DNA from: Brevundimonas sp.
GTDB lineage: Bacteria > Pseudomonadota > Alphaproteobacteria > Caulobacterales > Caulobacteraceae
Assembly (NCBI RefSeq): GCF_029946145.1
Contig: NZ_JAQSDY010000022.1
Location: 62,001-126,000 of the forward strand
Direction: 5' to 3'
DNA: 64,000 nucleotides
The notes beneath the pieces are model-generated. The model was given only the letters and a program-made list of their open reading frames with translations, made no database searches and was not told where the DNA came from. The first letter of the stretch is position 1. Every line of letters starts with the position of its first letter. Both the position numbers and the translations under genes were made by a program. Below are positions 1 through 64,000 of this stretch, piece by piece.

Positions 1-1
1 C

Positions 2-1996
2 TTCGCCCGTCCGCTCAAGCCCGAGGATGATCGCGACAAGCGTTTCTCGGACGCCGGCAAGGCCGTCAGCCGCACCCGCGGCGAGCCCAAGCGCCGCGAA
101 GGCCGCCTGACCATCCAGTCGGTCGCCGGCGACGGCGACACCGCCGAGCGGATGCGCTCGCTGGCCTCGGTCCGCCGCGCCCGCGAACGCGAGAAGGAAA
201 AGCGCAAGGGCGGCTCCACCGATGCGCCGAACCGTCCGCGCGAAGTCGTCATCCCTGACGTCATCACCGTGCAGGAGCTGTCCAACCGGATGGCCGTGCG
301 TGGCGTCGACATCATCAAATTCCTGATGAAACAGGGCCTGATGATGAAGATCAACGACGTCATCGACACCGACACCGCCGAACTGGTGGCCGACGAATTC
401 GGCATGACCGTCCGCCGCGTGTCGGAATCCGACGTCGAGGCCGGCTTCCTGTCCGACGCGATCGACGACGAGGCGGTCACGCCCCGGGCGCCGGTCGTGG
501 CCATCATGGGCCACGTCGACCATGGCAAGACCTCGCTGCTGGACGCCCTGCGCACCACCGACGTCGCTTCGGGCGAGGCCGGCGGCATCACCCAGCACAT
601 CGGCGCCTATCAGGTTCGCCTGCCCAGCGACGACCGCGTCACCTTCCTGGACACCCCGGGCCACGCCGCCTTCTCGGCGATGCGCGCGCGCGGCGCCAAT
701 GTGACGGACATCGTGGTCCTGGTCGTGGCCGCCGACGACGGCGTCATGCCCCAGACGATCGAGGCCATCCAGCACGCCAAGGCGGCCGGCGCCCCGATCA
801 TCGTGGCGGTGAACAAGATCGACAAGCCGGACGCCAACCCGCTGAAGGTCGTCAACGAACTGCTGCAGTACGAAGTCATCGCCGAGAGCCTGGGCGGCGA
901 CACCCAGATCATCGAGGTGTCGGCCAAGGAACGGACCAACCTGACAGGGCTGATCGACGCCATCCTGGTGCAGGCCGAGGTCATGGACCTGAAGGCAGAT
1001 CCGGAACGCTCCTCGGAAGGCGTGGTCATCGAGGCCAAGCTGGACAAGGGCCGCGGCCCGGTCGCCACCGTCCTGGTCAAGCGCGGCACGCTGAAGCGCG
1101 GCGACATCGTCGTGGCCGGTTCGGCCTGGGGCAAGGTTCGCGCCCTGCTGAACGAGCGCAACGAGCAGCTGACCGAAGCCGGCCCGTCGGTGCCGGTCGA
1201 GATCCTGGGTCTCGACGAGGCTCCGAGCCCCGGCGATCCGTTCGCCGTGGTCGAGAACGAGGCCCGCGCCCGAGAGCTGACCGAATACCGTGACCGCATC
1301 AAGCGCGAGAAGGCCACCGGCGGCATCAACCAGGTCAGCCTGGTCGACATGATGTCCAAGCTGCAGTCCAAGAAGGTCTCGGAACTGCCGGTCATCATCA
1401 AGGCCGACGTGCAGGGTTCGGCCGAGGCCATCGTCGGCTCGCTGGACAAGATGGGCAACGAGGAGGTCCGCGCGCGCACCGTCATGTCGGGCGCCGGCGG
1501 CATCACCGAGAGCGACGTCCAGCTGGCCAAGTCGGCCGGCGCGCCGATCCTGGGCTTCAACGTCCGCGCCTCGAAACAGGCCCGCGACCTGGCCGAGCGC
1601 GAAGGCGTCGAGATCCGCTACTATGCGATCATCTACGACCTGCTGGACGACATGAAGGGCGTGCTGTCCGGCATGCTGGCGCCGCTGCAACGGGAAACCT
1701 TCCTGGGCAATGCGGCGGTGCTGCAGGTCTTCGACATCTCCAAGACCGGCAAGATCGCCGGTTGCCGGGTGTCCGAGGGCGTGGTCCGCAAGGGCGCCAA
1801 GGTCCGGATCATCCGCGACGATGTCGTGGTGCTGGAACTGGGCACGCTCACGACGCTCAAACGCTTCAAGGACGAGGTCAACGAGGTTCCGTCGGGCCAG
1901 GAGTGCGGCATGCATTTCCAGGGCTTCCAGGACATCAAGGCAGGCGACTACATCGAGTGCTTCACGGTCGAAGAGATCAAGCGCACGCTCGACTAG
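2..1996 (+). CDS. infB: Translation initiation factor IF-2 (5' end outside window)
   Basis: GTPase that brings initiator tRNA to the 30S subunit and promotes subunit joining. The reading frame is open from base 2, so this is the C-terminal 664 residues of a longer protein; the first internal ATG (152) is not the true start. An IF-2 N-terminal-type segment lies around bases 260-430. It is followed by the GTPase core with G1 GHVDHGKTS (bases 508-534), G3 DTPGH (about 649) and G4 NKID (about 811), then the two beta-barrel domains and the IF-2 domain 3. The C-terminus is complete. Downstream rbfA, truB, rpsO and pnp match the conserved infB-rbfA-truB-rpsO-pnp order, here interrupted by three hypothetical genes. 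Identity is certain; only the missing N-terminus limits it. Confidence 0.98.
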
Positions 1997-2011
1997 GGTT
2001 TTCGTAATGCG

Positions 2012-2159
2012 TCTCCCTCCCCTCCGGGGGAGGGATGTCGGCGCGCAGCGACGACAGGGTGGGAGGGGCTCGGCGACACAAGCGCCGGCGTTTGCTCTTG
2101 CTTAGCCGTCCCCACCCGGTCGCTTCGCGACCACCCTCCCCCGGAGGGGGAGGGAGAGG
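2012..2159. repeat. Dispersed inverted-repeat element, family 1, copy A
   Basis: About 148 bases between infB and the next gene. The ends are complementary G/C-rich tracts (CTCCCTCC...CCGGGGGAGGG on the left, CCCTCCCCCGGAGGGGGAGGG on the right). Inner segments resemble GGTCGCTTCGCGACC, and a central GCTCGGCGAC..GCGCCGGCG part follows. A closely similar element lies at 24403-24550. It could form a long hairpin and end infB transcription. Its mobility or origin is unknown. Confidence 0.85.
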
Positions 2160-2201
2160 GCCGCGCCGCCTTTTCGCCTTACCTGTCGGAGATCAAACCG
2201 C

Positions 2202-2732
2202 ATGCGCCGTTTCCTGATCGCCGTCCTGACCCTGTCCGCCCTCACCCAGGCTGTCTGGGCCGGTCCCGTCTCGGCGGAGACGCGTTATCTCGCCTACAAC
2301 GCTTCCGATCGGGTCACCCAGGCCCTGACGCGCGGCATCACGCTGGAGGCCGAGCGGGGCCTTTTCGGCGCGATCAGCGTGCGGCGCATCATCTCCACCT
2401 CCAATCGCGGCCAGGCCGATATCCGGCGCGGCGGCCCCGACGCCGTGCGACGCGCCCTGCCGGCCGGCTCGACCGAGTCGTCTGTCTATTCGATCGCCCC
2501 CGAGGGCGGCGGTCGGGCCCTGGGCCGCGCCCTGTGCCCCGGGTCGGAAGAGGCCTGGATGGTGCTGGGCCGGGTGCGGCTGGCCCGCCCGCTGGCGGTG
2601 CACGCCGTCGGGCGCTGGCCGGATGGAACCTACCGCCATTGCGTCCAGCTGTCCTACGACTGGCGCGGCGAGTGGGCGGTCCCGGGTTCGAGCGGCGTCG
2701 CGGACGATCCCAACGCGCCTGTCGCGCGATAG
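2202..2732 (+). CDS. Hypothetical secreted protein
   Basis: A 176-residue protein that I do not recognise. It opens with a classical signal peptide: basic MRR, a hydrophobic stretch through about residue 20, and a likely AxA-type cleavage near VSAE. The mature part has a basic, Arg-rich middle and two cysteines (in ALCPG and RHCVQ) that could form a disulfide in the periplasm. Trp and Tyr are frequent near the C-terminus. It stands alone 40 bases before the next gene on the same strand. No catalytic motif was seen. The signal peptide supports export; any function is unknown. Confidence 0.7.
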   Translation: MRRFLIAVLTLSALTQAVWAGPVSAETRYLAYNASDRVTQALTRGITLEAERGLFGAISVRRIISTSNRGQADIRRGGPDAVRRALPAGSTESSVYSIAPEGGGRALGRALCPGSEEAWMVLGRVRLARPLAVHAVGRWPDGTYRHCVQLSYDWRGEWAVPGSSGVADDPNAPVAR

Positions 2733-2771
2733 GCGTTCACCTCATCGCATCGCCTCGCTAAGGTTGCGGCG

Positions 2772-3443
2772 ATGCCCGCCGCCGCCGCGCCCCGACAGAC
2801 CGGACTGAAGCGCCTTGCCGCCGCGCTGGCTTTCCTGTGTCTGGTGCTGTTCCTGCTGGCCATCGAGAACCGCCACGCGATCGAGGCATGGCGGGCCCTG
2901 CGCGATGAGGCCGCTCCGGCGGCGGGTCGGGTCGCTGATTGGGCGGCCAGGCTGCCTTCAGGAACCGCAGACGGCCTGTCAGGTCTGAAGACGGCGATCG
3001 CCGCCGACCCCAGGGTCGTGGCGGCCGACGCCGGGGACGTGGTCCTGACCGGCGAGTTCAGTCCGGCCGATGAAGCGACACGTCTCGCCACCGGCGCCGT
3101 CGCCTTCGTGGGCGCCGACCTGCGTTTCGACACGGGCCACGCCCTGCACACCCGGCCTCTTCGTATCGCCGCCGGACGGGAGTCCTTCGTCGCGGGTCAG
3201 ACCTTCGCCGATCGCTGGAACGCTCCGGCCGATGCCCAGATCGAACTGCGCCGCATCGTGCCCGCGGCGCGCAATCGGCCCGTTGCGGCGTCCGCGTCCT
3301 GCGACGGCGAAATCCCCGGCGTCGCCGCCCTGCTGCACCGTCGTGACCGGGTAGACATGATGGTGTTTCGCGCCCGGACGATTGTGGGCCCCGATGCGCC
3401 GCCGTCCGCTCTGTGCGGCAGCTGGAGCTATCGTCAGAGATGA
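2772..3443 (+). CDS. Hypothetical single-pass membrane protein
   Basis: A 223-residue protein with a short basic N-terminus, one hydrophobic segment at about residues 17-31 (AALAFLCLVLFLLAI), and a long soluble part presumably in the periplasm. The C-terminal domain contains two cysteines (ASCDGE, ALCGS). No family is recognised. The stop codon overlaps the next gene's start as ATGA (3440-3443), so the two are probably translationally coupled and may act together at the envelope. The start is the first ATG, with a weak AAGG-type ribosome site upstream. Confidence 0.7.
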   Translation: MPAAAAPRQTGLKRLAAALAFLCLVLFLLAIENRHAIEAWRALRDEAAPAAGRVADWAARLPSGTADGLSGLKTAIAADPRVVAADAGDVVLTGEFSPADEATRLATGAVAFVGADLRFDTGHALHTRPLRIAAGRESFVAGQTFADRWNAPADAQIELRRIVPAARNRPVAASASCDGEIPGVAALLHRRDRVDMMVFRARTIVGPDAPPSALCGSWSYRQR

Positions 3444-4150
3444 GGCGCCGTCGACAATCCTGGGGCCTGAAGAGGTTTCTGGCCGTCGCCATACTGGCGA
3501 CCATCGCGGCTGTCTGGACATGGACGGCCCCCGGCGACCCCGGGCTCTGGCCCGCCCGCGCCGGCGAGCCCGGGGTTGAGGTCCACCTGCTGGACAACGG
3601 CTTTCATACCGATCTGGCGGTTCCTCGCCGCGCCCTTGAGGCGCGGCCCGGGCCCCTGGCGGATGCGGTGCGCGGTCTGGCTCCGGGCGAGTGGATCCTG
3701 ATCGGCTGGGGCGATGCGAAATTCTACGTCGATCAGAGCCCGATGGAGAGTCGGCTGCCGGACGGCCTGCGCGCGTTCTTCCGGCCCGGCAACGCCTCGG
3801 TGATCATGCTGGACCCGGCCCAGCGCGACCCCCGCGCGGCCTTCGCCCCTGGAACCCGCCGCACCCTGCGTCTCTCGCGACCCGGCTTCGACGCCATGGC
3901 GGATCATATCCAGGACTCCCTGGACCTGGCCGGCGGCGGCCCCCGGATTTCAGCGGCGCGCGCCGGCGACGATGCGCGCTTCTTCGCCAGCCGCGAGCAT
4001 TTCTCGATCGCGCGCCTCTGCAATCACTGGAGCGCGGGCGTTCTCAACGCCGCGGGCCTTCCTGTTCGCCCGATCCGTTCGATAACCTCGGCCGAGGTTA
4101 TGGCCACCATCGACCGCGCCCAATTGGACACCGGGCCTTCGCGGGACTAG
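3440..4150 (+). CDS. TIGR02117/DUF2459-family protein
   Basis: A 236-residue protein whose body matches the DUF2459 pattern: VHLLDNGFHTDL near the N-terminus, then GWGDAKFY, and a late His-Trp motif (CNHWSAGVLNAAGL). A hydrophobic segment at about residues 10-26 anchors it in the membrane. The start is set at 3440 rather than an in-frame ATG at 3413, because ATGA overlaps the stop of the upstream gene, typical of coupling. The family occurs in proteobacterial envelopes, and I know of no established biochemical role. The His/Cys-containing conserved pattern suggests a hydrolase-like fold, which is inference. Confidence 0.8.
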   Translation: MRRRRQSWGLKRFLAVAILATIAAVWTWTAPGDPGLWPARAGEPGVEVHLLDNGFHTDLAVPRRALEARPGPLADAVRGLAPGEWILIGWGDAKFYVDQSPMESRLPDGLRAFFRPGNASVIMLDPAQRDPRAAFAPGTRRTLRLSRPGFDAMADHIQDSLDLAGGGPRISAARAGDDARFFASREHFSIARLCNHWSAGVLNAAGLPVRPIRSITSAEVMATIDRAQLDTGPSRD

Positions 4151-4210
4151 ACCCCGCCCCTTCGCTTTTTCAAGCCGGGTCCGATCCCCGACAGGCGACA
4201 AGGACAAAGC

Positions 4211-4684
4211 ATGAGCAACCGCAAACCCAGGAAGCCCGCCGCCAAGGCCGGCACCGTCAGCCAGCGTCAGCTGCGCGCCTCCGAAATGATCCGCCACGCC
4301 CTGGTCGAGGTCATGCGCGAGAACGAGATTCGCGACGACGCCCTGACCGGTGTTTCGGTCACGGTCACCGAGGTGCGGTTGTCGCCGGACCTGAAGCACG
4401 CCACCTGTTTCGTCGAGCCGCTGGGCGCCGGCGTCGAGACGGCGCCGGTCGCCGGTCACATCGATGAGATCGTCAAGGCGCTGAACGTCCACGCCAAATT
4501 CCTGCGCGGGGCGCTGGGGCGGCATATCGACATGCGGTTCACCCCCGATCTGCGCTTCCGCCACGACGAGAGCTTCGCCGCCGCCGAGCGCCTGAACCGG
4601 CTGCTGGACGACCCCCGGGTGCGGGCCGACGTCTATGTGTCGCCGTTCGCGGATGACGACGTGGAAGAGGACGGCGAGGCCTGA
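4211..4684 (+). CDS. rbfA: 30S ribosome-binding factor A
   Basis: A 157-residue member of the RbfA family, a KH-like fold that binds the 30S subunit and aids late 16S rRNA 5'-end maturation. The N-terminal half has the family pattern ([17 protein letters not shown], then a strand with [21 protein letters not shown]), followed by the [20 protein letters not shown] signature. A Lys/Arg-rich N-terminal leader is normal for alphaproteobacteria. The stop overlaps the truB start by one base (TGATG), indicating coupling. The upstream AAGGACAA is a good ribosome site. Confidence 0.97.
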
Positions 4685-5616
4685 TGGGCCGCCGCAAGAA
4701 GGGCGAGATCGTCAACGGCTGGGTCTGCCTGGACAAACCCTACGGCATGGGATCCACCGACGCGGTCTCGAAGGTCCGCCGCCTGTTCGACGCCCGGAAG
4801 GCCGGCCACGCCGGCACGCTCGATCCGCTGGCCAGCGGCATCCTGCCGATCGCCCTGGGCGAGGCGACCAAGACCGTGCCCTTCATGATGGAGGCGCAGA
4901 AGGTCTATCGCTTCACCATCAACTGGGGCGTCACGACCGACAGCCTCGACCGCGAGGGCGAGATCACCGCCCGGTCGGACGTGCGCCCCGACGTCGAGGC
5001 GGTGCGCGCGGCGTTGGAGGCCTTCGTCGGCGAGATTGATCAGGTTCCGCCGCAGTTCTCGGCCATCAAGGTGGATGGCCAGCGGGCCTATGACCTGGCC
5101 CGAGAGGGCGCCGAATTCGAACTGGCCAGCCGGCGGGTGACGATCCACGAGGCCGCGGTGACCGACGCGCCGGACGCCGACCATGTCGAGATCACCATGC
5201 GGACGGGCAAGGGGGTCTATGTCCGCTCGCTGGCGCGCGATCTGGCGATCATGCTGGGCGCCGAGGGGCATGTTTCGGCCCTGCGCCGCGAACGGGTCGG
5301 GCCGTTCTCGACGGAAAACGCCGTCACGCTGGATTTCCTGACCGATCTGGTGCATAGGGACGCCGCCTCGGAAGGCTTGCTTCCCGTTGCGACCGCCCTG
5401 GACGACATCCCGGAGCTGGCCGTAACGGACCAGGACGCCTTCTCGCTTCGTCAGGGACGACCGATCGTTCTGCTCCCCCGACAGGTCGAAACGCTCAAAG
5501 GCCGCCTTCGGGACGGCTCCAGAACCGTTTCAGCCTTCCAGGGACAGACCCTCGTCGCTCTCGGTCAGTTGCGGGCCGGCCGGCTGGAACCCGACCGCGT
5601 ATTTAACCTCCAATAG
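4684..5616 (+). CDS. truB: tRNA pseudouridine(55) synthase
   Basis: A 310-residue enzyme that converts U55 in the T-loop of most tRNAs to pseudouridine. The catalytic aspartate is D47 within [12 protein letters not shown]; the downstream YRFTINWG and [14 protein letters not shown] motifs are typical of TruB. The C-terminal third resembles the PUA-like RNA-binding region. It starts one base inside the rbfA stop and ends 10 bases before rpsO, so rbfA-truB-rpsO are likely co-transcribed. Length is normal for the family. Confidence 0.97.
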
Positions 5617-5626
5617 GAGCATACCG

Positions 5627-5896
5627 ATGTCGATTACTGCTGAACGCAAGAACGAAGTCATCGCCGATAACGCCCGCACCGCTGGCGACACCGGCTCGGC
5701 CGAGGTCCAGGTCGCGATCCTCTCGGAACGCATCGCCAACCTCACCGAACACTTCAAGACCCACAAGAAGGACAACCACTCGCGCCGCGGCCTGCTCAAG
5801 ATGGTCTCGCAGCGTCGTCGCCTTCTTGACCATCTGTCGAAGGTCGATCGCGAGCGCTACACGGCGCTGATCGGCAAGCTGAACCTGCGCCGCTAA
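5627..5896 (+). CDS. rpsO: 30S ribosomal protein S15
   Basis: At 89 residues it is exactly the usual S15 length. It shows the conserved [17 protein letters not shown] and [19 protein letters not shown] segments that bind the 16S rRNA central domain at the h20-h22 junction. AGGAGCATACCG upstream is a strong ribosome site, consistent with high expression. In many bacteria S15 represses its own translation; no obvious pseudoknot was identified here by eye. The neighbours truB and pnp are the canonical partners. Confidence 0.98.
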
Positions 5897-5925
5897 GGCG
5901 AAGGGGACGAGCGGAAGAGTTTTTC

Positions 5926-5950
5926 GAGGCGCGGGCCATGTCCGCGCCTC
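5926..5950 (+). promoter_or_regulatory. Hairpin between rpsO and pnp
   Basis: A perfect 9-bp stem, GAGGCGCGG / CCGCGCCTC, with a 7-base loop lies 29 bases after rpsO. It is not followed by a T-run, so it is a poor Rho-independent terminator. In enterobacteria an RNase III-cleaved hairpin in this interval lets PNPase repress its own message; this hairpin could play that role, which is inference. Confidence 0.4.
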
Positions 5951-6143
5951 GTTCCGCATCCAGAACCACCCGCGCGCCTCGGGATTTCAGGCGCATGACG
6001 CGAGGGCTGGATACCGGTCCTCACCACTCCCGGGCGGTTCGCGATGGCGCGGACGCCCATGGACCGAAGGACTGAACGCCCGACGCTCCACCCACTGATG
6101 GGACCCCGCGCGGAATCCGCCCGCGGGATACGAAAGACGAAAC

Positions 6144-8375
6144 ATGTTCGATATCAAACGCAAGACGATCGACTGGGCCGGCCGCCCGCTGACGCTGGAA
6201 ACGGGCCGCATCGCCCGTCAGGCCGACGGCGCCGTTCTGGCCACCTATGGCGAGACCGTCGTCCTCGCCACCGTCGTCTACGGTCGCGCGCCCAAGCCGG
6301 GCCTGGATTTCTTCCCGCTGACCGTCAACTACCAGGAAAAGACCTTCGCCGCCGGCAAGATCCCGGGCGGCTATTTCAAGCGTGAAGGCCGTCCGACCGA
6401 GAAGGAGACCCTGGTCTCCCGCCTGATCGACCGCCCGATCCGCCCGCTGTTCGTCAAGGGCTTCAAGAACGAGACCCAGGTCGTCGTCACCGTGCTGCAG
6501 CACGACCTCGAGAACGACCCCGACATCGTCGGCCTGGTCGCCGCCTCGGCCGCCCTGACCATTTCGGGCGTGCCCTTCATGGGCCCGATCGGCGCCGCGC
6601 GCGTCGGCTATATCGACGGCGAATACGTCCTCAACCCCACGCTTGACCAGCTCCCGGACAGCCAGCTCGACCTCGTCGTCGCCGGCACCCAGGACGCCCT
6701 GATGATGGTCGAATCCGAAGCCAAGGAGCTGTCGGAAGAGGTCATGCTGAACGCCCTGATGTTCGCGCATCGTGGCATGCAGCCGGTGATCGACGCCATC
6801 ATCGAAATGGCCGAGCACGCCGCCAAGGAGCCCTTCGACTTCCAGGCCGACGACGTCTCGGACATCGTCACCTCGATCCAGACCATGGTCGGCGACGACA
6901 TCAAGGCCGCCTACACCCACGCCGGCAAATACGAGCGCCGCAACGGCGTCGACGTGGCCAAGAAGGCCGCCGCCGCCAAGCTGGTGAAGACCGACGAGAA
7001 CCCGGACGGCGTCGATTCCGCCCGGTTCGGCGTCGCCTTCAAGGAATGCGAAGCCCACGTCCTGCGTCGCGACATCATCGACAACGGCCACCGCGTCGAC
7101 GGCCGCGCCCTCGACAAGGTCCGCGACATCGTCTCGGAAGTCGGCGTCTTCCCGCGCACCCACGGTTCGGCCCTGTTCACCCGTGGTGAGACCCAGGCCA
7201 TCGTGGTCGCCACCCTGGGCACCGGCGAGGACGAGCAGTACGTCGACTCCCTGGCCGGCACTTACAAAGAGAAGTTCCTGCTGCACTACAACTTCCCTCC
7301 CTATTCGGTCGGCGAGACCGGTCGGATGGGCGGCGCGGGCCGTCGGGAAATCGGTCACGGCAAGCTGGCCTGGCGGGCGATCCGTCCGATGCTGCCGTCG
7401 TCGGAAGACTTCCCCTATACGATCCGCATCGTTTCGGAGATCACCGAGTCCAACGGCTCGTCCTCGATGGCTTCGGTGTGCGGCGCGTCGCTGGCGCTGA
7501 TGGACGCGGGCGTGCCGCTGGTTCGCCCGGTCTCGGGCATCGCCATGGGCCTGATCCTCGAGCCGTCGGGCGAGTTCGCCATCCTGTCCGACATCCTGGG
7601 TGACGAAGACCACCTCGGCGACATGGACTTCAAGGTGGCCGGCACGCGCGAGGGCATCACCTCGCTGCAGATGGACATCAAGGTCGCGGGCATCACCGAG
7701 GAGATCATGCGCAAGGCGATCGCCCAGGCTTCGGCCGGCCGTCTGCACATCCTCGACGAGATGGACAAGGCCATCGACGGCGCCCGCACCGAGCTGGGCG
7801 AGTACGCGCCCAAGATCGAGTCGATCAAGGTTCCGACCGACAAGATCCGCGACATCATCGGCACCGGCGGCAAGATCATTCGCGAGATCGTCGAAAAGAC
7901 CGGCGCCAAGATCAACATCGAGGACGACGGCACGGTGAAGATCGCCGCCTCGGATCAGGAGAAGATCGACGCGGCCAAGGCCTGGATCACCTCGATCGTG
8001 TCCGAGCCCGAGCCCGGCATGATCTACACCGGCAAGGTCGTGAAGGTCGTCGACTTCGGCGCCTTCGTGAACTTCTTCGGGGCCAAGGACGGCCTGGTCC
8101 ACGTGTCCCAGATCGCCCTGGAACGCGTCGCCAACCCGGCCGACGTCCTGACCGAAGGCCAGGAGGTCAAGGTCAAGTTCCTGGGCATGGACGATCGCGG
8201 CAAGACCAAGCTGTCGATGAAGGTCGTCGATCAGGAAACCGGCGAGGACATCACCGACAAGATCAACGCCGAACGCGCCGAACGCGGCGAGCCGGCCCTG
8301 TCGGACGACACCGGCGGCCGTCCCAAGCGTGAAGGCGGCGGCGGTGACCGCGATCGCGGCCGCAGCCGTCGCTAA
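6144..8375 (+). CDS. pnp: Polyribonucleotide nucleotidyltransferase (PNPase)
   Basis: A 743-residue phosphorolytic 3'-5' exoribonuclease and degradosome component. In order it has a first RNase PH domain ([20 protein letters not shown] near residue 55), an alpha-helical linker, the catalytic second RNase PH domain (residues about 310-540), a KH domain with the GTGGKI loop near residue 573, and an S1 domain starting near residue 625 ([13 protein letters not shown]). The C-terminal tail is Gly/Arg/Asp-rich (RDRGRSRR), as in many alphaproteobacterial PNPases. A 247-base leader separates it from rpsO. A strong terminator follows. Confidence 0.98.
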
Positions 8376-8402
8376 GCGGCGGCGACTTCGGTGAAATGGA
8401 TG

Positions 8403-8433
8403 AGGCCCCGGTGGTGACGCCGGGGCCTTTTTT
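8403..8433 (+). terminator. Rho-independent terminator after pnp
   Basis: A 9-bp stem AGGCCCCGG / CCGGGGCCT with a short loop is followed directly by a run of T residues (8428-8433), 28 bases past the pnp stop. It closes the rbfA-truB-rpsO-pnp transcription unit. Confidence 0.93.
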
Positions 8434-8754
8434 CATGGGCGGGCGGAAAAAACACGGTGCGAAGCGTGCACTGGGTGCGCTGCGTGCGGGGCGGAAAAAC
8501 ACCGTCTACACCGTCTACAGCGTCTCATCGGGCGGTCGCGGAAAACACCGTCCCGAAGCGTCCGGATCGTTCGCCCGGGCGGGGGTTCGGTGGCGGGATG
8601 CGATTGTCAAAGATCGGCGGCGAAGGTCAGGCCGGCAGTGTCGCACGGGCCGTTCCTGCGGCTGGGAAATGACGCTGTTCCTGCGAGGGAAGGCCGCGCG
8701 ATCAAGGGGTTGGCGGCGCGAAGTCGTCTGTCTGGCGGCGGATTGCTCGCATGA
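8434..8754. other. Gene-free stretch with a recurring short motif
   Basis: No convincing gene on either strand; open frames here have atypical Arg/Pro-rich translations. A motif close to GGAAAAACACCGT recurs several times (around 8446, 8493, 8538). It continues into the REP-like elements that begin at 8755, so the stretch looks like decayed repeat material. Confidence 0.5.
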
Positions 8755-8936
8755 AAACACCGTGCATCCCCGCGAAGGCGGGGACCCAGGCTTTGGCCAC
8801 GCCAAACACCGTGCATCCCCGCGAAGGCGGGGACCCAGGCTTTGGCCACGCCGCCGGTGTTGGACTGAGCGCCGGTTACCCCAGCCAGCCCTGCCGTCGC
8901 TCAAACCCGGGTCCCCGCCTTCGCGGGGATGCACGG
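8755..8936. repeat. REP-like inverted pair with a 49-bp perfect tandem duplication
   Basis: Bases 8755-8803 and 8804-8852 are identical 49-mers containing the palindromic core CATCCCCGCGAAGGCGGGGA. An inverted copy of the core lies at 8903-8936 (GGTCCCCGCCTTCGCGGGGA, then TGCACGG). The layout, head copies facing one tail copy across about 50 bases, is that of a REP doublet. It sits just upstream (+ coordinates) of the GIY-YIG gene, and a second such doublet lies on the gene's other side. Confidence 0.9.
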
Positions 8937-8979
8937 ATGAAGACCGTCCGCGCTTCACCGGGACACAGGGATGGTTGGA

Positions 8980-9270
8980 TCAGCGGGCCACCCGATCCAG
9001 CAGATCATGCCAGCCGGGGTTCATTTCCTCGATCATCCGCAGCTTCCACAGCCGGTTCCATTTCTTGATCTGGCGTTCGCGTTTGAAGGCCGCCGCGCGG
9101 GTCTCATGCCATTCGTACCAGACCAGCCGGGCCACGCCGTGCCGGGCGGCGAAGCTGTCGGGCCGGACCTTGTCGCGGTGCTGAAAGACCCGCGCGATCA
9201 GGTCATCGGTCGAGCCGGTGTACAGCGTCCCGTTCCTCTGGCTGGCGACGATGTAGGTGTAGAAGGCCAA
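8980..9270 (-). CDS. GIY-YIG nuclease family protein (UvrC N-terminal-like)
   Basis: A 96-residue single-domain GIY-YIG protein. The motif is present as YTYIV...GTLYTGST near the N-terminus, followed by the conserved Arg in the first helix (LIARVFQHR) and a WYEWHETRAAAFKRERQIKKW region with the catalytic glutamate expected near its start. The start must be the TTG at 9270, with no clear ribosome site, so expression may be weak. It is flanked on both sides by REP-like inverted pairs. Members of this family are widespread single-gene cassettes in alphaproteobacteria; their biological role is not settled. Confidence 0.88.
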   Translation of the reverse strand: MAFYTYIVASQRNGTLYTGSTDDLIARVFQHRDKVRPDSFAARHGVARLVWYEWHETRAAAFKRERQIKKWNRLWKLRMIEEMNPGWHDLLDRVAR

Positions 9271-9304
9271 GGGAGTTGACGCGCGCTATGAGTGTTATGT
9301 CACA

Positions 9305-9323
9305 CGCGGATAAGATATCCGCG
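9305..9323. promoter_or_regulatory. Short palindrome upstream of the GIY-YIG gene
   Basis: CGCGGATA-AGA-TATCCGCG, perfect 8-base arms, lies 35 bases upstream of the TTG start of the minus-strand GIY-YIG gene. It could be an operator or simply repeat-associated. No T-run follows. Confidence 0.35.
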
Positions 9324-9353
9324 CCTCGCGCCCGGTCAACCAGCCCCATCAAT

Positions 9354-9481
9354 CCGTGCATCCCCGCGAAGGCGGGGACCCAGGCTTTAGCCTTACCGCC
9401 AGTGCTGGATCGGGCGCCGGTTCGTTCAGACACCGTCGCCGCCGCTCAAACCTGGGTCCCCGCCTTCGCGGGGATGCACGG
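9354..9481. repeat. REP-like inverted pair, second copy
   Basis: Same core as at 8755-8936: CCGTGCATCCCCGCGAAGG at 9354 onward and its inverted partner at 9448-9481, separated by about 60 bases. Together with the first pair it brackets the GIY-YIG gene. Bases 9482-9632 beyond it show no gene; the stretch is plain GC-rich sequence up to the stop of the minus-strand gene at 9633. Confidence 0.9.
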
Positions 9482-9632
9482 AGCCGGGGGGCGTGCGCGG
9501 AGTCCCATGAGGCGGCGGCGCGGCTGTTCGAGGGCCATCCGCATTGCACGATCTTTCCGTGCGACGCGGTGGAGGTGATGCCGCTTTTGGGGGGGTGAGG
9601 GAGCGTGAGCGTCTTCAAAACCGTTCCTTGCA

Positions 9633-10652
9633 TCACGCTCCCGCGTTGTTGCCGGCCTCTGGCGGGAACTGTTCCCCTTCACGAACCTGCGTCACCCAAT
9701 GGAATCTGGCATCCGCCTCACTATCCGGCGGCCGTTGAGCGACAAACGTGACGAATGGGCCGAAATTTCGAACGTTACGATCGCAGCATATCGCTAAGAC
9801 GAGCTCGTATGCCGCGATCAGTTGGCCGAGCCTAACCTCAAGATATTGACTGACGTCGGTTCGATCGACGGCCCAAGCGGGGTGCATGATCTCAATCGTT
9901 GGGGCTAGCACCTTATCGTTTGGGGAGAGCTCATGATCCAAACACCGAACCCACTTCATCTTGTCCGGATGAACCGCAGCATTTCGGTGCTGAATGGCGC
10001 TCTCGAGATCGTCCGCAATCTCGCCAAAGGTCGCCAGAAACGGATCGTCGGCGGGAAGATGCCGATGAAGGGCTCCTTCCAGCGCGGCTCGCCACGGTAG
10101 GTTAGGCCTAGCTCGCGGGTAGAAAAGCTCACCAATGGCGATGATGTTGAGAGCAGCCTGTCGGGCGTGTGAGAGCGCCTGTTCGGTGCGACCCCGGAGG
10201 TTTTGCGTCCGAGGAATGAACGCTCTATTCCAACGGCCAGCGGCTAGTCCCTCGTTGACCTCTTTCTGTTTGCTGTGAAGCCAACGGATTTCATCATTAA
10301 TAGCGGCCAACTCCTGCGCGGTTTCTAGAGCTAGCGCCTGACTTCTGGCGATGTCGAAGCCTTCAGGGAGATGCGGCGCACCATTCTTCAGCAACTCATC
10401 AGTGATCGAAACCGTGCCTCGGACGAGGTCGTCGTCCGCCCCGTATGCTAGCTCCTCCTGCTGAACCACTTGAGGAATCGCGCTGTTCAGCCTTTCGGGG
10501 TCAATTTCATCGGCAAGTTTGGCGGCAAAGATTGAGCTGGGCGTCATGAAAAACAGGCGATCCGCAAAGACGAACATGCGGATGATCGGTTTGCCGTCGG
10601 GTACGGAAGCTTGAGCTCCTCCTTCCCTCTGAAGATCAATTGGTCGCTTCAT
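9633..10652 (-). CDS. Hypothetical protein with HEPN-like RX4H motif
   Basis: A 339-residue protein not assignable to a named family by eye. The C-terminal half is alpha-helical and carries QHRNAAVHPD (R223, H228), the R(N)X3H signature of HEPN-type domains, many of which are RNases in toxin-antitoxin and phage-defence systems. The N-terminal 100 residues are of mixed composition. Codon use is visibly less GC-biased than in neighbours (many A/T third positions), suggesting recent acquisition. It lies between REP-like elements and a duplicated clpB 3' fragment. The HEPN assignment rests on one motif plus helical context and is tentative. No antitoxin partner gene is adjacent. Confidence 0.65.
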   Translation of the reverse strand: MKRPIDLQREGGAQASVPDGKPIIRMFVFADRLFFMTPSSIFAAKLADEIDPERLNSAIPQVVQQEELAYGADDDLVRGTVSITDELLKNGAPHLPEGFDIARSQALALETAQELAAINDEIRWLHSKQKEVNEGLAAGRWNRAFIPRTQNLRGRTEQALSHARQAALNIIAIGELFYPRARPNLPWRAALEGALHRHLPADDPFLATFGEIADDLESAIQHRNAAVHPDKMKWVRCLDHELSPNDKVLAPTIEIMHPAWAVDRTDVSQYLEVRLGQLIAAYELVLAICCDRNVRNFGPFVTFVAQRPPDSEADARFHWVTQVREGEQFPPEAGNNAGA

Positions 10653-10680
10653 TCAAACCTGCTGGCGCTTCGTTCAAAAA

Positions 10681-10715
10681 CTAATGCACCCGTGCCTTCC
10701 CGATCTCCAGTCCGC
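10681..10715 (-). pseudogene. Duplicated fragment of the clpB 3' end
   Basis: A 35-base segment that matches the last codons of clpB (10886-10920) without gaps, with five mismatches. Read on the minus strand it encodes SGLEIGKARVH plus a TAG stop, against [11 protein letters not shown] and TAG for clpB. The mismatches suggest divergence or a copy from a related strain. It lies beyond a long hairpin element and just upstream of the HEPN-like gene. Confidence 0.75.
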
Positions 10716-10870
10716 TTTCGTCATCCTCCGGCGAGCGCAGCGAGACCGGGGGACCCAGCGGCGCGCGTGAGCGCGAACCTGACGGGAGCGCGGCTGGACA
10801 GGTCGCCTTCGGCGCCGCTGGGTCCCCCGGTCTGCGCCGCGAAGGCGCGGCTTGCCGGAGGATGACGAAA
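10716..10870. repeat. Long nested inverted repeat downstream of clpB
   Basis: Outer arms TTTCGTCATCCTCCGGC (10716-10732) and GCCGGAGGATGACGAAA (10854-10870) are perfect 17-base complements. Inner arms of 20 bases (10745-10764 and 10812-10831) are also perfect complements. The whole element can fold into one large hairpin and could stop clpB transcripts. It is flanked by the true clpB end and the duplicated 35-base clpB fragment. Confidence 0.9.
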
Positions 10871-10885
10871 GGGATGGGGCGGGCC

Positions 10886-13474
<2,589 letters not shown>

Positions 13475-13625
13475 GGCAGTCCCCTGTCAGGCGGATTGGA
13501 GCCACAGGCGCCCTTTCCGGAAGCGGCGCCTTGATATGCCGCAAACTTGGGTGTGGCGGACGGGGCACACAAGGGGTGACGGGCCGCGCCGGCCCGGCCT
13601 AGGGTGGCGGCTCGAGGAGACGTTC

Positions 13626-14273
13626 GTGATCCCCCATTCCGCCTGGCCGGTCGATCCCGGCGTCATCTTTCCCTTCCTGCTGGCCGTGGCGCTGATCGAG
13701 CTGACGCCGGGGCCGAACATGGGCTGGCTGGCGCTGGTTTCACTGGCGCGCGGGCGGCTGGCCGGGTTCGCGGCGGTGGCGGGGGTGACGCTGGGGCTGG
13801 CGGCGTGGATGCTGGCGGCGGCGTTCGGCCTGACCCAGGTGCTGCTGATCTGGCCGCCGCTGTATCAGCTGATCCGCTGGGCCGGGGTGGTGTTCCTGCT
13901 GTGGCTGGCGTGGGAGGCGTGGCGCGGCGACGGGGATCCGGCCGCCGGCGACGGGGCCGATCACCGGACCGTGCGCGGCCTGTTCCTGCGCGGCCTGACG
14001 GGCAATCTGCTGAACCCCAAGGCGGCGGTCTTCTATGTCGCCCTGCTGCCGACCTTCATGCGGCCGGACCACGGATCGCCGCTGGTGCAGGCGCTGACCC
14101 TGGGCGGGCTGCATCTGGTCGTGGCGGTGGCGATTCATTCGGCGATCGTGCTGGGCGGGGCGGGCGCCAGCGGCCTGGTGCTGACGCGGGTGCAGGGGCC
14201 GGGGCTGCGCGCCGCGATAGCCGGCGGTATCGCCATCGTGGCCCTGTGGATGGCATGGGAGACGCGGGGCTGA
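13626..14273 (+). CDS. LysE/RhtB-family amino-acid exporter
   Basis: A 215-residue inner-membrane protein. The family signature LIELTPGPNMGWLALVSLARG is at the N-terminus, followed by about six hydrophobic segments and the NPKAAVFYVALLP motif in the middle. The start is taken as GTG 13626 with GAGGAG directly upstream; an in-frame ATG at 13536 would add an unlikely hydrophilic 30-residue leader. LysE proteins export amino acids such as lysine, threonine or homoserine; the substrate cannot be told. It is transcribed divergently from clpB. Confidence 0.88.
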   Translation: MIPHSAWPVDPGVIFPFLLAVALIELTPGPNMGWLALVSLARGRLAGFAAVAGVTLGLAAWMLAAAFGLTQVLLIWPPLYQLIRWAGVVFLLWLAWEAWRGDGDPAAGDGADHRTVRGLFLRGLTGNLLNPKAAVFYVALLPTFMRPDHGSPLVQALTLGGLHLVVAVAIHSAIVLGGAGASGLVLTRVQGPGLRAAIAGGIAIVALWMAWETRG

Positions 14274-14339
14274 GGCGGTTGTGGACAGGGTCCGCGCGGG
14301 CGGGCTAGCGTCCGCGCCGAACCTGTCCGGAGCCCCTTG

Positions 14340-15953
14340 ATGTCCATCCGCCTGACCCGCCGCGCGGCGCTGATTTCGTCCGTGGCCGGAGTGGCCGCCC
14401 TGCCGACGGTCGGATGGGCGCAGGCGGCGGCCAATGACAGCGCCTCGCTGGCGGAACAGGTCGACGCCTTCGTGAAGCGGGCCATGGCGGCCTTCCCGGA
14501 CCAGCCGGCGGTTTCGGTGGCGCTGGTGAAGGGCGGCGAGGCTTTGCTGACGCGCGGCTATGGCGTGCGGGCCATCGGCGGGGCGGCGGTGGACGAGCAC
14601 ACCCTGTTCGCCATCGCCTCCAACACCAAGGCGGTGACCTGCGCGGCGCTGGCGATCCTGATCGACGAGGGCAAGGTGAAGTGGGACGAGCCGGTGCGGA
14701 CGTACCTGCCCGGTTTCAGCCTGTCGAAGCCCGAGCTGAACGACATGGTGACGGTGCGCGATCTGGTCAGTCACCGGATCGGGTTCGGGCTGGGCGCCGG
14801 GGACCTGCTGTTCTGGCCCAACAGCGACCGGACGCGGGCCGAGATCATGGCCGCCATTCCGCATGTGCCGATCGAGGACAGTTTCCGGACGAGCTATCAC
14901 TACTGCAACCTGATGTTCGTGGCGGCGGGCGAGGTGGTGGCGGCGGCCTCTGGCGTGGCGTGGGAGGATTTCGTCCAGACGCGGATCCTCGACCGGCTGG
15001 GGATGAGCGAAACCCTGCCGCTGATGACCGGCGCGGATCCGGCGAAGTCGGCCCTGCCGCACGGGCGGATCGGGCCGCCGCTGCGGTACCAGGGCGAGAT
15101 GCAGACCATTGGCCGGTCGATCCAGGAGGTCTGGAACTGGTCGTCGGCCGGGGCGGCGGGCGGCTTCGTCACCACGCCGGTCGACTGGGCGAAATGGATC
15201 GCGGTGCAGCTGGCGCGCGGCGCCCTGCCCGACGGGACGCGACTGTATTCGGAAGCCCGCGCCGACGAGATGTGGCGGCCCAATATCATCATCTCCAACT
15301 CGGCGGGACCGACCGAAACCCTGCCCGGGCGGGCCATCGCCTCGACCTATGCGACCGGCTGGCAGGTGCAGGATTACCGCGGCGAGCGGATGGTCACCCA
15401 CGGCGGCGGGGCGCCGGGCTTCGTCTCGGGCACGGTGCTGATCCCGGGGCGGGACGCGGGGTTCTCGTATTTCACCAATGCCGAGGAGGGCTTCCTGACG
15501 CGGGCGTTGCGCAGCGGCATCACCGACATCCTCATGGGCAAGACGGACTTCGACTGGATCGCCGACGGGGTGCGGCTGAAGGCCGAGGGCGATGCGAGGT
15601 CGATCGCGGCCGCGGCGGAGATCGACGCCAAACAGGCGGCGGGCGCGGCGCCGTCCCTGCCGCTGGCGGCCTATGCCGGAACGTGGCGCGATCCCTGGTA
15701 TGGCGACATCACCATCGAGGCGCGGGACGTGGTTCTGTGGCTGAAATTCAGCCGGACGCCGGCGCTGCAGGGGCCGCTGGAGCCGTACGACGGCGATACC
15801 CTGAGGACGCGGTTCACGGACCGGCGCGAGGAGGATGTGTTGATCACCTTCAGGGTCGAGAACGGGGTTCCGGTCTCGGCGACGATGAAGGCGGTCAGTC
15901 CGGATGCGGACTTCTCGTACGACTATCAAGACCTGCGACTCACCAGGGTCTGA
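14340..15953 (+). CDS. Serine hydrolase of the beta-lactamase/PBP4* family
   Basis: A 537-residue exported enzyme. The N-terminus (IRLTRRAALISSVAGVAALP) has a twin-arginine-like signal. The catalytic SxxK is SNTK near residue 94, the YxN equivalent is YCN in YHYCNLMF, and the third element is HGG in VTHGGGAPGF. This is the PF00144 pattern shared by class C beta-lactamases, esterases and D-peptidases. A C-terminal domain of about 130 residues resembles the DUF3471-type tail. The substrate is unknown; a peptidase or esterase role in the periplasm is more likely than drug resistance. ATG 14340 is preferred over the adjacent TTG. Confidence 0.88.
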   Translation: MSIRLTRRAALISSVAGVAALPTVGWAQAAANDSASLAEQVDAFVKRAMAAFPDQPAVSVALVKGGEALLTRGYGVRAIGGAAVDEHTLFAIASNTKAVTCAALAILIDEGKVKWDEPVRTYLPGFSLSKPELNDMVTVRDLVSHRIGFGLGAGDLLFWPNSDRTRAEIMAAIPHVPIEDSFRTSYHYCNLMFVAAGEVVAAASGVAWEDFVQTRILDRLGMSETLPLMTGADPAKSALPHGRIGPPLRYQGEMQTIGRSIQEVWNWSSAGAAGGFVTTPVDWAKWIAVQLARGALPDGTRLYSEARADEMWRPNIIISNSAGPTETLPGRAIASTYATGWQVQDYRGERMVTHGGGAPGFVSGTVLIPGRDAGFSYFTNAEEGFLTRALRSGITDILMGKTDFDWIADGVRLKAEGDARSIAAAAEIDAKQAAGAAPSLPLAAYAGTWRDPWYGDITIEARDVVLWLKFSRTPALQGPLEPYDGDTLRTRFTDRREEDVLITFRVENGVPVSATMKAVSPDADFSYDYQDLRLTRV

Positions 15954-15967
15954 TCCCGGAGGTCGCC

Positions 15968-15993
15968 GGAACCATCGGCGCGTGGGGTTCGTT
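15968..15993 (+). promoter_or_regulatory. Predicted EcfG promoter before the hybrid kinase
   Basis: GGAAC (15968-15972), a 17-base spacer and CGTT (15990-15993) match the alphaproteobacterial general-stress sigma consensus GGAAC-N16/17-CGTT. The ATG of the kinase gene lies 40 bases downstream. This ties the kinase to the stress regulon whose sigma factor is encoded at 58991-59602. Confidence 0.72.
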
Positions 15994-16033
15994 TCGCCCC
16001 CGCGTGTCCGGCGGGGGCCCGGGAGAGGCGTGA

Positions 16034-17965
16034 ATGGCGAAGGCAACGGCGGGAGAACCGGTCCACGACGACGATCGCTACCGGCTGCTGGTCAATGCGA
16101 TCACCGACTACGCCATCTACATGCTGGACCCCGAGGGCCGGGTGGTCAGCTGGAACGCCGGCGCCGAGCGGTTCAAGGGCTATACGTCGTCCGAGATCAC
16201 CGGCGAGCATTTCTCGCGCTTCTACACCCCCGAGGATCAGGCTGCCGGCGTGCCCGCCGAAGCGCTGAGGCAGGCCGCGACCGAGGGGCGTTTCGAGCAG
16301 GAGGGGTGGCGGATCCGCAAGGACGGCACCCGGTTCTGGGCCCATGTCGTCATCGATCCGATCCGGACCCCCGAGGGCGAACTGATCGGTTACGCCAAGA
16401 TCACGCGCGACCTGACGGAACGGAAGCTGGCCGCGGAGGCCCTGCGCAGGAGCGAGGAGGAGTTCCGCCTGCTGGTCCAGGGCGTGATCGACTACGCCAT
16501 CTACATGCTCGACCCCGACGGGCGGATCACGACCTGGAACCTGGGGGCCCAGCGGATCAAGGGCTACCGGCCGGAGGAGGTCGTCGGCGGCCATTTCTCG
16601 ACCTTCTACACCGAGGAGGAACGCGCCGCGGGAGCGCCGGCCCTGGCCCTGGCCGTGGCTGAGGAGGAGGGGCGTTTCGAAACCGAGGCGTGGCGCGTTC
16701 GCAAGGACGGCTCTCGCTTCCGGGCCCATGTGGTGATCGATGCGATCCGCGACGAGCAGGGCGTCCTGCTGGGGTTCGCCAAGGTCACGCGGGACGTGAC
16801 GGAGCGGATGGAGTCGCAGCGCGCGCTGGAGAGCGCCAGAGAGGCCCTGTTCCAGTCCCAGAAGATCGAGGCGATCGGCCAGCTGACAGGCGGTATCGCG
16901 CACGACTTCAACAACCTGCTGATGGCGGTGCTGGGCAGCCTGGAACTGGTGCGCAAGCGGCTGGACTATGATCCGCGGATCACGCCGCTGCTGGAGAATG
17001 CGATCCAGGGTGCGGAGAGGGGCGCGGTCCTGACCCAGCGGATGCTGTCGTTCGCCCGCAAACAGGAACTGACCTTCGTGGCGGTGGACATTCCGTCGCT
17101 GGTGCGGGGGATGTCGGAGTTCATCGAGCGGACCATCGGGCCGAGCATCGACGTTTCTGTGCGCTTTCCGCCCGGCGTGCGCAGGGTTCACACCGATCCC
17201 TACCAGCTGGAGGCGGCGCTTCTGAACCTGGTCGTCAATGCCCGGGACGCGATGCCGCACGGGGGCAATATCACGATCACGGCCGAACCAGACGCGAGCC
17301 CGGACGGCGCCGCCTTCGTGCGGATCAGCGTCCGGGACACCGGCGAGGGGATGGACGAAGAGACGCTGAAACGGGCGACCGAACCCTTCTTCACCACCAA
17401 GGGCGCGGGCAAGGGCACGGGACTGGGCCTGTCGATGGTGCACGGACTGGCGGAACAGTCGGGCGGCCGTTTCGGCCTGGTCAGTCCCGAGGGACAGGGC
17501 GTCACCGCCCACATCTGGCTGCCCGTCGCCGTCGCGGGTCAGGATCAGGAGGCTCCGGACAACCGGCCGGTCGGCGCGCCCGAATGCCGCGGCCTGCGAA
17601 TTCTGGCGGTGGACGACGACCGGCTGGTGCTGACCAACACCGTCGCCATGCTGGAGGACATGGGCCATTCGGTGATCGCCGCGGCGTCGGGAAAGGAAGG
17701 TCTGGACGAGGTGCGACGGCATCCGGACATCGACCTGGTCATCACCGACGAGGTCATGCCCCGGATGAGCGGCTCCCAGATGGCCGTGGAGATGCTGAAG
17801 ACGAGACCGGACCTGCCCATCGGCGTGGTCACCGGGTACGCCGACATGGCGAACCGGGACAGCCGGCTGAGCCTGGGCCTGCCGCGACTGGCCAAGCCGT
17901 TCACCCTGGCCGCCCTGGCGGCCTTCGTGGATCAGCTGATGCTGGCGGAGGCCGCGCCCGCCTGA
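16034..17965 (+). CDS. PAS-PAS hybrid sensor histidine kinase with receiver
   Basis: A 643-residue cytoplasmic protein with no membrane segments. Two tandem PAS-PAC modules (about 15-130 and 140-255) are strikingly similar to each other (IDYAIYMLDPDGRITTWN in both forms). A HisKA H-box, GGIAHDFNNLL, has the phospho-acceptor His near 290. An HATPase domain follows, with N box LNLVVNARDAM and G boxes DTGEGMDEE and GAGKGTGLGL. The C-terminal receiver has its phospho-Asp near 572 (ITDEVMPRMSG). The PAS domains have no LOV-type Cys motif that I can see. The EcfG-type promoter upstream suggests stress-induced expression. It is monocistronic; a convergent DUF4893 gene follows. Confidence 0.93.
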   Translation: MAKATAGEPVHDDDRYRLLVNAITDYAIYMLDPEGRVVSWNAGAERFKGYTSSEITGEHFSRFYTPEDQAAGVPAEALRQAATEGRFEQEGWRIRKDGTRFWAHVVIDPIRTPEGELIGYAKITRDLTERKLAAEALRRSEEEFRLLVQGVIDYAIYMLDPDGRITTWNLGAQRIKGYRPEEVVGGHFSTFYTEEERAAGAPALALAVAEEEGRFETEAWRVRKDGSRFRAHVVIDAIRDEQGVLLGFAKVTRDVTERMESQRALESAREALFQSQKIEAIGQLTGGIAHDFNNLLMAVLGSLELVRKRLDYDPRITPLLENAIQGAERGAVLTQRMLSFARKQELTFVAVDIPSLVRGMSEFIERTIGPSIDVSVRFPPGVRRVHTDPYQLEAALLNLVVNARDAMPHGGNITITAEPDASPDGAAFVRISVRDTGEGMDEETLKRATEPFFTTKGAGKGTGLGLSMVHGLAEQSGGRFGLVSPEGQGVTAHIWLPVAVAGQDQEAPDNRPVGAPECRGLRILAVDDDRLVLTNTVAMLEDMGHSVIAAASGKEGLDEVRRHPDIDLVITDEVMPRMSGSQMAVEMLKTRPDLPIGVVTGYADMANRDSRLSLGLPRLAKPFTLAALAAFVDQLMLAEAAPA

Positions 17966-17983
17966 CGCGGCCCGCGGGCGGCC

Positions 17984-18703
17984 TCAGCGCGTCAGTTCGA
18001 GAATCTCGAGCTTGGACTCGACCTTCGGCCACGGAATGACGAGACGCCAGCGACTGGAGCCGATGCGTTCGAAGACGCCGACCTGATCGCGGACCGGCTG
18101 CTGGCCGTAGCGGGGGAAGGTCGTCTCATCCATGCCCCAGGCCTGGGCGCCGACGAAGACCATGCGACGATCCGTGTCCGGATAAAGCAGGCCCCGCGTG
18201 CGCTGGGAACCAGTGGTCCTGGTCAGGATCAGGTCGCCGCCCGGTGTCAGTTCGATGGTGCAGCGGAACCACGGATACTCGAGATAGCCCGGGCCGCCGG
18301 GTTTGTGGGTCCCCAGTTTGATCGTCCGGCATCGATAGGTACCGGGCGCCGGTTGCAGGCGGCCGGCCTGACCCGCGGCGGGATCGACCAGCGGCCCCAG
18401 CGCCTCGACCCGGGCGGCGAACCCCCCGTCCTCGGCCTCGGCCCGGCCGAGGCGCCAGGCCTGGTCGAGCCGGCCGAGGTTCGAGGCGTCGGCGGCGGAG
18501 GCCGCCTTGCGCCAGTTGGCGGTCCCACCCTGTTCGCCTCCGGCCGGCGGAGCGGGAGCCTGCCCCGGAATGGCAGGCGTTTCGGGGGCCGGCGGCGTCC
18601 TGGCGTCGACCGCGGACGTTGCGGCGGAGTCGCCGACGGGCGCGCCGGCGTCTCCGCAGGCGGAGAGCAGGGCGAGCGAGGCGACGGCGACGAGGGTTCG
18701 CAT
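17984..18703 (-). CDS. DUF4893-family lipoprotein
   Basis: A 239-residue protein with a lipoprotein signal (lipobox LLSAC near residue 16) and a Pro/Ala-rich linker of about 40 residues. The globular DUF4893 domain carries WRKAASAADASNLGRLDQAW, GTYRCRTIKLG, a FRCTIE strand and a C-terminal SRWRLVIPWPKVESKLEILELTR. It is a paralogue of the gene at 20127-20774. The gene lies 50 bases downstream of the FAD monooxygenase gene, probably as the last gene of that operon. A good ribosome site (AGGGAATA) precedes the ATG. The function of the family is not known. Confidence 0.85.
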   Translation of the reverse strand: MRTLVAVASLALLSACGDAGAPVGDSAATSAVDARTPPAPETPAIPGQAPAPPAGGEQGGTANWRKAASAADASNLGRLDQAWRLGRAEAEDGGFAARVEALGPLVDPAAGQAGRLQPAPGTYRCRTIKLGTHKPGGPGYLEYPWFRCTIELTPGGDLILTRTTGSQRTRGLLYPDTDRRMVFVGAQAWGMDETTFPRYGQQPVRDQVGVFERIGSSRWRLVIPWPKVESKLEILELTR

Positions 18704-18722
18704 GGGTATTCCCTGGCGGCTG

Positions 18723-18738
18723 AGCCGTTCAAACGGCT
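18723..18738. promoter_or_regulatory. Palindrome before the distal DUF4893 gene
   Basis: AGCCGTT-CA-AACGGCT, perfect 7-base arms, sits between the FAD monooxygenase stop and the DUF4893 start. It might be a regulator site or a processing hairpin. Nothing else supports a role. Confidence 0.3.
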
Positions 18739-18753
18739 GCGGCGAACAGGAGT

Positions 18754-20130
18754 TCAGCCGCCGTCGCGTGATCGGGGGTCCAGCAGCACGCCGGCGACCG
18801 TGGCGGCCAGCAGGCGCGGGGCCAGAGGCAGGCGCGCGACCTTGCCCAGCACATGGTCGCGGACCCAGGGCAGGAGGCGGCCGTCAGCCTGGTAGAAGGG
18901 GGTGAAGCCGAGACTGAGCGCCTGATACAGCCGGACATGCCAGCGGCGGGCGCGAGCATAGGCGTTCAGCGCCGTCGGCAGGTCGGGGTGGCGGGACAGG
19001 GCGTCGGCCAGGGCCTGGGCGTCCAGCAGGCCCATGTTCACGCCCTGGCCCAGCTGGGGGCTGGTCGAATGGGCGGCGTCGCCCAGGACGGCCAGCCGCT
19101 CGCCCACGGGCCGGGCGAGAGTCTGGTGGCCGTAGGAGGCCAGGGTCATCTGTTCGCGGTCGGTGATGGCGTCCAGAACCGGCGTCAGCTCGGGCCAGAG
19201 GCGCAGGCAGTGATCCTTCCACGTCTCCAGCCCGAGGGCGTGCCAGTCGGGCCAGACCTCGGTCTTCAGGCTCCAGAAAAAGGTCGCCAGCGGCGCGGCC
19301 GGGGCGCCGGGAAGGGCGCCGCAGGGCAGGACGCCGAGCATGCGGCTGGCGCCCAGATAGACCTGTTCGAGCGCCGTCGGATCGAAGGGCGCGCCGGGCC
19401 AGGGGACGGTGGTCCAGAGCGCGCCCCAGGCGAGGTCGCGCCGCTCCGCCCCCATGCCGGCGGAGATGGCCGAGCGGGCGCCCGAGGCGTCGATGACGAG
19501 ATTGAACGGGGCGCTGCGGCGGCCGGCGCTGTCGATCAGACGGCCCGCGTCGGCGGCGACGATCTCGCGGTCCGTCTCGAAGTCGACCCCGGCCTCGACG
19601 CAGGCGTCGTGCAGGATGGAGAACATGGCGGCGCGATGGATGCCGATGGCCTGTCGCGGCTGCTTCAGGTCGCTGTAGCGAACGTCCAGAACCACGCGGC
19701 CCTGACGAGCCTCGCGGCCGAAGATGTGGTCGATGCGCTGGCCGCAGGCCTCGATCCGGGGCGTCAGGTCCAGACGGTCCATCACGTGCAGACCCGTGGG
19801 CTGGAGCATGAAGCCGGCGCCCACGGGACGGGGCGTCGCGAACCGCTCGTGGACCATGACGCGCCGTCCCTGCCGGGCCAGCATCAGGGCGACGGCGAGG
19901 CCGGTGGGGCCGGCCCCGACGACGGCGATGTCGGCGGGGCGCGGCCGGCGGGGCGGCGGGGGGATGTCGAGCGATTGCTCTTTGGGGGGGCGCGGTCGTC
20001 GGCCCTTCGGGACCTCCCGATCCGACGCAGCTTCTTTCTCTGGCTGCGGTCGTCGGCCCTTCGGGACCTCCCGATCCGACGCAGCCCTGGCCCGCGATTT
20101 GCGGGGTTTCGGGACGGGCTTGTCCGTCAC
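18754..20130 (-). CDS. FAD-dependent monooxygenase with repeat-bearing N-terminus
   Basis: A 458-residue group A flavoprotein hydroxylase. The dinucleotide-binding motif VVGAGPTGLA is near residue 72, and the second FAD motif is LAVLGDAAHSTSPQLGQGVNMG in the C-terminal third; both are typical of the salicylate-hydroxylase/UbiH-like class. The first 65 residues are unusual: basic and Pro-rich, with SDREVPKGRRP repeated twice, encoded by a duplicated 40-bp DNA repeat. Most relatives would begin close to the VVGAG motif. The GTG start overlaps the upstream DUF4893 stop as GTGA. The substrate is unknown. Confidence 0.85.
   Translation of the reverse strand: MTDKPVPKPRKSRARAASDREVPKGRRPQPEKEAASDREVPKGRRPRPPKEQSLDIPPPPRRPRPADIAVVGAGPTGLAVALMLARQGRRVMVHERFATPRPVGAGFMLQPTGLHVMDRLDLTPRIEACGQRIDHIFGREARQGRVVLDVRYSDLKQPRQAIGIHRAAMFSILHDACVEAGVDFETDREIVAADAGRLIDSAGRRSAPFNLVIDASGARSAISAGMGAERRDLAWGALWTTVPWPGAPFDPTALEQVYLGASRMLGVLPCGALPGAPAAPLATFFWSLKTEVWPDWHALGLETWKDHCLRLWPELTPVLDAITDREQMTLASYGHQTLARPVGERLAVLGDAAHSTSPQLGQGVNMGLLDAQALADALSRHPDLPTALNAYARARRWHVRLYQALSLGFTPFYQADGRLLPWVRDHVLGKVARLPLAPRLLAATVAGVLLDPRSRDGG
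19992..20085. repeat. Two copies of a 40-bp direct repeat inside a coding frame
   Basis: Bases 19992-20031 and 20046-20085 are identical (beginning GCGGTCGTCGGCCCTTCGGG) with a period of 54 bases, an exact multiple of three. Each contains the partial palindrome CCTTCGGG..CCCGA. They encode the doubled SDREVPKGRRP of the monooxygenase N-terminus. Confidence 0.92.
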
Positions 20131-20774
20131 GCGGGGACGAGTTCGATCACGTCGAGATTGGACTCGGCCTGGGGCCAGGGCAGGACCAGGCGCCAGCGGC
20201 GGTCGCCGATTCGCTCCAGCACGGCGATCAGGTCGCGATCCGGGCGCTGGCCGTAGGAGTTGGCGGCGGGCTCGTCGGCCAGGGCCAGGGAGCCGAGCAG
20301 GATCATCTGGCGGTCATTCTCGGGGAACAGCAGGCCGGCGGGCCGCTGGCTGCCGGTCAGTTTGGAGAATTTCAGGCCGCGCGGCGTCTGTTCGATGCGG
20401 CAGGCGAACCAGCCGTAGACCACATAGCCGAGGCCCTGTTCGCCGCCCTGCGAGCCCAGTTTGACGGTGCGGCAGCGATAGTCGCCCGGCGGTGGGGCGA
20501 CGGGCGCGCGGCGGATCCCGGGGTCGATCAGGTCGCCCAGGGCGCGCAGGTCGCCCGAGCCGGTCTGGCGGCGGGCCTGCTGCAGGGCCAGCGACCAGGC
20601 GGCGTCGCGGCGGGCGTAGCGGTCGCGGTCGGCCGAGGTGACGATGCCGCGCCAGTCGCGCAGGGCGGCCCCCGAACCGCCCGGCGGGGGCGGGGGCGGG
20701 GGGGCGCTGGCGCAGGCGGCGAGGGTCAGCGTCGCGATGGCGATCAGGGCCGTGGATCGCGACAGGCGGGACAT
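20127..20774 (-). CDS. DUF4893-family lipoprotein, paralogue
   Basis: A 215-residue protein with a lipoprotein signal (TLAACAS) and a run of seven prolines (residues 25-31). The same domain follows as in 17984-18703: DWRGIVTSADRDRYARRDAAW, GDYRCRTVKLGSQG, FACRIEQTP, and the RRWRLVLPWPQAESNLDVIELVP ending. It is translationally coupled to the FAD monooxygenase (GTGA overlap at 20127-20130) and appears to lead the operon DUF4893-monooxygenase-DUF4893. Its role is unknown. Confidence 0.85.
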   Translation of the reverse strand: MSRLSRSTALIAIATLTLAACASAPPPPPPPGGSGAALRDWRGIVTSADRDRYARRDAAWSLALQQARRQTGSGDLRALGDLIDPGIRRAPVAPPPGDYRCRTVKLGSQGGEQGLGYVVYGWFACRIEQTPRGLKFSKLTGSQRPAGLLFPENDRQMILLGSLALADEPAANSYGQRPDRDLIAVLERIGDRRWRLVLPWPQAESNLDVIELVPA

Positions 20775-20855
20775 GGACGCTCCGGTTCGGGTCGGACGCT
20801 CTTTGGGCCAGTCCGCGGCGGCGGCGTCAAGCGCGCCGGCGTCGCGGTTGGAACA

Positions 20856-21842
20856 TCAGTCCCCGGCGGGGGCCTCGACCTTGCGGCGCGGGGCGCGGCG
20901 CTTGGGCGCGGGAGCCTCTTCGGCCGCCGCGGCCTCGGCCGGGGCGGGAGCCGAGGGGGCCGGAGCGGTCGGGCGGGTCAGGAAGCCCGGCAGGGCCGAA
21001 GGGCCGTCCTCGGTGGCCACGCCGGCGTCGCGTCGCGGCCGGCGTTCGGCGCGTTCGGCGCGGGCGGGGCGTTCAGCGCGTTCAGGACGATCCGCCTGTT
21101 CGACGGTTTCAGCGCGGACCTCGGAGTTCTCGTCAGACGCCGGCGGAGCATCGCCCTCGGGGCGTTCGCCGCCTTCGCGGTCGAAGCGGGCGCCGCGTTC
21201 CAGCTGACGGCGTTCCCAGCGTTCGCGGCGGGTTTCGCGGCGGCTGCCGTCGGCGTTGGTGGTCGCCTCGCCTTCGGGGCGCGGTTCGCGGGGTTCGCGT
21301 TCGGGACGGGGCTCGCGCTCGGCGCGGGGCTGGTCGTCGCGGTCGCGCCATTCGCGGCGCGGCTGCTCACCCTGACGGTCACTGGAGCCGCCGTTCTGGC
21401 GCTCTTCGTTCTCGCGCTGGCGGGCCTCGATCTGGGCGATGCGGTCGGCCTCGACCTTTTCGGCGGCCATGATGGCGGCGGCCTGGGCGCCGGTCTCGTC
21501 CTCGAAATCGATGTCGAAGCCCTGGCCGGCCAGTTCGCGCTGGGCGATCTCGGAGACCGGACGCGAGGGCTGCAGGGCGCGCAGGACGCGGAAATAGTGT
21601 TCGGCGTGCTGGGTGTAGTTCTCGGCCAGAACGCGGTCGCCGGCGGCCGAGGCGTCACGCGCCAGCTGCATGTAGCGCTCATAGACGGTCTGGGCGTTGC
21701 CGCGGACCTTGATGTTTTCCGGGCCCTGGGAATCCCAGGACCGGTTCGGATTGGTGGCGTTGGCGTTGTTGTTGCCGCCGCCGCTGCTCCCGGGCTTTCT
21801 GTTGCGTCCGCGCTGACGCTTCATGCCCTTGAAATCTCTCAT
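20856..21842 (-). CDS. DUF4167 domain protein
   Basis: A 328-residue protein. The N-terminus has the DUF4167 domain: a basic RQRGRNRKPG stretch, an Asn-rich linker, then GPENIKVRGNAQTVYERYMQ and GDRVLAENYTQHAEHYFRVL, the conserved core. The remaining two thirds are low-complexity, rich in Arg, Glu and Pro, and probably disordered. The family is alphaproteobacterial and is often found next to prmC and prfA, as here. The composition suggests RNA or ribosome association, which is inference. Translation may begin at ATG 21842 or the ATG at 21824 (MKRQRG). Confidence 0.9.
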   Translation of the reverse strand: MRDFKGMKRQRGRNRKPGSSGGGNNNANATNPNRSWDSQGPENIKVRGNAQTVYERYMQLARDASAAGDRVLAENYTQHAEHYFRVLRALQPSRPVSEIAQRELAGQGFDIDFEDETGAQAAAIMAAEKVEADRIAQIEARQRENEERQNGGSSDRQGEQPRREWRDRDDQPRAEREPRPEREPREPRPEGEATTNADGSRRETRRERWERRQLERGARFDREGGERPEGDAPPASDENSEVRAETVEQADRPERAERPARAERAERRPRRDAGVATEDGPSALPGFLTRPTAPAPSAPAPAEAAAAEEAPAPKRRAPRRKVEAPAGD

Positions 21843-22199
21843 CGGACGCTACCGTGCTTTGTATGAGGGACAGTCCGGGGCGAAGGCCGCCGGCGCCGTC
21901 CGTCTGGTCGTTCCGCTTCGTTCCGGGGCCAATCCCCGCTGACGATGTGATCGGAAATCCGTTGTCGCCCCCGGACCATTCAAGAATGGTCCGCTCGACA
22001 CTGGGGCGGAAATCTGAGTTCAGATGCAAGCGCATCTGAACCGATTTCCTCCCGGTCCGCCGGGCGACCTGGCCCGACCGTCACTGCCCTGATGCGCGCA
22101 TGGATGGGCCAGAGGAGGACCAAGGCGTGCGTTTTGGGTGGGAGACAGTCAGAGACTTAGCGCGGGCGGGGCCGGTTTCCAAGGGGAAGTTTCGACCGC
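21843..22199. other. Intergenic region holding two palindromes
   Basis: No gene is supported in this 357-base gap between DUF4167 and prmC. It contains GGACCATTC-AA-GAATGGTCC at 21973-21992 (9-base arms). It also holds a longer element at 22008-22049 whose arms are GGAAATC plus GTTCAGATGC and their complements, around an AAGC loop. The 22050-22199 part shows no structure that I can identify. Confidence 0.6.
22008..22049. repeat. Long near-perfect palindrome upstream of DUF4167
   Basis: Inner arms GTTCAGATGC / GCATCTGAAC are perfect, with loop AAGC. Outer arms GGAAATC / GATTTCC are perfect, separated from the inner ones by a 3-base and a 1-base bulge. It could form a 17-bp hairpin in RNA or a cruciform. 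It is not followed by a T-run on either strand. Confidence 0.7.
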
Positions 22200-23093
22200 C
22201 TACATCTTCGGAATGGGATTGGTGCGCGGGTCGGGCCCGTTGGTCACAACCCGGTCGCGGTCGGACAGGTCCTTGACGACAATGACGTGCTCGAAACCGG
22301 CGGCCTCGAACAGGGCCCTGACCTGCGGGCCCTGGTCCCAGCCGATCTCGACGGCGAAGATCCCCTCGGGCCTGAGGATACGGCGGATTTCGGGGGCCAG
22401 TTCGCGATAGGCGGTCAGGCCGTCGGGGCCCCCGTCCAGAGCCAGAAGGGGGTCGTGATCGCGGACCTCCGGGTCGAGGCCGGGGATGTCGCCCGAGGGA
22501 ATGTAGGGCGGGTTGGACACCACCAGATCGAAGCTGTGGTCCCCGAAGCCGGCGGCCCATTCGGTGCGCAGGAAGGTCGCGCGGTTGTCGAGCTCGAGGT
22601 TGGTGGCGTTCTCCTTCGCCACGGCCAGGGCCTCGAAGGAGATGTCGGTGCCGACGCCGCGCGCGCCGGCCCGTTCGGCCAGGGTGGCCAGCAGGATGGC
22701 CCCCGAGCCGGTGCCCAGGTCGATCATCTCGAAGGCCCGGTTTGGCGGGAAGGCCAGCATGACGACGTCGAGGATGGCCTCGGTGTCGGGGCGGGGGCTG
22801 AGGACGTCGGGGGTGACGTTCAGCATGATCTTCCAGAAGCCCTTCCTGCCGAGGATGCGCGAGACGGGTTCGCGGCGCAGGCGGCGTTCGACGAAGGCGT
22901 CGAGGGCGGTCTGCTGGTCCGGCGTCACCACCCGGTAGGGGTCGGTGAGGATGTCGGTGCGGGTCGCGCCCGTGGCGACTTCCAGCAGCAGGCGGGCGTC
23001 GATCGAGGGGCTGTCGATGCGGCCGGCCTTCAGCGTCGCGGTGGCGGCTTTCCAGGCGGCGACGAGGGTGGGGGCGGGGGCGGTTTCGGTCAT
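22200..23093 (-). CDS. prmC: Release-factor glutamine methyltransferase
   Basis: A 297-residue enzyme that methylates the Gln of the GGQ motif in RF1 and RF2. The N-terminal helical domain is followed by the Rossmann SAM-binding motif IDLGTGSGAILLAT and the catalytic NPPY (SNPPYIPSG). The start is placed at ATG 23093 (MTETAPAPT); an upstream in-frame ATG would add 48 atypical residues. Its substrate gene prfA lies 1.5 kb away on the same strand, separated by an oppositely oriented YihY gene, so the usual prfA-prmC operon has been split. Confidence 0.95.
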   Translation of the reverse strand: MTETAPAPTLVAAWKAATATLKAGRIDSPSIDARLLLEVATGATRTDILTDPYRVVTPDQQTALDAFVERRLRREPVSRILGRKGFWKIMLNVTPDVLSPRPDTEAILDVVMLAFPPNRAFEMIDLGTGSGAILLATLAERAGARGVGTDISFEALAVAKENATNLELDNRATFLRTEWAAGFGDHSFDLVVSNPPYIPSGDIPGLDPEVRDHDPLLALDGGPDGLTAYRELAPEIRRILRPEGIFAVEIGWDQGPQVRALFEAAGFEHVIVVKDLSDRDRVVTNGPDPRTNPIPKM

Positions 23094-23175
23094 GCGCTGG
23101 CATTGGCGCGGCTTTGCGGGGATATCAAGCGGGACGGCGCGGGAACGCGCGTCGGATGGAGCCGTTGTGGGCGGG

Positions 23176-24399
23176 ATGCGAAGACAGTCGGGAGACAAGG
23201 GCGGTCTGGGCCCCTGGGGCATGATCGGGGCGATCATGGGCGGCCTGGCCGCCGGGGCGGGCGCGGCGCATCTCGTCTATTCGCGCGGCCACAAATTCGG
23301 GCTGGAGCTGCGCAGGGAACGGCCCGCGCCGCTGCCGCCGCGCGCGCCGACGCCCGAGGATTTCGACGCGAAAGAGCCGGGCCGCGGCCGGCTGGCGCAG
23401 CGGCCGGAGCATATTCCGCACAAGGGCTGGGTCGACATCTTCTGGCGTCTCGGCATGTCCTATTTCGGCGACCGGATCGGCTTCCTGGCCGGAGGCGTGG
23501 CCTTCTTCATCATGCTGTCGCTGTTCCCGACGCTGGCGGCCTTCGTGACCATCTACGGCCTGTTCGCCGATCCGGCGGACGCCGCCTCGCGCATATCCTT
23601 CGTCTATTCGGTGATGCCATCGGGCGTGGCGCAGTTCCTGGCCGACGAAATGAACCGGCTGGCGGCGAACTCGAACACCCAGCTGACCTTCACCCTGATC
23701 TGGACCCTGGCCCTGTCGCTGTGGACCGCGAACGGGGCGATCAAGGTGCTCTTCTACGGCCTGAACGTCGCCTATCACGAGGTCGAGAAGCGCAACATCG
23801 TGAAGTACAACCTGATGTGCATGGCCTTCACCGTCGGCGGCCTGGCCTCGATCCTGCTGACGGCGGCCCTGATCGTGGGCGTGCCGCTGGTCCTGGGGGT
23901 GTTCGGCTGGGCCGCCGAGTGGAGCCACCTGGCGCCGTTCCGCTGGCCGGTGCTGCTGTTGGTCTACGGGGCCGCTCTCACGCTGATCTACCGGATGGGG
24001 CCATGCCGCCAGAAGGCGCGCTGGCGCTGGCTGACGCCCGGGGCGATCTTCGCCGCCCTGCTGAGCCTGATCCTGTCGCTGATCTTCAGCTGGTATCTGC
24101 AGACCTTCGTGCGCACGGCCTCCTACGGCCCGCTGGCGGCGATGATGGGCTTCCTGCTGTGGACCTGGCTGAGCGTGCAGATCATCCTCATGGGCGCCGA
24201 GCTGAACGCCGAGATCGAGCACCAGACGGCGATGGACACCACCACCGGCGATGACCGGGCGATCGGCGAGCGCGGGGCGGTGGTGGCCGATACGGTCGGG
24301 CCCAAGCGCGGATCGCCGGCGGCCCTGGCTTTCACGCTGAAACACGCCGAGGCGCTGTCGGACCGGCTGCTGAAGCGGAAGATCAGGGCGGGAAGCTGA
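23176..24399 (+). CDS. YihY/BrkB-family membrane protein
   Basis: A 407-residue inner-membrane protein of the UPF0761/YihY family. After a cytoplasmic N-terminus of about 90 residues come the family motifs DRIGFLAGGVAFFIMLSLFP and LWTANGAIKVLFYGLNVAYH, and about six membrane segments ending near GFLLWTWLSVQIILMGAELN. Once thought to be RNase BN, the family is now regarded as of unclear, possibly transport, function. The start is ATG 23176; an in-frame GTG lies nine bases earlier. It is inserted between prfA and prmC on the opposite strand. Confidence 0.88.
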   Translation: MRRQSGDKGGLGPWGMIGAIMGGLAAGAGAAHLVYSRGHKFGLELRRERPAPLPPRAPTPEDFDAKEPGRGRLAQRPEHIPHKGWVDIFWRLGMSYFGDRIGFLAGGVAFFIMLSLFPTLAAFVTIYGLFADPADAASRISFVYSVMPSGVAQFLADEMNRLAANSNTQLTFTLIWTLALSLWTANGAIKVLFYGLNVAYHEVEKRNIVKYNLMCMAFTVGGLASILLTAALIVGVPLVLGVFGWAAEWSHLAPFRWPVLLLVYGAALTLIYRMGPCRQKARWRWLTPGAIFAALLSLILSLIFSWYLQTFVRTASYGPLAAMMGFLLWTWLSVQIILMGAELNAEIEHQTAMDTTTGDDRAIGERGAVVADTVGPKRGSPAALAFTLKHAEALSDRLLKRKIRAGS

Positions 24400-24402
24400 C
24401 CG

Positions 24403-24550
24403 CTCTCCCTCCCCCTCCGGGGGAGGGTGGTCGCGTAGCGACCGGGTGGGAAGGGTTCGGCGACGAGAGCGCCGGCGTCCGGCTCGCCGAGCCGCCCCCA
24501 CCCCGTCGCCGCTTCGCGCCGACGACCCTCCCCCGGAGGGGGAGGGAGAG
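24403..24550. repeat. Dispersed inverted-repeat element, family 1, copy B
   Basis: Closely similar to 2012-2159: it starts CTCTCCCTCCCCCTCCGGGG and ends CCCTCCCCCGGAGGGGGAGG, with GGTCGCGTAGCGACC and CGGCGACGAGAGCGCCGGCG inside. It lies between the convergent YihY and prfA genes, where it could serve as a two-way transcription barrier. Confidence 0.87.
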
Positions 24551-24559
24551 TCCGCAGGA

Positions 24560-25627
24560 TCAGCCGAATTCGGCTTCCAGATCGGCCAGCCGCGCCGCCT
24601 GGTCCTCGGCGATGAGGGCGTTCAGAAGGGGGTCGATGTCGCCCTCGAGGATCTGCGGCAGGCTGTGCAGGGTCAGGCCGATGCGGTGGTCGGTGACCCG
24701 CCCTTGCGGGAAATTGTAGGTGCGGATGCGCTCGGAGCGGTCGCCCGAGCCGACCTGCGACTTGCGGGCGTCCGAACGGGCGTTGTCCTTCATCTGGCGC
24801 TGCATGTCGTAGAGGCGGACGCGCAGGTTCTTCATCGCCTTGTCGCGGTTCACGTGCTGCGACTTCTCGGACGAGGTCACCACGATCCCGGACGGGAAGT
24901 GGGTGATGCGGACGGCGGAATCGGTCTTGTTGACGTGCTGGCCGCCCGAGCCCGAGGCGCGGAAGGTGTCGATGCGGATGTCCTTGTCCTGGATGTCGAT
25001 CTCGACGTCCTCGACCTCGGGCAGGACGGCGACGGTGGCCGCCGAGGTGTGGATGCGCCCTTGCGCCTCGGTCGAGGGCACGCGCTGGACCCGGTGGACG
25101 CCGCTTTCGAACTTCAGCCGGCCGAAGACGCCGTCGCCGGTGACGGTGGCGATGATCTCCTTGTAGCCGCCGGCGTCGCCCTCGGTGGCCGAGTCCAGCT
25201 CGACCTTCCAGCCGCGGTTGGCGGCGTAGCGCGAGTACATGCGGAACAGGTCGCCGGCGAACAGGGCGGCCTCGTCGCCGCCGGTGCCGGCGCGGACTTC
25301 CAGCACGGCCGAGGCGTTCTCGTCGGCGTCGCGCGGGGCCAGCAGCAGGGCGACGTCCCGCTCCATGTCGGGCAGGGTTTCCTTGAGGACCTGCAACTCG
25401 TCGGCGGCCATTTCGGCCATTTCCGGATCGGCCGCCATGGCTTCCAGATCGGCCATCTCGGCGCGGGTCTTCGCCAGGGCCATGACCGCGTCGGCCACCG
25501 GCTTCATCTCGGCGTGTTCCTTCGACAGGCGCACGATCTCCTGCCCGTCGCTGGCCGCGCCCATCCGCGCCTCCACCTGGTGGAAGCGGTCGAGCACCTG
25601 ATCGAGCCGGGCCTGGGGCAGTCGCAA
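24560..25627 (-). CDS. prfA: Peptide chain release factor 1
   Basis: A 355-residue RF1 recognising UAA and UAG. Visible are the coiled N-terminal domain, the [18 protein letters not shown] segment, the peptidyl-hydrolysis motif [15 protein letters not shown], and the [18 protein letters not shown] ending. RF1 rather than RF2 is supported by length and the lack of a programmed frameshift. The start is set at TTG 25627 with AGGACC upstream, which gives the normal family length. The only in-frame ATG would add 41 residues unlike RF1. The 3' end abuts the inverted-repeat element. Confidence 0.95.
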
Positions 25628-25807
25628 GGGGGAAAGGTCCTGAAATCCGAACGGGCCGGACGCATAGCCCAGTGCATCCCCGGCTGTCGAGGAAGCCGCT
25701 CGCGGCGCGATGGCGGGATCGTGACCCGGCCTCACAACCCTGTCAGCCAAGGTTTCGCCGGCCGGCCGGGGCGCCTAGCTGAACACCGGGCAACAGGCGG
25801 AGGGCGC

Positions 25808-26434
25808 ATGTTTGACGGAACGCTGAATTCGACGATCGGAGATGGAGCCGAACTGGACCGGCTGCGGGCGAGATACGACGGCCTGCTGGCCGACCCGCCG
25901 ACTCCGCCCGGAGCCGAGGCGCTGGCGGAGCTGGCGGGCATGGCGCGGATCTTCGACCTCGACGGGTCGCGGGCGCCGGGCGAGGTCTGGCGCGACCTGC
26001 GCGCCGTGCTGACGCGTCACGCGGGTCCGTCCGGAGCTACGCCGGGCGAGGCCCCGGCGCACCGGCCCCTGACGCTGATGGTCGTCGAGGACGATCCCGA
26101 GATGGCCGCTGACCTGACCGAGATGCTGGCCGGGGCGGGCCACGGCGTGGTCGGCCCGTTTTCGGATGCAGGTGCGGCCGCGACGGCGGCGGGTCTGCAC
26201 GGGATCGACCTCGCGTTGCTGGATATAAATCTCGCCGGGGAAGGCGACGGGGTCGAACTGGCGAGGACGCTGACCCGGACCTGGGGCGTTCCGGTCATCT
26301 TCCTGACAGGGAATGTCGAGGCGGCGGCCCGGCATGCCCGGCTGGCGACCGCCCTGGTGCTGAAGCCCTATGGCGGTCGGGACGTGCTGGATGCTATCGC
26401 CCGAACGGTCGCAAGCGGAGCCGTGGCGTCCTGA
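25808..26434 (+). CDS. Single-domain response regulator with N-terminal extension
   Basis: A 208-residue protein. The first 90 residues are an Ala/Leu-rich, mostly helical extension. A receiver domain follows: acidic pair in VVEDDPEM, phospho-Asp in LALLDINLAGEGDG, the Thr in VIFLTGN, and the Lys in LVLKPYGG. There is no DNA-binding output domain, so it probably acts through protein contact or as a phosphate sink, as in the CheY/FRLMG-type regulators of alphaproteobacteria. The FRLMG residues themselves are not evident. The cognate kinase is not adjacent. Confidence 0.85.
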   Translation: MFDGTLNSTIGDGAELDRLRARYDGLLADPPTPPGAEALAELAGMARIFDLDGSRAPGEVWRDLRAVLTRHAGPSGATPGEAPAHRPLTLMVVEDDPEMAADLTEMLAGAGHGVVGPFSDAGAAATAAGLHGIDLALLDINLAGEGDGVELARTLTRTWGVPVIFLTGNVEAAARHARLATALVLKPYGGRDVLDAIARTVASGAVAS

Positions 26435-26495
26435 CGGCGCAACCAAAGGCGCCACAAAGCTTTGCGGAAGAGACGTGGCTGTTCGATCGGGCTGA

Positions 26496-27275
26496 ATGGA
26501 AACCTTTCTGCTGTTCTTCGTCGTCGGCGTGGCGGCCCAGTCGGTCGATGGCGCTCTTGGCATGGCCTATGGCGTGATTTCGTCGTCGGTGCTGCTGGCC
26601 TTCGGCGTGCCGCCCGCCATGGCCTCGGCGAGCGTCCACGGGGCCGAGGTCTTCACCACGGCCGCCTCGGCCGGCAGCCATATCGCGCACCGGAACGTGG
26701 ACTGGCGGCTGCTGGCGCCCCTGGCCATCGCCGGGGTGATCGGCGGCTGCGTCGGCGCCTATGTGCTGACCGGGATCAAGGGCGATGTCATCAAGCCCTT
26801 CGTCGTCGCCTATCTGGGGCTGATGGGGGTCTACATCCTGTGGCGGGCGGGCCATGAGATTCTGCTTCGCCACATCCCGTCGTGGGTCACCTGGCCGCTG
26901 GGACTGGTCGGCGGCTTCCTCGACGCCGCGGGCGGGGGCGGCTGGGGACCGACGGTGTCCTCGACCCTGGTCGGCGCCGGGCAGGAGCCGCGCCGGGCGA
27001 TCGGCACGGCCAATACGGCCGAGTTCTTTCTGACGGTGGCCATCAGCGCCACCTTCGTCTGGGCGCTGTTGACCGGGCACTGGGCCGACGCCGGAGCGTT
27101 GGAGCACCATGCTGCGGCGCTGGCCGGGCTGGTCGTCGGCGGGCTGATCGCCGCGCCCTTCGCCGGGCTGATCGCCAAGCGGGTGCCGCGCAAGCTGCTG
27201 ACCTATGCGGTCGGCGCGGTCCTGCTGGTGCTGGCGGTGTTTCAGGGGCTGCAGCTGGCGGGGGTGGTCGCGTAG
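26496..27275 (+). CDS. TauE/SafE-family anion exporter
   Basis: A 259-residue membrane protein with about eight hydrophobic segments. The family halves are visible: SVDGALGMAYGVISSSVLLAFG in the first half and GGFLDAAGGGGWGPTVSSTL in the second, each with the Gly-rich loop typical of sulfite/organosulfonate exporters. The substrate is not predictable from sequence. No sulfur-metabolism gene is adjacent. A GTG-started lipoprotein gene follows 123 bases later. Confidence 0.9.
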   Translation: METFLLFFVVGVAAQSVDGALGMAYGVISSSVLLAFGVPPAMASASVHGAEVFTTAASAGSHIAHRNVDWRLLAPLAIAGVIGGCVGAYVLTGIKGDVIKPFVVAYLGLMGVYILWRAGHEILLRHIPSWVTWPLGLVGGFLDAAGGGGWGPTVSSTLVGAGQEPRRAIGTANTAEFFLTVAISATFVWALLTGHWADAGALEHHAAALAGLVVGGLIAAPFAGLIAKRVPRKLLTYAVGAVLLVLAVFQGLQLAGVVA

Positions 27276-27398
27276 CCGCTCAACAGGGCGAGCCAGCTCA
27301 ACCAGGGCGAGAGGCTCCAGCTGGACACTCGCGGAGCTAGTGGCTATCGCAGCGGAGGAACTCGCGTGTTTGCGGGTTGTTCCTGAGGGGGAATTCCA

Positions 27399-27785
27399 GT
27401 GAATAAGATCGCTCTGGCGCTATGCGCCACGATGGCGCTTGGCGCATGCACGACTACGACGAAGGTCAGTCCGACCCAGCCGGGCGATCGCCTGATGACC
27501 TGTTCCCAGCTTCGAGAAGAGTTTTCCAAACTCGACACCATCAAGGCCGACGCCCAGAACGACCAAGGCGTGAACGTCGCAAACGCCGCGGCCTTGGTGT
27601 TGTTCTGGCCGGCCATCGCCGGGAACTATCTGAGCGCCCGCGATGCGATGCAGCTGCTGGAACAGCGCCGCACGCACCTGATGGGCTTCTACACCGAGAA
27701 GAACTGCGACAATCCCGCGAACGCCAATCTGAGCTTCATGGTCCCCGAGGTGCTGCTGGCGCCGATCGCGCGCGGCTCGCACTAA
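27399..27785 (+). CDS. Hypothetical lipoprotein
   Basis: A 128-residue protein starting at GTG with a strong GAGGGGGA ribosome site. The lipobox LGAC puts the lipidated Cys near residue 17. A conserved-looking core follows: PGDRLMTCSQLREEF, then a hydrophobic stretch AALVLFWPAIAGNYLSA and LLEQRRTHLMGFYTEKNC. Two further cysteines could pair. The function is unknown. It is followed by its own terminator. Confidence 0.78.
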   Translation: MNKIALALCATMALGACTTTTKVSPTQPGDRLMTCSQLREEFSKLDTIKADAQNDQGVNVANAAALVLFWPAIAGNYLSARDAMQLLEQRRTHLMGFYTEKNCDNPANANLSFMVPEVLLAPIARGSH

Positions 27786-27824
27786 AGTCTGCGGGCCGCC
27801 GCGTCGGCGGCCTTACCAAACAAC

Positions 27825-27852
27825 AAACGGCGGCTCGAAGGGCCGCCGTTTT
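27825..27852 (+). terminator. Terminator between convergent lipoprotein and GST genes
   Basis: A 10-bp stem AAACGGCGGC / GCCGCCGTTT with a 7-base loop and a terminal TTTT. The symmetric A/T flanks mean it can serve both the plus-strand lipoprotein gene and the minus-strand GST gene. Confidence 0.88.
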
Positions 27853-27867
27853 CCTCCATCCGTCCGG

Positions 27868-28464
27868 TCAGCCCGGTCGGGTTTCCGCGAAGCTCGGCCG
27901 GGTCTCGATCGCCTCGTGCAGGGCGACCAGATTCGGTCGTCCGGCGCGCCAGTCGAAGCCGGGGTGGCGGAAGCCGATCCAGGCCAGGGCCACGCCGGCG
28001 GTGATGACGCCCATGTCGAGTTTGTCCGCGTTCGGAGCGGCGGCCTCGAGGGCGTCCAGCGCGCGGGCCATGTTCTGCGTCCAGCGGGCGATCCATGACG
28101 GCGAGCGTTCGCTTTCGGGGCGGCGCATCTCGAGCACCAGCTTGACCCCCATCTCCAGCGCGGCGTCCGCCAGGGTCTCCATGCGACGGACGGCGAGACG
28201 TTCGGCGCCCTCGGCCGGCAGCAGGCGCGGTCCCGAACCGAGGGCGTCGAGGTATTCGCAGATCACCGGGCTGTCGCTGATCGGCAGGCCGTCCTCCGCG
28301 ATCAGGGTCGGGACCTGGACGATCGGGTTGGCCGCCAGCAACTCGGGCGCATTGGCGTAGGGATCGACCGCGATCTCCTCGATCCGGTCGATCAGGCCCT
28401 TTTCACGCGCCACGATGCGGCATTTGCGGGCGAAGGGCGACGGGACGGTGATGTAGAGTTTCAT
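27868..28464 (-). CDS. Glutathione S-transferase family protein
   Basis: A 198-residue GST-like protein. The thioredoxin-fold N-domain begins MKLYITVPSPFARKCRIVA (Ser9 and the following residues at the usual catalytic position), then NPIVQVPTLI with the cis-Pro, and DSPVICEYLD for glutathione gamma-Glu contact. The helical C-domain has a conserved Asp-Trp-Arg (FDWRAGRPNL). Such proteins conjugate or reduce with glutathione in the cytoplasm; the substrate is unknown. It lies downstream of the toxin-antitoxin remnant. Confidence 0.88.
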   Translation of the reverse strand: MKLYITVPSPFARKCRIVAREKGLIDRIEEIAVDPYANAPELLAANPIVQVPTLIAEDGLPISDSPVICEYLDALGSGPRLLPAEGAERLAVRRMETLADAALEMGVKLVLEMRRPESERSPSWIARWTQNMARALDALEAAAPNADKLDMGVITAGVALAWIGFRHPGFDWRAGRPNLVALHEAIETRPSFAETRPG

Positions 28465-28492
28465 TTCGCTTGTCGCCTGTCCGGGAAGCGGG

Positions 28493-28767
28493 TCATGGGT
28501 ATTTCTGGCTGGTGTGCAGGACGTTCACGATCCGCACCAGCTTCCCTTCCACGCGATAGACCAGAATGTAGTTGGGATGAACGACCATTCCCGCGTGCCG
28601 GATCTGCGGCCGGCTCGCCATGCCAACGGAAACCGGGCAAGTCGCTCAGCGGAGGGCTCGAGATGGTCTCTCAGGGTCTCGGATGCGTCGGGATTTCGCT
28701 CGGCGATATAGGCGAGAATAGCGCGCAGGTCGGATCGTGCATCCTCGGCCCACGTGACGCCCAGCAA
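28493..28767 (-). pseudogene. ParE/RelE-type toxin, broken by a one-base deletion
   Basis: The N-terminal frame from TTG 28767 reads a ParE-like sequence (VTWAEDARSDLRAILAYIAE ... PLAWRAGRRSGTREW). After TREW it runs into nonsense and stops at 28525. One base over, the frame reads VVHPNYILVYRVEGKLVRIV, then NVLHTSQKYP and a stop at 28493-28495, which is the normal end of the family. Restoring one G around 28588 would join TREW to VVHPN. So the toxin is either inactivated or the base is a sequencing error. The antitoxin gene ends two bases upstream. Confidence 0.82.
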
Positions 28768-28769
28768 GA

Positions 28770-28946
28770 CTATTTCCGGTAGCTGTCGATGAGAGCTTTC
28801 ATTTCAGCCATGACCTGCTCATGCGGAATCGGCGGGCGAGGATCGGCCAGTGATCGCTCGACCTTCGCCCGGAACCAGGCGTCATAGGCTTCGGCCTCCT
28901 CGGTCGAGGCGAACCCGGATTCGATAGGGGACGGGGCGGCGGGCAT
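28770..28946 (-). CDS. Antitoxin of ParD/stability-determinant type
   Basis: A 58-residue protein that pairs with the ParE-like gene immediately downstream. The pattern SGFASTEEAEAYDAWFRAKV followed by PRPPIPHEQVMAEM is typical of the small antitoxins labelled stability determinants. ATG 28946 is preferred because family members start shortly before the PIxS motif; a GTG at 28973 would add nine residues. Overlapping or near-abutting order antitoxin-toxin is the usual type II arrangement. Confidence 0.78.
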   Translation of the reverse strand: MPAAPSPIESGFASTEEAEAYDAWFRAKVERSLADPRPPIPHEQVMAEMKALIDSYRK

Positions 28947-28988
28947 GGGCGGAATATGCGCCTCGTGCCGCACAGCCGCAACCGGTTG

Positions 28989-30137
28989 CTACTCCGCGGC
29001 GACCAGCGGCGTGGCTTCAACCGCCCGCGCGGCGTCCAGCTCGGCGGCCTTCTGTTCGACGAGGTGGACGATCTGGTCGATCATCCCCTCATTGGCCTGT
29101 TTGTGGGCCATCCTGCCGTTCAGATAGACCATGCCGGCGCCCTTGCCGCCGCCGGTGAAGCCAACGTCCGTGTACAGAGCTTCGCCCGGGCCGTTGACGA
29201 CGCAGCCGATGATCGACAGCGACATGGGGGTGGTCACATGGGCCAGTTTCTCTTCCAGTATGCCGACCGTCTCGATGACGTTGAAACCCTGCCGCGCGCA
29301 GGACGGGCAGGCGATGATGTTGACGCCCCGGTGGCGCAGGCCCAGCGACTTGAGGATGTCGAAACCGACCTTGATCTCTTCCACCGGATCGGCGGCGAGG
29401 GAGACGCGGATGGTGTCGCCGATGCCGGCCCATAGCATGTTCCCCATGCCGATGGCCGACTTGATGGTGCCCGAGCGCAGCGGGCCCGCCTCGGTGACGC
29501 CGAGGTGCAGCGGGCAGTCGATGGCCTCGGCCAGCTGCTGGTAGGCGGCGACGGTGAGGAAGGGGTCGGACGCCTTCACCGAAATCTTGAATTCGTGGAA
29601 GTCGTGGTCCTGCAGGATGCGGGCGTGGTTCAGGGCGCTCTCGACCATGGCCTCGGGGCAGGGCTCGCCGTATTTCTCGAGCAGTTCGCGCTCCAGCGAA
29701 CCGGCGTTGACGCCGATGCGCATGGAGCAGCCGTGGTCCTTGGCGGCCTGGATGACCTCGCGCACCCGGTCGGGCGAGCCGATGTTGCCGGGATTGATGC
29801 GCAGGCAGGCGGCGCCGGCCCGGGCCGCCTCGATGCCGCGCTTGTAGTGGAAATGGATGTCGGCGACGAGCGGGACGCGGGCCTCGCGGGCGATCTGGCG
29901 GAAGGCGGCGGTGGACTCCTCGTCGGGGCAGGAGACCCGGACGATGTCGGCCCCGGCCTCTTCCAGCTGGCGGATCTGGTCGATGGTGGCCGCCGCGTCC
30001 GAGGTCGGCGTGTTGGTCATGGACTGGACGCTGATCGGCGCGTCGCCGCCCACGGGCACGGAGCCGACCATGATCTGGCGGCTCTTGCGGCGCTCGATGT
30101 GACGCCAGGGACGGATATGCGAATGGTCAGCGCTCAT
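28989..30137 (-). CDS. ispG: 4-hydroxy-3-methylbut-2-enyl-diphosphate synthase
   Basis: A 382-residue penultimate enzyme of the MEP isoprenoid pathway, converting MEcPP to HMBPP with a 4Fe-4S cluster and flavodoxin as electron donor. A TIM-barrel N-domain ([25 protein letters not shown]) is followed by the cluster domain with Cys in [10 protein letters not shown] and a later [12 protein letters not shown]. These are the three conserved cysteines. The HTH/RodZ-like gene lies 55 bases upstream, in the same order as in other Caulobacterales as far as I recall. Confidence 0.97.
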
Positions 30138-30192
30138 GACGGCGCAACATAGGCTTTCGATTGCGGCAAGGCCACGACATGCGCTGTCGCGA

Positions 30193-31272
30193 TCAGCCCC
30201 CGGCAGCGACGACCATGGCCGACTGGACGCTCGCGGCCCGCGTCTGGGCCTCGGCCTGGGCGGCCCGGGCGCGGGCGGCGACCTCGGCAGCCGTCTGACG
30301 GGCCAGGGCCTGGGCCCGCGTGTTCAACTGGCTGAGCGGCGTCTGTTCGGCGGTCAGCGTGCCGCCGTGCTCGCCATTCAGATAGACGTCGAAGTCCGCG
30401 AAATCCGAGGAGGCGTCGACCACGGCGACCACGCCGGCGGGCGCGCGCCAGGCGTCGCCGGCGGCCAATTGCCGCGCGAACAGCACCCGGCCGTCGGCCA
30501 TGCGGACCACCAGGCTGGCGGCCTTGCGAGCCTGGATCACCACCTGGGAGGCGCTGGCCGGGGCGCCGTAGATGGCGCCGCGGGGGTTGAAGGCGCGCTG
30601 GACCGGCGAGTTGGATGACGCGGCCGCGGCGAGGCCCTCGGGCGAGGCCGGGTCCACGCCCGTCAGCTCGGCCTCGAGACCGGGGGTGACATAGAGGGCG
30701 GGAATGGTCTGGTCGGGCGGGGCCGGCTGCGGGGCCGACAGCCGCAGGGACTGACCCGGGACGGCGCCCAGGGTCCAGCTTTCCGGCACGGAGGCGATGT
30801 CGAACGGCTGGGGCGCGCGCATCAGGCTGACGCGCTGGAAGACGTTCCAGCCCACCACGGCGAGCACGAGGGCCAGGCCGGCGGCGATCACGCGCGGAGA
30901 ATAGCGGCGAACCTCCTCGAAGGCGACGCCGACCGGCGCCTGAAGGGGCACCGAGGGGTCGGGGGTCTCGCGCTTGAACCGTTCGACGGCCAGTTGCTCG
31001 TCGAGGCCGAGGGCGTCGGCGTAGGCGCGGACATAGCCGATGGAGAAGACGCGGTTGGGCAGGGTCGAGAAGTCGTCCTGTTCCAGCGCCGTCAGATAGC
31101 GGGCGGGAACGCGGGTCACCGCGGACAGTTCGGCCAGCGACCGGCCCGACTGCTCGCGGGCCACGCGGAGGCCGTCGCCGAGCGTCGGCGCGTCCGTGAT
31201 GGAGGGAGCGACGTCCTTCCATTCGGGATTGGCCCGGAATTCGTCGGACCCGTTCCCCATATCCAGCGCCAT
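30193..31272 (-). CDS. RodZ-like HTH membrane protein
   Basis: A protein of about 359 residues with a cytoplasmic Xre-type helix-turn-helix ([56 protein letters not shown]) and a single membrane span ([18 protein letters not shown]). A periplasmic part contains a DUF4115-like beta domain and a C-terminal Ala/Arg/Gln-rich coiled tail. This is the RodZ architecture, which links MreB to the envelope in rod-shaped cells. The start at ATG 31272 (MALDMG) is preferred; an upstream ATG at 31410 adds a low-quality leader. Directly upstream of ispG and likely co-transcribed. Confidence 0.82.
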
Positions 31273-31467
31273 GGCGTCTGACCCCACACTCGGCTCGCAG
31301 GGGGTGTCCCCATGCGGCGCCGTACTCGAACCCGGGGCCTGTATCATATCGGGATGACAGTTCGGGCCTGCCCCCGCAGACCACCCGGTTCCGGCTTGTG
31401 GATAACTCATTAGGGCTGACCGATCAACGATTTATTAGGCGTACCGGCCAGTTCTGGCGCGGGACGA

Positions 31468-33738
31468 TCAGATCGTGACGTTCAACTTTCGGGCCAGGGA
31501 TTCCAGCTCGCCCCGGATCGATCCGGCGGATGAGCCGAGCAGGTTGGTCATGCTTCGCCGCGCGGCGGTCAGGTCGGCCGACAGGATCATCCGTTTGACC
31601 GGCCCGACGCCCCCGGCGGGAGCCGACAGCCGGGTATAACCCAGCGTGAGCAGGGCGAAGGCCTCCAGCGGCTTGCCGGCCAGTTCGCCGCACACCGAGA
31701 CGGGGGTGCCGGTGTCGGCGCATTTCTTCTGGATCTCGGCCAGCGCCCGCAGCGCGGGGGGCGACAGCGGGTCGTAGCGTTCGGACACCAGCGGGTTCGT
31801 GCGATCCGCGGCGAACATGTACTGGAACAGGTCGTTGGAGCCGACCGAGACGAAGTCCGTCAGCGGCAGCAGGGCGTCCAGGTGCCACAGCAGACTGGGG
31901 CATTCGATCATGGCCCCGACCCGCAGCAGGGCCGGCAGGGCCCGCCCCCGGCGCCTGGCCCAGGCGCATTCGACGTCGACCAGCTCGCGGGCGGCGCGGA
32001 ACTCGTCGACGGTGGCGATCATCGGGAACATGACCCGCAGCTCGCGGCCGGCGGCGGCGGCCAGCAGGGCGCGCAGCTGCAGCCGCAGCAGGCCGGGCCG
32101 GTCGAGCCCAAGGCGGATGGCGCGGCGGCCGAGGGCCGGATTCTCCTCCCGCTCGGTCTCCAGATAGGGCAGGACCTTGTCGCCGCCGATGTCGAGGGTG
32201 CGGAAGGTGACCGGCCGGTCGCCGGCGGTATCCAGCACCAGCTTGTACAGGGCCGTCTGGCTGTTCAGCCGGGGCAGCTCTTCCGACACCATGAACTGGA
32301 ATTCGGTGCGGAACAGGCCGATGCCCTCGGCCCCGGTGGCGTCGAGGTTTTCCAGATCCACGGCGAGGCCGGCGTTGGTCAGAAGGGTGATGCGGGTCCC
32401 GTCGCGGGTCACGGCGGGCACGTCGCGCAGCTTGGTGAACTCGGCCTGGCGCTCGCTGCGCACCAGCATGCGGGACTGGACCGCGGCCAGCATGTCGGGC
32501 CGGGGGCGCAGATAGGTCTCGCCGCTCTCGCCGTCGACGATGACGAGGTCGCCCTCGGACAGCCGGTCGCGCAGGCCCATGATGCGGCCGACGCAGGGGA
32601 TCTGCAGGGCGCGGGCGACGATGGCGGCGTGGCTGGCGGCCGAGCCCTCCTCGAGCAGCAGCCCCCTCAGCTTGTGACGCGGATATTCCAGCAGATCGGC
32701 CGGGCCGAGGTTGCGGGCCACCAGAATGGCGTCGTCGGGCAGGTCGCGCTCGCCAGGCTTGTCACCGGCCAGCACGCGCAGCAGGCGGTTGGCCAGATCC
32801 TCGAAGTCGTGCAGCCGTTCCTTGATGTAGGGATCGCGGGCCTGGGCGAAGCGGGCGCGGTGTTCGTTGCGGACGCGGTCGACGGCGGCCTCGGCGGTCA
32901 GGCCGGTGCGGACGGCCTCCTCCAGCGACCGGTTCCACCCCCGGTCGTCGGCGAACATGCGGTAGGTTTCCAGCACCTCGAACGACTGGCCGGCCAGCTT
33001 GCCCTGGCCGCCGCCGTCGAGGATGGAATCGATATTGGCCTTCAGCCCGATCAGGGCCTCGCGCAGGCGGATTTCCTCGACCTGCTGGTTCTCGGCCAGC
33101 AGGTTTTCCGGCGGCACCGGCGCCTCGTGCAGGATGACGTGGCCATAGGCCAGGCCCTCGGCGAAGCGCTGGCCCTTGAGGCGTTCGGGCCGGTGCGGCG
33201 CCACCTCGATGTCGCGTAGCTCGTCCTGGGCCAGCAGTTCGCCCGAGGCCACGGTCTCGGCCAGGACCATGGCGATGGTCTGGATGTCCTCGACTTCCTC
33301 GTCGTCATAGCGCCGCTCGGAGCGGTTCTGGACGACCAGCACGCCGATGGCCCGGCCGCCGCGCAGCAGGGGGGCGCCGAGGAAGGCGTGATACGGATCC
33401 TCGCCGGTTTCCGGGCGGTAGGCGAAGCTGGGATGGGACGGGGCGTCCGACAGGCTGATGGGGGCCGCGCTGCGGGCCACCTCGCCGACCAGACCCTCGC
33501 CGGGATGCAGCCGGGTCTTGTGCACGGCCTCGGGGTTCAGGCCCTGGGTGGCGAACAGTTCCAGCTCGCCCGAGGCGCGGCGCAGATAGATGGAGCAGAC
33601 CTCGGCGACCATCGACCGGGCGATGATGCGCACGACCATGTCCAGCCGCTCCTGCGCCGGAGCCGCTCCGGCCATGGCCTCGCGGATCTGGCGAAGGAGG
33701 TTGCGCGGCCCCCTCGTCGTCAATCCGCCAACCGGCAT
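31468..33738 (-). CDS. ptsP: PTS-Ntr enzyme I (PEP-protein phosphotransferase)
   Basis: A 756-residue enzyme that phosphorylates NPr from PEP in the nitrogen-related PTS. The N-terminal GAF domain (about 20-160; LFATQGLNPEAVHKTRLHPG) can sense glutamine in relatives. The EI domains follow, with the active His near residue 370 in EGSAASHAAIVARALQIPC, the PEP-binding IGLFRTEFQFM and SVGSNDLFQYMFAADRTNP, and a terminal CGELAGKP. Neighbour lysC is upstream on the same strand, 50 bases away. The lysC-ptsP arrangement is common in alphaproteobacteria. Confidence 0.96.
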   Translation of the reverse strand: MPVGGLTTRGPRNLLRQIREAMAGAAPAQERLDMVVRIIARSMVAEVCSIYLRRASGELELFATQGLNPEAVHKTRLHPGEGLVGEVARSAAPISLSDAPSHPSFAYRPETGEDPYHAFLGAPLLRGGRAIGVLVVQNRSERRYDDEEVEDIQTIAMVLAETVASGELLAQDELRDIEVAPHRPERLKGQRFAEGLAYGHVILHEAPVPPENLLAENQQVEEIRLREALIGLKANIDSILDGGGQGKLAGQSFEVLETYRMFADDRGWNRSLEEAVRTGLTAEAAVDRVRNEHRARFAQARDPYIKERLHDFEDLANRLLRVLAGDKPGERDLPDDAILVARNLGPADLLEYPRHKLRGLLLEEGSAASHAAIVARALQIPCVGRIMGLRDRLSEGDLVIVDGESGETYLRPRPDMLAAVQSRMLVRSERQAEFTKLRDVPAVTRDGTRITLLTNAGLAVDLENLDATGAEGIGLFRTEFQFMVSEELPRLNSQTALYKLVLDTAGDRPVTFRTLDIGGDKVLPYLETEREENPALGRRAIRLGLDRPGLLRLQLRALLAAAAGRELRVMFPMIATVDEFRAARELVDVECAWARRRGRALPALLRVGAMIECPSLLWHLDALLPLTDFVSVGSNDLFQYMFAADRTNPLVSERYDPLSPPALRALAEIQKKCADTGTPVSVCGELAGKPLEAFALLTLGYTRLSAPAGGVGPVKRMILSADLTAARRSMTNLLGSSAGSIRGELESLARKLNVTI

Positions 33739-33788
33739 GGCCCCTCCGATACGTCAGCGCTCCAGATGGGCGCCGTAGAGCTTGTTTC

Positions 33789-35063
33789 CTAGACCGCTTC
33801 CAGTCCGTAGGCCGAATGAAGCGCACGAACGGCGAGTTCCGCATAGGCCGCATCGATCAGCACGCTGATCTTGATCTCGGAGGTCGAGATGGCCTGGAAC
33901 TTCACGCCCTTGTCGGCGAGGGCCCGGAACATGGTCTGGGCGACGCCCGCATGGCTGCGCATGCCGACGCCGACGACCGACACCTTGGCCACGTCCTCGT
34001 CGACGCGCAGCTCCTCGAAACCGATCTCGGCTTGCGCCGCGCGCATCAGTTCGGCGGCGCGGGCGGCGTCCCTGCGGCCGGTGGTGAAGGTCAGATTGAC
34101 CGCCCCCTCGCTGCGCGCCTGCGACTGGACGATCATGTCGACGTTGACGTTGGCCTCGGCCAGGCGGGTGAAGACGTCGGCGGGGGCCTCGACCCGGTCG
34201 GACAGGCCCAGCAGGGTGATGCGGGCTTCGTCGCGGCTCATGGTGACGCCGGACACGATGCGTTTTTCCACGATTTCCTCCTCGTCGCAGATCAGGGTGC
34301 CGGCGTTTGCGGGCAAGGCCCCGTTCTCGTCGGGTTCGATGAAGCTCGATAGCACACGCAGCGGCACCTGTTTGGCCATGGCCAGTTCGACCGAGCGCGT
34401 CTGCAGCACCTTGGCCCCCAGCGAGGCCATCTCCAGCATCTCCTCGTAGGAGATCTTCTCAAGGCGGCGGGCGCGGCTCTCGATGCGGGGGTCGGTGGTG
34501 TAGACGCCGTCGACGTCCGTATAGATGTCGCACGGGCAGTTGAGCGCCGCGGCCACCGCCACCGCCGAGGTGTCCGAGCCGCCGCGGCCCAGGGTGGTGA
34601 TCCGGCCCGAGCGGCTGACGCCCTGGAAACCCGGGACGACCGCGATCTCGCCCTTGTCCATGGCGGCGCCGAGCACATCGCCGGGAACATCCTCGATGCG
34701 GGCGCGGCCGTGGGCGTCGTCGGTCAGGATGGGAATCTGCCAGCCCATCCAGGTGCGGGCGTTGAGGCCCATGTTGCGCAGGGTCAGGGCCAGCAGGCCT
34801 GCCGTCACCTGTTCGCCCGAGGCGACGACGACGTCGTATTCGTCGTCCGACGGTTCGATCCCCTGGCCTGGCCGGCCGGCGCCGTCGGTCCAGGCGACCA
34901 GCTCATTGGTCTTGCCGGCCATGGCGGAGACGACGACGGCGACCTGTTTGCCGGCGGCGGCCTCGGCGGCGACGATGCGGGCGGCGCGGCGGATGCGCTC
35001 GAGGTCGCCCATGGAGGTGCCGCCGAACTTCATCACCAGTCGCGTCGTATCTGGCCGCGTCAT
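33789..35063 (-). CDS. lysC: Aspartate kinase
   Basis: A 424-residue enzyme for the first step of the aspartate family (Lys, Thr, Met, DAP). The kinase domain begins [12 protein letters not shown], and [16 protein letters not shown] is the nucleotide-binding/catalytic segment. The C-terminus has two ACT domains ([32 protein letters not shown]), giving allosteric control by lysine and/or threonine. The start is ATG 35063 (MTRPDT); earlier in-frame ATGs would run into the divergent ubiG start. Confidence 0.97.
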
Positions 35064-35118
35064 CGTGGCGGATCGCCCCATCTTGCGTGGAAGGCCGCGC
35101 GGGTTCATCCCTCGGCTC

Positions 35119-35922
35119 ATGGTCGCTTCTAACGGCACGGTATCGGCGCGCAAACCCCAAAGCCGCCCGGAATTCAACGATCAGGCCGAGGGGCCGTCGA
35201 TCGATCCCGCCGACGTGGCGCGCTTTTCGGCCCAGGCGGCGGAATGGTGGGACGCGCGCGGGCCCTTCGCGCCGCTGCACAAATTCAATCCGGCGCGGCT
35301 GGCCTTCGTCCGCGACCGGGCGGCGGAGCGGTTCGGACGCGACGCGAGGACCCGGGCGCCGTTCGCGGGCCTGACCCTGCTGGACGTCGGCTGTGGCGGG
35401 GGGCTGATCGCCGAGCCGATGCGGCGGATGGGGTTCGAGGTCACCGCCATCGACGCCTCGGCCGAGAACATCGGCACGGCCCGGGCGCACGCGGAGCAGC
35501 AGGGGCTGGACATCGCCTGGCGCGCCGCGACCGTGGAGCAGATGGAGGCGGAAGGGGCGGGGCCGTTCGACGTGGTCCTGACCATGGAGGTGATCGAGCA
35601 TGTCGCCGATCCCGAGGCCTTCGTCCGCGCCTGTTCGCGGCTGGTGAAGCCGGGCGGGATGATGGTCGTGGCGACCCTGAACCGGACGCTGAAATCGCTG
35701 GCGCTCGGCAAGATCGCGGCGGAGTACGTCCTGCGCTGGGTCCCGGCCGGGACGCACGACTGGAACCAGTTCCTGAAGCCCGACGAGATCCGGCTGATGC
35801 TGTCACAGGAGCCGGTGGCTGTGACCGGACCCTTTGGTCTCGCCTATGATCCGTTCACGGATCGCTGGAGCGAGAGCAGCGACGCGGGGATAAATTACAT
35901 GATGATCGCCACCCGGGACTGA
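35119..35922 (+). CDS. ubiG: Ubiquinone biosynthesis O-methyltransferase
   Basis: A 267-residue SAM-dependent enzyme carrying out both O-methylations in ubiquinone synthesis. The N-terminal [20 protein letters not shown] and [11 protein letters not shown] are UbiG hallmarks, followed by SAM motif [34 protein letters not shown], and the C-terminal [13 protein letters not shown]. The start is ATG 35119, 55 bases from the divergent lysC start, so the two share a short promoter region. Confidence 0.97.
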
Positions 35923-36024
35923 TGTCGCAGGCTTACGGCGAATTCATCCACCTTGCAGGGATGTAACGGGACAGGCGAAGCTTCACGGTGGGATGAGGGA
36001 TCATCCCCGAAACGGAGCCTCCTG

Positions 36025-36246
36025 ATGAAACGCCTTCTGATCCTTTCCGCCCTGTCCGCCGCCCTGATGACCTCGGCCTGCGTCACCGTGATCGACGCCA
36101 CCGACGGCGACGATTTCGGATGGCACGGCGAGAACGCCCAGCCGTTCGACGCCGCCCGTGACGCCTGCCGGGCCTCGACCGGCCACGGCCAGCGCAGCGA
36201 AGCCTTCCGCGAGTGCATGGCCGCCAAGGGCTGGACCCGCAGCTAG
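36025..36246 (+). CDS. Small lipoprotein
   Basis: A 73-residue protein with a lipoprotein signal (MKRLLILSALSAALMTSAC, Cys19 lipidated) and a mature part with two cysteines (DACRAS, RECMAAKGW) at spacing typical of small periplasmic Cys-paired proteins. GGAG lies upstream of the ATG. The stop overlaps the convergent GNAT gene stop by four bases. The function is unknown. Confidence 0.78.
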   Translation: MKRLLILSALSAALMTSACVTVIDATDGDDFGWHGENAQPFDAARDACRASTGHGQRSEAFRECMAAKGWTRS

Positions 36247-36746
36247 GCCGTCAGGTCCCGGACCATGTAGCGGGCGCCCGGCCCGTAGCTGGCCAGTCTG
36301 GTCGTCATGGCGGGACTGTCGACCACGGCGAAGCCGCGCCTTTCCCAGAAGGGCGCGGCGTCGTTGACGGCGACGAGGGTCAGCGCCGGCCAGCCGGCGT
36401 CGCGGGCCTGACGGGCCAGACGCTCGACGACGTCACGTGACCAGCCGCTGCCCCGGACCTCGGGGTGCAGGGCCAGGTCGTGCAGATACATGACCGAGGC
36501 CTCCGCCGGGATGGCCTCGATCAGGGTGTTCAACGCCGGCGCCGCCCCGGCCCGCCACGGCCAGGCGACCATATAGCCGCGCGGTTCGCCGTTCGCCTCG
36601 GCGAGGACGAAGCAGCCGGACGGATTCAGCGCCAGCCGGTTCCCGAAACAGTCCCGGCCCTCGAAATGGTCCGGAAAGCCGATCGCCGCGATGTGGGCGA
36701 CGGCGTCCAGATCGGCCGCCGTCATCGCCCGCCAGTCCAGAGGCAT
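36243..36746 (-). CDS. GNAT-family N-acetyltransferase
   Basis: A 167-residue acetyltransferase. Motif A, LHDLALHPEVRGSGWSRDV, binds the acetyl-CoA pyrophosphate and is followed by LARQARDAGWPALTLVAVN and FWERRGFAV, the C-terminal GNAT strand. The substrate is unknown. It starts one base inside the stop of the DUF1178 gene (TGATG), the last gene of a four-gene minus-strand operon with grx and the nitrilase. Confidence 0.9.
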   Translation of the reverse strand: MPLDWRAMTAADLDAVAHIAAIGFPDHFEGRDCFGNRLALNPSGCFVLAEANGEPRGYMVAWPWRAGAAPALNTLIEAIPAEASVMYLHDLALHPEVRGSGWSRDVVERLARQARDAGWPALTLVAVNDAAPFWERRGFAVVDSPAMTTRLASYGPGARYMVRDLTA

Positions 36747-37177
36747 CAGTTCAGCTTGTCCGGTGTGGGCGGCAGCGGCGGCAGGCGCGCGCACGGGACG
36801 CCGTCCTCCTTGAGCTTTCTCACCTCGGCAGGGGTGGCTTCGCCGTAGATCTCGCGCTTTTCGGAGCGGCCCTCGTGGATGTCGCGGGCCTCGCGGGCGA
36901 AGGCGTCGCCGACATAGTCGAAATTCCGCTCGACATGGCTGTGCGCCTCGCGGGCCGCCTGCATCACCAGGGTCTGCATCTTCGCCAGATCGGGCGTCGC
37001 TTCGCGCTTCCTCGTGCCGGAGACGGCGGGGGCCATGATCTGTTTGGAGACCGCGTGCGAGCCGCACAACGGGCATTCGACCAGGGCGCGGGCGACCTGG
37101 TCGTCATAGTCGGCCGAGGCGCTGAACCAGGCCTCGAAGCCGTGATCGTGTTCGCACTGAAGGGCGTAGCGGATCAT
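36746..37177 (-). CDS. DUF1178 family protein
   Basis: A 143-residue protein. The family pattern is MIRYALQCEHDHGFEAWFSASADYDDQ, read in two parts, with Cys-His at the start and a CPLCGS knuckle near residue 36, together a likely zinc-binding site. The C-terminal half has the ARDIHEGRSEKREIYGEAT motif. It is known only as an alphaproteobacterial and betaproteobacterial conserved family. ATGA coupling to the nitrilase gene upstream (37174-37177) suggests a linked role in the same unit. Confidence 0.92.
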   Translation of the reverse strand: MIRYALQCEHDHGFEAWFSASADYDDQVARALVECPLCGSHAVSKQIMAPAVSGTRKREATPDLAKMQTLVMQAAREAHSHVERNFDYVGDAFAREARDIHEGRSEKREIYGEATPAEVRKLKEDGVPCARLPPLPPTPDKLN

Positions 37178-38010
37178 TCCGGCCCCGCGAATTCGCGGTC
37201 GTGGGTCAGCTGGGGGATGGCGGCGCGGGCGCGGGCGACGGCGTCGAAATCCAGCGTCGCGAACAGCACGCCTGGCGTGTCGTGATCCAGCTTCGCCGCC
37301 ACCTCGCCCCATGGCGCGACGACGGTGGAACGGCCCCAGGTGCGGCGGCCGTCGTCGTGGGTTCCGGCCTGTGCGGGCGCCAGGATCCAGCAGCCGGTCT
37401 CGATGGCGCGGGCCCGCAGCATCGTTTCCCAATGGGCCTCGCCCGTCGGCACGGTGAAGGCGGCGGGCACGGCGATCATCACCGCCCCGGCCTTCGCCAG
37501 GGCGCGATACAGATGCGGGAAGCGGATGTCGTAGCAGATGGTCAGGCCGAGCTTGCCCCAGGGCGTGTCGGCGACAACGGCCTCGCTCCCGGGCCGCACC
37601 GTGGCGCTCTCCCGCCAGCGTTCCCCGGTCGGCAGGTCGACGTCGAAGACGTGCAGCTTGTCGTAGGTCGTGACGATCCCGCCCTGGTCGTCGATCAGCA
37701 GGGACCGGTTGGCGGCGCGGTCGTCGCCCTCATGGCCCGAGCGGACGATGGCCGAGCCGATCAGCAGCCAGACGCCGAGCTCCCGGGCCAGATCGCGCAG
37801 GGCGGTCACCGCTTCGTCCCGGTCCTGGGTGGTCAGGGCGGCCTCGCGGCGATCCTTGTCGCGGATCATGAAATTGGTCGCTTCCGGCGTCAGGATCAGC
37901 CTGGCCCCGCCCGCCGCCGCCTCGCGGATCAGCGGCTCGACATGGGCGAAGGCCGCCGCGGGCGTGGCCGGGGTGCGGGTCTGGATCAGGGCGATCGGAA
38001 GCGTGGCCAT
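37174..38010 (-). CDS. Carbon-nitrogen hydrolase (Nit-type amidase)
   Basis: A 278-residue member of the nitrilase superfamily. The catalytic triad is readable: Glu in LILTPEATNFM, Lys in YDKLHVFD, Cys in LTICYDIRFPHLYRAL. The closest functional class appears to be Nit1/Nit2, omega-amidases that hydrolyse deaminated glutathione or alpha-ketoglutaramate. Its pairing with glutaredoxin in one operon (ATGA-type overlap at 38010) fits a glutathione-repair role, which is inference. Confidence 0.92.
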   Translation of the reverse strand: MATLPIALIQTRTPATPAAAFAHVEPLIREAAAGGARLILTPEATNFMIRDKDRREAALTTQDRDEAVTALRDLARELGVWLLIGSAIVRSGHEGDDRAANRSLLIDDQGGIVTTYDKLHVFDVDLPTGERWRESATVRPGSEAVVADTPWGKLGLTICYDIRFPHLYRALAKAGAVMIAVPAAFTVPTGEAHWETMLRARAIETGCWILAPAQAGTHDDGRRTWGRSTVVAPWGEVAAKLDHDTPGVLFATLDFDAVARARAAIPQLTHDREFAGPE

Positions 38011-38267
38011 CAGGCCTCCAGCAATGCGTCCAGCGCGCCTTTCCGGTCAAGCGCGTGCAGCTCGTCGGAGCCGCCGATATGTTTTCCGTCGATGAAGATC
38101 TGCGGGAAGGTCATGCGTCCTTTCGACCGCTGGATCATCTCCTGCTTCCTGGCGGGGTCGCTGGAGGCCACGATCTCGGTGAAGTCGGCCCCCTTCTTGT
38201 TCAGCAGGGCCTTGGCGGCGTGGCAGTAGCCGCAACCGGGCTTGGTGTAGATGACGACGTCGGCCAA
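38010..38267 (-). CDS. grxC: Glutaredoxin 3
   Basis: An 85-residue glutaredoxin with the dithiol active site CGYCHAAK near the N-terminus, the TFPQIFID cis-proline segment, and GGSDELHALDRKG for glutathione binding. It reduces protein disulfides and glutathione mixed disulfides in the cytoplasm. It leads the operon grx-nitrilase-DUF1178-GNAT, in which every junction overlaps by one to four bases. Confidence 0.96.
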   Translation of the reverse strand: MADVVIYTKPGCGYCHAAKALLNKKGADFTEIVASSDPARKQEMIQRSKGRMTFPQIFIDGKHIGGSDELHALDRKGALDALLEA

Positions 38268-38293
38268 AAGAGTCTCCTGAAAATCCGTCCGGG

Positions 38294-39100
38294 CTATGTA
38301 GGCATTTCACGGGCGGTTCGCACCCGGGCGACGACCGCGAGGTCCACGGCGCGCGCGCCGGCGTCCAGCAGGGCGCGGGCGCAGGCCTCGGCGGTCGCGC
38401 CCGTGGTCAACACGTCATCGACCAGAAGGATGCGGCGGCCCCGGACCCGGCGGCGACCCTCCGCCGGGACAGTGAAGGCCTTGCCGACATTCAGGCGTCG
38501 GCCGCGCGCGGACTTTCCGCCCTGGCTGGCGGTGTGGGTCTGGCGGATCAGGGCGTCGGGCAGATAGTCGAGGCCGGCGTGGCGGGCCAGCGGCCGGGCG
38601 ATCTCGGCGGCCTGGTTGAAGCGGCGCGACAGCAGGCGCAGGCGGTGAAGGGGCACGGGGGCGACGGCGTCCGCCTCGGCCAGCAGCGGGGCCGCCGAAC
38701 GGCTGACCCAGCGGGCGAACAGGGGGGCGAACGGCTGGTGGTCGCCGTGCTTGAACTGCAGGATCAGGCCGCGGGAGGCGGCGTCATAGACGCAGGCGGC
38801 CCTGGCCCGATCGAAGGCGTAGGGCTGGGCCACGCAGGCGGCGCAGCGCGGCGATGCGAACGGGCCGCCGTCCATGTCGAACCCGGCGCCGCAGCCCTCG
38901 CAGACGGGGTCCTCGAGGAAGACGACGCGGCTCCAGGCCTCGGGGGTCAGGCCGGCCGAAGCCGCGGCCTCGGGGCTGTCCCAGGCCAGGGGCGGCAGCA
39001 GCAGGTCGGTCAGGCCGCGGCCCAGCGACCGCGCGCCGCGCGTGATCTTCTGGCCGCCCGCTTTCAATCGGTCGCGCCAGCCCCCATCCTGCAGGTTCAT
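38294..39100 (-). CDS. ComF-family phosphoribosyltransferase-like protein
   Basis: A 268-residue protein. The N-terminal double zinc finger is visible as CEGCG and CAACV. The middle contains VPLHRLRLLSRRFNQAAEIA, and the C-terminal PRPP-binding loop is ILLVDDVLTTGATAEACAR. ComF/GntX proteins are linked to DNA uptake or repair in other bacteria. The start ATG 39100 overlaps head-to-head with the divergent methyltransferase start at 39099, sharing the bases CATG. Confidence 0.9.
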   Translation of the reverse strand: MNLQDGGWRDRLKAGGQKITRGARSLGRGLTDLLLPPLAWDSPEAAASAGLTPEAWSRVVFLEDPVCEGCGAGFDMDGGPFASPRCAACVAQPYAFDRARAACVYDAASRGLILQFKHGDHQPFAPLFARWVSRSAAPLLAEADAVAPVPLHRLRLLSRRFNQAAEIARPLARHAGLDYLPDALIRQTHTASQGGKSARGRRLNVGKAFTVPAEGRRRVRGRRILLVDDVLTTGATAEACARALLDAGARAVDLAVVARVRTAREMPT

Positions 39101-39992
39101 GAGCGCCTCCTCCCTTCCTCCTGTCATCTTCGATGTTCCGCGCCGTACGGCAAGGCTTGCGCGCAGTGAGCGGACGATCGGTCGCGCCGATTTCCTGCAC
39201 GCCCGCGCCGCCGACAACGCCGTGGGCAGTCTGGAAGCCCTGCTGCGCGACTGGCCGAATGTGCTGGACCTGTCTGCCCACCCCGGCGCCTTTGCCGAGG
39301 CGCTGAAGGGCAGCGTGGCCGAGGGACGGGTCGGACCCGTCGTCACGATCGGCGACCGGGCGCACCGGGCGGGTCCCGGGACCGCGCCGCCGGGCGTGGC
39401 CGACCAGTCGCAGGACCTGATCGTCTCGCTGATGAGCCTGCACTGGGCCAATGACCTGCCCGGCGCCCTGGTCCAGATACGCCGGGCGCTGAAGCCGGAC
39501 GGGCTGTTCCTGGGGACGCTGCTGGGCGCCGGGACGCTGAAGGAACTGCGCGCGGTGCTGACCGAGGCCGAGCTGGAGGCGCGCGGCGGAGCCCAGGCGC
39601 GGGTGTCGCCCTTCGCCGACGGCTTCGACGGGGCGGCCCTGCTGCAGCGGGCGGGTTTCGCCCTGCCGGTGGCGGACGTGGACCGGGTGACGGTGCGCTA
39701 TCCGGACATGCTGGCGCTGGTGCGGGATCTGCGGGCCATGGGCGAGACAAACGTATTGGCGGGGCCGCTACGACCGCTGACGCGCGGCATCGCGGGCCGG
39801 GCGGCGGAACTGTACGCCGAGCGGTTCGGGGAGGCGGACGGACGGATCCCCGCGACCTTCGAGATCGTCCATCTGGCCGGCTGGGCTCCGCACGAAAGCC
39901 AGCAGAAGCCGCTGCCGCGCGGCTCGGCGAAAATGCGGCTGGCAGATGCGCTGGGGGTCAGGGAGCAGACGGGCGAAGATCAGGACGACTAG
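39099..39992 (+). CDS. SAM-dependent methyltransferase, NDUFAF5/BioC-like
   Basis: A 297-residue protein. The N-terminus FDVPRRTARLARSERTIGRADFLH resembles (in two parts) the alphaproteobacterial and mitochondrial NDUFAF5 group; the SAM-binding region is weakly conserved (VLDLSAHPG in place of the usual Gly-rich loop). Motifs LIVSLMSLHWANDLPG and ALKPDGLFLGTLLG follow, as in BioC relatives. NDUFAF5 modifies a complex I subunit; a similar assembly role is inferred, not shown. The start codon overlaps the comF start on the other strand. Confidence 0.82.
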   Translation: MSASSLPPVIFDVPRRTARLARSERTIGRADFLHARAADNAVGSLEALLRDWPNVLDLSAHPGAFAEALKGSVAEGRVGPVVTIGDRAHRAGPGTAPPGVADQSQDLIVSLMSLHWANDLPGALVQIRRALKPDGLFLGTLLGAGTLKELRAVLTEAELEARGGAQARVSPFADGFDGAALLQRAGFALPVADVDRVTVRYPDMLALVRDLRAMGETNVLAGPLRPLTRGIAGRAAELYAERFGEADGRIPATFEIVHLAGWAPHESQQKPLPRGSAKMRLADALGVREQTGEDQDD

Positions 39993-40171
39993 CCGCCCAT
40001 CGCCGCCCGTAGCTTGTCCATGGCCCCGTTGAAGACGCCGCTGCCCGTCGCGCCGAACGCCTGCAGGGCGCCGAGGATGACGAGGAACATCAGGGCCAGG
40101 ATCATGCCGTATTCGATGGCCGTGGCCCCGTTCTCGTCGCGCGCGAGGCGGGAAAGGAAGCGTCGCAGCAT
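39989..40171 (-). CDS. Flp/Fap-type pilin
   Basis: A 60-residue type IVb prepilin. A basic leader is followed by the G/ATAIEYG processing and assembly motif (NGATAIEYGMIL), with cleavage after the Gly and the conserved Glu at position +5, and one hydrophobic helix. Flp pilins are exported by the Tad/Cpa apparatus for surface attachment. No tad genes are in this window, so it is an isolated extra pilin. The stop overlaps that of the convergent methyltransferase gene. Confidence 0.93.
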   Translation of the reverse strand: MLRRFLSRLARDENGATAIEYGMILALMFLVILGALQAFGATGSGVFNGAMDKLRAAMGG

Positions 40172-40192
40172 CGGCCCCCTCCTTTTCGGCGG

Positions 40193-40603
40193 CTAGAGCA
40201 GGTCGCGCAGCCAGGCGACCAGGGGTTCGTCGGCCGGAGGCATGGGCCAGTCCGAAAGCTGGTTCGGTCTCACCCATTTCAGCGCCGCGTGCTCGCGGTT
40301 CTGAACCACCCCCGACCAGCGTCGGCATAGCCACAGTGGCATCAAGAGGTGAAATGAATCGTAAGCGTGGCTGGTAAACACGAACGGGGCCAGGCAGGCC
40401 TCGTTCACGTCGATGCCCAGTTCTTCCTTCAGTTCGCGGATCAGCGCCGCCTCGGGCCGTTCGCCGGGCTCGACCTTGCCGCCGGGGAATTCCCACAGGC
40501 CTGCCAGCTGTTTGCCCTCGGGCCGCTGGGCGATCAGCACCCGGCCGTCGGCGTCGATCAGGGCCACGGCGACGACGAGGATGGTGGGAAGCCCCTCGCT
40601 CAC
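40193..40603 (-). CDS. mutT: 8-oxo-dGTP diphosphatase
   Basis: A 136-residue Nudix hydrolase. The Nudix box is GGKVEPGERPEAALIRELKEELGI, read across residues about 38-61 with the REEL-type core (RELKEELG). The preceding LAGLWEFPGGK is typical of MutT, which removes 8-oxo-dGTP. It starts at GTG 40603, overlapping the argJ stop as GTGA; the gene is last in PPIase-argJ-mutT. Confidence 0.93.
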   Translation of the reverse strand: MSEGLPTILVVAVALIDADGRVLIAQRPEGKQLAGLWEFPGGKVEPGERPEAALIRELKEELGIDVNEACLAPFVFTSHAYDSFHLLMPLWLCRRWSGVVQNREHAALKWVRPNQLSDWPMPPADEPLVAWLRDLL

Positions 40604-42000
40604 GAGCGATAATCGCCGTTGATCTCGACGTAGCGTTTGGTCAGGTCGCAGGTCCAGACGGTGGCCGAGGCGCGGCCCGAGCCGACGTCGACGGTGATGT
40701 CGATCTCGGCGTTCTTCATATAGGCGCTCATCTTCGCCTCGTCGTAGGTCGGCGACGGAGCGCCGTCGACGGCGGCGACATGGGGGCCGAAGCGGATGGC
40801 CAGACGGTCGCGGTCGACCGGCTCCTCGGTCTTGCCGACGGCCATGACGACCCGGCCCCAGTTGGCGTCCTCGCCGGCGAGGGCGGTCTTGACCAGGGGG
40901 CTGTCGGCGATCGACTTGGCCAGTTTGCGGGCCGAGGCGGGCGAGGCCGCGCCCTCCACCGTGACGCGGACGAATTTGGTCGCGCCCTCGCCGTCGCGGA
41001 CCAGCTGGTGGGCGAGGTTCAGCATGACCTTGTCCAGCGCGGCCGAGAATTCCTTCAGCCTCCGGTCGCCGACCCGGCCGATGCGCGGCGCTCCGCTCGC
41101 GCCCGTGGCGAACAGCAGGCAGGTGTCGTTGGTCGAGGTGTCGCCGTCGACGGTGACGCTGTTGAAGGTGGTGCGAACGTGCAGGCCCAGCAGGGCGCGC
41201 AGCACCGGCGGAGCGATGGCCGCGTCGGTGACGATGAAGCCCAGCATGGTGGCCATGTCGGGGGCGATCATCCCCGAGCCCTTGGCGATGCCGGCGATGC
41301 GGACCGTGTGGCCCTCGATTCTGCACTCGGCGTATGCGCCCTTGGGGAAGGTGTCGGTGGTCATGATGCCCTGACCCGCGCGCGCCCATTGCTCGGTCGG
41401 GTGAGTGTCCGCATCAAGGGCCGTCTCGATGTCGTTCAGACGGGCGGTGATCTTGCGGTCGTCCAGCACCACCCCGATCACCCCGGTCGAGGCCAGCATC
41501 ACGTCGCGCTGGCGGCAGCCGAAGCGTTTGGCCAGTTCGGAGGCGGTGCGCCGGGCGGCGTCGGCCCCGGCCTTTCCGGTGAAGGCATTGGCGCAGCCGG
41601 CGTTGACGACCAGGCCGCGGACGTCGGCGCCGCCCCCGGTTCCGTCCAGCTGCCGCTTGCACCAGTCGACCGGCGCCGAGCCGATCTTGTGCCGGGTGAA
41701 GACGCCGGCGCAGGTGGTCCCGCGGGCGAAACGGAACACCACCAGGTCGTCACGCTCGTGCTTGTAGAAGCCGGCGCGGGCGGTGGCGATCTCGACCCCG
41801 CCGATGGGCGGAATGGTCGGGAAGGGCACGGCCAGCGGCGATATTTCGAGACCGGGCTTGCCGGGCGCGGCGGGCGCCGCCGGTTTCGGCGTCGAGGTGG
41901 TGGCGCGTTTCAGGGCCGTGGCCAGCGGATCCAGGGCCTTTTCCAGCGCCTGTTCGAACTTCTGGCCGGTCGAGGCGCGGCCCTCGGGCGGGCGGTTCAC
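40600..42000 (-). CDS. argJ: Glutamate N-acetyltransferase / amino-acid acetyltransferase
   Basis: A 466-residue enzyme of the arginine acetyl cycle, transferring acetyl from N-acetylornithine to glutamate. It is made as a precursor that cleaves itself before a Thr. The site is visible as GSGMIAPDMATMLGF (nucleophile Thr in ATML), with the upstream GIMTTDTFPKGAYAE and the downstream NDTCLLFATG. An N-terminal Ala/Pro/Lys-rich extension of about 50 residues precedes the normal family start (LAVPFPTIPPIGGVEIATA). The GTG start overlaps the PPIase stop as GTGA. Confidence 0.95.
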   Translation of the reverse strand: MNRPPEGRASTGQKFEQALEKALDPLATALKRATTSTPKPAAPAAPGKPGLEISPLAVPFPTIPPIGGVEIATARAGFYKHERDDLVVFRFARGTTCAGVFTRHKIGSAPVDWCKRQLDGTGGGADVRGLVVNAGCANAFTGKAGADAARRTASELAKRFGCRQRDVMLASTGVIGVVLDDRKITARLNDIETALDADTHPTEQWARAGQGIMTTDTFPKGAYAECRIEGHTVRIAGIAKGSGMIAPDMATMLGFIVTDAAIAPPVLRALLGLHVRTTFNSVTVDGDTSTNDTCLLFATGASGAPRIGRVGDRRLKEFSAALDKVMLNLAHQLVRDGEGATKFVRVTVEGAASPASARKLAKSIADSPLVKTALAGEDANWGRVVMAVGKTEEPVDRDRLAIRFGPHVAAVDGAPSPTYDEAKMSAYMKNAEIDITVDVGSGRASATVWTCDLTKRYVEINGDYRS

Positions 42001-42962
42001 GACTTTTTCGCCGCGACGGGAGCGGCGGCGGCGGGAGTCGGAGCGGCCGGGGCCGGCGTGGCGGCCGACGACCGCGGGGCCGAGGCCGGTTCCTGCGAGC
42101 CGGCGGCGTCGCCCTCGAGCAGGATGTCCACCTTCGCCTTGCCGCGCAGCTGTTCCAGCAGTTGGCGCACGCCCTCATAGGTCAGATAGCGCACGATCTG
42201 CGGCCGGGCCTGCTCCAGGGTCGGCGGCGTTTCGCGGCGACGGTCCTCGACCCGCAGCACGGCCCAGCCGCCCTCGGTCTGGAACGGGCCGACGGTCGAG
42301 CCGGCGGGCTTGTCGCGCAGGGCGTTGGCGTAGGCTTCGGGCATGACGTCCAGCGTCCGGTAGCCCAGGTCTCCGCCGGAATAGCGGGTGGCGTCGTCGA
42401 TCGAGCTTTCGGCGGCCACGGCCTCGAAGGCCGCGCCCTGCGCCAGTATGCCGATGACCGCGTCGGCCTCGGGCCGGGTTCGCGACAGGATCAGGCGCAC
42501 GCGGATCTCCTCAGAGGTCTGCGCCAGCCGGACCTGCTCCTGATAGATGGTCTCGACCGCGCGGTCCGAAATCGTGCCGTTGACGACGGTTTCGACCAGC
42601 ATGTCGCCCAGGATGCGTTCGCGGGTCGCCTCGAGCCGGCGCTGGGCCAGGGCCGAGTTGTCCAGACCGCGGCGGTCGGCCTCGGCGGCCAGCAGCTTCT
42701 GGTCGATGACCTCGTCCAGCACGCGGCGGAACAGGTCCGAGGTGACGTCCAGCGGCTCGCCCTCTCCCACCAGACCTTGAGCCACCGCCTCGCGCTTGAC
42801 GTCGGAGGCCCAGATGGTCTGATCCTGGACCTTCGCCACGGCCCGGTCGCCCGGCTCGGGCGGACGGTCGGAGCCGGCGCCCCGGCCGCAGGACGCCACG
42901 CCCAGCGAAAGCGCCAGACAGGCGGCGATCAGGACCGGTGCGAAGGGGGTGGAAAGCCTCAT
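41997..42962 (-). CDS. Peptidylprolyl isomerase lipoprotein (parvulin/SurA-like)
   Basis: A 321-residue exported protein. The lipobox VASC gives the lipidated Cys near residue 25. A SurA-N-type helical chaperone domain follows (EVIDQKLLAAEADRRGLDNS), then a parvulin domain (RVRLILSRTRPEADAVIG ... GGDLGYRTLDVMPEAYANAL). The tail is Ala/Pro-rich. It probably assists folding of outer-membrane proteins. It is co-transcribed with argJ and mutT, and divergent from secA across 240 bases that must hold both promoters. Confidence 0.92.
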   Translation of the reverse strand: MRLSTPFAPVLIAACLALSLGVASCGRGAGSDRPPEPGDRAVAKVQDQTIWASDVKREAVAQGLVGEGEPLDVTSDLFRRVLDEVIDQKLLAAEADRRGLDNSALAQRRLEATRERILGDMLVETVVNGTISDRAVETIYQEQVRLAQTSEEIRVRLILSRTRPEADAVIGILAQGAAFEAVAAESSIDDATRYSGGDLGYRTLDVMPEAYANALRDKPAGSTVGPFQTEGGWAVLRVEDRRRETPPTLEQARPQIVRYLTYEGVRQLLEQLRGKAKVDILLEGDAAGSQEPASAPRSSAATPAPAAPTPAAAAPVAAKKS

Positions 42963-43202
42963 CGGGGGCGCGCTCCGTCACGGGGCGGGAGAGGCCCTCG
43001 CGTTGACAGGGATAAGGTCGGTGCTTAAGTCCCGCCTGCGCCCAAGTCGAGGGGTTTTCGAACGTTCGCGCGGCCCTCGCGCGCGCCTGTGTAGCAGGGC
43101 GCCGGGCCGACGACGCCGGGAACCTCCGGGCGAAGTCGCCGCCGCTCCTTCGAGACCTTCCAGTACCAGAGCCCCTGTCGCTCGCCCGCCTTCGGATCAT
43201 CC

Positions 43203-46097
43203 ATGCTCGGCATCGCCAAGAAGATTTTCGGCTCCTCCAACGACCGCAAGGTCAAGGACTTCATGGGCCGGGTCCAGAAGATCAACGCGCTGGAGGACAA
43301 GTTCGCCGCCCTGTCGGACGACGAGCTGCGGATGATGACAGACGCCTTCCGCGATCGGCTGGCGGCGGGCGAGACCCTCGACAAGATCATGAACGAGGCC
43401 TTCGCGGTCGCCCGCGAGGCGTCCAAGCGGGTCCTCGGCCAGCGTCAGTACGACGTCCAGCTGGCCGGCGGCATGATCCTGCACGACGGCGGCATCGCCG
43501 AGATGCGCACCGGCGAGGGCAAGACCCTGGTCGCCGTGGCGGCCGTGTATCTGAACGCCCTGTCCGGCAAGGGCGTGCACGTCATCACCGTCAACGACTA
43601 TCTGGCGCGGCGCGACGCCGAATGGATGGGACGCGTCTACCGCTTCCTCGGCATGGAGGTCGGCGTCATCGTCAACGGCCTGTCGTCGGGCCAGCGCCAG
43701 GCGGCCTATGCGGCCGACATCACCTACGGCACCAACAACGAATTCGGCTTCGACTATCTGCGCGACAACCTGGTCTATGACCGCAAGGAGATGGTGCAAC
43801 GGCCGCACCATTTCGCCATCGTCGACGAGGTCGACTCCATCCTGATCGACGAGGCGCGCACGCCGCTGATCATCTCAGGCCCGACCGAGGACCGGTCGGA
43901 CCTGTATCTGATCGTCGACGGCATCATCAAGGAACTGATCCAGGACAAGACCACCTTCGACCTCGACGAGAAGCAGCGTCAGGCGCTGCTGACCGAGGAG
44001 GGTTCCGAGAAGATCGAACAGATCATGGAGGAGCGCGAGCTGTTCGCGCCCGACACCACGGGTCTGTACGACGCCGCCAACATCACCCTGGTGCACCACA
44101 TCAACCAGGCCCTGCGCGCCAACACCCTGTATCAAAAGGACAAGGACTACATCATCAAGGCCGGCGAGGTCATGCTGATCGATGAGTTCACGGGCCGGAT
44201 GATGACCGGGCGCCGCCTGTCCGAAGGCCTGCACCAAGCCATCGAGGCCAAGGAGGGCGTGAAGATCATGCCTGAAAACCAGACCCTGGCCTCGGTCACG
44301 ATCCAGAACTATTTCCGCCTCTACGAGAAGCTGTCCGGCATGACCGGCACGGCGGCGACCGAGGCGCAGGAGTTCCTCGACATCTACAAGATGGACGTGC
44401 TGGAGGTGCCGACCAACCGGCCCGTCAAACGCATCGACCACGATGACGAGATCTTCCGCACCGAGGCCGAGAAGAACCTGGCCATCGCCGCCCTGATCGC
44501 CGAATGCCACGTCAAGGGTCAGCCGATCCTGGTCGGCACCGTCTCGATCGAGAAGTCCGAGACCCTGTCCGAGCTGCTGAAGACCCACGAGTACGAGGTC
44601 ACGCTCAAGACGCTGAAGCCGCAGCACGCCCATCTGATGGAAATGGTGGTCAGCGAGGACGAGAAGGTCCGCCGCGAGGCCAAGAAGGCCTACGCCGCCC
44701 TCAAGGACGAGGACTTCGACATCGAGGTCAAGCGCGGCAAGGGCATTCCGCACAGCGTGCTGAACGCCCGCCAGCACGAGCAGGAAGCCTATATCGTCGC
44801 CGACGCCGGCCTGCCGGGCGTGGTGACCATCGCCACCAACATGGCCGGCCGCGGCACCGACATCCAGCTTGGCGGCAACCTGGAAATGCGGCTGCAGAAG
44901 TGGCGCCAGGAAAACCGCAACATGGCGGTCGAGATCACGCCGGAGATGGAGGCCGCGGAAGAGGCCCGTCTGAAGGCCGATATCGCCGTGCAGAAGCAGA
45001 AGTCGCTGGCCGCCGGCGGTCTGTTCGTGCTCGGCACCGAGCGCCACGAAAGCCGCCGTATCGACAATCAGCTGCGCGGCCGGACCGGCCGTCAGGGCGA
45101 CCCGGGCACGTCGAAATTCTTCCTGTCCTGCGAGGACGACCTGCTGCGCATCTTCGCCGGCGACCGTCTGGACGCCATCATGCGCAGCTTCGGCGTGGCC
45201 GAGGGCGAGGCCATCTCGCACCCATGGCTGAACCGCGCCGTCGAGACCGCCCAGAAGCGGGTCGAGACCCGCAACTACGACATCCGCAAGAACCTGCTGA
45301 AGTACGACGACGTCGTGAACGACCAGCGCAAGGCCGTGTTCGAGCAGCGTCAGGAGTTCATGGACTCCGAGGACCTGTCCGAACTGGTCGGCGAATTCCG
45401 CAACGACGTGATCTCGGACCTGATCGAAAAGCATATGCCGCCCAAGGCCTATGCCGAGCAGTGGGACATGGACGGGCTGGACGAGAAGATCCGTTCGACC
45501 CTGGGTCTGGAGCTGCCGCTGCACGACTGGGCGGCCGAGGAGGGCGTCTCCAACGAGGAGATCGAAGAGCGGGTCGTGGCCGCGGCGGACGCACGCGCCG
45601 CCGAGCGGATGGAGCAGATCGGCGCCGACCAGACGCGCGGCCTGGAGAAGCAGTTCCTGCTGCAGATGATCGACATGCAGTGGCGCGAGCACCTGGTCCA
45701 CCTGGACCACCTGCGCGGCGTCATCGGCCTGCGCGGCTACGGCCAGCGCGATCCGCTGAACGAGTACAAGACCGAGGCCTTCAACCTGTTCGAGACGCTG
45801 CTGTACGAGCTGCGCCACAACGTCACCCGCTGGCTGATGACGGTCGAATTCCGCTTCGAACAGCCGGCCCCGATGGAGATGCCCGAGTTCCAGGAAATCC
45901 ACCTGAACCCCGGCACCGGCGAGAACGAGATGTCCAACCCGCTGGCCCAGAACCCGGAAGGCCAGCTGACCGGCGACGACCGCGCCCGTCTGCCGGTCGA
46001 TCTGCTGGCGGCCGGCTGGGAACGCACGCCCCGCAATTCGAACTGCCCCTGCGGCTCGGGCCGCAAGTTCAAACACTGCCACGGCAGTCTGATTTAA
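43203..46097 (+). CDS. secA: Preprotein translocase ATPase SecA
   Basis: A 964-residue motor of the Sec translocon. NBD1 has Walker [19 protein letters not shown] and the [19 protein letters not shown] segment; a preprotein cross-linking domain follows. NBD2 has [14 protein letters not shown] and [19 protein letters not shown]. Next come the helical scaffold and the C-terminal zinc tail [14 protein letters not shown], which binds SecB and phospholipid. All features are present and length is normal for alphaproteobacteria. Confidence 0.99.
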
Positions 46098-46167
46098 GGG
46101 CGCTGCTTGAGCGCGGGGGAGGGGGCCGCTAACCACGGTCTTTGCTGAACCCGCGCCGGAGCTTCCC

Positions 46168-47346
46168 ATGAGCCGCAAGGACCTGTTCTCCCGCGCGCTG
46201 TCGCTGGACCCGGAGCGGCTGCATTTCGCGGCGCACAGCCATCATCTGTGGCCCGACGCCAGCTTCGACGGACAGGTGCAGGCCTGGGTCGAGGCCAACC
46301 GGTTCGCCGACCGGAAATGGGACCTGATCTTCGGCGAGGTCGTTCCACGGGCCCAGGCCGAGGTCGCGCGCGAGCTGAACCTGCCCGATCCGAACACGGT
46401 GGTTTTCGCGCCCAACACCCACGACCTGCTGCTGCGCGTCTTCTCCGGCGTGGCGCACAAGCCCGTCCGCATCCTGTCGACCGACGGCGAGTTCCACTCG
46501 TTCCGGCGTCAGGGCGAGCGTTGGGAAGAGGCGGGCGAGGCCCTGATCACCCGCGTGCCGCTGGAGCCGTTCGACACCTTCGAGGATCGGTTCGTGGCGG
46601 CGGCCCAAGCTGGTCAAGACGTGGGCGGCGGTTTCGATCTGATCATCGTCAGTCAGGTCTTCTTTCGCACCGGACAGGTGTTCGGCGGCGTCGCCGACCT
46701 GGCCGCGCTGGCGGACCCGGCGGGGCCGTGGGTGATCATCGACGGCTATCACGGCTTCATGGCCACGCCGACCGACCTGGCTGCGGTCGCGGATCGGGTC
46801 TTCTATCTGGCGGGCGGATACAAATACGCCATGGCGGGCGAAGGGGTCTGTTTCCTGCACGCGCCGGGCGGCTACTGCCCGCGGCCGGTGATCACGGGCT
46901 GGTTCGCCGAGTTCGGGGATCTGGCGGGGCCGCCGGGCGGGGTGCAGTACCGCGGCGACGCCGGCCGGTTCTGGGGCGCCACCTTCGACGTGACGCCGCT
47001 GTACCGGTTCAACGCCGTGCGGGAGATGCTGGACGGGGCGGGGCTGGGCACGGCCGATGTCGCCGCCCATGCGCGGGGGTTGATGCAGCGGTTCCAGGGT
47101 GCGGTCGCTGACGGCGAGACGGGCAGGCTGGGCGAGGCCGAACTGATCAATCCGGTGACGGACGATGGAGCCCGCGCGCGGTTCCTGGCCTTCCGGCACG
47201 ACAAGGCCGCGGGATGGAAGGGCCGGCTGCTGGACGCGGGCGTGGTCACCGACGTGCGCGACGACGTCATCCGGTTCGGCTTCGGCCTGTACCAGGACGC
47301 GGCCGACGTGGAGCGGCTGATCGCGGTCTGCAAGCGGGTGCTCTAG
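46168..47346 (+). CDS. PLP-dependent enzyme, aminotransferase class V / kynureninase-like
   Basis: A 392-residue fold-type I PLP enzyme. Visible motifs are VVFAPNTHDLLLRV (cofactor phosphate contact), IIDGYHGFMATP (the conserved Asp and His), and AGGYKYAMAGEG with the Schiff-base Lys. The opening LHFAAHSHHLWPDA resembles kynureninase-like proteins rather than cysteine desulfurases. The reaction is unknown, and no tryptophan-catabolism genes are adjacent. It lies 70 bases after secA but appears separate in function. Confidence 0.85.
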   Translation: MSRKDLFSRALSLDPERLHFAAHSHHLWPDASFDGQVQAWVEANRFADRKWDLIFGEVVPRAQAEVARELNLPDPNTVVFAPNTHDLLLRVFSGVAHKPVRILSTDGEFHSFRRQGERWEEAGEALITRVPLEPFDTFEDRFVAAAQAGQDVGGGFDLIIVSQVFFRTGQVFGGVADLAALADPAGPWVIIDGYHGFMATPTDLAAVADRVFYLAGGYKYAMAGEGVCFLHAPGGYCPRPVITGWFAEFGDLAGPPGGVQYRGDAGRFWGATFDVTPLYRFNAVREMLDGAGLGTADVAAHARGLMQRFQGAVADGETGRLGEAELINPVTDDGARARFLAFRHDKAAGWKGRLLDAGVVTDVRDDVIRFGFGLYQDAADVERLIAVCKRVL

Positions 47347-47359
47347 GTCGAAATACATA

Positions 47360-47390
47360 CCGTGCATCCTCGCCTTCGCGGGACGCACGG
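47360..47390. repeat. Degenerate solo REP-like element
   Basis: CCGTGCATCC...CGCACGG resembles the REP core at 8755 and 9354 but is shortened and changed inside (CTCGCCTTCGCGGG). It can form a hairpin between two convergent genes. Confidence 0.65.
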
Positions 47391-47424
47391 ATTTATGGGC
47401 CGGGTTCCCCACTCGGAGGCCGGA

Positions 47425-48306
47425 TCAGAAGAAGGTGGTGTCTTCCGTCTGCTTCGCCTCGGGCGCCTTGCGTGGAGCGGGCGGGGTCGCGGGACGCGGA
47501 GCGATCGGAGCGGTTCCCGGCGCCGGAGCCGGCGAAACGCCGTCCACGGCGGGCGGCGTCGCCGGGACGTTCGGCCAGGGCAGGCTCTCGGGACTGCCGT
47601 CGCCCGGGTATGTGGAGGGCGCGGCCTGATCGCCGGGAGCGACCCCCGGGGTCTCGATCCGGTCCGGCGCGTCGAGGTCGTCGCGGATGAAGGTCCACGA
47701 CCGGGAGTCCGAGCAGGCGCAGGCCTTCATGAAACCCTCGCGGTCGCGCCAGATGATCAGCGGATAACGGGTCTGCAGGCCTTCCTGATTCAGCTTCTCG
47801 GCCAGGCTGGCGACGAAGCTGCGTCCGGCCTCGACCACCGCGCCGCGCGCCAGATTGCCGTCGGCGGCGGGAATGCCCGCGGCCGTCCAGTTGCGCACCG
47901 GGGTCGCGGTCCAGCGCTGGTACAGGGTCCAGTCCCGCGTCAGCCACAGCTCGGCCACGCTGGCGCGCTCGGCGGCGGTGGATTGCGCCAGCCCCTCGCG
48001 GTCCGGCCGGGCGAACAGGATGATCCGGGCCTCGACGCCCGCGGCGCGGAGTTTGGGGACCTCCTCCATCTCGTAGCGTTGCATGGCGGCGGAGTCGCGG
48101 TAGCCGATGATGTAGAGGGGCTCGCCGCCGCCGCCGGCCGAAACCCACGAGGACTCGTCCAGCAGCCGCTGGATCGAGGCCTGATTGCGCTGCACCGTCA
48201 CCGGCTGGAAGCGGGCGTAGAAATGCTGATAGGCCCAGAAACCGCCGATCGCGATCACGAGGCCGATGACGGCCGCCAGGGCTGACCAGACGAAAAATCG
48301 ACGCAT
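47425..48306 (-). CDS. Hypothetical membrane-anchored protein, possible thioredoxin-like fold
   Basis: A 293-residue protein with an N-terminal membrane span (WSALAAVIGLVIAIGGFWAY) and a periplasmic domain. LYIIGYRDSAAMQRYE, GVEARIILFARPDR and the later LIIWRDREGFMKACACSD recall DsbC-like or thioredoxin-fold proteins, with CAC as the only Cys pair. A C-terminal Pro/Ala-rich tail of about 70 residues ends in EDTTFF. The start is ATG 48306 (MRRFF). The thioredoxin relation is only a resemblance. The function is unknown. Confidence 0.7.
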   Translation of the reverse strand: MRRFFVWSALAAVIGLVIAIGGFWAYQHFYARFQPVTVQRNQASIQRLLDESSWVSAGGGGEPLYIIGYRDSAAMQRYEMEEVPKLRAAGVEARIILFARPDREGLAQSTAAERASVAELWLTRDWTLYQRWTATPVRNWTAAGIPAADGNLARGAVVEAGRSFVASLAEKLNQEGLQTRYPLIIWRDREGFMKACACSDSRSWTFIRDDLDAPDRIETPGVAPGDQAAPSTYPGDGSPESLPWPNVPATPPAVDGVSPAPAPGTAPIAPRPATPPAPRKAPEAKQTEDTTFF

Positions 48307-48540
48307 GCGGGGGAGCGCTCCAGCTTCACTGTCCGAACAGATAACGCTTACCATCGAATTACGTCGCTTTCGAACAGGATACGCGCCTGACGCGTCCGCG
48401 CCGGCCGGTCGGCGCTTGCAGCGGCCCGCGCCCTCGGTTCCTGTTCTCGCCGGTCCCGGTCCGGAGAAGCAGGCGATGGGTGTTCAATTGAGGGGGTTGA
48501 AGATGCTGGCGCGCGCCCTGGTAATGGCGGCGGTCCCGCC

Positions 48541-49374
48541 ATGGCCCAGAACTCCGTCGAGGTGGCTCCCGGTGTCATGCTGAACGTCGTCGAGGCCGGC
48601 GAGGAGACGGCGGCCCCGGCCCTGGTTCTTGTTCCGGGATGGAGCATGGGCAGCGAAGTCTGGCGGACGCAGATCGACCATTTCGCCCGCGATCGCCGGG
48701 TCATCGCCATCGATCCGCGGTCCCAGGGGGATTCCACCAAGACCGGCTACGGGAACACGCCGGAGGTCCGGGCGCGCGACCTGCACGCCCTGCTCACCGC
48801 CAAGGGCGTGCGCCGGCCGGTGCTGGTGGGCTGGTCGCAGGGGGTTCAGGACATCGCGGCCTATGTGACCCTGTACGGGACCGACCATCTGGCGGGGCTG
48901 GTGCTGGTCGATTCCGCGCTGGCGGGCGGTGCGCGCTCCATGACGCCCGAGAACGCCGAGGCCAACACCGTCACCTTCGTTCGGATGGCGATCTATCAGG
49001 AATATCAGGCCGAATACGTGCAGGGCTTCCTGGAGGCGATCATCACGCAGCCCCAGCCGCAGGACCGGCTGGACCGGCTGGCGGCGGACGCCATGAAGAT
49101 TCCGCCGGCGATCGGCGTGGCGATCATGATCGCCGACCTGTTCGGCGAAGACCTCAGGCCGGCGGCGGACCTGATACGCCGCCCGACCCTGATCATCGCC
49201 TCGGACAGTTCGCCCGAACTGGCCCGGCAGCGGGAACTGGCCGAGCGGATTCCGGGCGCGCGCTTCGAGGTTCTGGCCGACGCCGGACACGCGGTGTTCG
49301 TCGATCAGCCCGAGCGGTTCAACGCCCTGCTGACCGAATTTCTCGCCTCCCTGCCGGCCGAACCGGAGGCCTGA
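48541..49374 (+). CDS. Alpha/beta hydrolase; signal peptide apparently frameshifted off
   Basis: A 277-residue alpha/beta-fold hydrolase. The oxyanion segment is VLVPGWSMG, the nucleophile elbow is GWSQG (Ser), and the late His is in DAGHAVF; the acid is probably the Asp of IASDSSPE. The first codons read MAQNSV, which looks like the end of a signal peptide (AMA/Q cleavage). An ATG at 48503 with a good AGGGG ribosome site encodes a signal-like MLARALVMAAVP in a frame one base off. One missing base near 48535-48540 would join the two into an exported enzyme. As it stands the 48541 start lacks a ribosome site. Confidence 0.75.
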   Translation: MAQNSVEVAPGVMLNVVEAGEETAAPALVLVPGWSMGSEVWRTQIDHFARDRRVIAIDPRSQGDSTKTGYGNTPEVRARDLHALLTAKGVRRPVLVGWSQGVQDIAAYVTLYGTDHLAGLVLVDSALAGGARSMTPENAEANTVTFVRMAIYQEYQAEYVQGFLEAIITQPQPQDRLDRLAADAMKIPPAIGVAIMIADLFGEDLRPAADLIRRPTLIIASDSSPELARQRELAERIPGARFEVLADAGHAVFVDQPERFNALLTEFLASLPAEPEA

Positions 49375-49398
49375 GCCTCCGGCCGCCGTGCGGGCGCG

Positions 49399-50901
49399 TC
49401 AGCCCATGGTCGGGATGACGAAGCTGGAATCCGCGTGTTCCAGATCGCTGTCGGGCCAGCGGGCGGTGACGGTCTTGACCTTGGTCCAGAACTTCACGCC
49501 CTCCATGCCGTGCTGGTTGGTGTCGCCGAACGACGACCGCTTCCAGCCGCCGAAGGTATGATAAGCGACCGGCACCGGGATCGGGACGTTGATCCCGACC
49601 ATGCCGACATTGACCCGGGCGGCGAAGTCGCGGGCCGCGCGGCCGTTCTGGGTGAAGATGGCGACGCCGTTGCCGTACTGGTGCTTCGACGGCAGCGACA
49701 GGGCCTCCTCGAAACTGGCGGCGCGGACGATCTGCAGCACGGGGCCGAAGATCTCCTCCTTGTAGGATTCCATCTCGGGCGTGACGTGGTCGAACAGCGA
49801 CGGGCCGATGAAATAGCCCTTCTCGTGGCCCTGCAGCGAGAAGCCGCGGCCGTCGACGACCAGTTCGGCGCCGTCTTTCACGCCCTGGTCGATCCAGCCC
49901 TCGACGCGGGCCTTGTGCTGGGCGGTGACGACGGGGCCGTAGTGGGCGCCGGCGTCGGTCGAGACGCCGACCCGCATGGTCGGGATCTCGGCGATCATCC
50001 GTTCACGCAGCTCGTCGGCGGTTTTCTTGCCGACCGGCACCACGACCGGCAGGGCCATGCAGCGCTCGCCGGCCGAACCATAGGCCGCGCCCGACAGGTC
50101 CTTGATCACCTGGTCCATGTCGGCGTCGGGCAGGACGATGCCGTGGTTCTTGGCCCCGCCCATGGCCTGGACCCGCTTATGGTTGGCCGCGCCGGTCTGG
50201 TAGACATAGTGGGCGATGTCGGACGAGCCGACGAAGCTGACGGCGTGGACCAGCGGATGGGTCAGGATGGCGTCGACCGCGACCTTGTCGCCATGCACGA
50301 CGTTCAGCACGCCGGCGGGTGCGCCCGCTTCCATCATCAGCTCGGCCAGACGGACCGGCACGGACGGATCACGCTCGCTGGGCTTGAGGATGAAGGTGTT
50401 GCCGACGGCGATGGCGACGCCGAACATCCACATCGGGATCATGGCCGGGAAGTTGAACGGGGTGATGCCCGACACCACGCCCAGCGGCTGGCGCATCGAA
50501 TAGACGTCGATGCCGGGGCCGGCGCCCCAGGTGTATTCGCCCTTCAGCGCATGGGGGATGCCGCAGGCGAACTCGATCACCTCAAGCCCGCGCTGGATGT
50601 CGCCTTTCGAGTCGGCGACGACCTTGCCGTGCTCGGCCGACAGCAGTTCGGCCAGCTCGGTCATGTTGGCCTCGACCAGGCGTTTGAACTCGAACATCAC
50701 CCGCGCGCGGCGCTGGGGGTTGGTCGAGGACCAGCCGTCGAAGGCGTGCCGAGCGGCCTGGACGGCGTGGTCCATCTCGGAGACCGAGGCCAGCTGCACC
50801 CGGGCCTGGACCTCGCCGGTGTTGGGATTGAAGACGTCGGAGAACCGGCCCGAGGCGCCCGTGAAGCTGGCGCCGTCGATGAAGTGATTGATGTCGCGCA
50901 T
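49399..50901 (-). CDS. mmsA: CoA-acylating methylmalonate-semialdehyde dehydrogenase
   Basis: A 500-residue member of the aldehyde dehydrogenase superfamily acting in valine and inositol catabolism, forming propionyl-CoA or acetyl-CoA. FNFPAMIPMWMFGVAIAVGN, the catalytic Cys in AGERCMALPV (near residue 286), and GGAKNHGIVLPDAD are characteristic of MmsA/IolA rather than ordinary ALDHs. A lack of the general-base Glu (replaced in this group) fits. It is monocistronic, with convergent and divergent neighbours unrelated to valine degradation. Confidence 0.94.
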   Translation of the reverse strand: MRDINHFIDGASFTGASGRFSDVFNPNTGEVQARVQLASVSEMDHAVQAARHAFDGWSSTNPQRRARVMFEFKRLVEANMTELAELLSAEHGKVVADSKGDIQRGLEVIEFACGIPHALKGEYTWGAGPGIDVYSMRQPLGVVSGITPFNFPAMIPMWMFGVAIAVGNTFILKPSERDPSVPVRLAELMMEAGAPAGVLNVVHGDKVAVDAILTHPLVHAVSFVGSSDIAHYVYQTGAANHKRVQAMGGAKNHGIVLPDADMDQVIKDLSGAAYGSAGERCMALPVVVPVGKKTADELRERMIAEIPTMRVGVSTDAGAHYGPVVTAQHKARVEGWIDQGVKDGAELVVDGRGFSLQGHEKGYFIGPSLFDHVTPEMESYKEEIFGPVLQIVRAASFEEALSLPSKHQYGNGVAIFTQNGRAARDFAARVNVGMVGINVPIPVPVAYHTFGGWKRSSFGDTNQHGMEGVKFWTKVKTVTARWPDSDLEHADSSFVIPTMG

Positions 50902-50984
50902 GATCGGAAACGGTCCTGGAAAACGAAACAGTCTGTACGGATGGGCAGCGGTTTAGCCCCTGACCCGCGCGGGCGCCAGCGGCT

Positions 50985-51875
50985 CTAGACCGCTGCGTCG
51001 AACAGGGCGTCGCGGGCGACGTCGACCTTGAGCATGGGGAAGAAATGGGTCCCGCCGGGGACTGTCTCGACCGTGACCCGGGGCAGGCCGCGCGGAGTTT
51101 CCGTCAAATGGCAGGTCGAACCGTTTTCGGCCCTGAGGATCCGCACCGGCCTGTCGAGGCGCTCGAGGGCCCGCCACGGGTCGTGGCCCTGGGCGGCGTA
51201 GTTGGAGGCCTCCCAGGCCGGGTCGCAGGTGAGGGCGAAGCCGGCGTCGGTCTCGATCAGGCCGTCGGCCAGATAGTCGGCCAGCACCATCTCAGGCCAG
51301 CCCTTGAAGGCGCCGCGGCCCGAATAGGCGGCCATGGCCTGGGCGCGGCTGTCGAACAGGGCGCGTCGGCGCAGGGCAGCCTTCACCAGAGGGATGCGCG
51401 AGGCCAGACGGTCGAGCAGCGGCAGGCGAAAGGCCGCCACGGCCCAGCGGCTCCAGATCACCGGATCGAACAGGACCAGGCCGGCGACCCGGTCCGGCCG
51501 CCCGGCGGCGGCCAGCAGGGCGGAGGTCGCGCCCATGGAATGCCCCGCCAGCACGACCGGCGGGCCGTCCAGCGCCTCCAGCAGGGCGATCAGGTCGTCG
51601 CGGTGGTCGTGCCAGTGGCGGCGCCCGGCGCGATCGGTCGGCAGGGTTGTCCCGCCATGGCCGCGCAGGTCGGGCGCCCAGATCCGCAGGCTGCCCGACA
51701 GGGGGGCCAGCAGGGTGCGGTAGGTCATGGCGTTGAAGCCGTTGGCGTGGACGAAGACCATGTCGACGGGCCGGTTGGCGTCGCCGAAGTCCAGCACGCT
51801 CATGCGTCCTTCGCCCCAGCGGTTCGAGACCGGCAGGCTCAGGCGACGGGGCGGGGAGAGCCGGATCGCGTCCAT
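50985..51875 (-). CDS. Alpha/beta hydrolase
   Basis: A 296-residue soluble alpha/beta hydrolase. DMVFVHANGFNAMTYRTLL holds the oxyanion region, WAPDLRGHGGT the conserved turn, LAGHSMGATSALLAA the nucleophile elbow (GHSMG), and PGGTHFFPMLK the catalytic His near the C-terminus. It probably hydrolyses a lipid or small ester; the substrate is unknown. The zur gene lies 53 bases upstream on the same strand. Confidence 0.88.
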   Translation of the reverse strand: MDAIRLSPPRRLSLPVSNRWGEGRMSVLDFGDANRPVDMVFVHANGFNAMTYRTLLAPLSGSLRIWAPDLRGHGGTTLPTDRAGRRHWHDHRDDLIALLEALDGPPVVLAGHSMGATSALLAAAGRPDRVAGLVLFDPVIWSRWAVAAFRLPLLDRLASRIPLVKAALRRRALFDSRAQAMAAYSGRGAFKGWPEMVLADYLADGLIETDAGFALTCDPAWEASNYAAQGHDPWRALERLDRPVRILRAENGSTCHLTETPRGLPRVTVETVPGGTHFFPMLKVDVARDALFDAAV

Positions 51876-51928
51876 GCAGGGCAGATAGGCGATCGCAGGG
51901 GGCCGCGCCAGTTCACCCGGGGTAAACC

Positions 51929-52411
51929 TCAGCCGTTGACGCAGGCCGGACAGCGGCCGTGAGCCTCGATGGTGGTGCGGGCGATGGCGTAGCCGGCGGC
52001 CTCGGCGGCGCGGCCCAGATCGCCGGCGACCGGAGCGGACACCTCCTGCGTCGCCCCGCAGCAGTCGCAGATCAGGAAGGCGGCCGCATGGTCGGCGCTG
52101 CCCGAGGTGCAGGCGACATAGGCGCTGATGGAGGCGATGCGGTGGGCCAGACCCTTGCGCTCGAGAAACTCCAGCGCGCGATAGACGGTGGGCGGCTTGG
52201 CGGGCTGGCCGTCGTCGCCGAAGCGGGCGATCAGGTCATAGGCCTTCACCGGCTCGCCGGCGGCCAGCAGCAACTCCAGCACGCGCAGGCGGGCAGCGGT
52301 CATCCGCTCGCCCTCGGCGGTCAGGCGGCGGTCAGCCTCACCCATCGCGCGGGCGACGTCGGCGGCGGCCGGAGGACCGTCGTCGTGATGGTGATGGCAG
52401 TGCTCGCTCAT
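51929..52411 (-). CDS. zur: Fur-family zinc-responsive regulator (Zur)
   Basis: A 160-residue Fur-family repressor. A histidine-rich N-terminus (MSEHCHHHHDD) comes first, then the winged helix (MTAARLRVLELLLAAGEPVKAYDL; KPPTVYRALEFLERKGLAHR). The dimerisation part has two cysteine pairs, CDCCG and CPAC, forming the structural zinc site. Divergence from a TonB receptor with a palindromic operator in between supports Zur over Fur. The His-rich tail may be an extra metal ligand. Confidence 0.9.
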   Translation of the reverse strand: MSEHCHHHHDDGPPAAADVARAMGEADRRLTAEGERMTAARLRVLELLLAAGEPVKAYDLIARFGDDGQPAKPPTVYRALEFLERKGLAHRIASISAYVACTSGSADHAAAFLICDCCGATQEVSAPVAGDLGRAAEAAGYAIARTTIEAHGRCPACVNG

Positions 52412-52467
52412 GCGCCAGAGCTAAGCCCTCGCCGCGGTCGTCGCAACCAGAGCCGCTTGACGATATG

Positions 52468-52488
52468 TGATGTTATCTCGTAACACCA
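52468..52488. promoter_or_regulatory. Predicted Zur operator
   Basis: TGATGTTATCTCGTAACACCA contains TGTTA-N5-TAACA, an AT-rich inverted repeat resembling the alphaproteobacterial Zur box (ATGTTATaacAT type). It lies between zur (start 52411) and the TonB receptor gene (start 52517), 29 bases before the latter. It stands out in an otherwise GC-rich region. Confidence 0.62.
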
Positions 52489-52516
52489 AATCATTCCTTC
52501 TGTACCGGATCACTCC

Positions 52517-54547
52517 ATGTCGCTTTCTCTTGTGTCGCGCGCCGCCCTGACCGCCGCCCTCGGATGGGGCGCCCTGGCCGGCGCGGCGACCGCCCAGTCC
52601 GTCACGCCCGCGCAGGAGCCGGAGGCGGTTCTCGATGACGTCATCGTCACCGGCGCGCCCTATGGCATCAGCGCCCGGGCCACGACCATCGCCACCACGG
52701 TGATCGACGCGGAGGCCCTGGCCATGGCGCCCGCCGCTTCGCTGGGCGACCTGGTCGCCGGCCTGCCGGGCATGCGGTCGACGGACTTCGCCCCGGGCGC
52801 CAGCCGGCCGGTAATCCGCGGCCTGTCGGGTCCGCGGGTGCAGGTGCTGACCAACGGCATCGGTCTGATCGACGCCAGTTCGGTGTCCCCCGACCACCAG
52901 GTCGCGACCGACCCGGCCGAGGCCAGCCGTATCGAGATCGTGCGCGGCCCGGCCACCCTGGCCTATGGCGGCACCGCGATCGGCGGCGTGGTCAATGTGC
53001 TGGACAACCGGATCCCGACGGAAATGCCCGAGGGCGTCGATGGCCTGGTTTCGGCCCAGACCTCCAGCGTCGACCAGGGCTGGTCGACATCCGCCCGCGC
53101 CACCTTCGGCCTGGGGCCCATCGCGATCAGCGTGGACGGAGTGAAGAAGGCGGCCGACGACTACGACATTCCCTCTCCCGCAATTTCGCAGCGGCTGGCG
53201 GACGCCGAGGGCGTCGCGCGCGGATCGGGCGGGAGCCAGCCCAACAGCTTCTCGGAACTGGAAAGCTGGGGCGTCGGCGCCTCGTGGATCGGATCGCGCG
53301 GCTTCATCGGCGGGTCGTACAAGGACCTGTCCAGCACCTATGGCACGGTGGCCGAGCCGGACGTCTTCATCCAGCTGGAACAGACCCGCGAGGATCTGCG
53401 CGGCGAGCTGCGCTTCGACGGCGGGCTGTTCCAGAAGCTGACCGGCTCGTACGGCCACGCCGACTACACCCACACCGAGTTCGAGGGCCCCGGCAATCCC
53501 GGCACAGTCTTCCAGTCGGACGGCCAGGAGGCGAGGGCCGATCTGGTGCAGCGGACCCGGGATGGATGGAACGGGGCGTTCGGGGTGCAGGCCCTGTCGC
53601 GGACGTTTGCAGCCATCGGCGCCGAGGCCTTCGTGCCGAGCAGCGATATCGAGGAGGCGGGGATCTACACCGTCCAGCGGCTGGATCGCGCCGGCTGGGG
53701 GCTGGAGGGCGGCCTGCGCTATGATCGGCGCACGGTGACGGCTGCGCCGCTGTCGGGCGGACCGGAGATCGAGCGCGACTTCGGCAACTGGTCGGGCTCG
53801 GCCGCGGCCTTCGTCAAGCCCACGGCCAACCTGTTCCTGGGCCTGAGCCTGGCCCACAACGAGCGCGCCCCGTCCGAGGTCGAACTGTTCTCCGACGGCC
53901 TGCACGTGGCGACCGGCGTCTATGAGCGCGGCGACACGACGCTGGACAACGAGACGGTGACGACGCTGGAGGGGACGGTCCACTACGCCGTCGGCCGGTT
54001 CCAGGGCGACCTGCACGTCTATGCCTCGAAATACGACGGCTTCATCGACGAGCGCGACACGGGCGCGGTGTTCGTGGACGGCGGCGAGAGCTTCCCGATC
54101 TTCCAGTTCGTCCAGACGGGGGCGGACTTCCGCGGCTTCGAGGTGGAGGGCGAATACGATCTGTGGACCAGCGGAGACCGCTCGCTGAGCCTGGAAGGGG
54201 CCGCCGACTTTGTCGACGCCCAGACCGACCAGGGCCCGGCGGCGCGCATTCCGCCGTGGAGCGCGACCGCCCGGCTGGTCTGGAACTCGACGCCGTTCGA
54301 CGCCTCTCTGGAGGTCCGGCATGTCGGCGAACAGGACGAACTGGCGGCTCATGAGCTGGGCACGGACGGCTACACCATGGTCAATCTTTCGGGCTCCTGG
54401 CGGCCGTTCGCCGACAAGGCCGTCACCCTGTTCGCCGAGGGTCACAACCTGACCGACACCGAGGCGCGCGAACACGTCAGCTTCCTCAAGGATGTCGCCC
54501 CCCTGCCGGGTCGGAACCTCAGGGTCGGCGTCAGCTACCGGTTCTGA
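52517..54547 (+). CDS. TonB-dependent outer-membrane receptor, probable zinc uptake
   Basis: A 676-residue receptor. It has a signal peptide (to about residue 25, GAATAQS), then a plug domain with LGDLVAGLPGMRSTDFAPG, RPVIRGLSGPRVQVLTNGI and IEIVRGPATLAYGGTAIGGVVNV. The 22-strand barrel ends in an aromatic C-terminal strand (LRVGVSYRF). ZnuD-like assignment rests on the shared operator with zur and on the plug wording; a His-rich loop as in neisserial ZnuD is not obvious. It would be induced by zinc shortage. Confidence 0.85.
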   Translation: MSLSLVSRAALTAALGWGALAGAATAQSVTPAQEPEAVLDDVIVTGAPYGISARATTIATTVIDAEALAMAPAASLGDLVAGLPGMRSTDFAPGASRPVIRGLSGPRVQVLTNGIGLIDASSVSPDHQVATDPAEASRIEIVRGPATLAYGGTAIGGVVNVLDNRIPTEMPEGVDGLVSAQTSSVDQGWSTSARATFGLGPIAISVDGVKKAADDYDIPSPAISQRLADAEGVARGSGGSQPNSFSELESWGVGASWIGSRGFIGGSYKDLSSTYGTVAEPDVFIQLEQTREDLRGELRFDGGLFQKLTGSYGHADYTHTEFEGPGNPGTVFQSDGQEARADLVQRTRDGWNGAFGVQALSRTFAAIGAEAFVPSSDIEEAGIYTVQRLDRAGWGLEGGLRYDRRTVTAAPLSGGPEIERDFGNWSGSAAAFVKPTANLFLGLSLAHNERAPSEVELFSDGLHVATGVYERGDTTLDNETVTTLEGTVHYAVGRFQGDLHVYASKYDGFIDERDTGAVFVDGGESFPIFQFVQTGADFRGFEVEGEYDLWTSGDRSLSLEGAADFVDAQTDQGPAARIPPWSATARLVWNSTPFDASLEVRHVGEQDELAAHELGTDGYTMVNLSGSWRPFADKAVTLFAEGHNLTDTEAREHVSFLKDVAPLPGRNLRVGVSYRF

Positions 54548-54653
54548 GAAGGGCTGTTAACCGCGTCCGACGCGCCGGGGGCGAGGCGGTTTGCGGCTGT
54601 CTGGCGACTAGGCTAGAAGCCCCCTTCCCTTATTTCAGAGCCTGATCGCGTTC

Positions 54654-55445
54654 ATGACCGATACAACCGCCGCCTCGCCCCTGTCGGGCAATGTCCTGTT
54701 CTACGCACAGCCCGAACCACTGTCGCTCGAGGCCCATGGCGCACTGGGCGTCGACGCCGTCGACAAGCCCTATTCCTTCGTCGCCCAGACCAATCTGGTG
54801 CCGGTGATGGTGACCGAATTCGCACCCGCGGCCCTGTCGTATCCGGTGATCTTCGTCGGCGAGAACAAGCAGCCGGTGGCGGTGATGGCGCTGCGCGCCG
54901 GCGAGAACCTGTTCGTCAGCGACGACGGCGAGTTCCGCGCCGAGGCCTACATCCCCGCCTACGTCCGCCGCTATCCGTTCGTCTTCGCCAACGACGACGC
55001 GCAGAGCCGGATGATCCTGTGCGTCGACCGCGCCGCGCCGTTCATAAAGGAAGGCGGCGCCACGCCGCTGTTCGTCGACGGCCAGCCCTCGCCCTATACC
55101 CAGCAGGCGATGGAGTTCTGCAACAATTTCGAGCAGGAGCGCCTGCGCACCGAGTCCTTCCTGACCCTGCTGAAGGAACTGGACCTGCTGGACACGCGCG
55201 AAGCCATCTTCACGCCGCGTAATCCGGACGGCACGGCCGCCGCCCCGCAGAAGATCGCCGAATATTTCGCCGTCTCTGAAGAGAAGCTGAAGGCCCTGCC
55301 GGCCAAGAAGCTGGCCGAGCTGCGCGACAACGGCGCCCTGGGCCAGATCTACGCCCATCTGGTGTCGCTGCTGGGCTGGGATCGTCTGATCGCCATGGCC
55401 TTCCAGAAGGCCGCCGCCTCGCAGCCGGTCGCCGGCAACGCGTGA
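54654..55445 (+). CDS. SapC family protein
   Basis: A 263-residue protein matching the SapC family. The patterns YPVIFVGENKQPVAVMALRA, AYVRRYPFVFANDDAQSRMI and FCNNFEQERLRTESFLTLLK are typical. There is no signal peptide. In Campylobacter SapC is tied to the S-layer, but in alphaproteobacteria the family often sits near TonB receptors and tryptophan halogenases with an unclear job. It follows a TonB receptor here by 106 bases, which fits. Confidence 0.92.
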   Translation: MTDTTAASPLSGNVLFYAQPEPLSLEAHGALGVDAVDKPYSFVAQTNLVPVMVTEFAPAALSYPVIFVGENKQPVAVMALRAGENLFVSDDGEFRAEAYIPAYVRRYPFVFANDDAQSRMILCVDRAAPFIKEGGATPLFVDGQPSPYTQQAMEFCNNFEQERLRTESFLTLLKELDLLDTREAIFTPRNPDGTAAAPQKIAEYFAVSEEKLKALPAKKLAELRDNGALGQIYAHLVSLLGWDRLIAMAFQKAAASQPVAGNA

Positions 55446-55455
55446 AGTAGTGATG

Positions 55456-55595
<140 letters not shown>

Positions 55596-55614
55596 GCCAG
55601 CCACTCCCGGCGCA

Positions 55615-56022
55615 TCAGCGCCGGGCCAGCAACGCCCGCGTCAGGCACGAGAACACCAGCCGCCCCGCCTCGTCGAGCAGGTCGTGCTGGGCGATGACGA
55701 TGCCCTTTTCGTCTCCGACCGGGTCCTTGCCCATCACGGTCATCCGGCCGCGCATCAGCTCTCCGGGCGGGGGATTGCGCATGAAGCGCAGGCCGTCGAC
55801 GGCCAGCACCTTGGACTGGGCCCAGCCGGCGGCCTTGTCGGCGAAGATGCGGCTCCACAGGGCGTAGACCATGGCGTCGGGCGCGCCGTACGACACGTCC
55901 CAGCCCGGCGAGAACCGCTCGACGAAGACATCCAGCGCCGCCGGGTCGACCATGCAGGCGCCCAGTGAGATGACCTCGCCGACCCCCATGTCTTCGAAAT
56001 GGACGTGCAGGGGTTCAGTCAT
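55615..56022 (-). CDS. MaoC-like hotdog-fold protein
   Basis: A 135-residue hotdog-fold protein. It resembles MaoC-type (R)-hydratases in HFEDMGVGEVISLGACMVD at the N-terminus and DVFVERFSPGWDVSY, and the usual strand RMTVMGKDPVGDEKGIVIAQ. The catalytic Asp/His pair of true hydratases is not evident, so thioesterase or a structural hotdog role is possible. The gene lies 11 bases downstream of an NADP-dependent oxidoreductase gene, probably one operon. Confidence 0.75.
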   Translation of the reverse strand: MTEPLHVHFEDMGVGEVISLGACMVDPAALDVFVERFSPGWDVSYGAPDAMVYALWSRIFADKAAGWAQSKVLAVDGLRFMRNPPPGELMRGRMTVMGKDPVGDEKGIVIAQHDLLDEAGRLVFSCLTRALLARR

Positions 56023-56033
56023 GTCGGATCCCG

Positions 56034-57056
56034 TCAGCCGGCCGGTTCTTCGGATACGCGGACCAGCAGCTTGCCGTCATGGTCGCCCGTGAACAAGCGG
56101 TTCAACGAACCCAGGGCGCCTTCCAGCCCGTCGTCGACATGGACCTTCCACTTCACCGTGCCGTCAGCCAGCCACGGACCCATTTCGGCGACCATCTCGC
56201 GACCGCGGTGGGCGTAGTCGAGGACCAGGAAGCCCTGGATGTTCAGGCGGTGGGTGATGATGCGCGAGAAGTTCGGCGAAGGCGGCATTTTCGTCGCGTT
56301 ATAGGCCGAGATCAGGCCGCAGACAGCCATGCGGCCGTGGGTCTTCAGCCGGTTGAACACGGCGATCATGATATCGCCGCCGACGTTCTCGAAATTCAGG
56401 TCGACGCCGTCGGGGGCCAGCCGGTCCAGCGCCTCGCCCACGTCCTCGTTCTTGTAGTCGATGGCGGCGTCGAACCCGAGTTCTTCGGTCAGCCAGCGAC
56501 ATTTGTCGGGCCCGCCGGCGATGCCGATGACGCGGCAGCCGCGCGCCCTGGCCACCTGGCCGGCGATCGAGCCGACGGCTCCGGCGGCGGCCGAGATGAC
56601 GAGGGTTTCGCCGGCCTTGGCCTTGAGCACGTCGGTGACGCCGAAATAGGCGGTCATGCCGGTCATGCCCAGGACGCTGAGGTTGGCTGTGAGGGGCATG
56701 CCGGGCGCGCGATGCACGGGGCGCAGCTCCATCTCGCCGACGACGGCGTAGTCTGACCAGCCGCCCGACAGAGGGGTGACCACGTCGCCGGCCCGGAACC
56801 GGCTGGAGCGGCTTTCCTCGACCACGCCAAGCGTCAGGCCGCGCATCACGCCGCCGATCGGCACCGGCGGCAGATAGCCTTCGGCGTCGTTCATCCAGGT
56901 GCGATTGGTGGGGTCCAGCGACAGATAGACGGTGCGGACCAGGACCTGGGATTCCTTCAGCGCGGGCACCGGCGCCTCGACCAGTTCCAGATCGCCGGAT
57001 TTGATCAGGCCCCTGGGCCGCTGGCGCAGCACCCACTGACGATTGACGCGAGCCAT
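56034..57056 (-). CDS. NADP-dependent oxidoreductase (zinc-free MDR, prostaglandin-reductase-like)
   Basis: A 340-residue medium-chain reductase. LSLDPTNRTWMND near the N-terminus is the hallmark of the leukotriene B4/2-alkenal reductase group, with the nucleotide-binding stretch ISAAAGAVGSIAGQVARARG and NFENVGGDIM. It reduces alkenals or quinones with NADPH, a detoxification role. The start is ATG 57056 (MARVNRQW) with CGGAG upstream. The gene lies 72 bases downstream of the terminator of the putative small RNA. Confidence 0.92.
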   Translation of the reverse strand: MARVNRQWVLRQRPRGLIKSGDLELVEAPVPALKESQVLVRTVYLSLDPTNRTWMNDAEGYLPPVPIGGVMRGLTLGVVEESRSSRFRAGDVVTPLSGGWSDYAVVGEMELRPVHRAPGMPLTANLSVLGMTGMTAYFGVTDVLKAKAGETLVISAAAGAVGSIAGQVARARGCRVIGIAGGPDKCRWLTEELGFDAAIDYKNEDVGEALDRLAPDGVDLNFENVGGDIMIAVFNRLKTHGRMAVCGLISAYNATKMPPSPNFSRIITHRLNIQGFLVLDYAHRGREMVAEMGPWLADGTVKWKVHVDDGLEGALGSLNRLFTGDHDGKLLVRVSEEPAG

Positions 57057-57128
57057 GACGATCTCCGGGTTTTCTTTCTGGACCCGCCCATAGTCAGCAA
57101 GCGAGGGCCCCTGTCCAGCGGGGCAAGG

Positions 57129-57242
57129 AAAAAGGCGGACCGTTTCCGGTCCGCCTGAAGTCGCATCATCGAGAATGAGGCGCGGAGGCGACAGACTGAC
57201 TTTCGTCAGTCTCAAGTCGGGGGGGCGTCGCCGCCTCCGCAT
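57129..57242 (-). ncRNA. Candidate EcfG-dependent small RNA
   Basis: No protein gene fits here. On the minus strand the sequence starts just after an EcfG-type promoter and ends in a Rho-independent terminator: GGCGGACC / GGTCCGCC around GGAAAC (57155-57134), then TTTTT to 57129. Inside, GCGGAGG...CGAC pairs with GTCGCCTCCGC to form a long bulged stem. An inner hairpin AGACTGAC-GAAA-GTCAGTCT has a GNRA tetraloop, and a GCCCCCCCGACTTG loop precedes it. The GNRA loop and T-run occur only on this strand, which fixes the orientation. The length would be about 114 bases. A C-rich loop and stress promoter recall Caulobacter GsrN; whether it is an orthologue needs an alignment. Confidence 0.68.
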
Positions 57243-57248
57243 TCTGAT

Positions 57249-57273
57249 AACGGGGCCTCCGCGCTTCGGTTCC
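57249..57273 (-). promoter_or_regulatory. Predicted EcfG promoter of the small RNA
   Basis: On the minus strand GGAAC (57273-57269), a 16-base spacer and CGTT (57252-57249) match the consensus exactly. The expected start point is near 57242. The small-RNA sequence follows at once and no open reading frame does. Confidence 0.75.
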
Positions 57274-57312
57274 GGGCGGGCGAAGGATTTTTTCGCGTCG
57301 GCGGCGAGTCCC

Positions 57313-57338
57313 GGAACGGCCACGCTGGACGGCGCGTT
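57313..57338 (+). promoter_or_regulatory. Predicted EcfG promoter of the 57375 gene
   Basis: GGAAC (57313-57317), 17-base spacer, CGTT (57335-57338), then the ATG at 57375. It is divergent from the small-RNA promoter 40 bases to the left, so one short region drives both units under the same sigma factor. Confidence 0.72.
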
Positions 57339-57374
57339 CATCAGGCTGATCCCACGCCTCGACGGAGCCGAGCC

Positions 57375-57737
57375 ATGACCCATGAATCCCCCCACGACAA
57401 GGCCGCCGACGCCGTCCATGAGGGCCGCCCCGTCGAGGCCCAGTATGTGCGCGGCGGGCGCGGCGGCGTGCGCATCCTGACCCTTCTGGTCATCTCGCTG
57501 GCCGCCGTGGCTATCCTGCTGCTGGGCATGTGGTTCGTCAGCCAGGGCGGCTTCGCCAACACCAACGCCAACAGCGGCCAGCAGGCGGTCGACGTTCAGG
57601 CCTTCCAGGGCGACGCGGCCACGCCCCCGACGGCCGATGGGCCCACCGCCGCCGGTGGAGAGCCGATCAGCCCGCCGGCGGCCGGCGAGACGCCCGCCGT
57701 CGATGCGCCGGTCGAGCCGGAGGCCACGCCCCACTGA
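57375..57737 (+). CDS. Small membrane protein, probable GSR regulon member
   Basis: A 120-residue protein. A hydrophilic N-terminus of about 33 residues is followed by one membrane span (ILTLLVISLAAVAILLLGMW). A Pro/Ala/Glu-rich, probably disordered, periplasmic tail carries no cysteines. No family is recognised. The EcfG-type promoter, a clear ribosome site and its own terminator show a self-contained, stress-controlled unit beside phyR. Confidence 0.75.
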   Translation: MTHESPHDKAADAVHEGRPVEAQYVRGGRGGVRILTLLVISLAAVAILLLGMWFVSQGGFANTNANSGQQAVDVQAFQGDAATPPTADGPTAAGGEPISPPAAGETPAVDAPVEPEATPH

Positions 57738-57746
57738 GGCGAGGCG

Positions 57747-57780
57747 AAAAAAAGCCCCGGTCCTGCGACCGGGGCTTTTT
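57747..57780. terminator. Bidirectional terminator between the 57375 gene and phyR
   Basis: Stem AAGCCCCGGTC / GACCGGGGCTT with a 4-base loop is flanked by an A-run on the left and a T-run on the right, so it can terminate both the plus-strand membrane-protein gene and minus-strand phyR. Confidence 0.92.
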
Positions 57781-57800
57781 CCTTGTTCGGGGAAGAAGAC

Positions 57801-58598
57801 TTACGCCGCCGCCTTCTGGCGCGACGGATGGAAGAACAGCGCCTGGCTGATCGCCGCCTTCACCGTTTCCGGCTGGAAGGGCTTGGTGATCAGGAAGGTC
57901 GGCTCGGGCCGCTCACCGGTCAGCAGCCGCTCGGGGAAGGCGGTGATGAAGATCACCGGCACGTCGATCCGCTTGAGGATGTCCTTCACCGCGTCGATGC
58001 CCGACGAGCCGTCGGCAAGCTGGATGTCGGCCAGGACCAGGCCCGGGCGGTGACGGGCGACAGCGTCGACCGCTTCGTCGTGGGTGGTGGCGGTGCCGGT
58101 CACGCGGTGACCCAGTTCCTTCACCAGGCTTTCGATATCGGCCGAGATGATGGCCTCGTCCTCGATGATCAGGACGTCGGTGGCCAATTCGGCGTCGATG
58201 TCGGACTGGGCCTCGCCGATCAGGCGCTCCACGTCAAAGGCGTCGGCGTCCAGGATCTGGGCGGCCTCGGACGGGGTGAACCCTTCCAGCGCCGTCAGCA
58301 GGAAGGCCTGACGCGAGCGCGGCGCGATGCGCATCAGGCGGCGCGAGGCGTCGTCGGTCCGGGTGTCCAGACCGCTCTTGTCTTCCAGCTGGGCCCCGGT
58401 GGTGGTCCAGATGGCGTGGAACACGTGATAGAGGGCGACCCGCGGCGTCATGTCGGCGGGCAGTTGCCGCTCGCCGGCGGCGAGCGCCTCGAGAGCGACG
58501 CGGACATAGTTGTCCCCGGTGGTCTGATCGCCGGTCAGCGCCCGTGCGTAACGGCGAACATAGGGCAGGTGCGGCGCAAGGCGGGCCAGCAGACTCAT
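57801..58598 (-). CDS. phyR: General stress response regulator PhyR (anti-anti-sigma)
   Basis: A 265-residue regulator joining an N-terminal ECF sigma-like domain (about 1-135; YVRRYARALTGDQTTGDNYV, FLLTALEGFTPSEAAQIL) to a C-terminal receiver. The receiver has the acidic pair in LIIEDEAI, phospho-Asp D191 in LADIQLADGSSG, Thr in VIFITA, and K239 in FLITKPFQ. In the known circuit, phospho-PhyR binds NepR with its sigma-like domain and so frees EcfG. An EcfG promoter upstream gives feedback. It is divergent from nepR-ecfG, the canonical order. Confidence 0.97.
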   Translation of the reverse strand: MSLLARLAPHLPYVRRYARALTGDQTTGDNYVRVALEALAAGERQLPADMTPRVALYHVFHAIWTTTGAQLEDKSGLDTRTDDASRRLMRIAPRSRQAFLLTALEGFTPSEAAQILDADAFDVERLIGEAQSDIDAELATDVLIIEDEAIISADIESLVKELGHRVTGTATTHDEAVDAVARHRPGLVLADIQLADGSSGIDAVKDILKRIDVPVIFITAFPERLLTGERPEPTFLITKPFQPETVKAAISQALFFHPSRQKAAA

Positions 58599-58618
58599 TT
58601 ATCAAAATCCCCGACAGG

Positions 58619-58641
58619 GAGGTTCCAACCATTTGAACCTC
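58619..58641. promoter_or_regulatory. Hairpin in the phyR 5' leader
   Basis: GAGGTTC-N9-GAACCTC, perfect 7-base arms, lies between the predicted phyR start point and its ribosome site (GGGGA near 58604-58612 on the minus strand). It may affect phyR translation or stability; this is inference. Confidence 0.4.
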
Positions 58642-58654
58642 GGCAGTTCCGGTC

Positions 58655-58679
58655 AACGTATCAAATGCGCCACGGTTCC
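58655..58679 (-). promoter_or_regulatory. Predicted EcfG promoter of phyR
   Basis: On the minus strand GGAAC (58679-58675), a 16-base spacer and CGTT (58658-58655), giving a leader of about 50 bases before the phyR ATG. It matches the known autoregulation of this locus in relatives. Confidence 0.8.
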
Positions 58680-58721
58680 CGCCTTGACCAGCAAGCTTGA
58701 GCATTAATCGTCCGTAACCTA

Positions 58722-58746
58722 GGAACCGGCCCTGCTGAGTGGCGTT
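58722..58746 (+). promoter_or_regulatory. Predicted EcfG promoter of nepR-ecfG
   Basis: GGAAC (58722-58726), 16-base spacer, CGTT (58743-58746), about 48 bases before the nepR ATG. It is divergent from the phyR promoter. Confidence 0.85.
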
Positions 58747-58793
58747 TGGCCAGTCGCAACAAGTATTTTGTCAGGGTGGCGGCCGTTTTTTCA

Positions 58794-58994
58794 ATGACAG
58801 ACAATTCCAACCCTCCGGGCAAGGGCCCGCCCAAGGGCGGCGCAAGTCTGGAAGAGGCCCGACTTCGTCAGCAGGCGATCGGCGTCAAGCTGCGTCATAT
58901 GTTCGACGAGATCGTGAACGAGCAGGTTCCGGACGAGTTCCTGGACATCCTGCGTCGCGCCGACGAGCGGTCGTCTGGCGGGAGCGGCAAATGA
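58794..58994 (+). CDS. nepR: Anti-sigma factor NepR
   Basis: A 66-residue anti-sigma factor that holds EcfG inactive until phospho-PhyR removes it. The family core IGVKLRHMFDEIVNEQVPDE followed by FLDILRRAD is intact, with a Gly/Pro/Lys-rich disordered N-terminus. The start is ATG 58794 (MTDNSN). Its stop overlaps the ecfG start as ATGA (58991-58994), so the pair is made in coupled amounts. Confidence 0.95.
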   Translation: MTDNSNPPGKGPPKGGASLEEARLRQQAIGVKLRHMFDEIVNEQVPDEFLDILRRADERSSGGSGK

Positions 58995-59602
58995 GCGGTG
59001 CGACGAACCCGCCGCCCAAGCCTCCTTCAGCCGATGACGATGCTTTCAAACGGGAGCTGGTCGCGCTGATTCCGCATCTGCGCGCCTTCGCCCGCACGCT
59101 GACCGGCGACCCGACCGCCGCCGACGACCTGGCGCAGGACGCCATGATGAAGGCCTGGGACGCCCGGGCCAGTTATCAGATGGGCACCAACATGAAGGCC
59201 TGGACCTTCATGATCCTGCGCAACCAGTTCTATTCGGAAAAGCGCCGGTCCTGGCGCCAGTCGCAGCTCGACCAGGAAGCGGCCGAACGCACCCTGGTCG
59301 CGGTCGATGATCCGGAATCGCCGGTGGCGCTGGACGAACTGCGTCTGGCCCTGGCCACCCTGCCGGAAGAACAGCGCGAGGCGCTGATCCTGGTCGGCGC
59401 GGGCGGCTTCGCCTATGAGGAAGCCGCCGAGATCTGCCAGTGCGCCGTGGGTACGGTGAAGAGCCGCGTTTCCCGCGCCCGCAAGGCCCTGCAGGCCACG
59501 CTTGAACGGGGCGGTTACGCCCGTGACGGACGCGCCGCGGGTGACGCAATGCGCTCCATCCTCGCCGCCGCTGATCGCCTGAGCAGCGTCCGGCAGGACT
59601 GA
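58991..59602 (+). CDS. ecfG: ECF sigma factor EcfG (SigT-type)
   Basis: A 203-residue ECF15-type sigma factor directing the general stress response. Region 2 is visible in LIPHLRAFARTLTGDPTAADDL, AQDAMMKAWDARASYQMGTNMKAW in parts, and region 4 in TLPEEQREALILVGAGGFAYEE and CAVGTVKSRVSRARKALQ. It would recognise the GGAAC/CGTT promoters found in this window, including its own. The kinase gene follows five bases later. Confidence 0.95.
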   Translation: MSGATNPPPKPPSADDDAFKRELVALIPHLRAFARTLTGDPTAADDLAQDAMMKAWDARASYQMGTNMKAWTFMILRNQFYSEKRRSWRQSQLDQEAAERTLVAVDDPESPVALDELRLALATLPEEQREALILVGAGGFAYEEAAEICQCAVGTVKSRVSRARKALQATLERGGYARDGRAAGDAMRSILAAADRLSSVRQD

Positions 59603-59606
59603 CCGG

Positions 59607-61391
59607 GTGGGCCGGGTAGGGCGAGTGCTGGCCAGACGGATGGGCCGCAACCTGGGCCCGCCGCAGTTCCACGGCATCCGCTTCCGTCTGGGCTGGGCGA
59701 TGGCTGTCGCCCTGCTGCCCATACTGGTGCTGGGCGCCTTTCAGACCCAGTCCGCGTTCCGGGCCCAGGATGTCGAGCGGCGCTCGGACCTGCAACTGGC
59801 GGCCGAGCGGACGGCGGCCAACGCCAAATCCCGTCTCGACAGCACCGGCGTGCTGCTCCAGGCCCTGCGCCCGGAGGCGCTTGAGGTGTTCTGCGAGCCG
59901 CGCCTGACCGACCTTGTCGAACGGCTCGAGGATCTCGACGGCCTGGCGCGGCTGACCGCCAACGGGACGACGGTCTGCGCCTCGCGCGGCCTCCGCCAGG
60001 CCTCGCCGGTTTGGCTGGCCCAGGCGCCCTCCAGTCCGTGGTTCCTGCGGCTCAGGGGCGGGGAGAGCATGGTTCTGGCCCGTGCGCCCACCGTCGCCGG
60101 CCGATCGCCCGGCCTGATCGTGGCCATCCGGCTGGAACGTCCGCTGGGGACCTTCGCCGGCGTCATGACGGCCCTGATTCCTCTGTCCAGCCTCGAGCCC
60201 GATGTGGATGATCCCGCCCTGCCGGAGGGGTCCCAGGCGGCCCTGACCGATGGCGACGGGCGTCTGCTGACCGCCAGCGACGCCGGCGCCTTCACCCTGT
60301 CGGGCGGCGAGAGCCTGACCGGCTGGGTCGGGCGCGCCCGGTCGGGCGCCTCGGCGATCTTCGAGGCGGACGACGCTCATGGCCGCCACCGCGTCTACGC
60401 CGGCGCGGCCCTGGCCGGGCGGGACGTGTACGCCCTGCTGTCCGCGCCCGCGCCCGGCCTGTTGTCCTGGGCCCGGCTGAACCCGGTCGGGGCGCTGCTG
60501 GTGCCGCTGCTGGCCTGGTTCATCGCCTTCGCGGCGGTGATGCTGGTGAGCGAGCGGATCGTCATCCGCTGGCTGAACTATCTGGAGCGGATCGCCGCCA
60601 TCTACGCCCGGGGGCGGTTCAACGTGCGTCCGCTGCAGGCCATGAACGCGCCGGCGGAAATCCGGGTCCTGGCCCGGACCCTGGACGAACTGGCCGAGTC
60701 CATCGTCACCCGCGACGCCGCCCTGATCGCGTCGCTGGCGGAGAAGGACGCGCTGATGCGCGAGATCCATCACCGGGTGAAGAACAACCTCCAGATCATC
60801 TCTTCGCTGCTGTCGATGCAGCAGCGGGCGCTGACCGATCCGGCGTCCAAGGCGGCGGTGGGCGACACGCGTCAGCGCATCTCGGCCCTGGCCCTGATCT
60901 ATCGCACCCTCTACCAGAGCGATGACCTGCGTTACGCCGACGCACGCATCTTCCTGACCGAACTGGTGGGCCAGCTGGTGGCCAGCGAGTCCGGGCGGGG
61001 GATCGTGGTGACTTCATCGGTCGAGGCGGATTCCCTGGTCGTCGATCCCGACAAGCTGGCGCCGCTCGCCCTGTGGCTGGTCGAGGCCGTGACCAACGCC
61101 CAGAAACACGCCTTCGCGGGCCGGGGCGGCGCCCTGCAGGTCCGCTTCAACGTCCGCGGCGACAAGAGCGTGCTGGAGGTGCAGGACGACGGGCCGGGGG
61201 TCAGCGAGACCTTCCGCGCCGGTGTCGGACGCACCCTGATGGGAGCCTTCGCCAAACAGCTGAGGGGCGAGGTGGAGATGGTTTCCGCGCCCGGCGGCGG
61301 GACGATCGCGCGCCTGACCTTCGCCACGCCGGAAGCCGTCGTGCCGACGGATCCATCGGATCTGGGAACCGGAGCCGGGGCGCAACGTTGA
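59607..61391 (+). CDS. HWE/HisKA_2 sensor histidine kinase, PhyK-like
   Basis: A 594-residue membrane kinase, with GTG start at 59607 (an ATG at 59640 is possible). It has a membrane span near 27-45, a periplasmic sensor domain of about 240 residues, a second span near 295-315, and a HAMP-like linker. The HisKA_2 box MREIHHRVKNNLQIISSLLS has phospho-His near 388-389, and the ATPase domain is shown by WLVEAVTNAQKHAF and DDGPGVS. Its position after ecfG matches PhyK, which phosphorylates PhyR. The signal is unknown; the sensor domain has Cys in VFCEPR and TVCASR. Confidence 0.92.
   Translation: MGRVGRVLARRMGRNLGPPQFHGIRFRLGWAMAVALLPILVLGAFQTQSAFRAQDVERRSDLQLAAERTAANAKSRLDSTGVLLQALRPEALEVFCEPRLTDLVERLEDLDGLARLTANGTTVCASRGLRQASPVWLAQAPSSPWFLRLRGGESMVLARAPTVAGRSPGLIVAIRLERPLGTFAGVMTALIPLSSLEPDVDDPALPEGSQAALTDGDGRLLTASDAGAFTLSGGESLTGWVGRARSGASAIFEADDAHGRHRVYAGAALAGRDVYALLSAPAPGLLSWARLNPVGALLVPLLAWFIAFAAVMLVSERIVIRWLNYLERIAAIYARGRFNVRPLQAMNAPAEIRVLARTLDELAESIVTRDAALIASLAEKDALMREIHHRVKNNLQIISSLLSMQQRALTDPASKAAVGDTRQRISALALIYRTLYQSDDLRYADARIFLTELVGQLVASESGRGIVVTSSVEADSLVVDPDKLAPLALWLVEAVTNAQKHAFAGRGGALQVRFNVRGDKSVLEVQDDGPGVSETFRAGVGRTLMGAFAKQLRGEVEMVSAPGGGTIARLTFATPEAVVPTDPSDLGTGAGAQR
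61365..61389 (+). promoter_or_regulatory. Predicted EcfG promoter inside the kinase 3' end
   Basis: GGAAC (61365-61369), 16-base spacer, CGTT (61386-61389) lie within the last codons of the kinase gene and 44 bases before the entericidin-like ATG. Because part of it is coding, the match could be chance, but spacing and position are right. Confidence 0.68.
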
Positions 61392-61432
61392 TTGGGCAAG
61401 ACGCCGCCTCCCCGGCCACTGGAGTTCACGCC

Positions 61433-61570
61433 ATGCGCAAGATTTTTGTTCTGTTCGCCGCCGCCGCCGCCCTGACGACCGCGGCCTGCAACACCGTTTC
61501 GGGCGTTGGTCGCGACGCCTCGGCCGCCGGCAGCGCCGTGACCACGGCCGCGGAAGACGCCAAGAACTAG
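61433..61570 (+). CDS. Entericidin A/B-family lipoprotein
   Basis: A 45-residue lipoprotein. The signal MRKIFVLFAAAAALTTAAC gives the lipidated Cys near residue 19, followed by the entericidin pattern NTVSGVGRDASAAGSAV and an Asn end. Entericidins are small envelope lipoproteins, some stress-induced. GGAG lies upstream of the ATG. The EcfG promoter in front makes it a likely stress-regulon member. Confidence 0.88.
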   Translation: MRKIFVLFAAAAALTTAACNTVSGVGRDASAAGSAVTTAAEDAKN

Positions 61571-61624
61571 ATTTCGAGTTCCCGACCGCGCTTCCCCCCC
61601 CGACACGCGGATCGGTTGAAGAAG

Positions 61625-61654
61625 GCCCGTCAGCATCCCCCGCTGGCGGGCTTT
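61625..61654 (+). terminator. Terminator after the entericidin-like gene
   Basis: A 10-bp stem GCCCGTCAGC / GCTGGCGGGC (one G-T pair) with a 7-base loop and TTT closes the GSR locus before the MFS gene. Confidence 0.78.
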
Positions 61655-61769
61655 CGCTTGTCTGGACCCCCGCCCCGGCCGTTCCGGCCCTTGCGCGCCC
61701 GGTCCGGGCGGTTAGCATCGTGGCGCAGGCGTCCGCAGAGACGCCGGACCGACACGCGGGGAGCGATCG

Positions 61770-63428
61770 ATGACGGATGCGGCGGAGACCCGGGCAGGAC
61801 CCGGCCTGAAGACCGTGGTGACCGCCTCCGCGGCGGGCACCGCGTTCGAATGGTACGATTTCTTCGTCTTCGGCTCGCTGGCCACCGTCATCGCGCGGCA
61901 TTTCTTCGCCGACGCCGGCGAGACCGTCGCCTACATCATGGCCCTGCTGACCTTCGGCCTCGGCTTCGTGGTCCGGCCGCTGGGCGCACTGGTGTTCGGC
62001 TGGTTCGGCGACCGCACGGGGCGCAAGACCACCTTCCTGGTGACCATCACCCTGATGGGTGTGGCGACCGTGGCGATCGGCCTGTTGCCCGACTATGGCC
62101 AGATCGGCCTGGCGGCGCCGATCCTGTTGCTGATCATGCGGATGCTGCAGGGGTTCGCCCTGGGCGGGGAGTATGGCGGGGCCGCCATCTATGTCGCCGA
62201 GCATTCGCCGCCGAGGCAGCGCGGCCTGATGACCGGATGGATCCAGACCACGGCGGCCTTCGGCCTGATCGGGGCCCTGTCGGTCATCCTGATCACCCGC
62301 CGGATCGTCGGCGTCGAGGCGTTCGACGAATGGGGCTGGCGCATACCCTTCCTGCTGTCGGCCCTGCTGCTGGCGGTGTCGCTATGGATCCGGCTGAAGC
62401 TCAACGAGAGCCCCGCCTATCAGCGCATGGAGGCCGAGGGCGGCGAGCGGCGCGCCCCCTACAAGGAGGCCTTCTTCCAGTGGGGCAACGGCCGCTTCGT
62501 GCTGATCGCCCTGTTCGGCATCATGATCGCCCAGGGGGCCGTCTGGTACTGCGGCTATTTCTACACGCGGTTCTTCATGGAGCGGGTGCTGAAGGTCGAC
62601 ACCAACACCGTCGACCAGCTGGTGCTGGCCGTGACGGTGGCCTCGGCGGGGCTGTACGTCTTCTTCGGCTGGCTGTCGGACCGGGTGGGGCGCAAGCCGG
62701 TGATGCTGTTCGGCATGCTCCTGGCCCTCGTCGCCTTCTTCCCCGGCTTCCACGCCCTGACCAGGGCGGCCAATCCGGCCCTGGCCGAGGCCCAGGCCTC
62801 GGCGCCGGTGACGGTGATCGCCGATCCCGCCACCTGCGCCCTGCAGTTCGATCCCATCGGCAAGGCGGCCTTCGCCAGCTCCTGCGACATCGCCAAGAAC
62901 GTGCTGTCGAACGCGGGCGTATCCTACGGCAACGCCGAAGCGATCGCCGGCTCGGTCGCGACGGTCCGCATCGGCGCCGCAGAAGTGGCCTCGGTCGAGG
63001 GCGCGGGCATGAGCCCGGCGGACCTGAAGACGGCGCGAACCGGGGTCGAGTCGCGGATCAAGGCCGCGCTGGCCGAGGCCGGCTATCCGGCCGGGGCCGA
63101 TCCGGCGCGGGTCAACATGCCGCTGGTGTTCGCCATCCTGATGATCTTCATGGTCGCGGCCACCGCCCTGTACGGACCCCAGGCGGCGGCCCTGGTCGAG
63201 CTGTTCCCGACGCGGGTGCGCTACACGGCCATGAGCCTGCCCTACAACATCGGCACAGGCTGGGTGGGCGGACTGTTGCCCGCGGCCAGCTTCGCCCTGG
63301 TGGCCTGGTCGGGGAACATCTATTTCGGCCTGTGGTACTCGGTCGGCTTCACCATCGTGGCGGTGATCGTCAGCCTGCTCTGGCTGCCCGAAACCAGGGG
63401 GCGCGACCTGGACCGCATCGGGACCTGA
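61770..63428 (+). CDS. MFS transporter, metabolite:H+ symporter (MHS) type
   Basis: A 552-residue inner-membrane transporter. AGTAFEWYDFFVFGSLA, GWFGDRTGRKTTFLVTITLM and the EYGGAAIYVAEHSPPRQRG motif are those of the ProP/KgtP/MHS group, with about 12 membrane segments. An unusual insert of about 115 residues (331-447), with two cysteines (ATCALQF, SSCDIAK) and a hydrophilic composition, lies between segments eight and nine. It may be an external lid or sensor. The substrate is probably a carboxylate or betaine-like solute, not decidable from sequence. Confidence 0.9.
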   Translation: MTDAAETRAGPGLKTVVTASAAGTAFEWYDFFVFGSLATVIARHFFADAGETVAYIMALLTFGLGFVVRPLGALVFGWFGDRTGRKTTFLVTITLMGVATVAIGLLPDYGQIGLAAPILLLIMRMLQGFALGGEYGGAAIYVAEHSPPRQRGLMTGWIQTTAAFGLIGALSVILITRRIVGVEAFDEWGWRIPFLLSALLLAVSLWIRLKLNESPAYQRMEAEGGERRAPYKEAFFQWGNGRFVLIALFGIMIAQGAVWYCGYFYTRFFMERVLKVDTNTVDQLVLAVTVASAGLYVFFGWLSDRVGRKPVMLFGMLLALVAFFPGFHALTRAANPALAEAQASAPVTVIADPATCALQFDPIGKAAFASSCDIAKNVLSNAGVSYGNAEAIAGSVATVRIGAAEVASVEGAGMSPADLKTARTGVESRIKAALAEAGYPAGADPARVNMPLVFAILMIFMVAATALYGPQAAALVELFPTRVRYTAMSLPYNIGTGWVGGLLPAASFALVAWSGNIYFGLWYSVGFTIVAVIVSLLWLPETRGRDLDRIGT

Positions 63429-63431
63429 CCG

Positions 63432-63932
63432 TCAGGCGAAAGCCCACGCCCCGTCGGAATCGTCAGGCGCGGGCCGCCGTCGACCGCCGGGCCGGGGCGC
63501 CCGGATCGCCCGGACAGCGTCGCGCCGCCGCGCCGTCAGCCGCGTCATGACCTCCGCCGCGCGCGCGACGATCGCCGCCCGCATCGGGCGAAGCCGCGTT
63601 CCGGCCGCCAGCAGGCTGATCGCCATGACGGCTTCCAGATAGACCAGCACGTCGCCGGCCAGCAGCAGGGCCATCTCGAGCGGCAGCAACTGGATCAGCA
63701 TCAGCGCGCCGACGACGATCAGGACGGACCGCACGGCTGAACCGGAGAAGGCCCGGAGGAGCTTGTCCATGACCTGGCCGCGCGTCGGCGCATGGAGAGC
63801 GCAGGCCGCGGCGATGACGCAGAGCAGGGCCGGGATGAATGGCAGGCCGTGCGCCGCCAGACCGGACAGGGTCATCAGGGCCAATCCCGCCGCCGCCAGC
63901 AGCCACAGGGCCGTCGTCTTCCAGCTGTCCAT
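63432..63932 (-). CDS. Hypothetical membrane protein
   Basis: A 166-residue protein with about four hydrophobic segments in the first 110 residues (ALWLLAAAGLALMTLSGLAA, IPALLCVIAAACALHA, SVLIVVGALMLIQLLPL, LVYLEAVMAISLLAAG) and an Arg-rich cytoplasmic tail. No family is recognised. It converges with the MFS gene, three bases apart. The last 68 bases of the window hold its upstream region with no other gene seen. Confidence 0.68.
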   Translation of the reverse strand: MDSWKTTALWLLAAAGLALMTLSGLAAHGLPFIPALLCVIAAACALHAPTRGQVMDKLLRAFSGSAVRSVLIVVGALMLIQLLPLEMALLLAGDVLVYLEAVMAISLLAAGTRLRPMRAAIVARAAEVMTRLTARRRDAVRAIRAPRPGGRRRPAPDDSDGAWAFA

Positions 63933-64000
63933 TGGTCCCCCCAGGCGTCGCTTTCGTTACGCAGATGGCGGCGGGCCGGGACGGGGGCAAGGGGTCAGGC

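Follow-up and report, generated by a model that had tools for sequence, protein, structure and literature searches.

The locus and its EcfG-type promoters

The window, by which we mean the whole 64-kb stretch of Brevundimonas DNA analysed here, holds phyR, nepR and ecfG next to a small RNA gene that is very probably gsrN (Table 1). The phyR gene lies upstream of gsrN on the same strand, and a HisKA_2/HWE kinase, nepR and ecfG are found on the opposite one. The true nepR start is probably an ATG later than the listed start.

Table 1. Features of the gsrN locus, with positions in the window
Feature	Position	Strand	Evidence or remark
gsrN RNA	57129..57240	-	RF01529 match and numbering; start 57240 placed by C. 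crescentus numbering, end by the terminator
EcfG-type promoter GGAAC-N16-CGTT of gsrN	57249..57273	-	exact pattern
7-C run, core of the 5' C-rich loop	57219..57225	-	loop kept across the family; mRNA-pairing loop in C. crescentus (PMC5869019)
8-bp hairpin with GAAA loop (57204-57201)	57193..57212	-	two-sided changes in 6/6 family-wide pairs
Conserved 3' element TTCTCGATGATGC	57163..57175	-	within 18 consecutive (nearly) invariant columns in 34 Brevundimonas
Intrinsic terminator	57129..57156	-	two-sided changes in 8/9 pairs
phyR (context)	57801..58598	-	PF22029, PF22233, PF00072
EcfG-type promoter upstream of phyR (context)	58655..58679	-	exact pattern
EcfG-type promoter upstream of nepR-ecfG (context)	58722..58746	+	exact pattern
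nepR (context)	58746..58994	+	PF18557; listed TTG start overlaps the promoter
ecfG (context)	58985..59602	+	Sigma70_r2, r4_2

The original prediction had placed a perfect GGAAC-N16-CGTT promoter on the minus strand, and it was found exactly so, with GGAAC at 57273-57269, a 16-nt spacer and CGTT at 57252-57249. By the C. crescentus numbering, +1 is at 57240, 8 nt past the -10 box. With a spacer of 15-18, there are 8 strict EcfG patterns in the window where 1.8 would be expected, and 8 was reached in 0 of 100 shuffles. The distance of the promoter is kept in the homologues, which were picked without regard to promoters: in 124 of 125 the first base of GGAAC is at -35, -36 or -37 relative to the model start, and for the remaining one (G044) the upstream sequence is only 10 nt long. 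The -10 box reads CGTT in 67 of the 125 homologues (spacer of 16 in 58 and of 17 in 9), carries one mismatch in 56 and more in G192.

Strict EcfG patterns were also seen at three other places near the locus. One of them (58917-58941, minus strand) is antisense within nepR and may be due to chance. Another (61365-61389, plus strand) stops about 43 nt short of a 45-aa reading at about 61433-61570 on the plus strand, which has a lipoprotein-like start and which we take to resemble an entericidin. The third, GGAAC-N17-CGTT at 57313-57338 on the plus strand, ends 37 nt before the ATG of a 120-aa frame (57375-57737, plus strand) that lies between gsrN and phyR and points away from gsrN. This frame had no Pfam match and contains one stretch that looks like a predicted membrane segment. 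It was found by tblastn in 99 loci, several of which are copies of one genome, with the strict EcfG pattern upstream in 91, and it is probably another gene of the locus under EcfG control.

Fold, covariation and reading frames

Folding of the minus strand of 57129-57245 with RNAfold, as proposed with the original prediction, gave -61.3 kcal/mol (z -6.2), and an equal stability was reached in 0 of 200 shuffles. The long stem with a 7-C loop, the GAAA-capped 8-bp hairpin and the terminator that had been described are all present on this strand at the coordinates given for them. The 7-C run sits in the loop of the long stem, and the terminator consists of a 10-bp stem (57156-57133) followed by TTTTT (57133-57129). 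The GAAA loop varies among 34 Brevundimonas sequences, where GCAA, GAGA, CACA, TTCA and others occur. The plus strand also folds (z -4.5, 0 of 200 shuffles), so that the fold alone does not fix the strand; the promoter, the T-run and the Rfam match do.

Compensatory changes in the stems, which the original prediction had named as a test, were found both across the family and within the genus. Counted on structures that were derived from the same alignments, which favours them, 96.0 % of the cells pair in 59 homologues (a diversity-chosen subset of the 125) with two-sided changes in 18 of 26 pairs, and 97.9 % pair in 34 Brevundimonas sequences (33 distinct) with two-sided changes in 13 of 22 pairs. 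In the family-wide set none of the five observed measures was reached in any of 500 shuffles, and sliding one arm by 1-3 columns lowered the pairing to 34-48 %. In the Brevundimonas set any of the five measures was reached by at most 1 of 500 shuffles. This pattern of substitution indicates that the stems of the gsrN RNA are under selection.

The statement that the region has no open reading frame was literally wrong. A 566-codon frame with a GTG start (56034-57734, minus strand) spans the element, and a 67-aa frame (57175-57378, plus strand) overlaps it. We take both to be chance frames of GC-rich DNA, because the downstream oxidoreductase has an ATG at 57056, with its Pfam match beginning at residue 6 from there, and because the length of the C-run varies between homologues and shifts the reading frame. 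The long frame, together with the folding of the plus strand, could be read as a DNA hairpin or a part of a coding frame that has no function as RNA. We give this reading almost no credence, since promoter, terminator and compensatory changes are conserved whereas the frame is broken by the changes in C-run length.

Identity with GsrN and distribution

When the window was searched with the covariance models of all Rfam families, RF01529 (CC3552) was the sole family above its cut-off. It matched 57134-57238 on the minus strand with 105.8 bits (cut-off 50), the match covered the model at its full length (positions 1-106 of 106), and nothing notable differed. The RF01529 search found one gsrN copy in this genome. 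Covariance model R1, which was built with the gsrN sequence of the window among its members, gave 122.4 bits on gsrN and at most 15.4 elsewhere in the window. A candidate second copy in four other genomes (G078, G151, G155, G159) was rejected: the four matches have 35-37 bits, which is under the cut-off, are all of one sequence kind without an EcfG pattern, and were judged to be coding.

GsrN of C. crescentus (CCNA_R0081) was described by Tien, Fiebig and Crosson (2018, PMC5869019). It is dependent on sigma-T and has six cytosines in its loop, a length of 106 nt, as taken from the deletion 59-106, and internal ends at C53/T54 and T64 (PMC5869019). As a landmark test we took, rather than the NA1000/CB15 sequence itself, four RF01529 members whose gsrN does not adjoin phyR. 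In two of them, G130 and G077, a single one of the nine offsets tried brought all published landmarks (106 nt, six C, C53, T54, T64) into register; these are close relatives of C. crescentus in which gsrN lies 83 kb from phyR and on another contig, respectively. G096 (113 nt) and G134 (109 nt), also with a distal gsrN, differ in length and the published numbering does not fit them. The control genome of Caulobacter vibrioides has an RF01529 match too. Through the landmark fit in G130 and G077, and so by an indirect route, RF01529 (CC3552) is equated here with GsrN, the family name CC3552 being older than the name GsrN. A literature search found no paper that equates the two.

The RNA of the window is like C. 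crescentus GsrN in promoter type, in length (about 106-110 nt) and in RF01529 membership, as well as in its long stem enclosing a C-rich loop, its small hairpin and its terminator; it has seven C in the run against six in C. crescentus (PMC5869019). Because of the RF01529 score, the landmark fit, the kept promoter, the place beside phyR and the covariation of the stems, we regard the element with good confidence as the gsrN gene of a Brevundimonas species and a single-copy orthologue of Caulobacter GsrN, in line with the original prediction. The covariance search in relatives and the comparison with GsrN proposed there gave the full-length RF01529 match and homologues across the Caulobacteraceae. 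The gene as such is already known in Brevundimonas, as a member of a described family at its usual place; BLASTn homologues of GsrN in Caulobacter, Brevundimonas and Phenylobacterium have been reported (PMC5869019).

Convergence, by which an independent small RNA driven by EcfG would have come to resemble GsrN in its C-rich loop and stress promoter, is conceivable in principle, as the Rhizobiales 'GsrN-like' RNAs were chosen by position and promoter (PMC5869019). A full-length covariance match of 105.8 bits and intergraded homologues across three large genera make it highly improbable here. The GsrN-like RNAs of Rhizobium, Sinorhizobium and Brucella share with our element an EcfG site, a place near the GSR locus and an exposed 5' loop (PMC5869019), this loop being C-rich according to the main text and G-rich according to a figure legend of the same source. 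Their discovery relied on position and expression rather than on sequence (PMC5869019), whereas our RF01529 searches covered the Caulobacteraceae and their order.

Matches to RF01529 were found in 125 of 199 Caulobacteraceae genomes (119 over the cut-off) and in 17 of 22 genera; in an order-level draw 52 of 299 genomes had one, and all 52 belong to the Caulobacteraceae. PhyR (E up to 1e-40) was detected in 151 of the 199 family genomes. Both phyR and gsrN occur in 123 genomes, phyR alone in 28, gsrN alone in 2 (G004, G050) and neither in 46. For 20 of the 28 genomes that have phyR but no RF01529 match the phyR loci were searched with model R1, which matched 6 at E up to 1; the match in G018 (E 0.57) probably arose by chance. 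Three matches outside the Proteobacteria, among those listed in a scan of named genomes (Actinoplanes and two Bryobacterales), were likewise taken as chance.

Of the 123 genomes with both genes, 106 have gsrN downstream of phyR on the same strand, at a distance of 59-1378 nt (median 708.5). In the other 17 the two genes are on different contigs (9) or far apart or inverted (8: G074, G192, G011, G010, G012, G041, G130 and G096). From these eight genomes, relocation of gsrN is not confined to the C. crescentus group. In the published account GsrN homologues typically adjoin ecfG, nepR or phyR and C. crescentus is the exception, its gsrN being distal from phyR, in contrast to the Brevundimonas gene studied here (PMC5869019). 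The original prediction had made gsrN a part of the core circuit by virtue of its location. The place beside phyR stood, being kept in 106 of 123 genomes; the role in the circuit did not follow, since it is argued from position and gsrN of C. crescentus showed no feedback on GSR transcription (PMC5869019).

katG leaders and the conserved 3' element

By analogy with C. crescentus, NepR would release EcfG under stress and EcfG would transcribe gsrN. Cleavage of the RNA close to where its long stem ends would then leave a stable 5' piece, and the C-rich loop would pair with G-rich stretches of mRNA leaders and alter translation. The loop of C. crescentus GsrN base-pairs with nucleotides 1-7 of the katG mRNA (PMC5869019). 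In the C. crescentus relatives G130 and G077 the katG leaders contain GTCGGGG, the complement of the loop's CCCCGAC, which is the published pairing. The present genome has katG, and it differs from C. crescentus (PMC5869019) in being without a katG site of the published type: neither TCGGGG nor CGGGG was found in the katG leaders of this genome and 28 other Brevundimonas. A GGGTGGG 38 nt before the katG start here is absent from the leaders L290, L296 and L299.

The analysis took in 30 of the Brevundimonas, 30 of the Caulobacter and 20 of 29 Phenylobacterium katG loci, from which 1, 2 and 3, respectively, dropped out at contig ends, and a simple rule assigned the start codons. Motif counts were compared with shuffles in place of RNAduplex energies, which for the loop against the katG leader gave no clear genus signal (mean z +0.14 in 29 Brevundimonas and -0.39 in 28 Caulobacter). 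Between -80 and -15, 16 of 28 Caulobacter leaders have CGGGG, where 5.6 are expected by shuffling; the figures are 6 of 17 against 2.9 expected for Phenylobacterium and 0 of 29 against 2.0 expected for Brevundimonas. This last zero is only slightly under chance, the contrast being the excess in Caulobacter. TCGGGG is present in 6 of 28, 4 of 17 and 0 of 29 leaders, respectively. Fisher values on these leader counts ignore relatedness and so overstate significance. Regulation of katG through the published site is probably absent in Brevundimonas, and the loop would therefore have to have other targets. As far as the leaders tell, the best-proven part of the GsrN mechanism does not carry over to this genome because the katG site is absent.

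The RNA carries a second conserved part, the 3' element TTCTCGATGATGC, where G130 and G077 have TTTGTTGATGC. The element, UUCUCGAUGAUGC, was looked for in a slightly relaxed form and found in 68 of 75 Brevundimonas, 25 of 29 Phenylobacterium, 6 of 38 Caulobacter and 15 of 24 sequences of other genera. Five or more C in the C-run were counted in 70 of the 75 Brevundimonas. These 75 sequences come from 131 genomes searched and have the 30 best-scoring loci and 20 chosen mostly for their low scores among them; of these 20, G521 (no promoter) was left out, and G541 (no promoter, E 0.03) was kept. Two of the seven that lack the element, G523 and G509, are about one base away from it. An RF01529 match is lacking in 6 of the 40 Brevundimonas of the family sample: G107, G180, G198, G174 and G186, which were examined beside phyR, and G127.

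Several genomes carry one part of the RNA in altered form or lack it. In G107 (L130) and G180 (L132) the locus beside phyR combines a strict promoter and a terminator with the 3' element, but its 5' part is a different one that has no C-rich loop. G198, also beside phyR, has a reorganised 5' hairpin and a shorter C-run with the element intact, and a similar form was seen in G127, whose PhyR matches are all distant (best 1e-67). A reorganised 5' part with four or five C was seen in ten genomes, which were found through low scores and may be one clade; all of them carry the strict promoter and the element (10/10). The C-loop is kept and the 3' element gone in G174, beside phyR, and G083 and G092 have the C-loop without the element. 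Nothing recognisable of gsrN was seen at the phyR locus of G186. The patterns of G107, G180, G174, G083 and G092 argue that C-loop and 3' element are lost separately. In the published homologues the C-loop is the most conserved part, and nucleotides 59-106 of the C. crescentus RNA are dispensable for peroxide survival (PMC5869019), both in keeping with the element's decay in Caulobacter.

We tentatively propose that GsrN is a two-module RNA, although we would not wager on it. The 3' element of Brevundimonas and Phenylobacterium would be a second seed or a protein site with its own targets, retained even in RNAs whose C-rich 5' module was replaced, and control of katG by the C-loop would be a Caulobacter trait. 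We see about an even chance that the element is instead only a cleavage, stability or Hfq site of a single-module RNA, with no second set of targets. The dispensability of 59-106 is in keeping with this, as are the effect of hfq on processing and the internal 5' ends T54 and T64 near the element's place in C. crescentus (PMC5869019), and no target for the element was found in our analysis of this genome and the window. According to PMC11005374, a function of Hfq in GsrN activity has not been observed. Against a simple processing or binding site, 13 fixed mixed bases are hardly needed by a protein or for cleavage, the element persists without the C-loop in G107 and G180, and it has decayed in all but 6 of the 38 sequences examined from Caulobacter, the genus in which processing and the Hfq effect have been seen.

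Elsewhere in the window, sequences complementary to the loop or the 3' element were not clearly more frequent than by chance. A gene of this genome that we take to be glmS has a 14-nt perfect complementarity to the 3' element (L335, G000:C27:150069-150084); it was rejected as a target and kept as a lead only, because the site encodes GIIEN and a 13-mer match in a genome is unremarkable. The complement encodes GIIEN in 12 of 20 further fetched 13-mer hits, and the complementarity to glmS is probably due to chance. Six other near matches in the genome, with 2 mismatches each, gave no defensible start-codon site. A conserved hairpin at the 3' element was also set aside, as RNAalifold draws it in Brevundimonas without two-sided changes and does not draw it family-wide.

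Work on GsrN has centred on its 5' half and on one target in a single species. Neighbouring genera keep a conserved second part, which is all that the natural variants G107 and G180 carry, and the one proven target site is missing in Brevundimonas; together this makes the targets of GsrN besides katG testable in that genus. Should the two-module proposal be true, the undefined target behind osmotic protection (PMC5869019) could be of the second-module kind. A literature search of mostly open-access papers, preprints excluded, found no report of the second conserved part or of the missing Brevundimonas katG site, and both are new results of sequence comparison.

At the phyR locus of a Phenylobacterium genome (G181, L135) we observed a strict EcfG pattern and a terminator that delimit a candidate short RNA with neither C-loop nor 3' element. 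A suggested reading of this candidate is replacement or decay in place.
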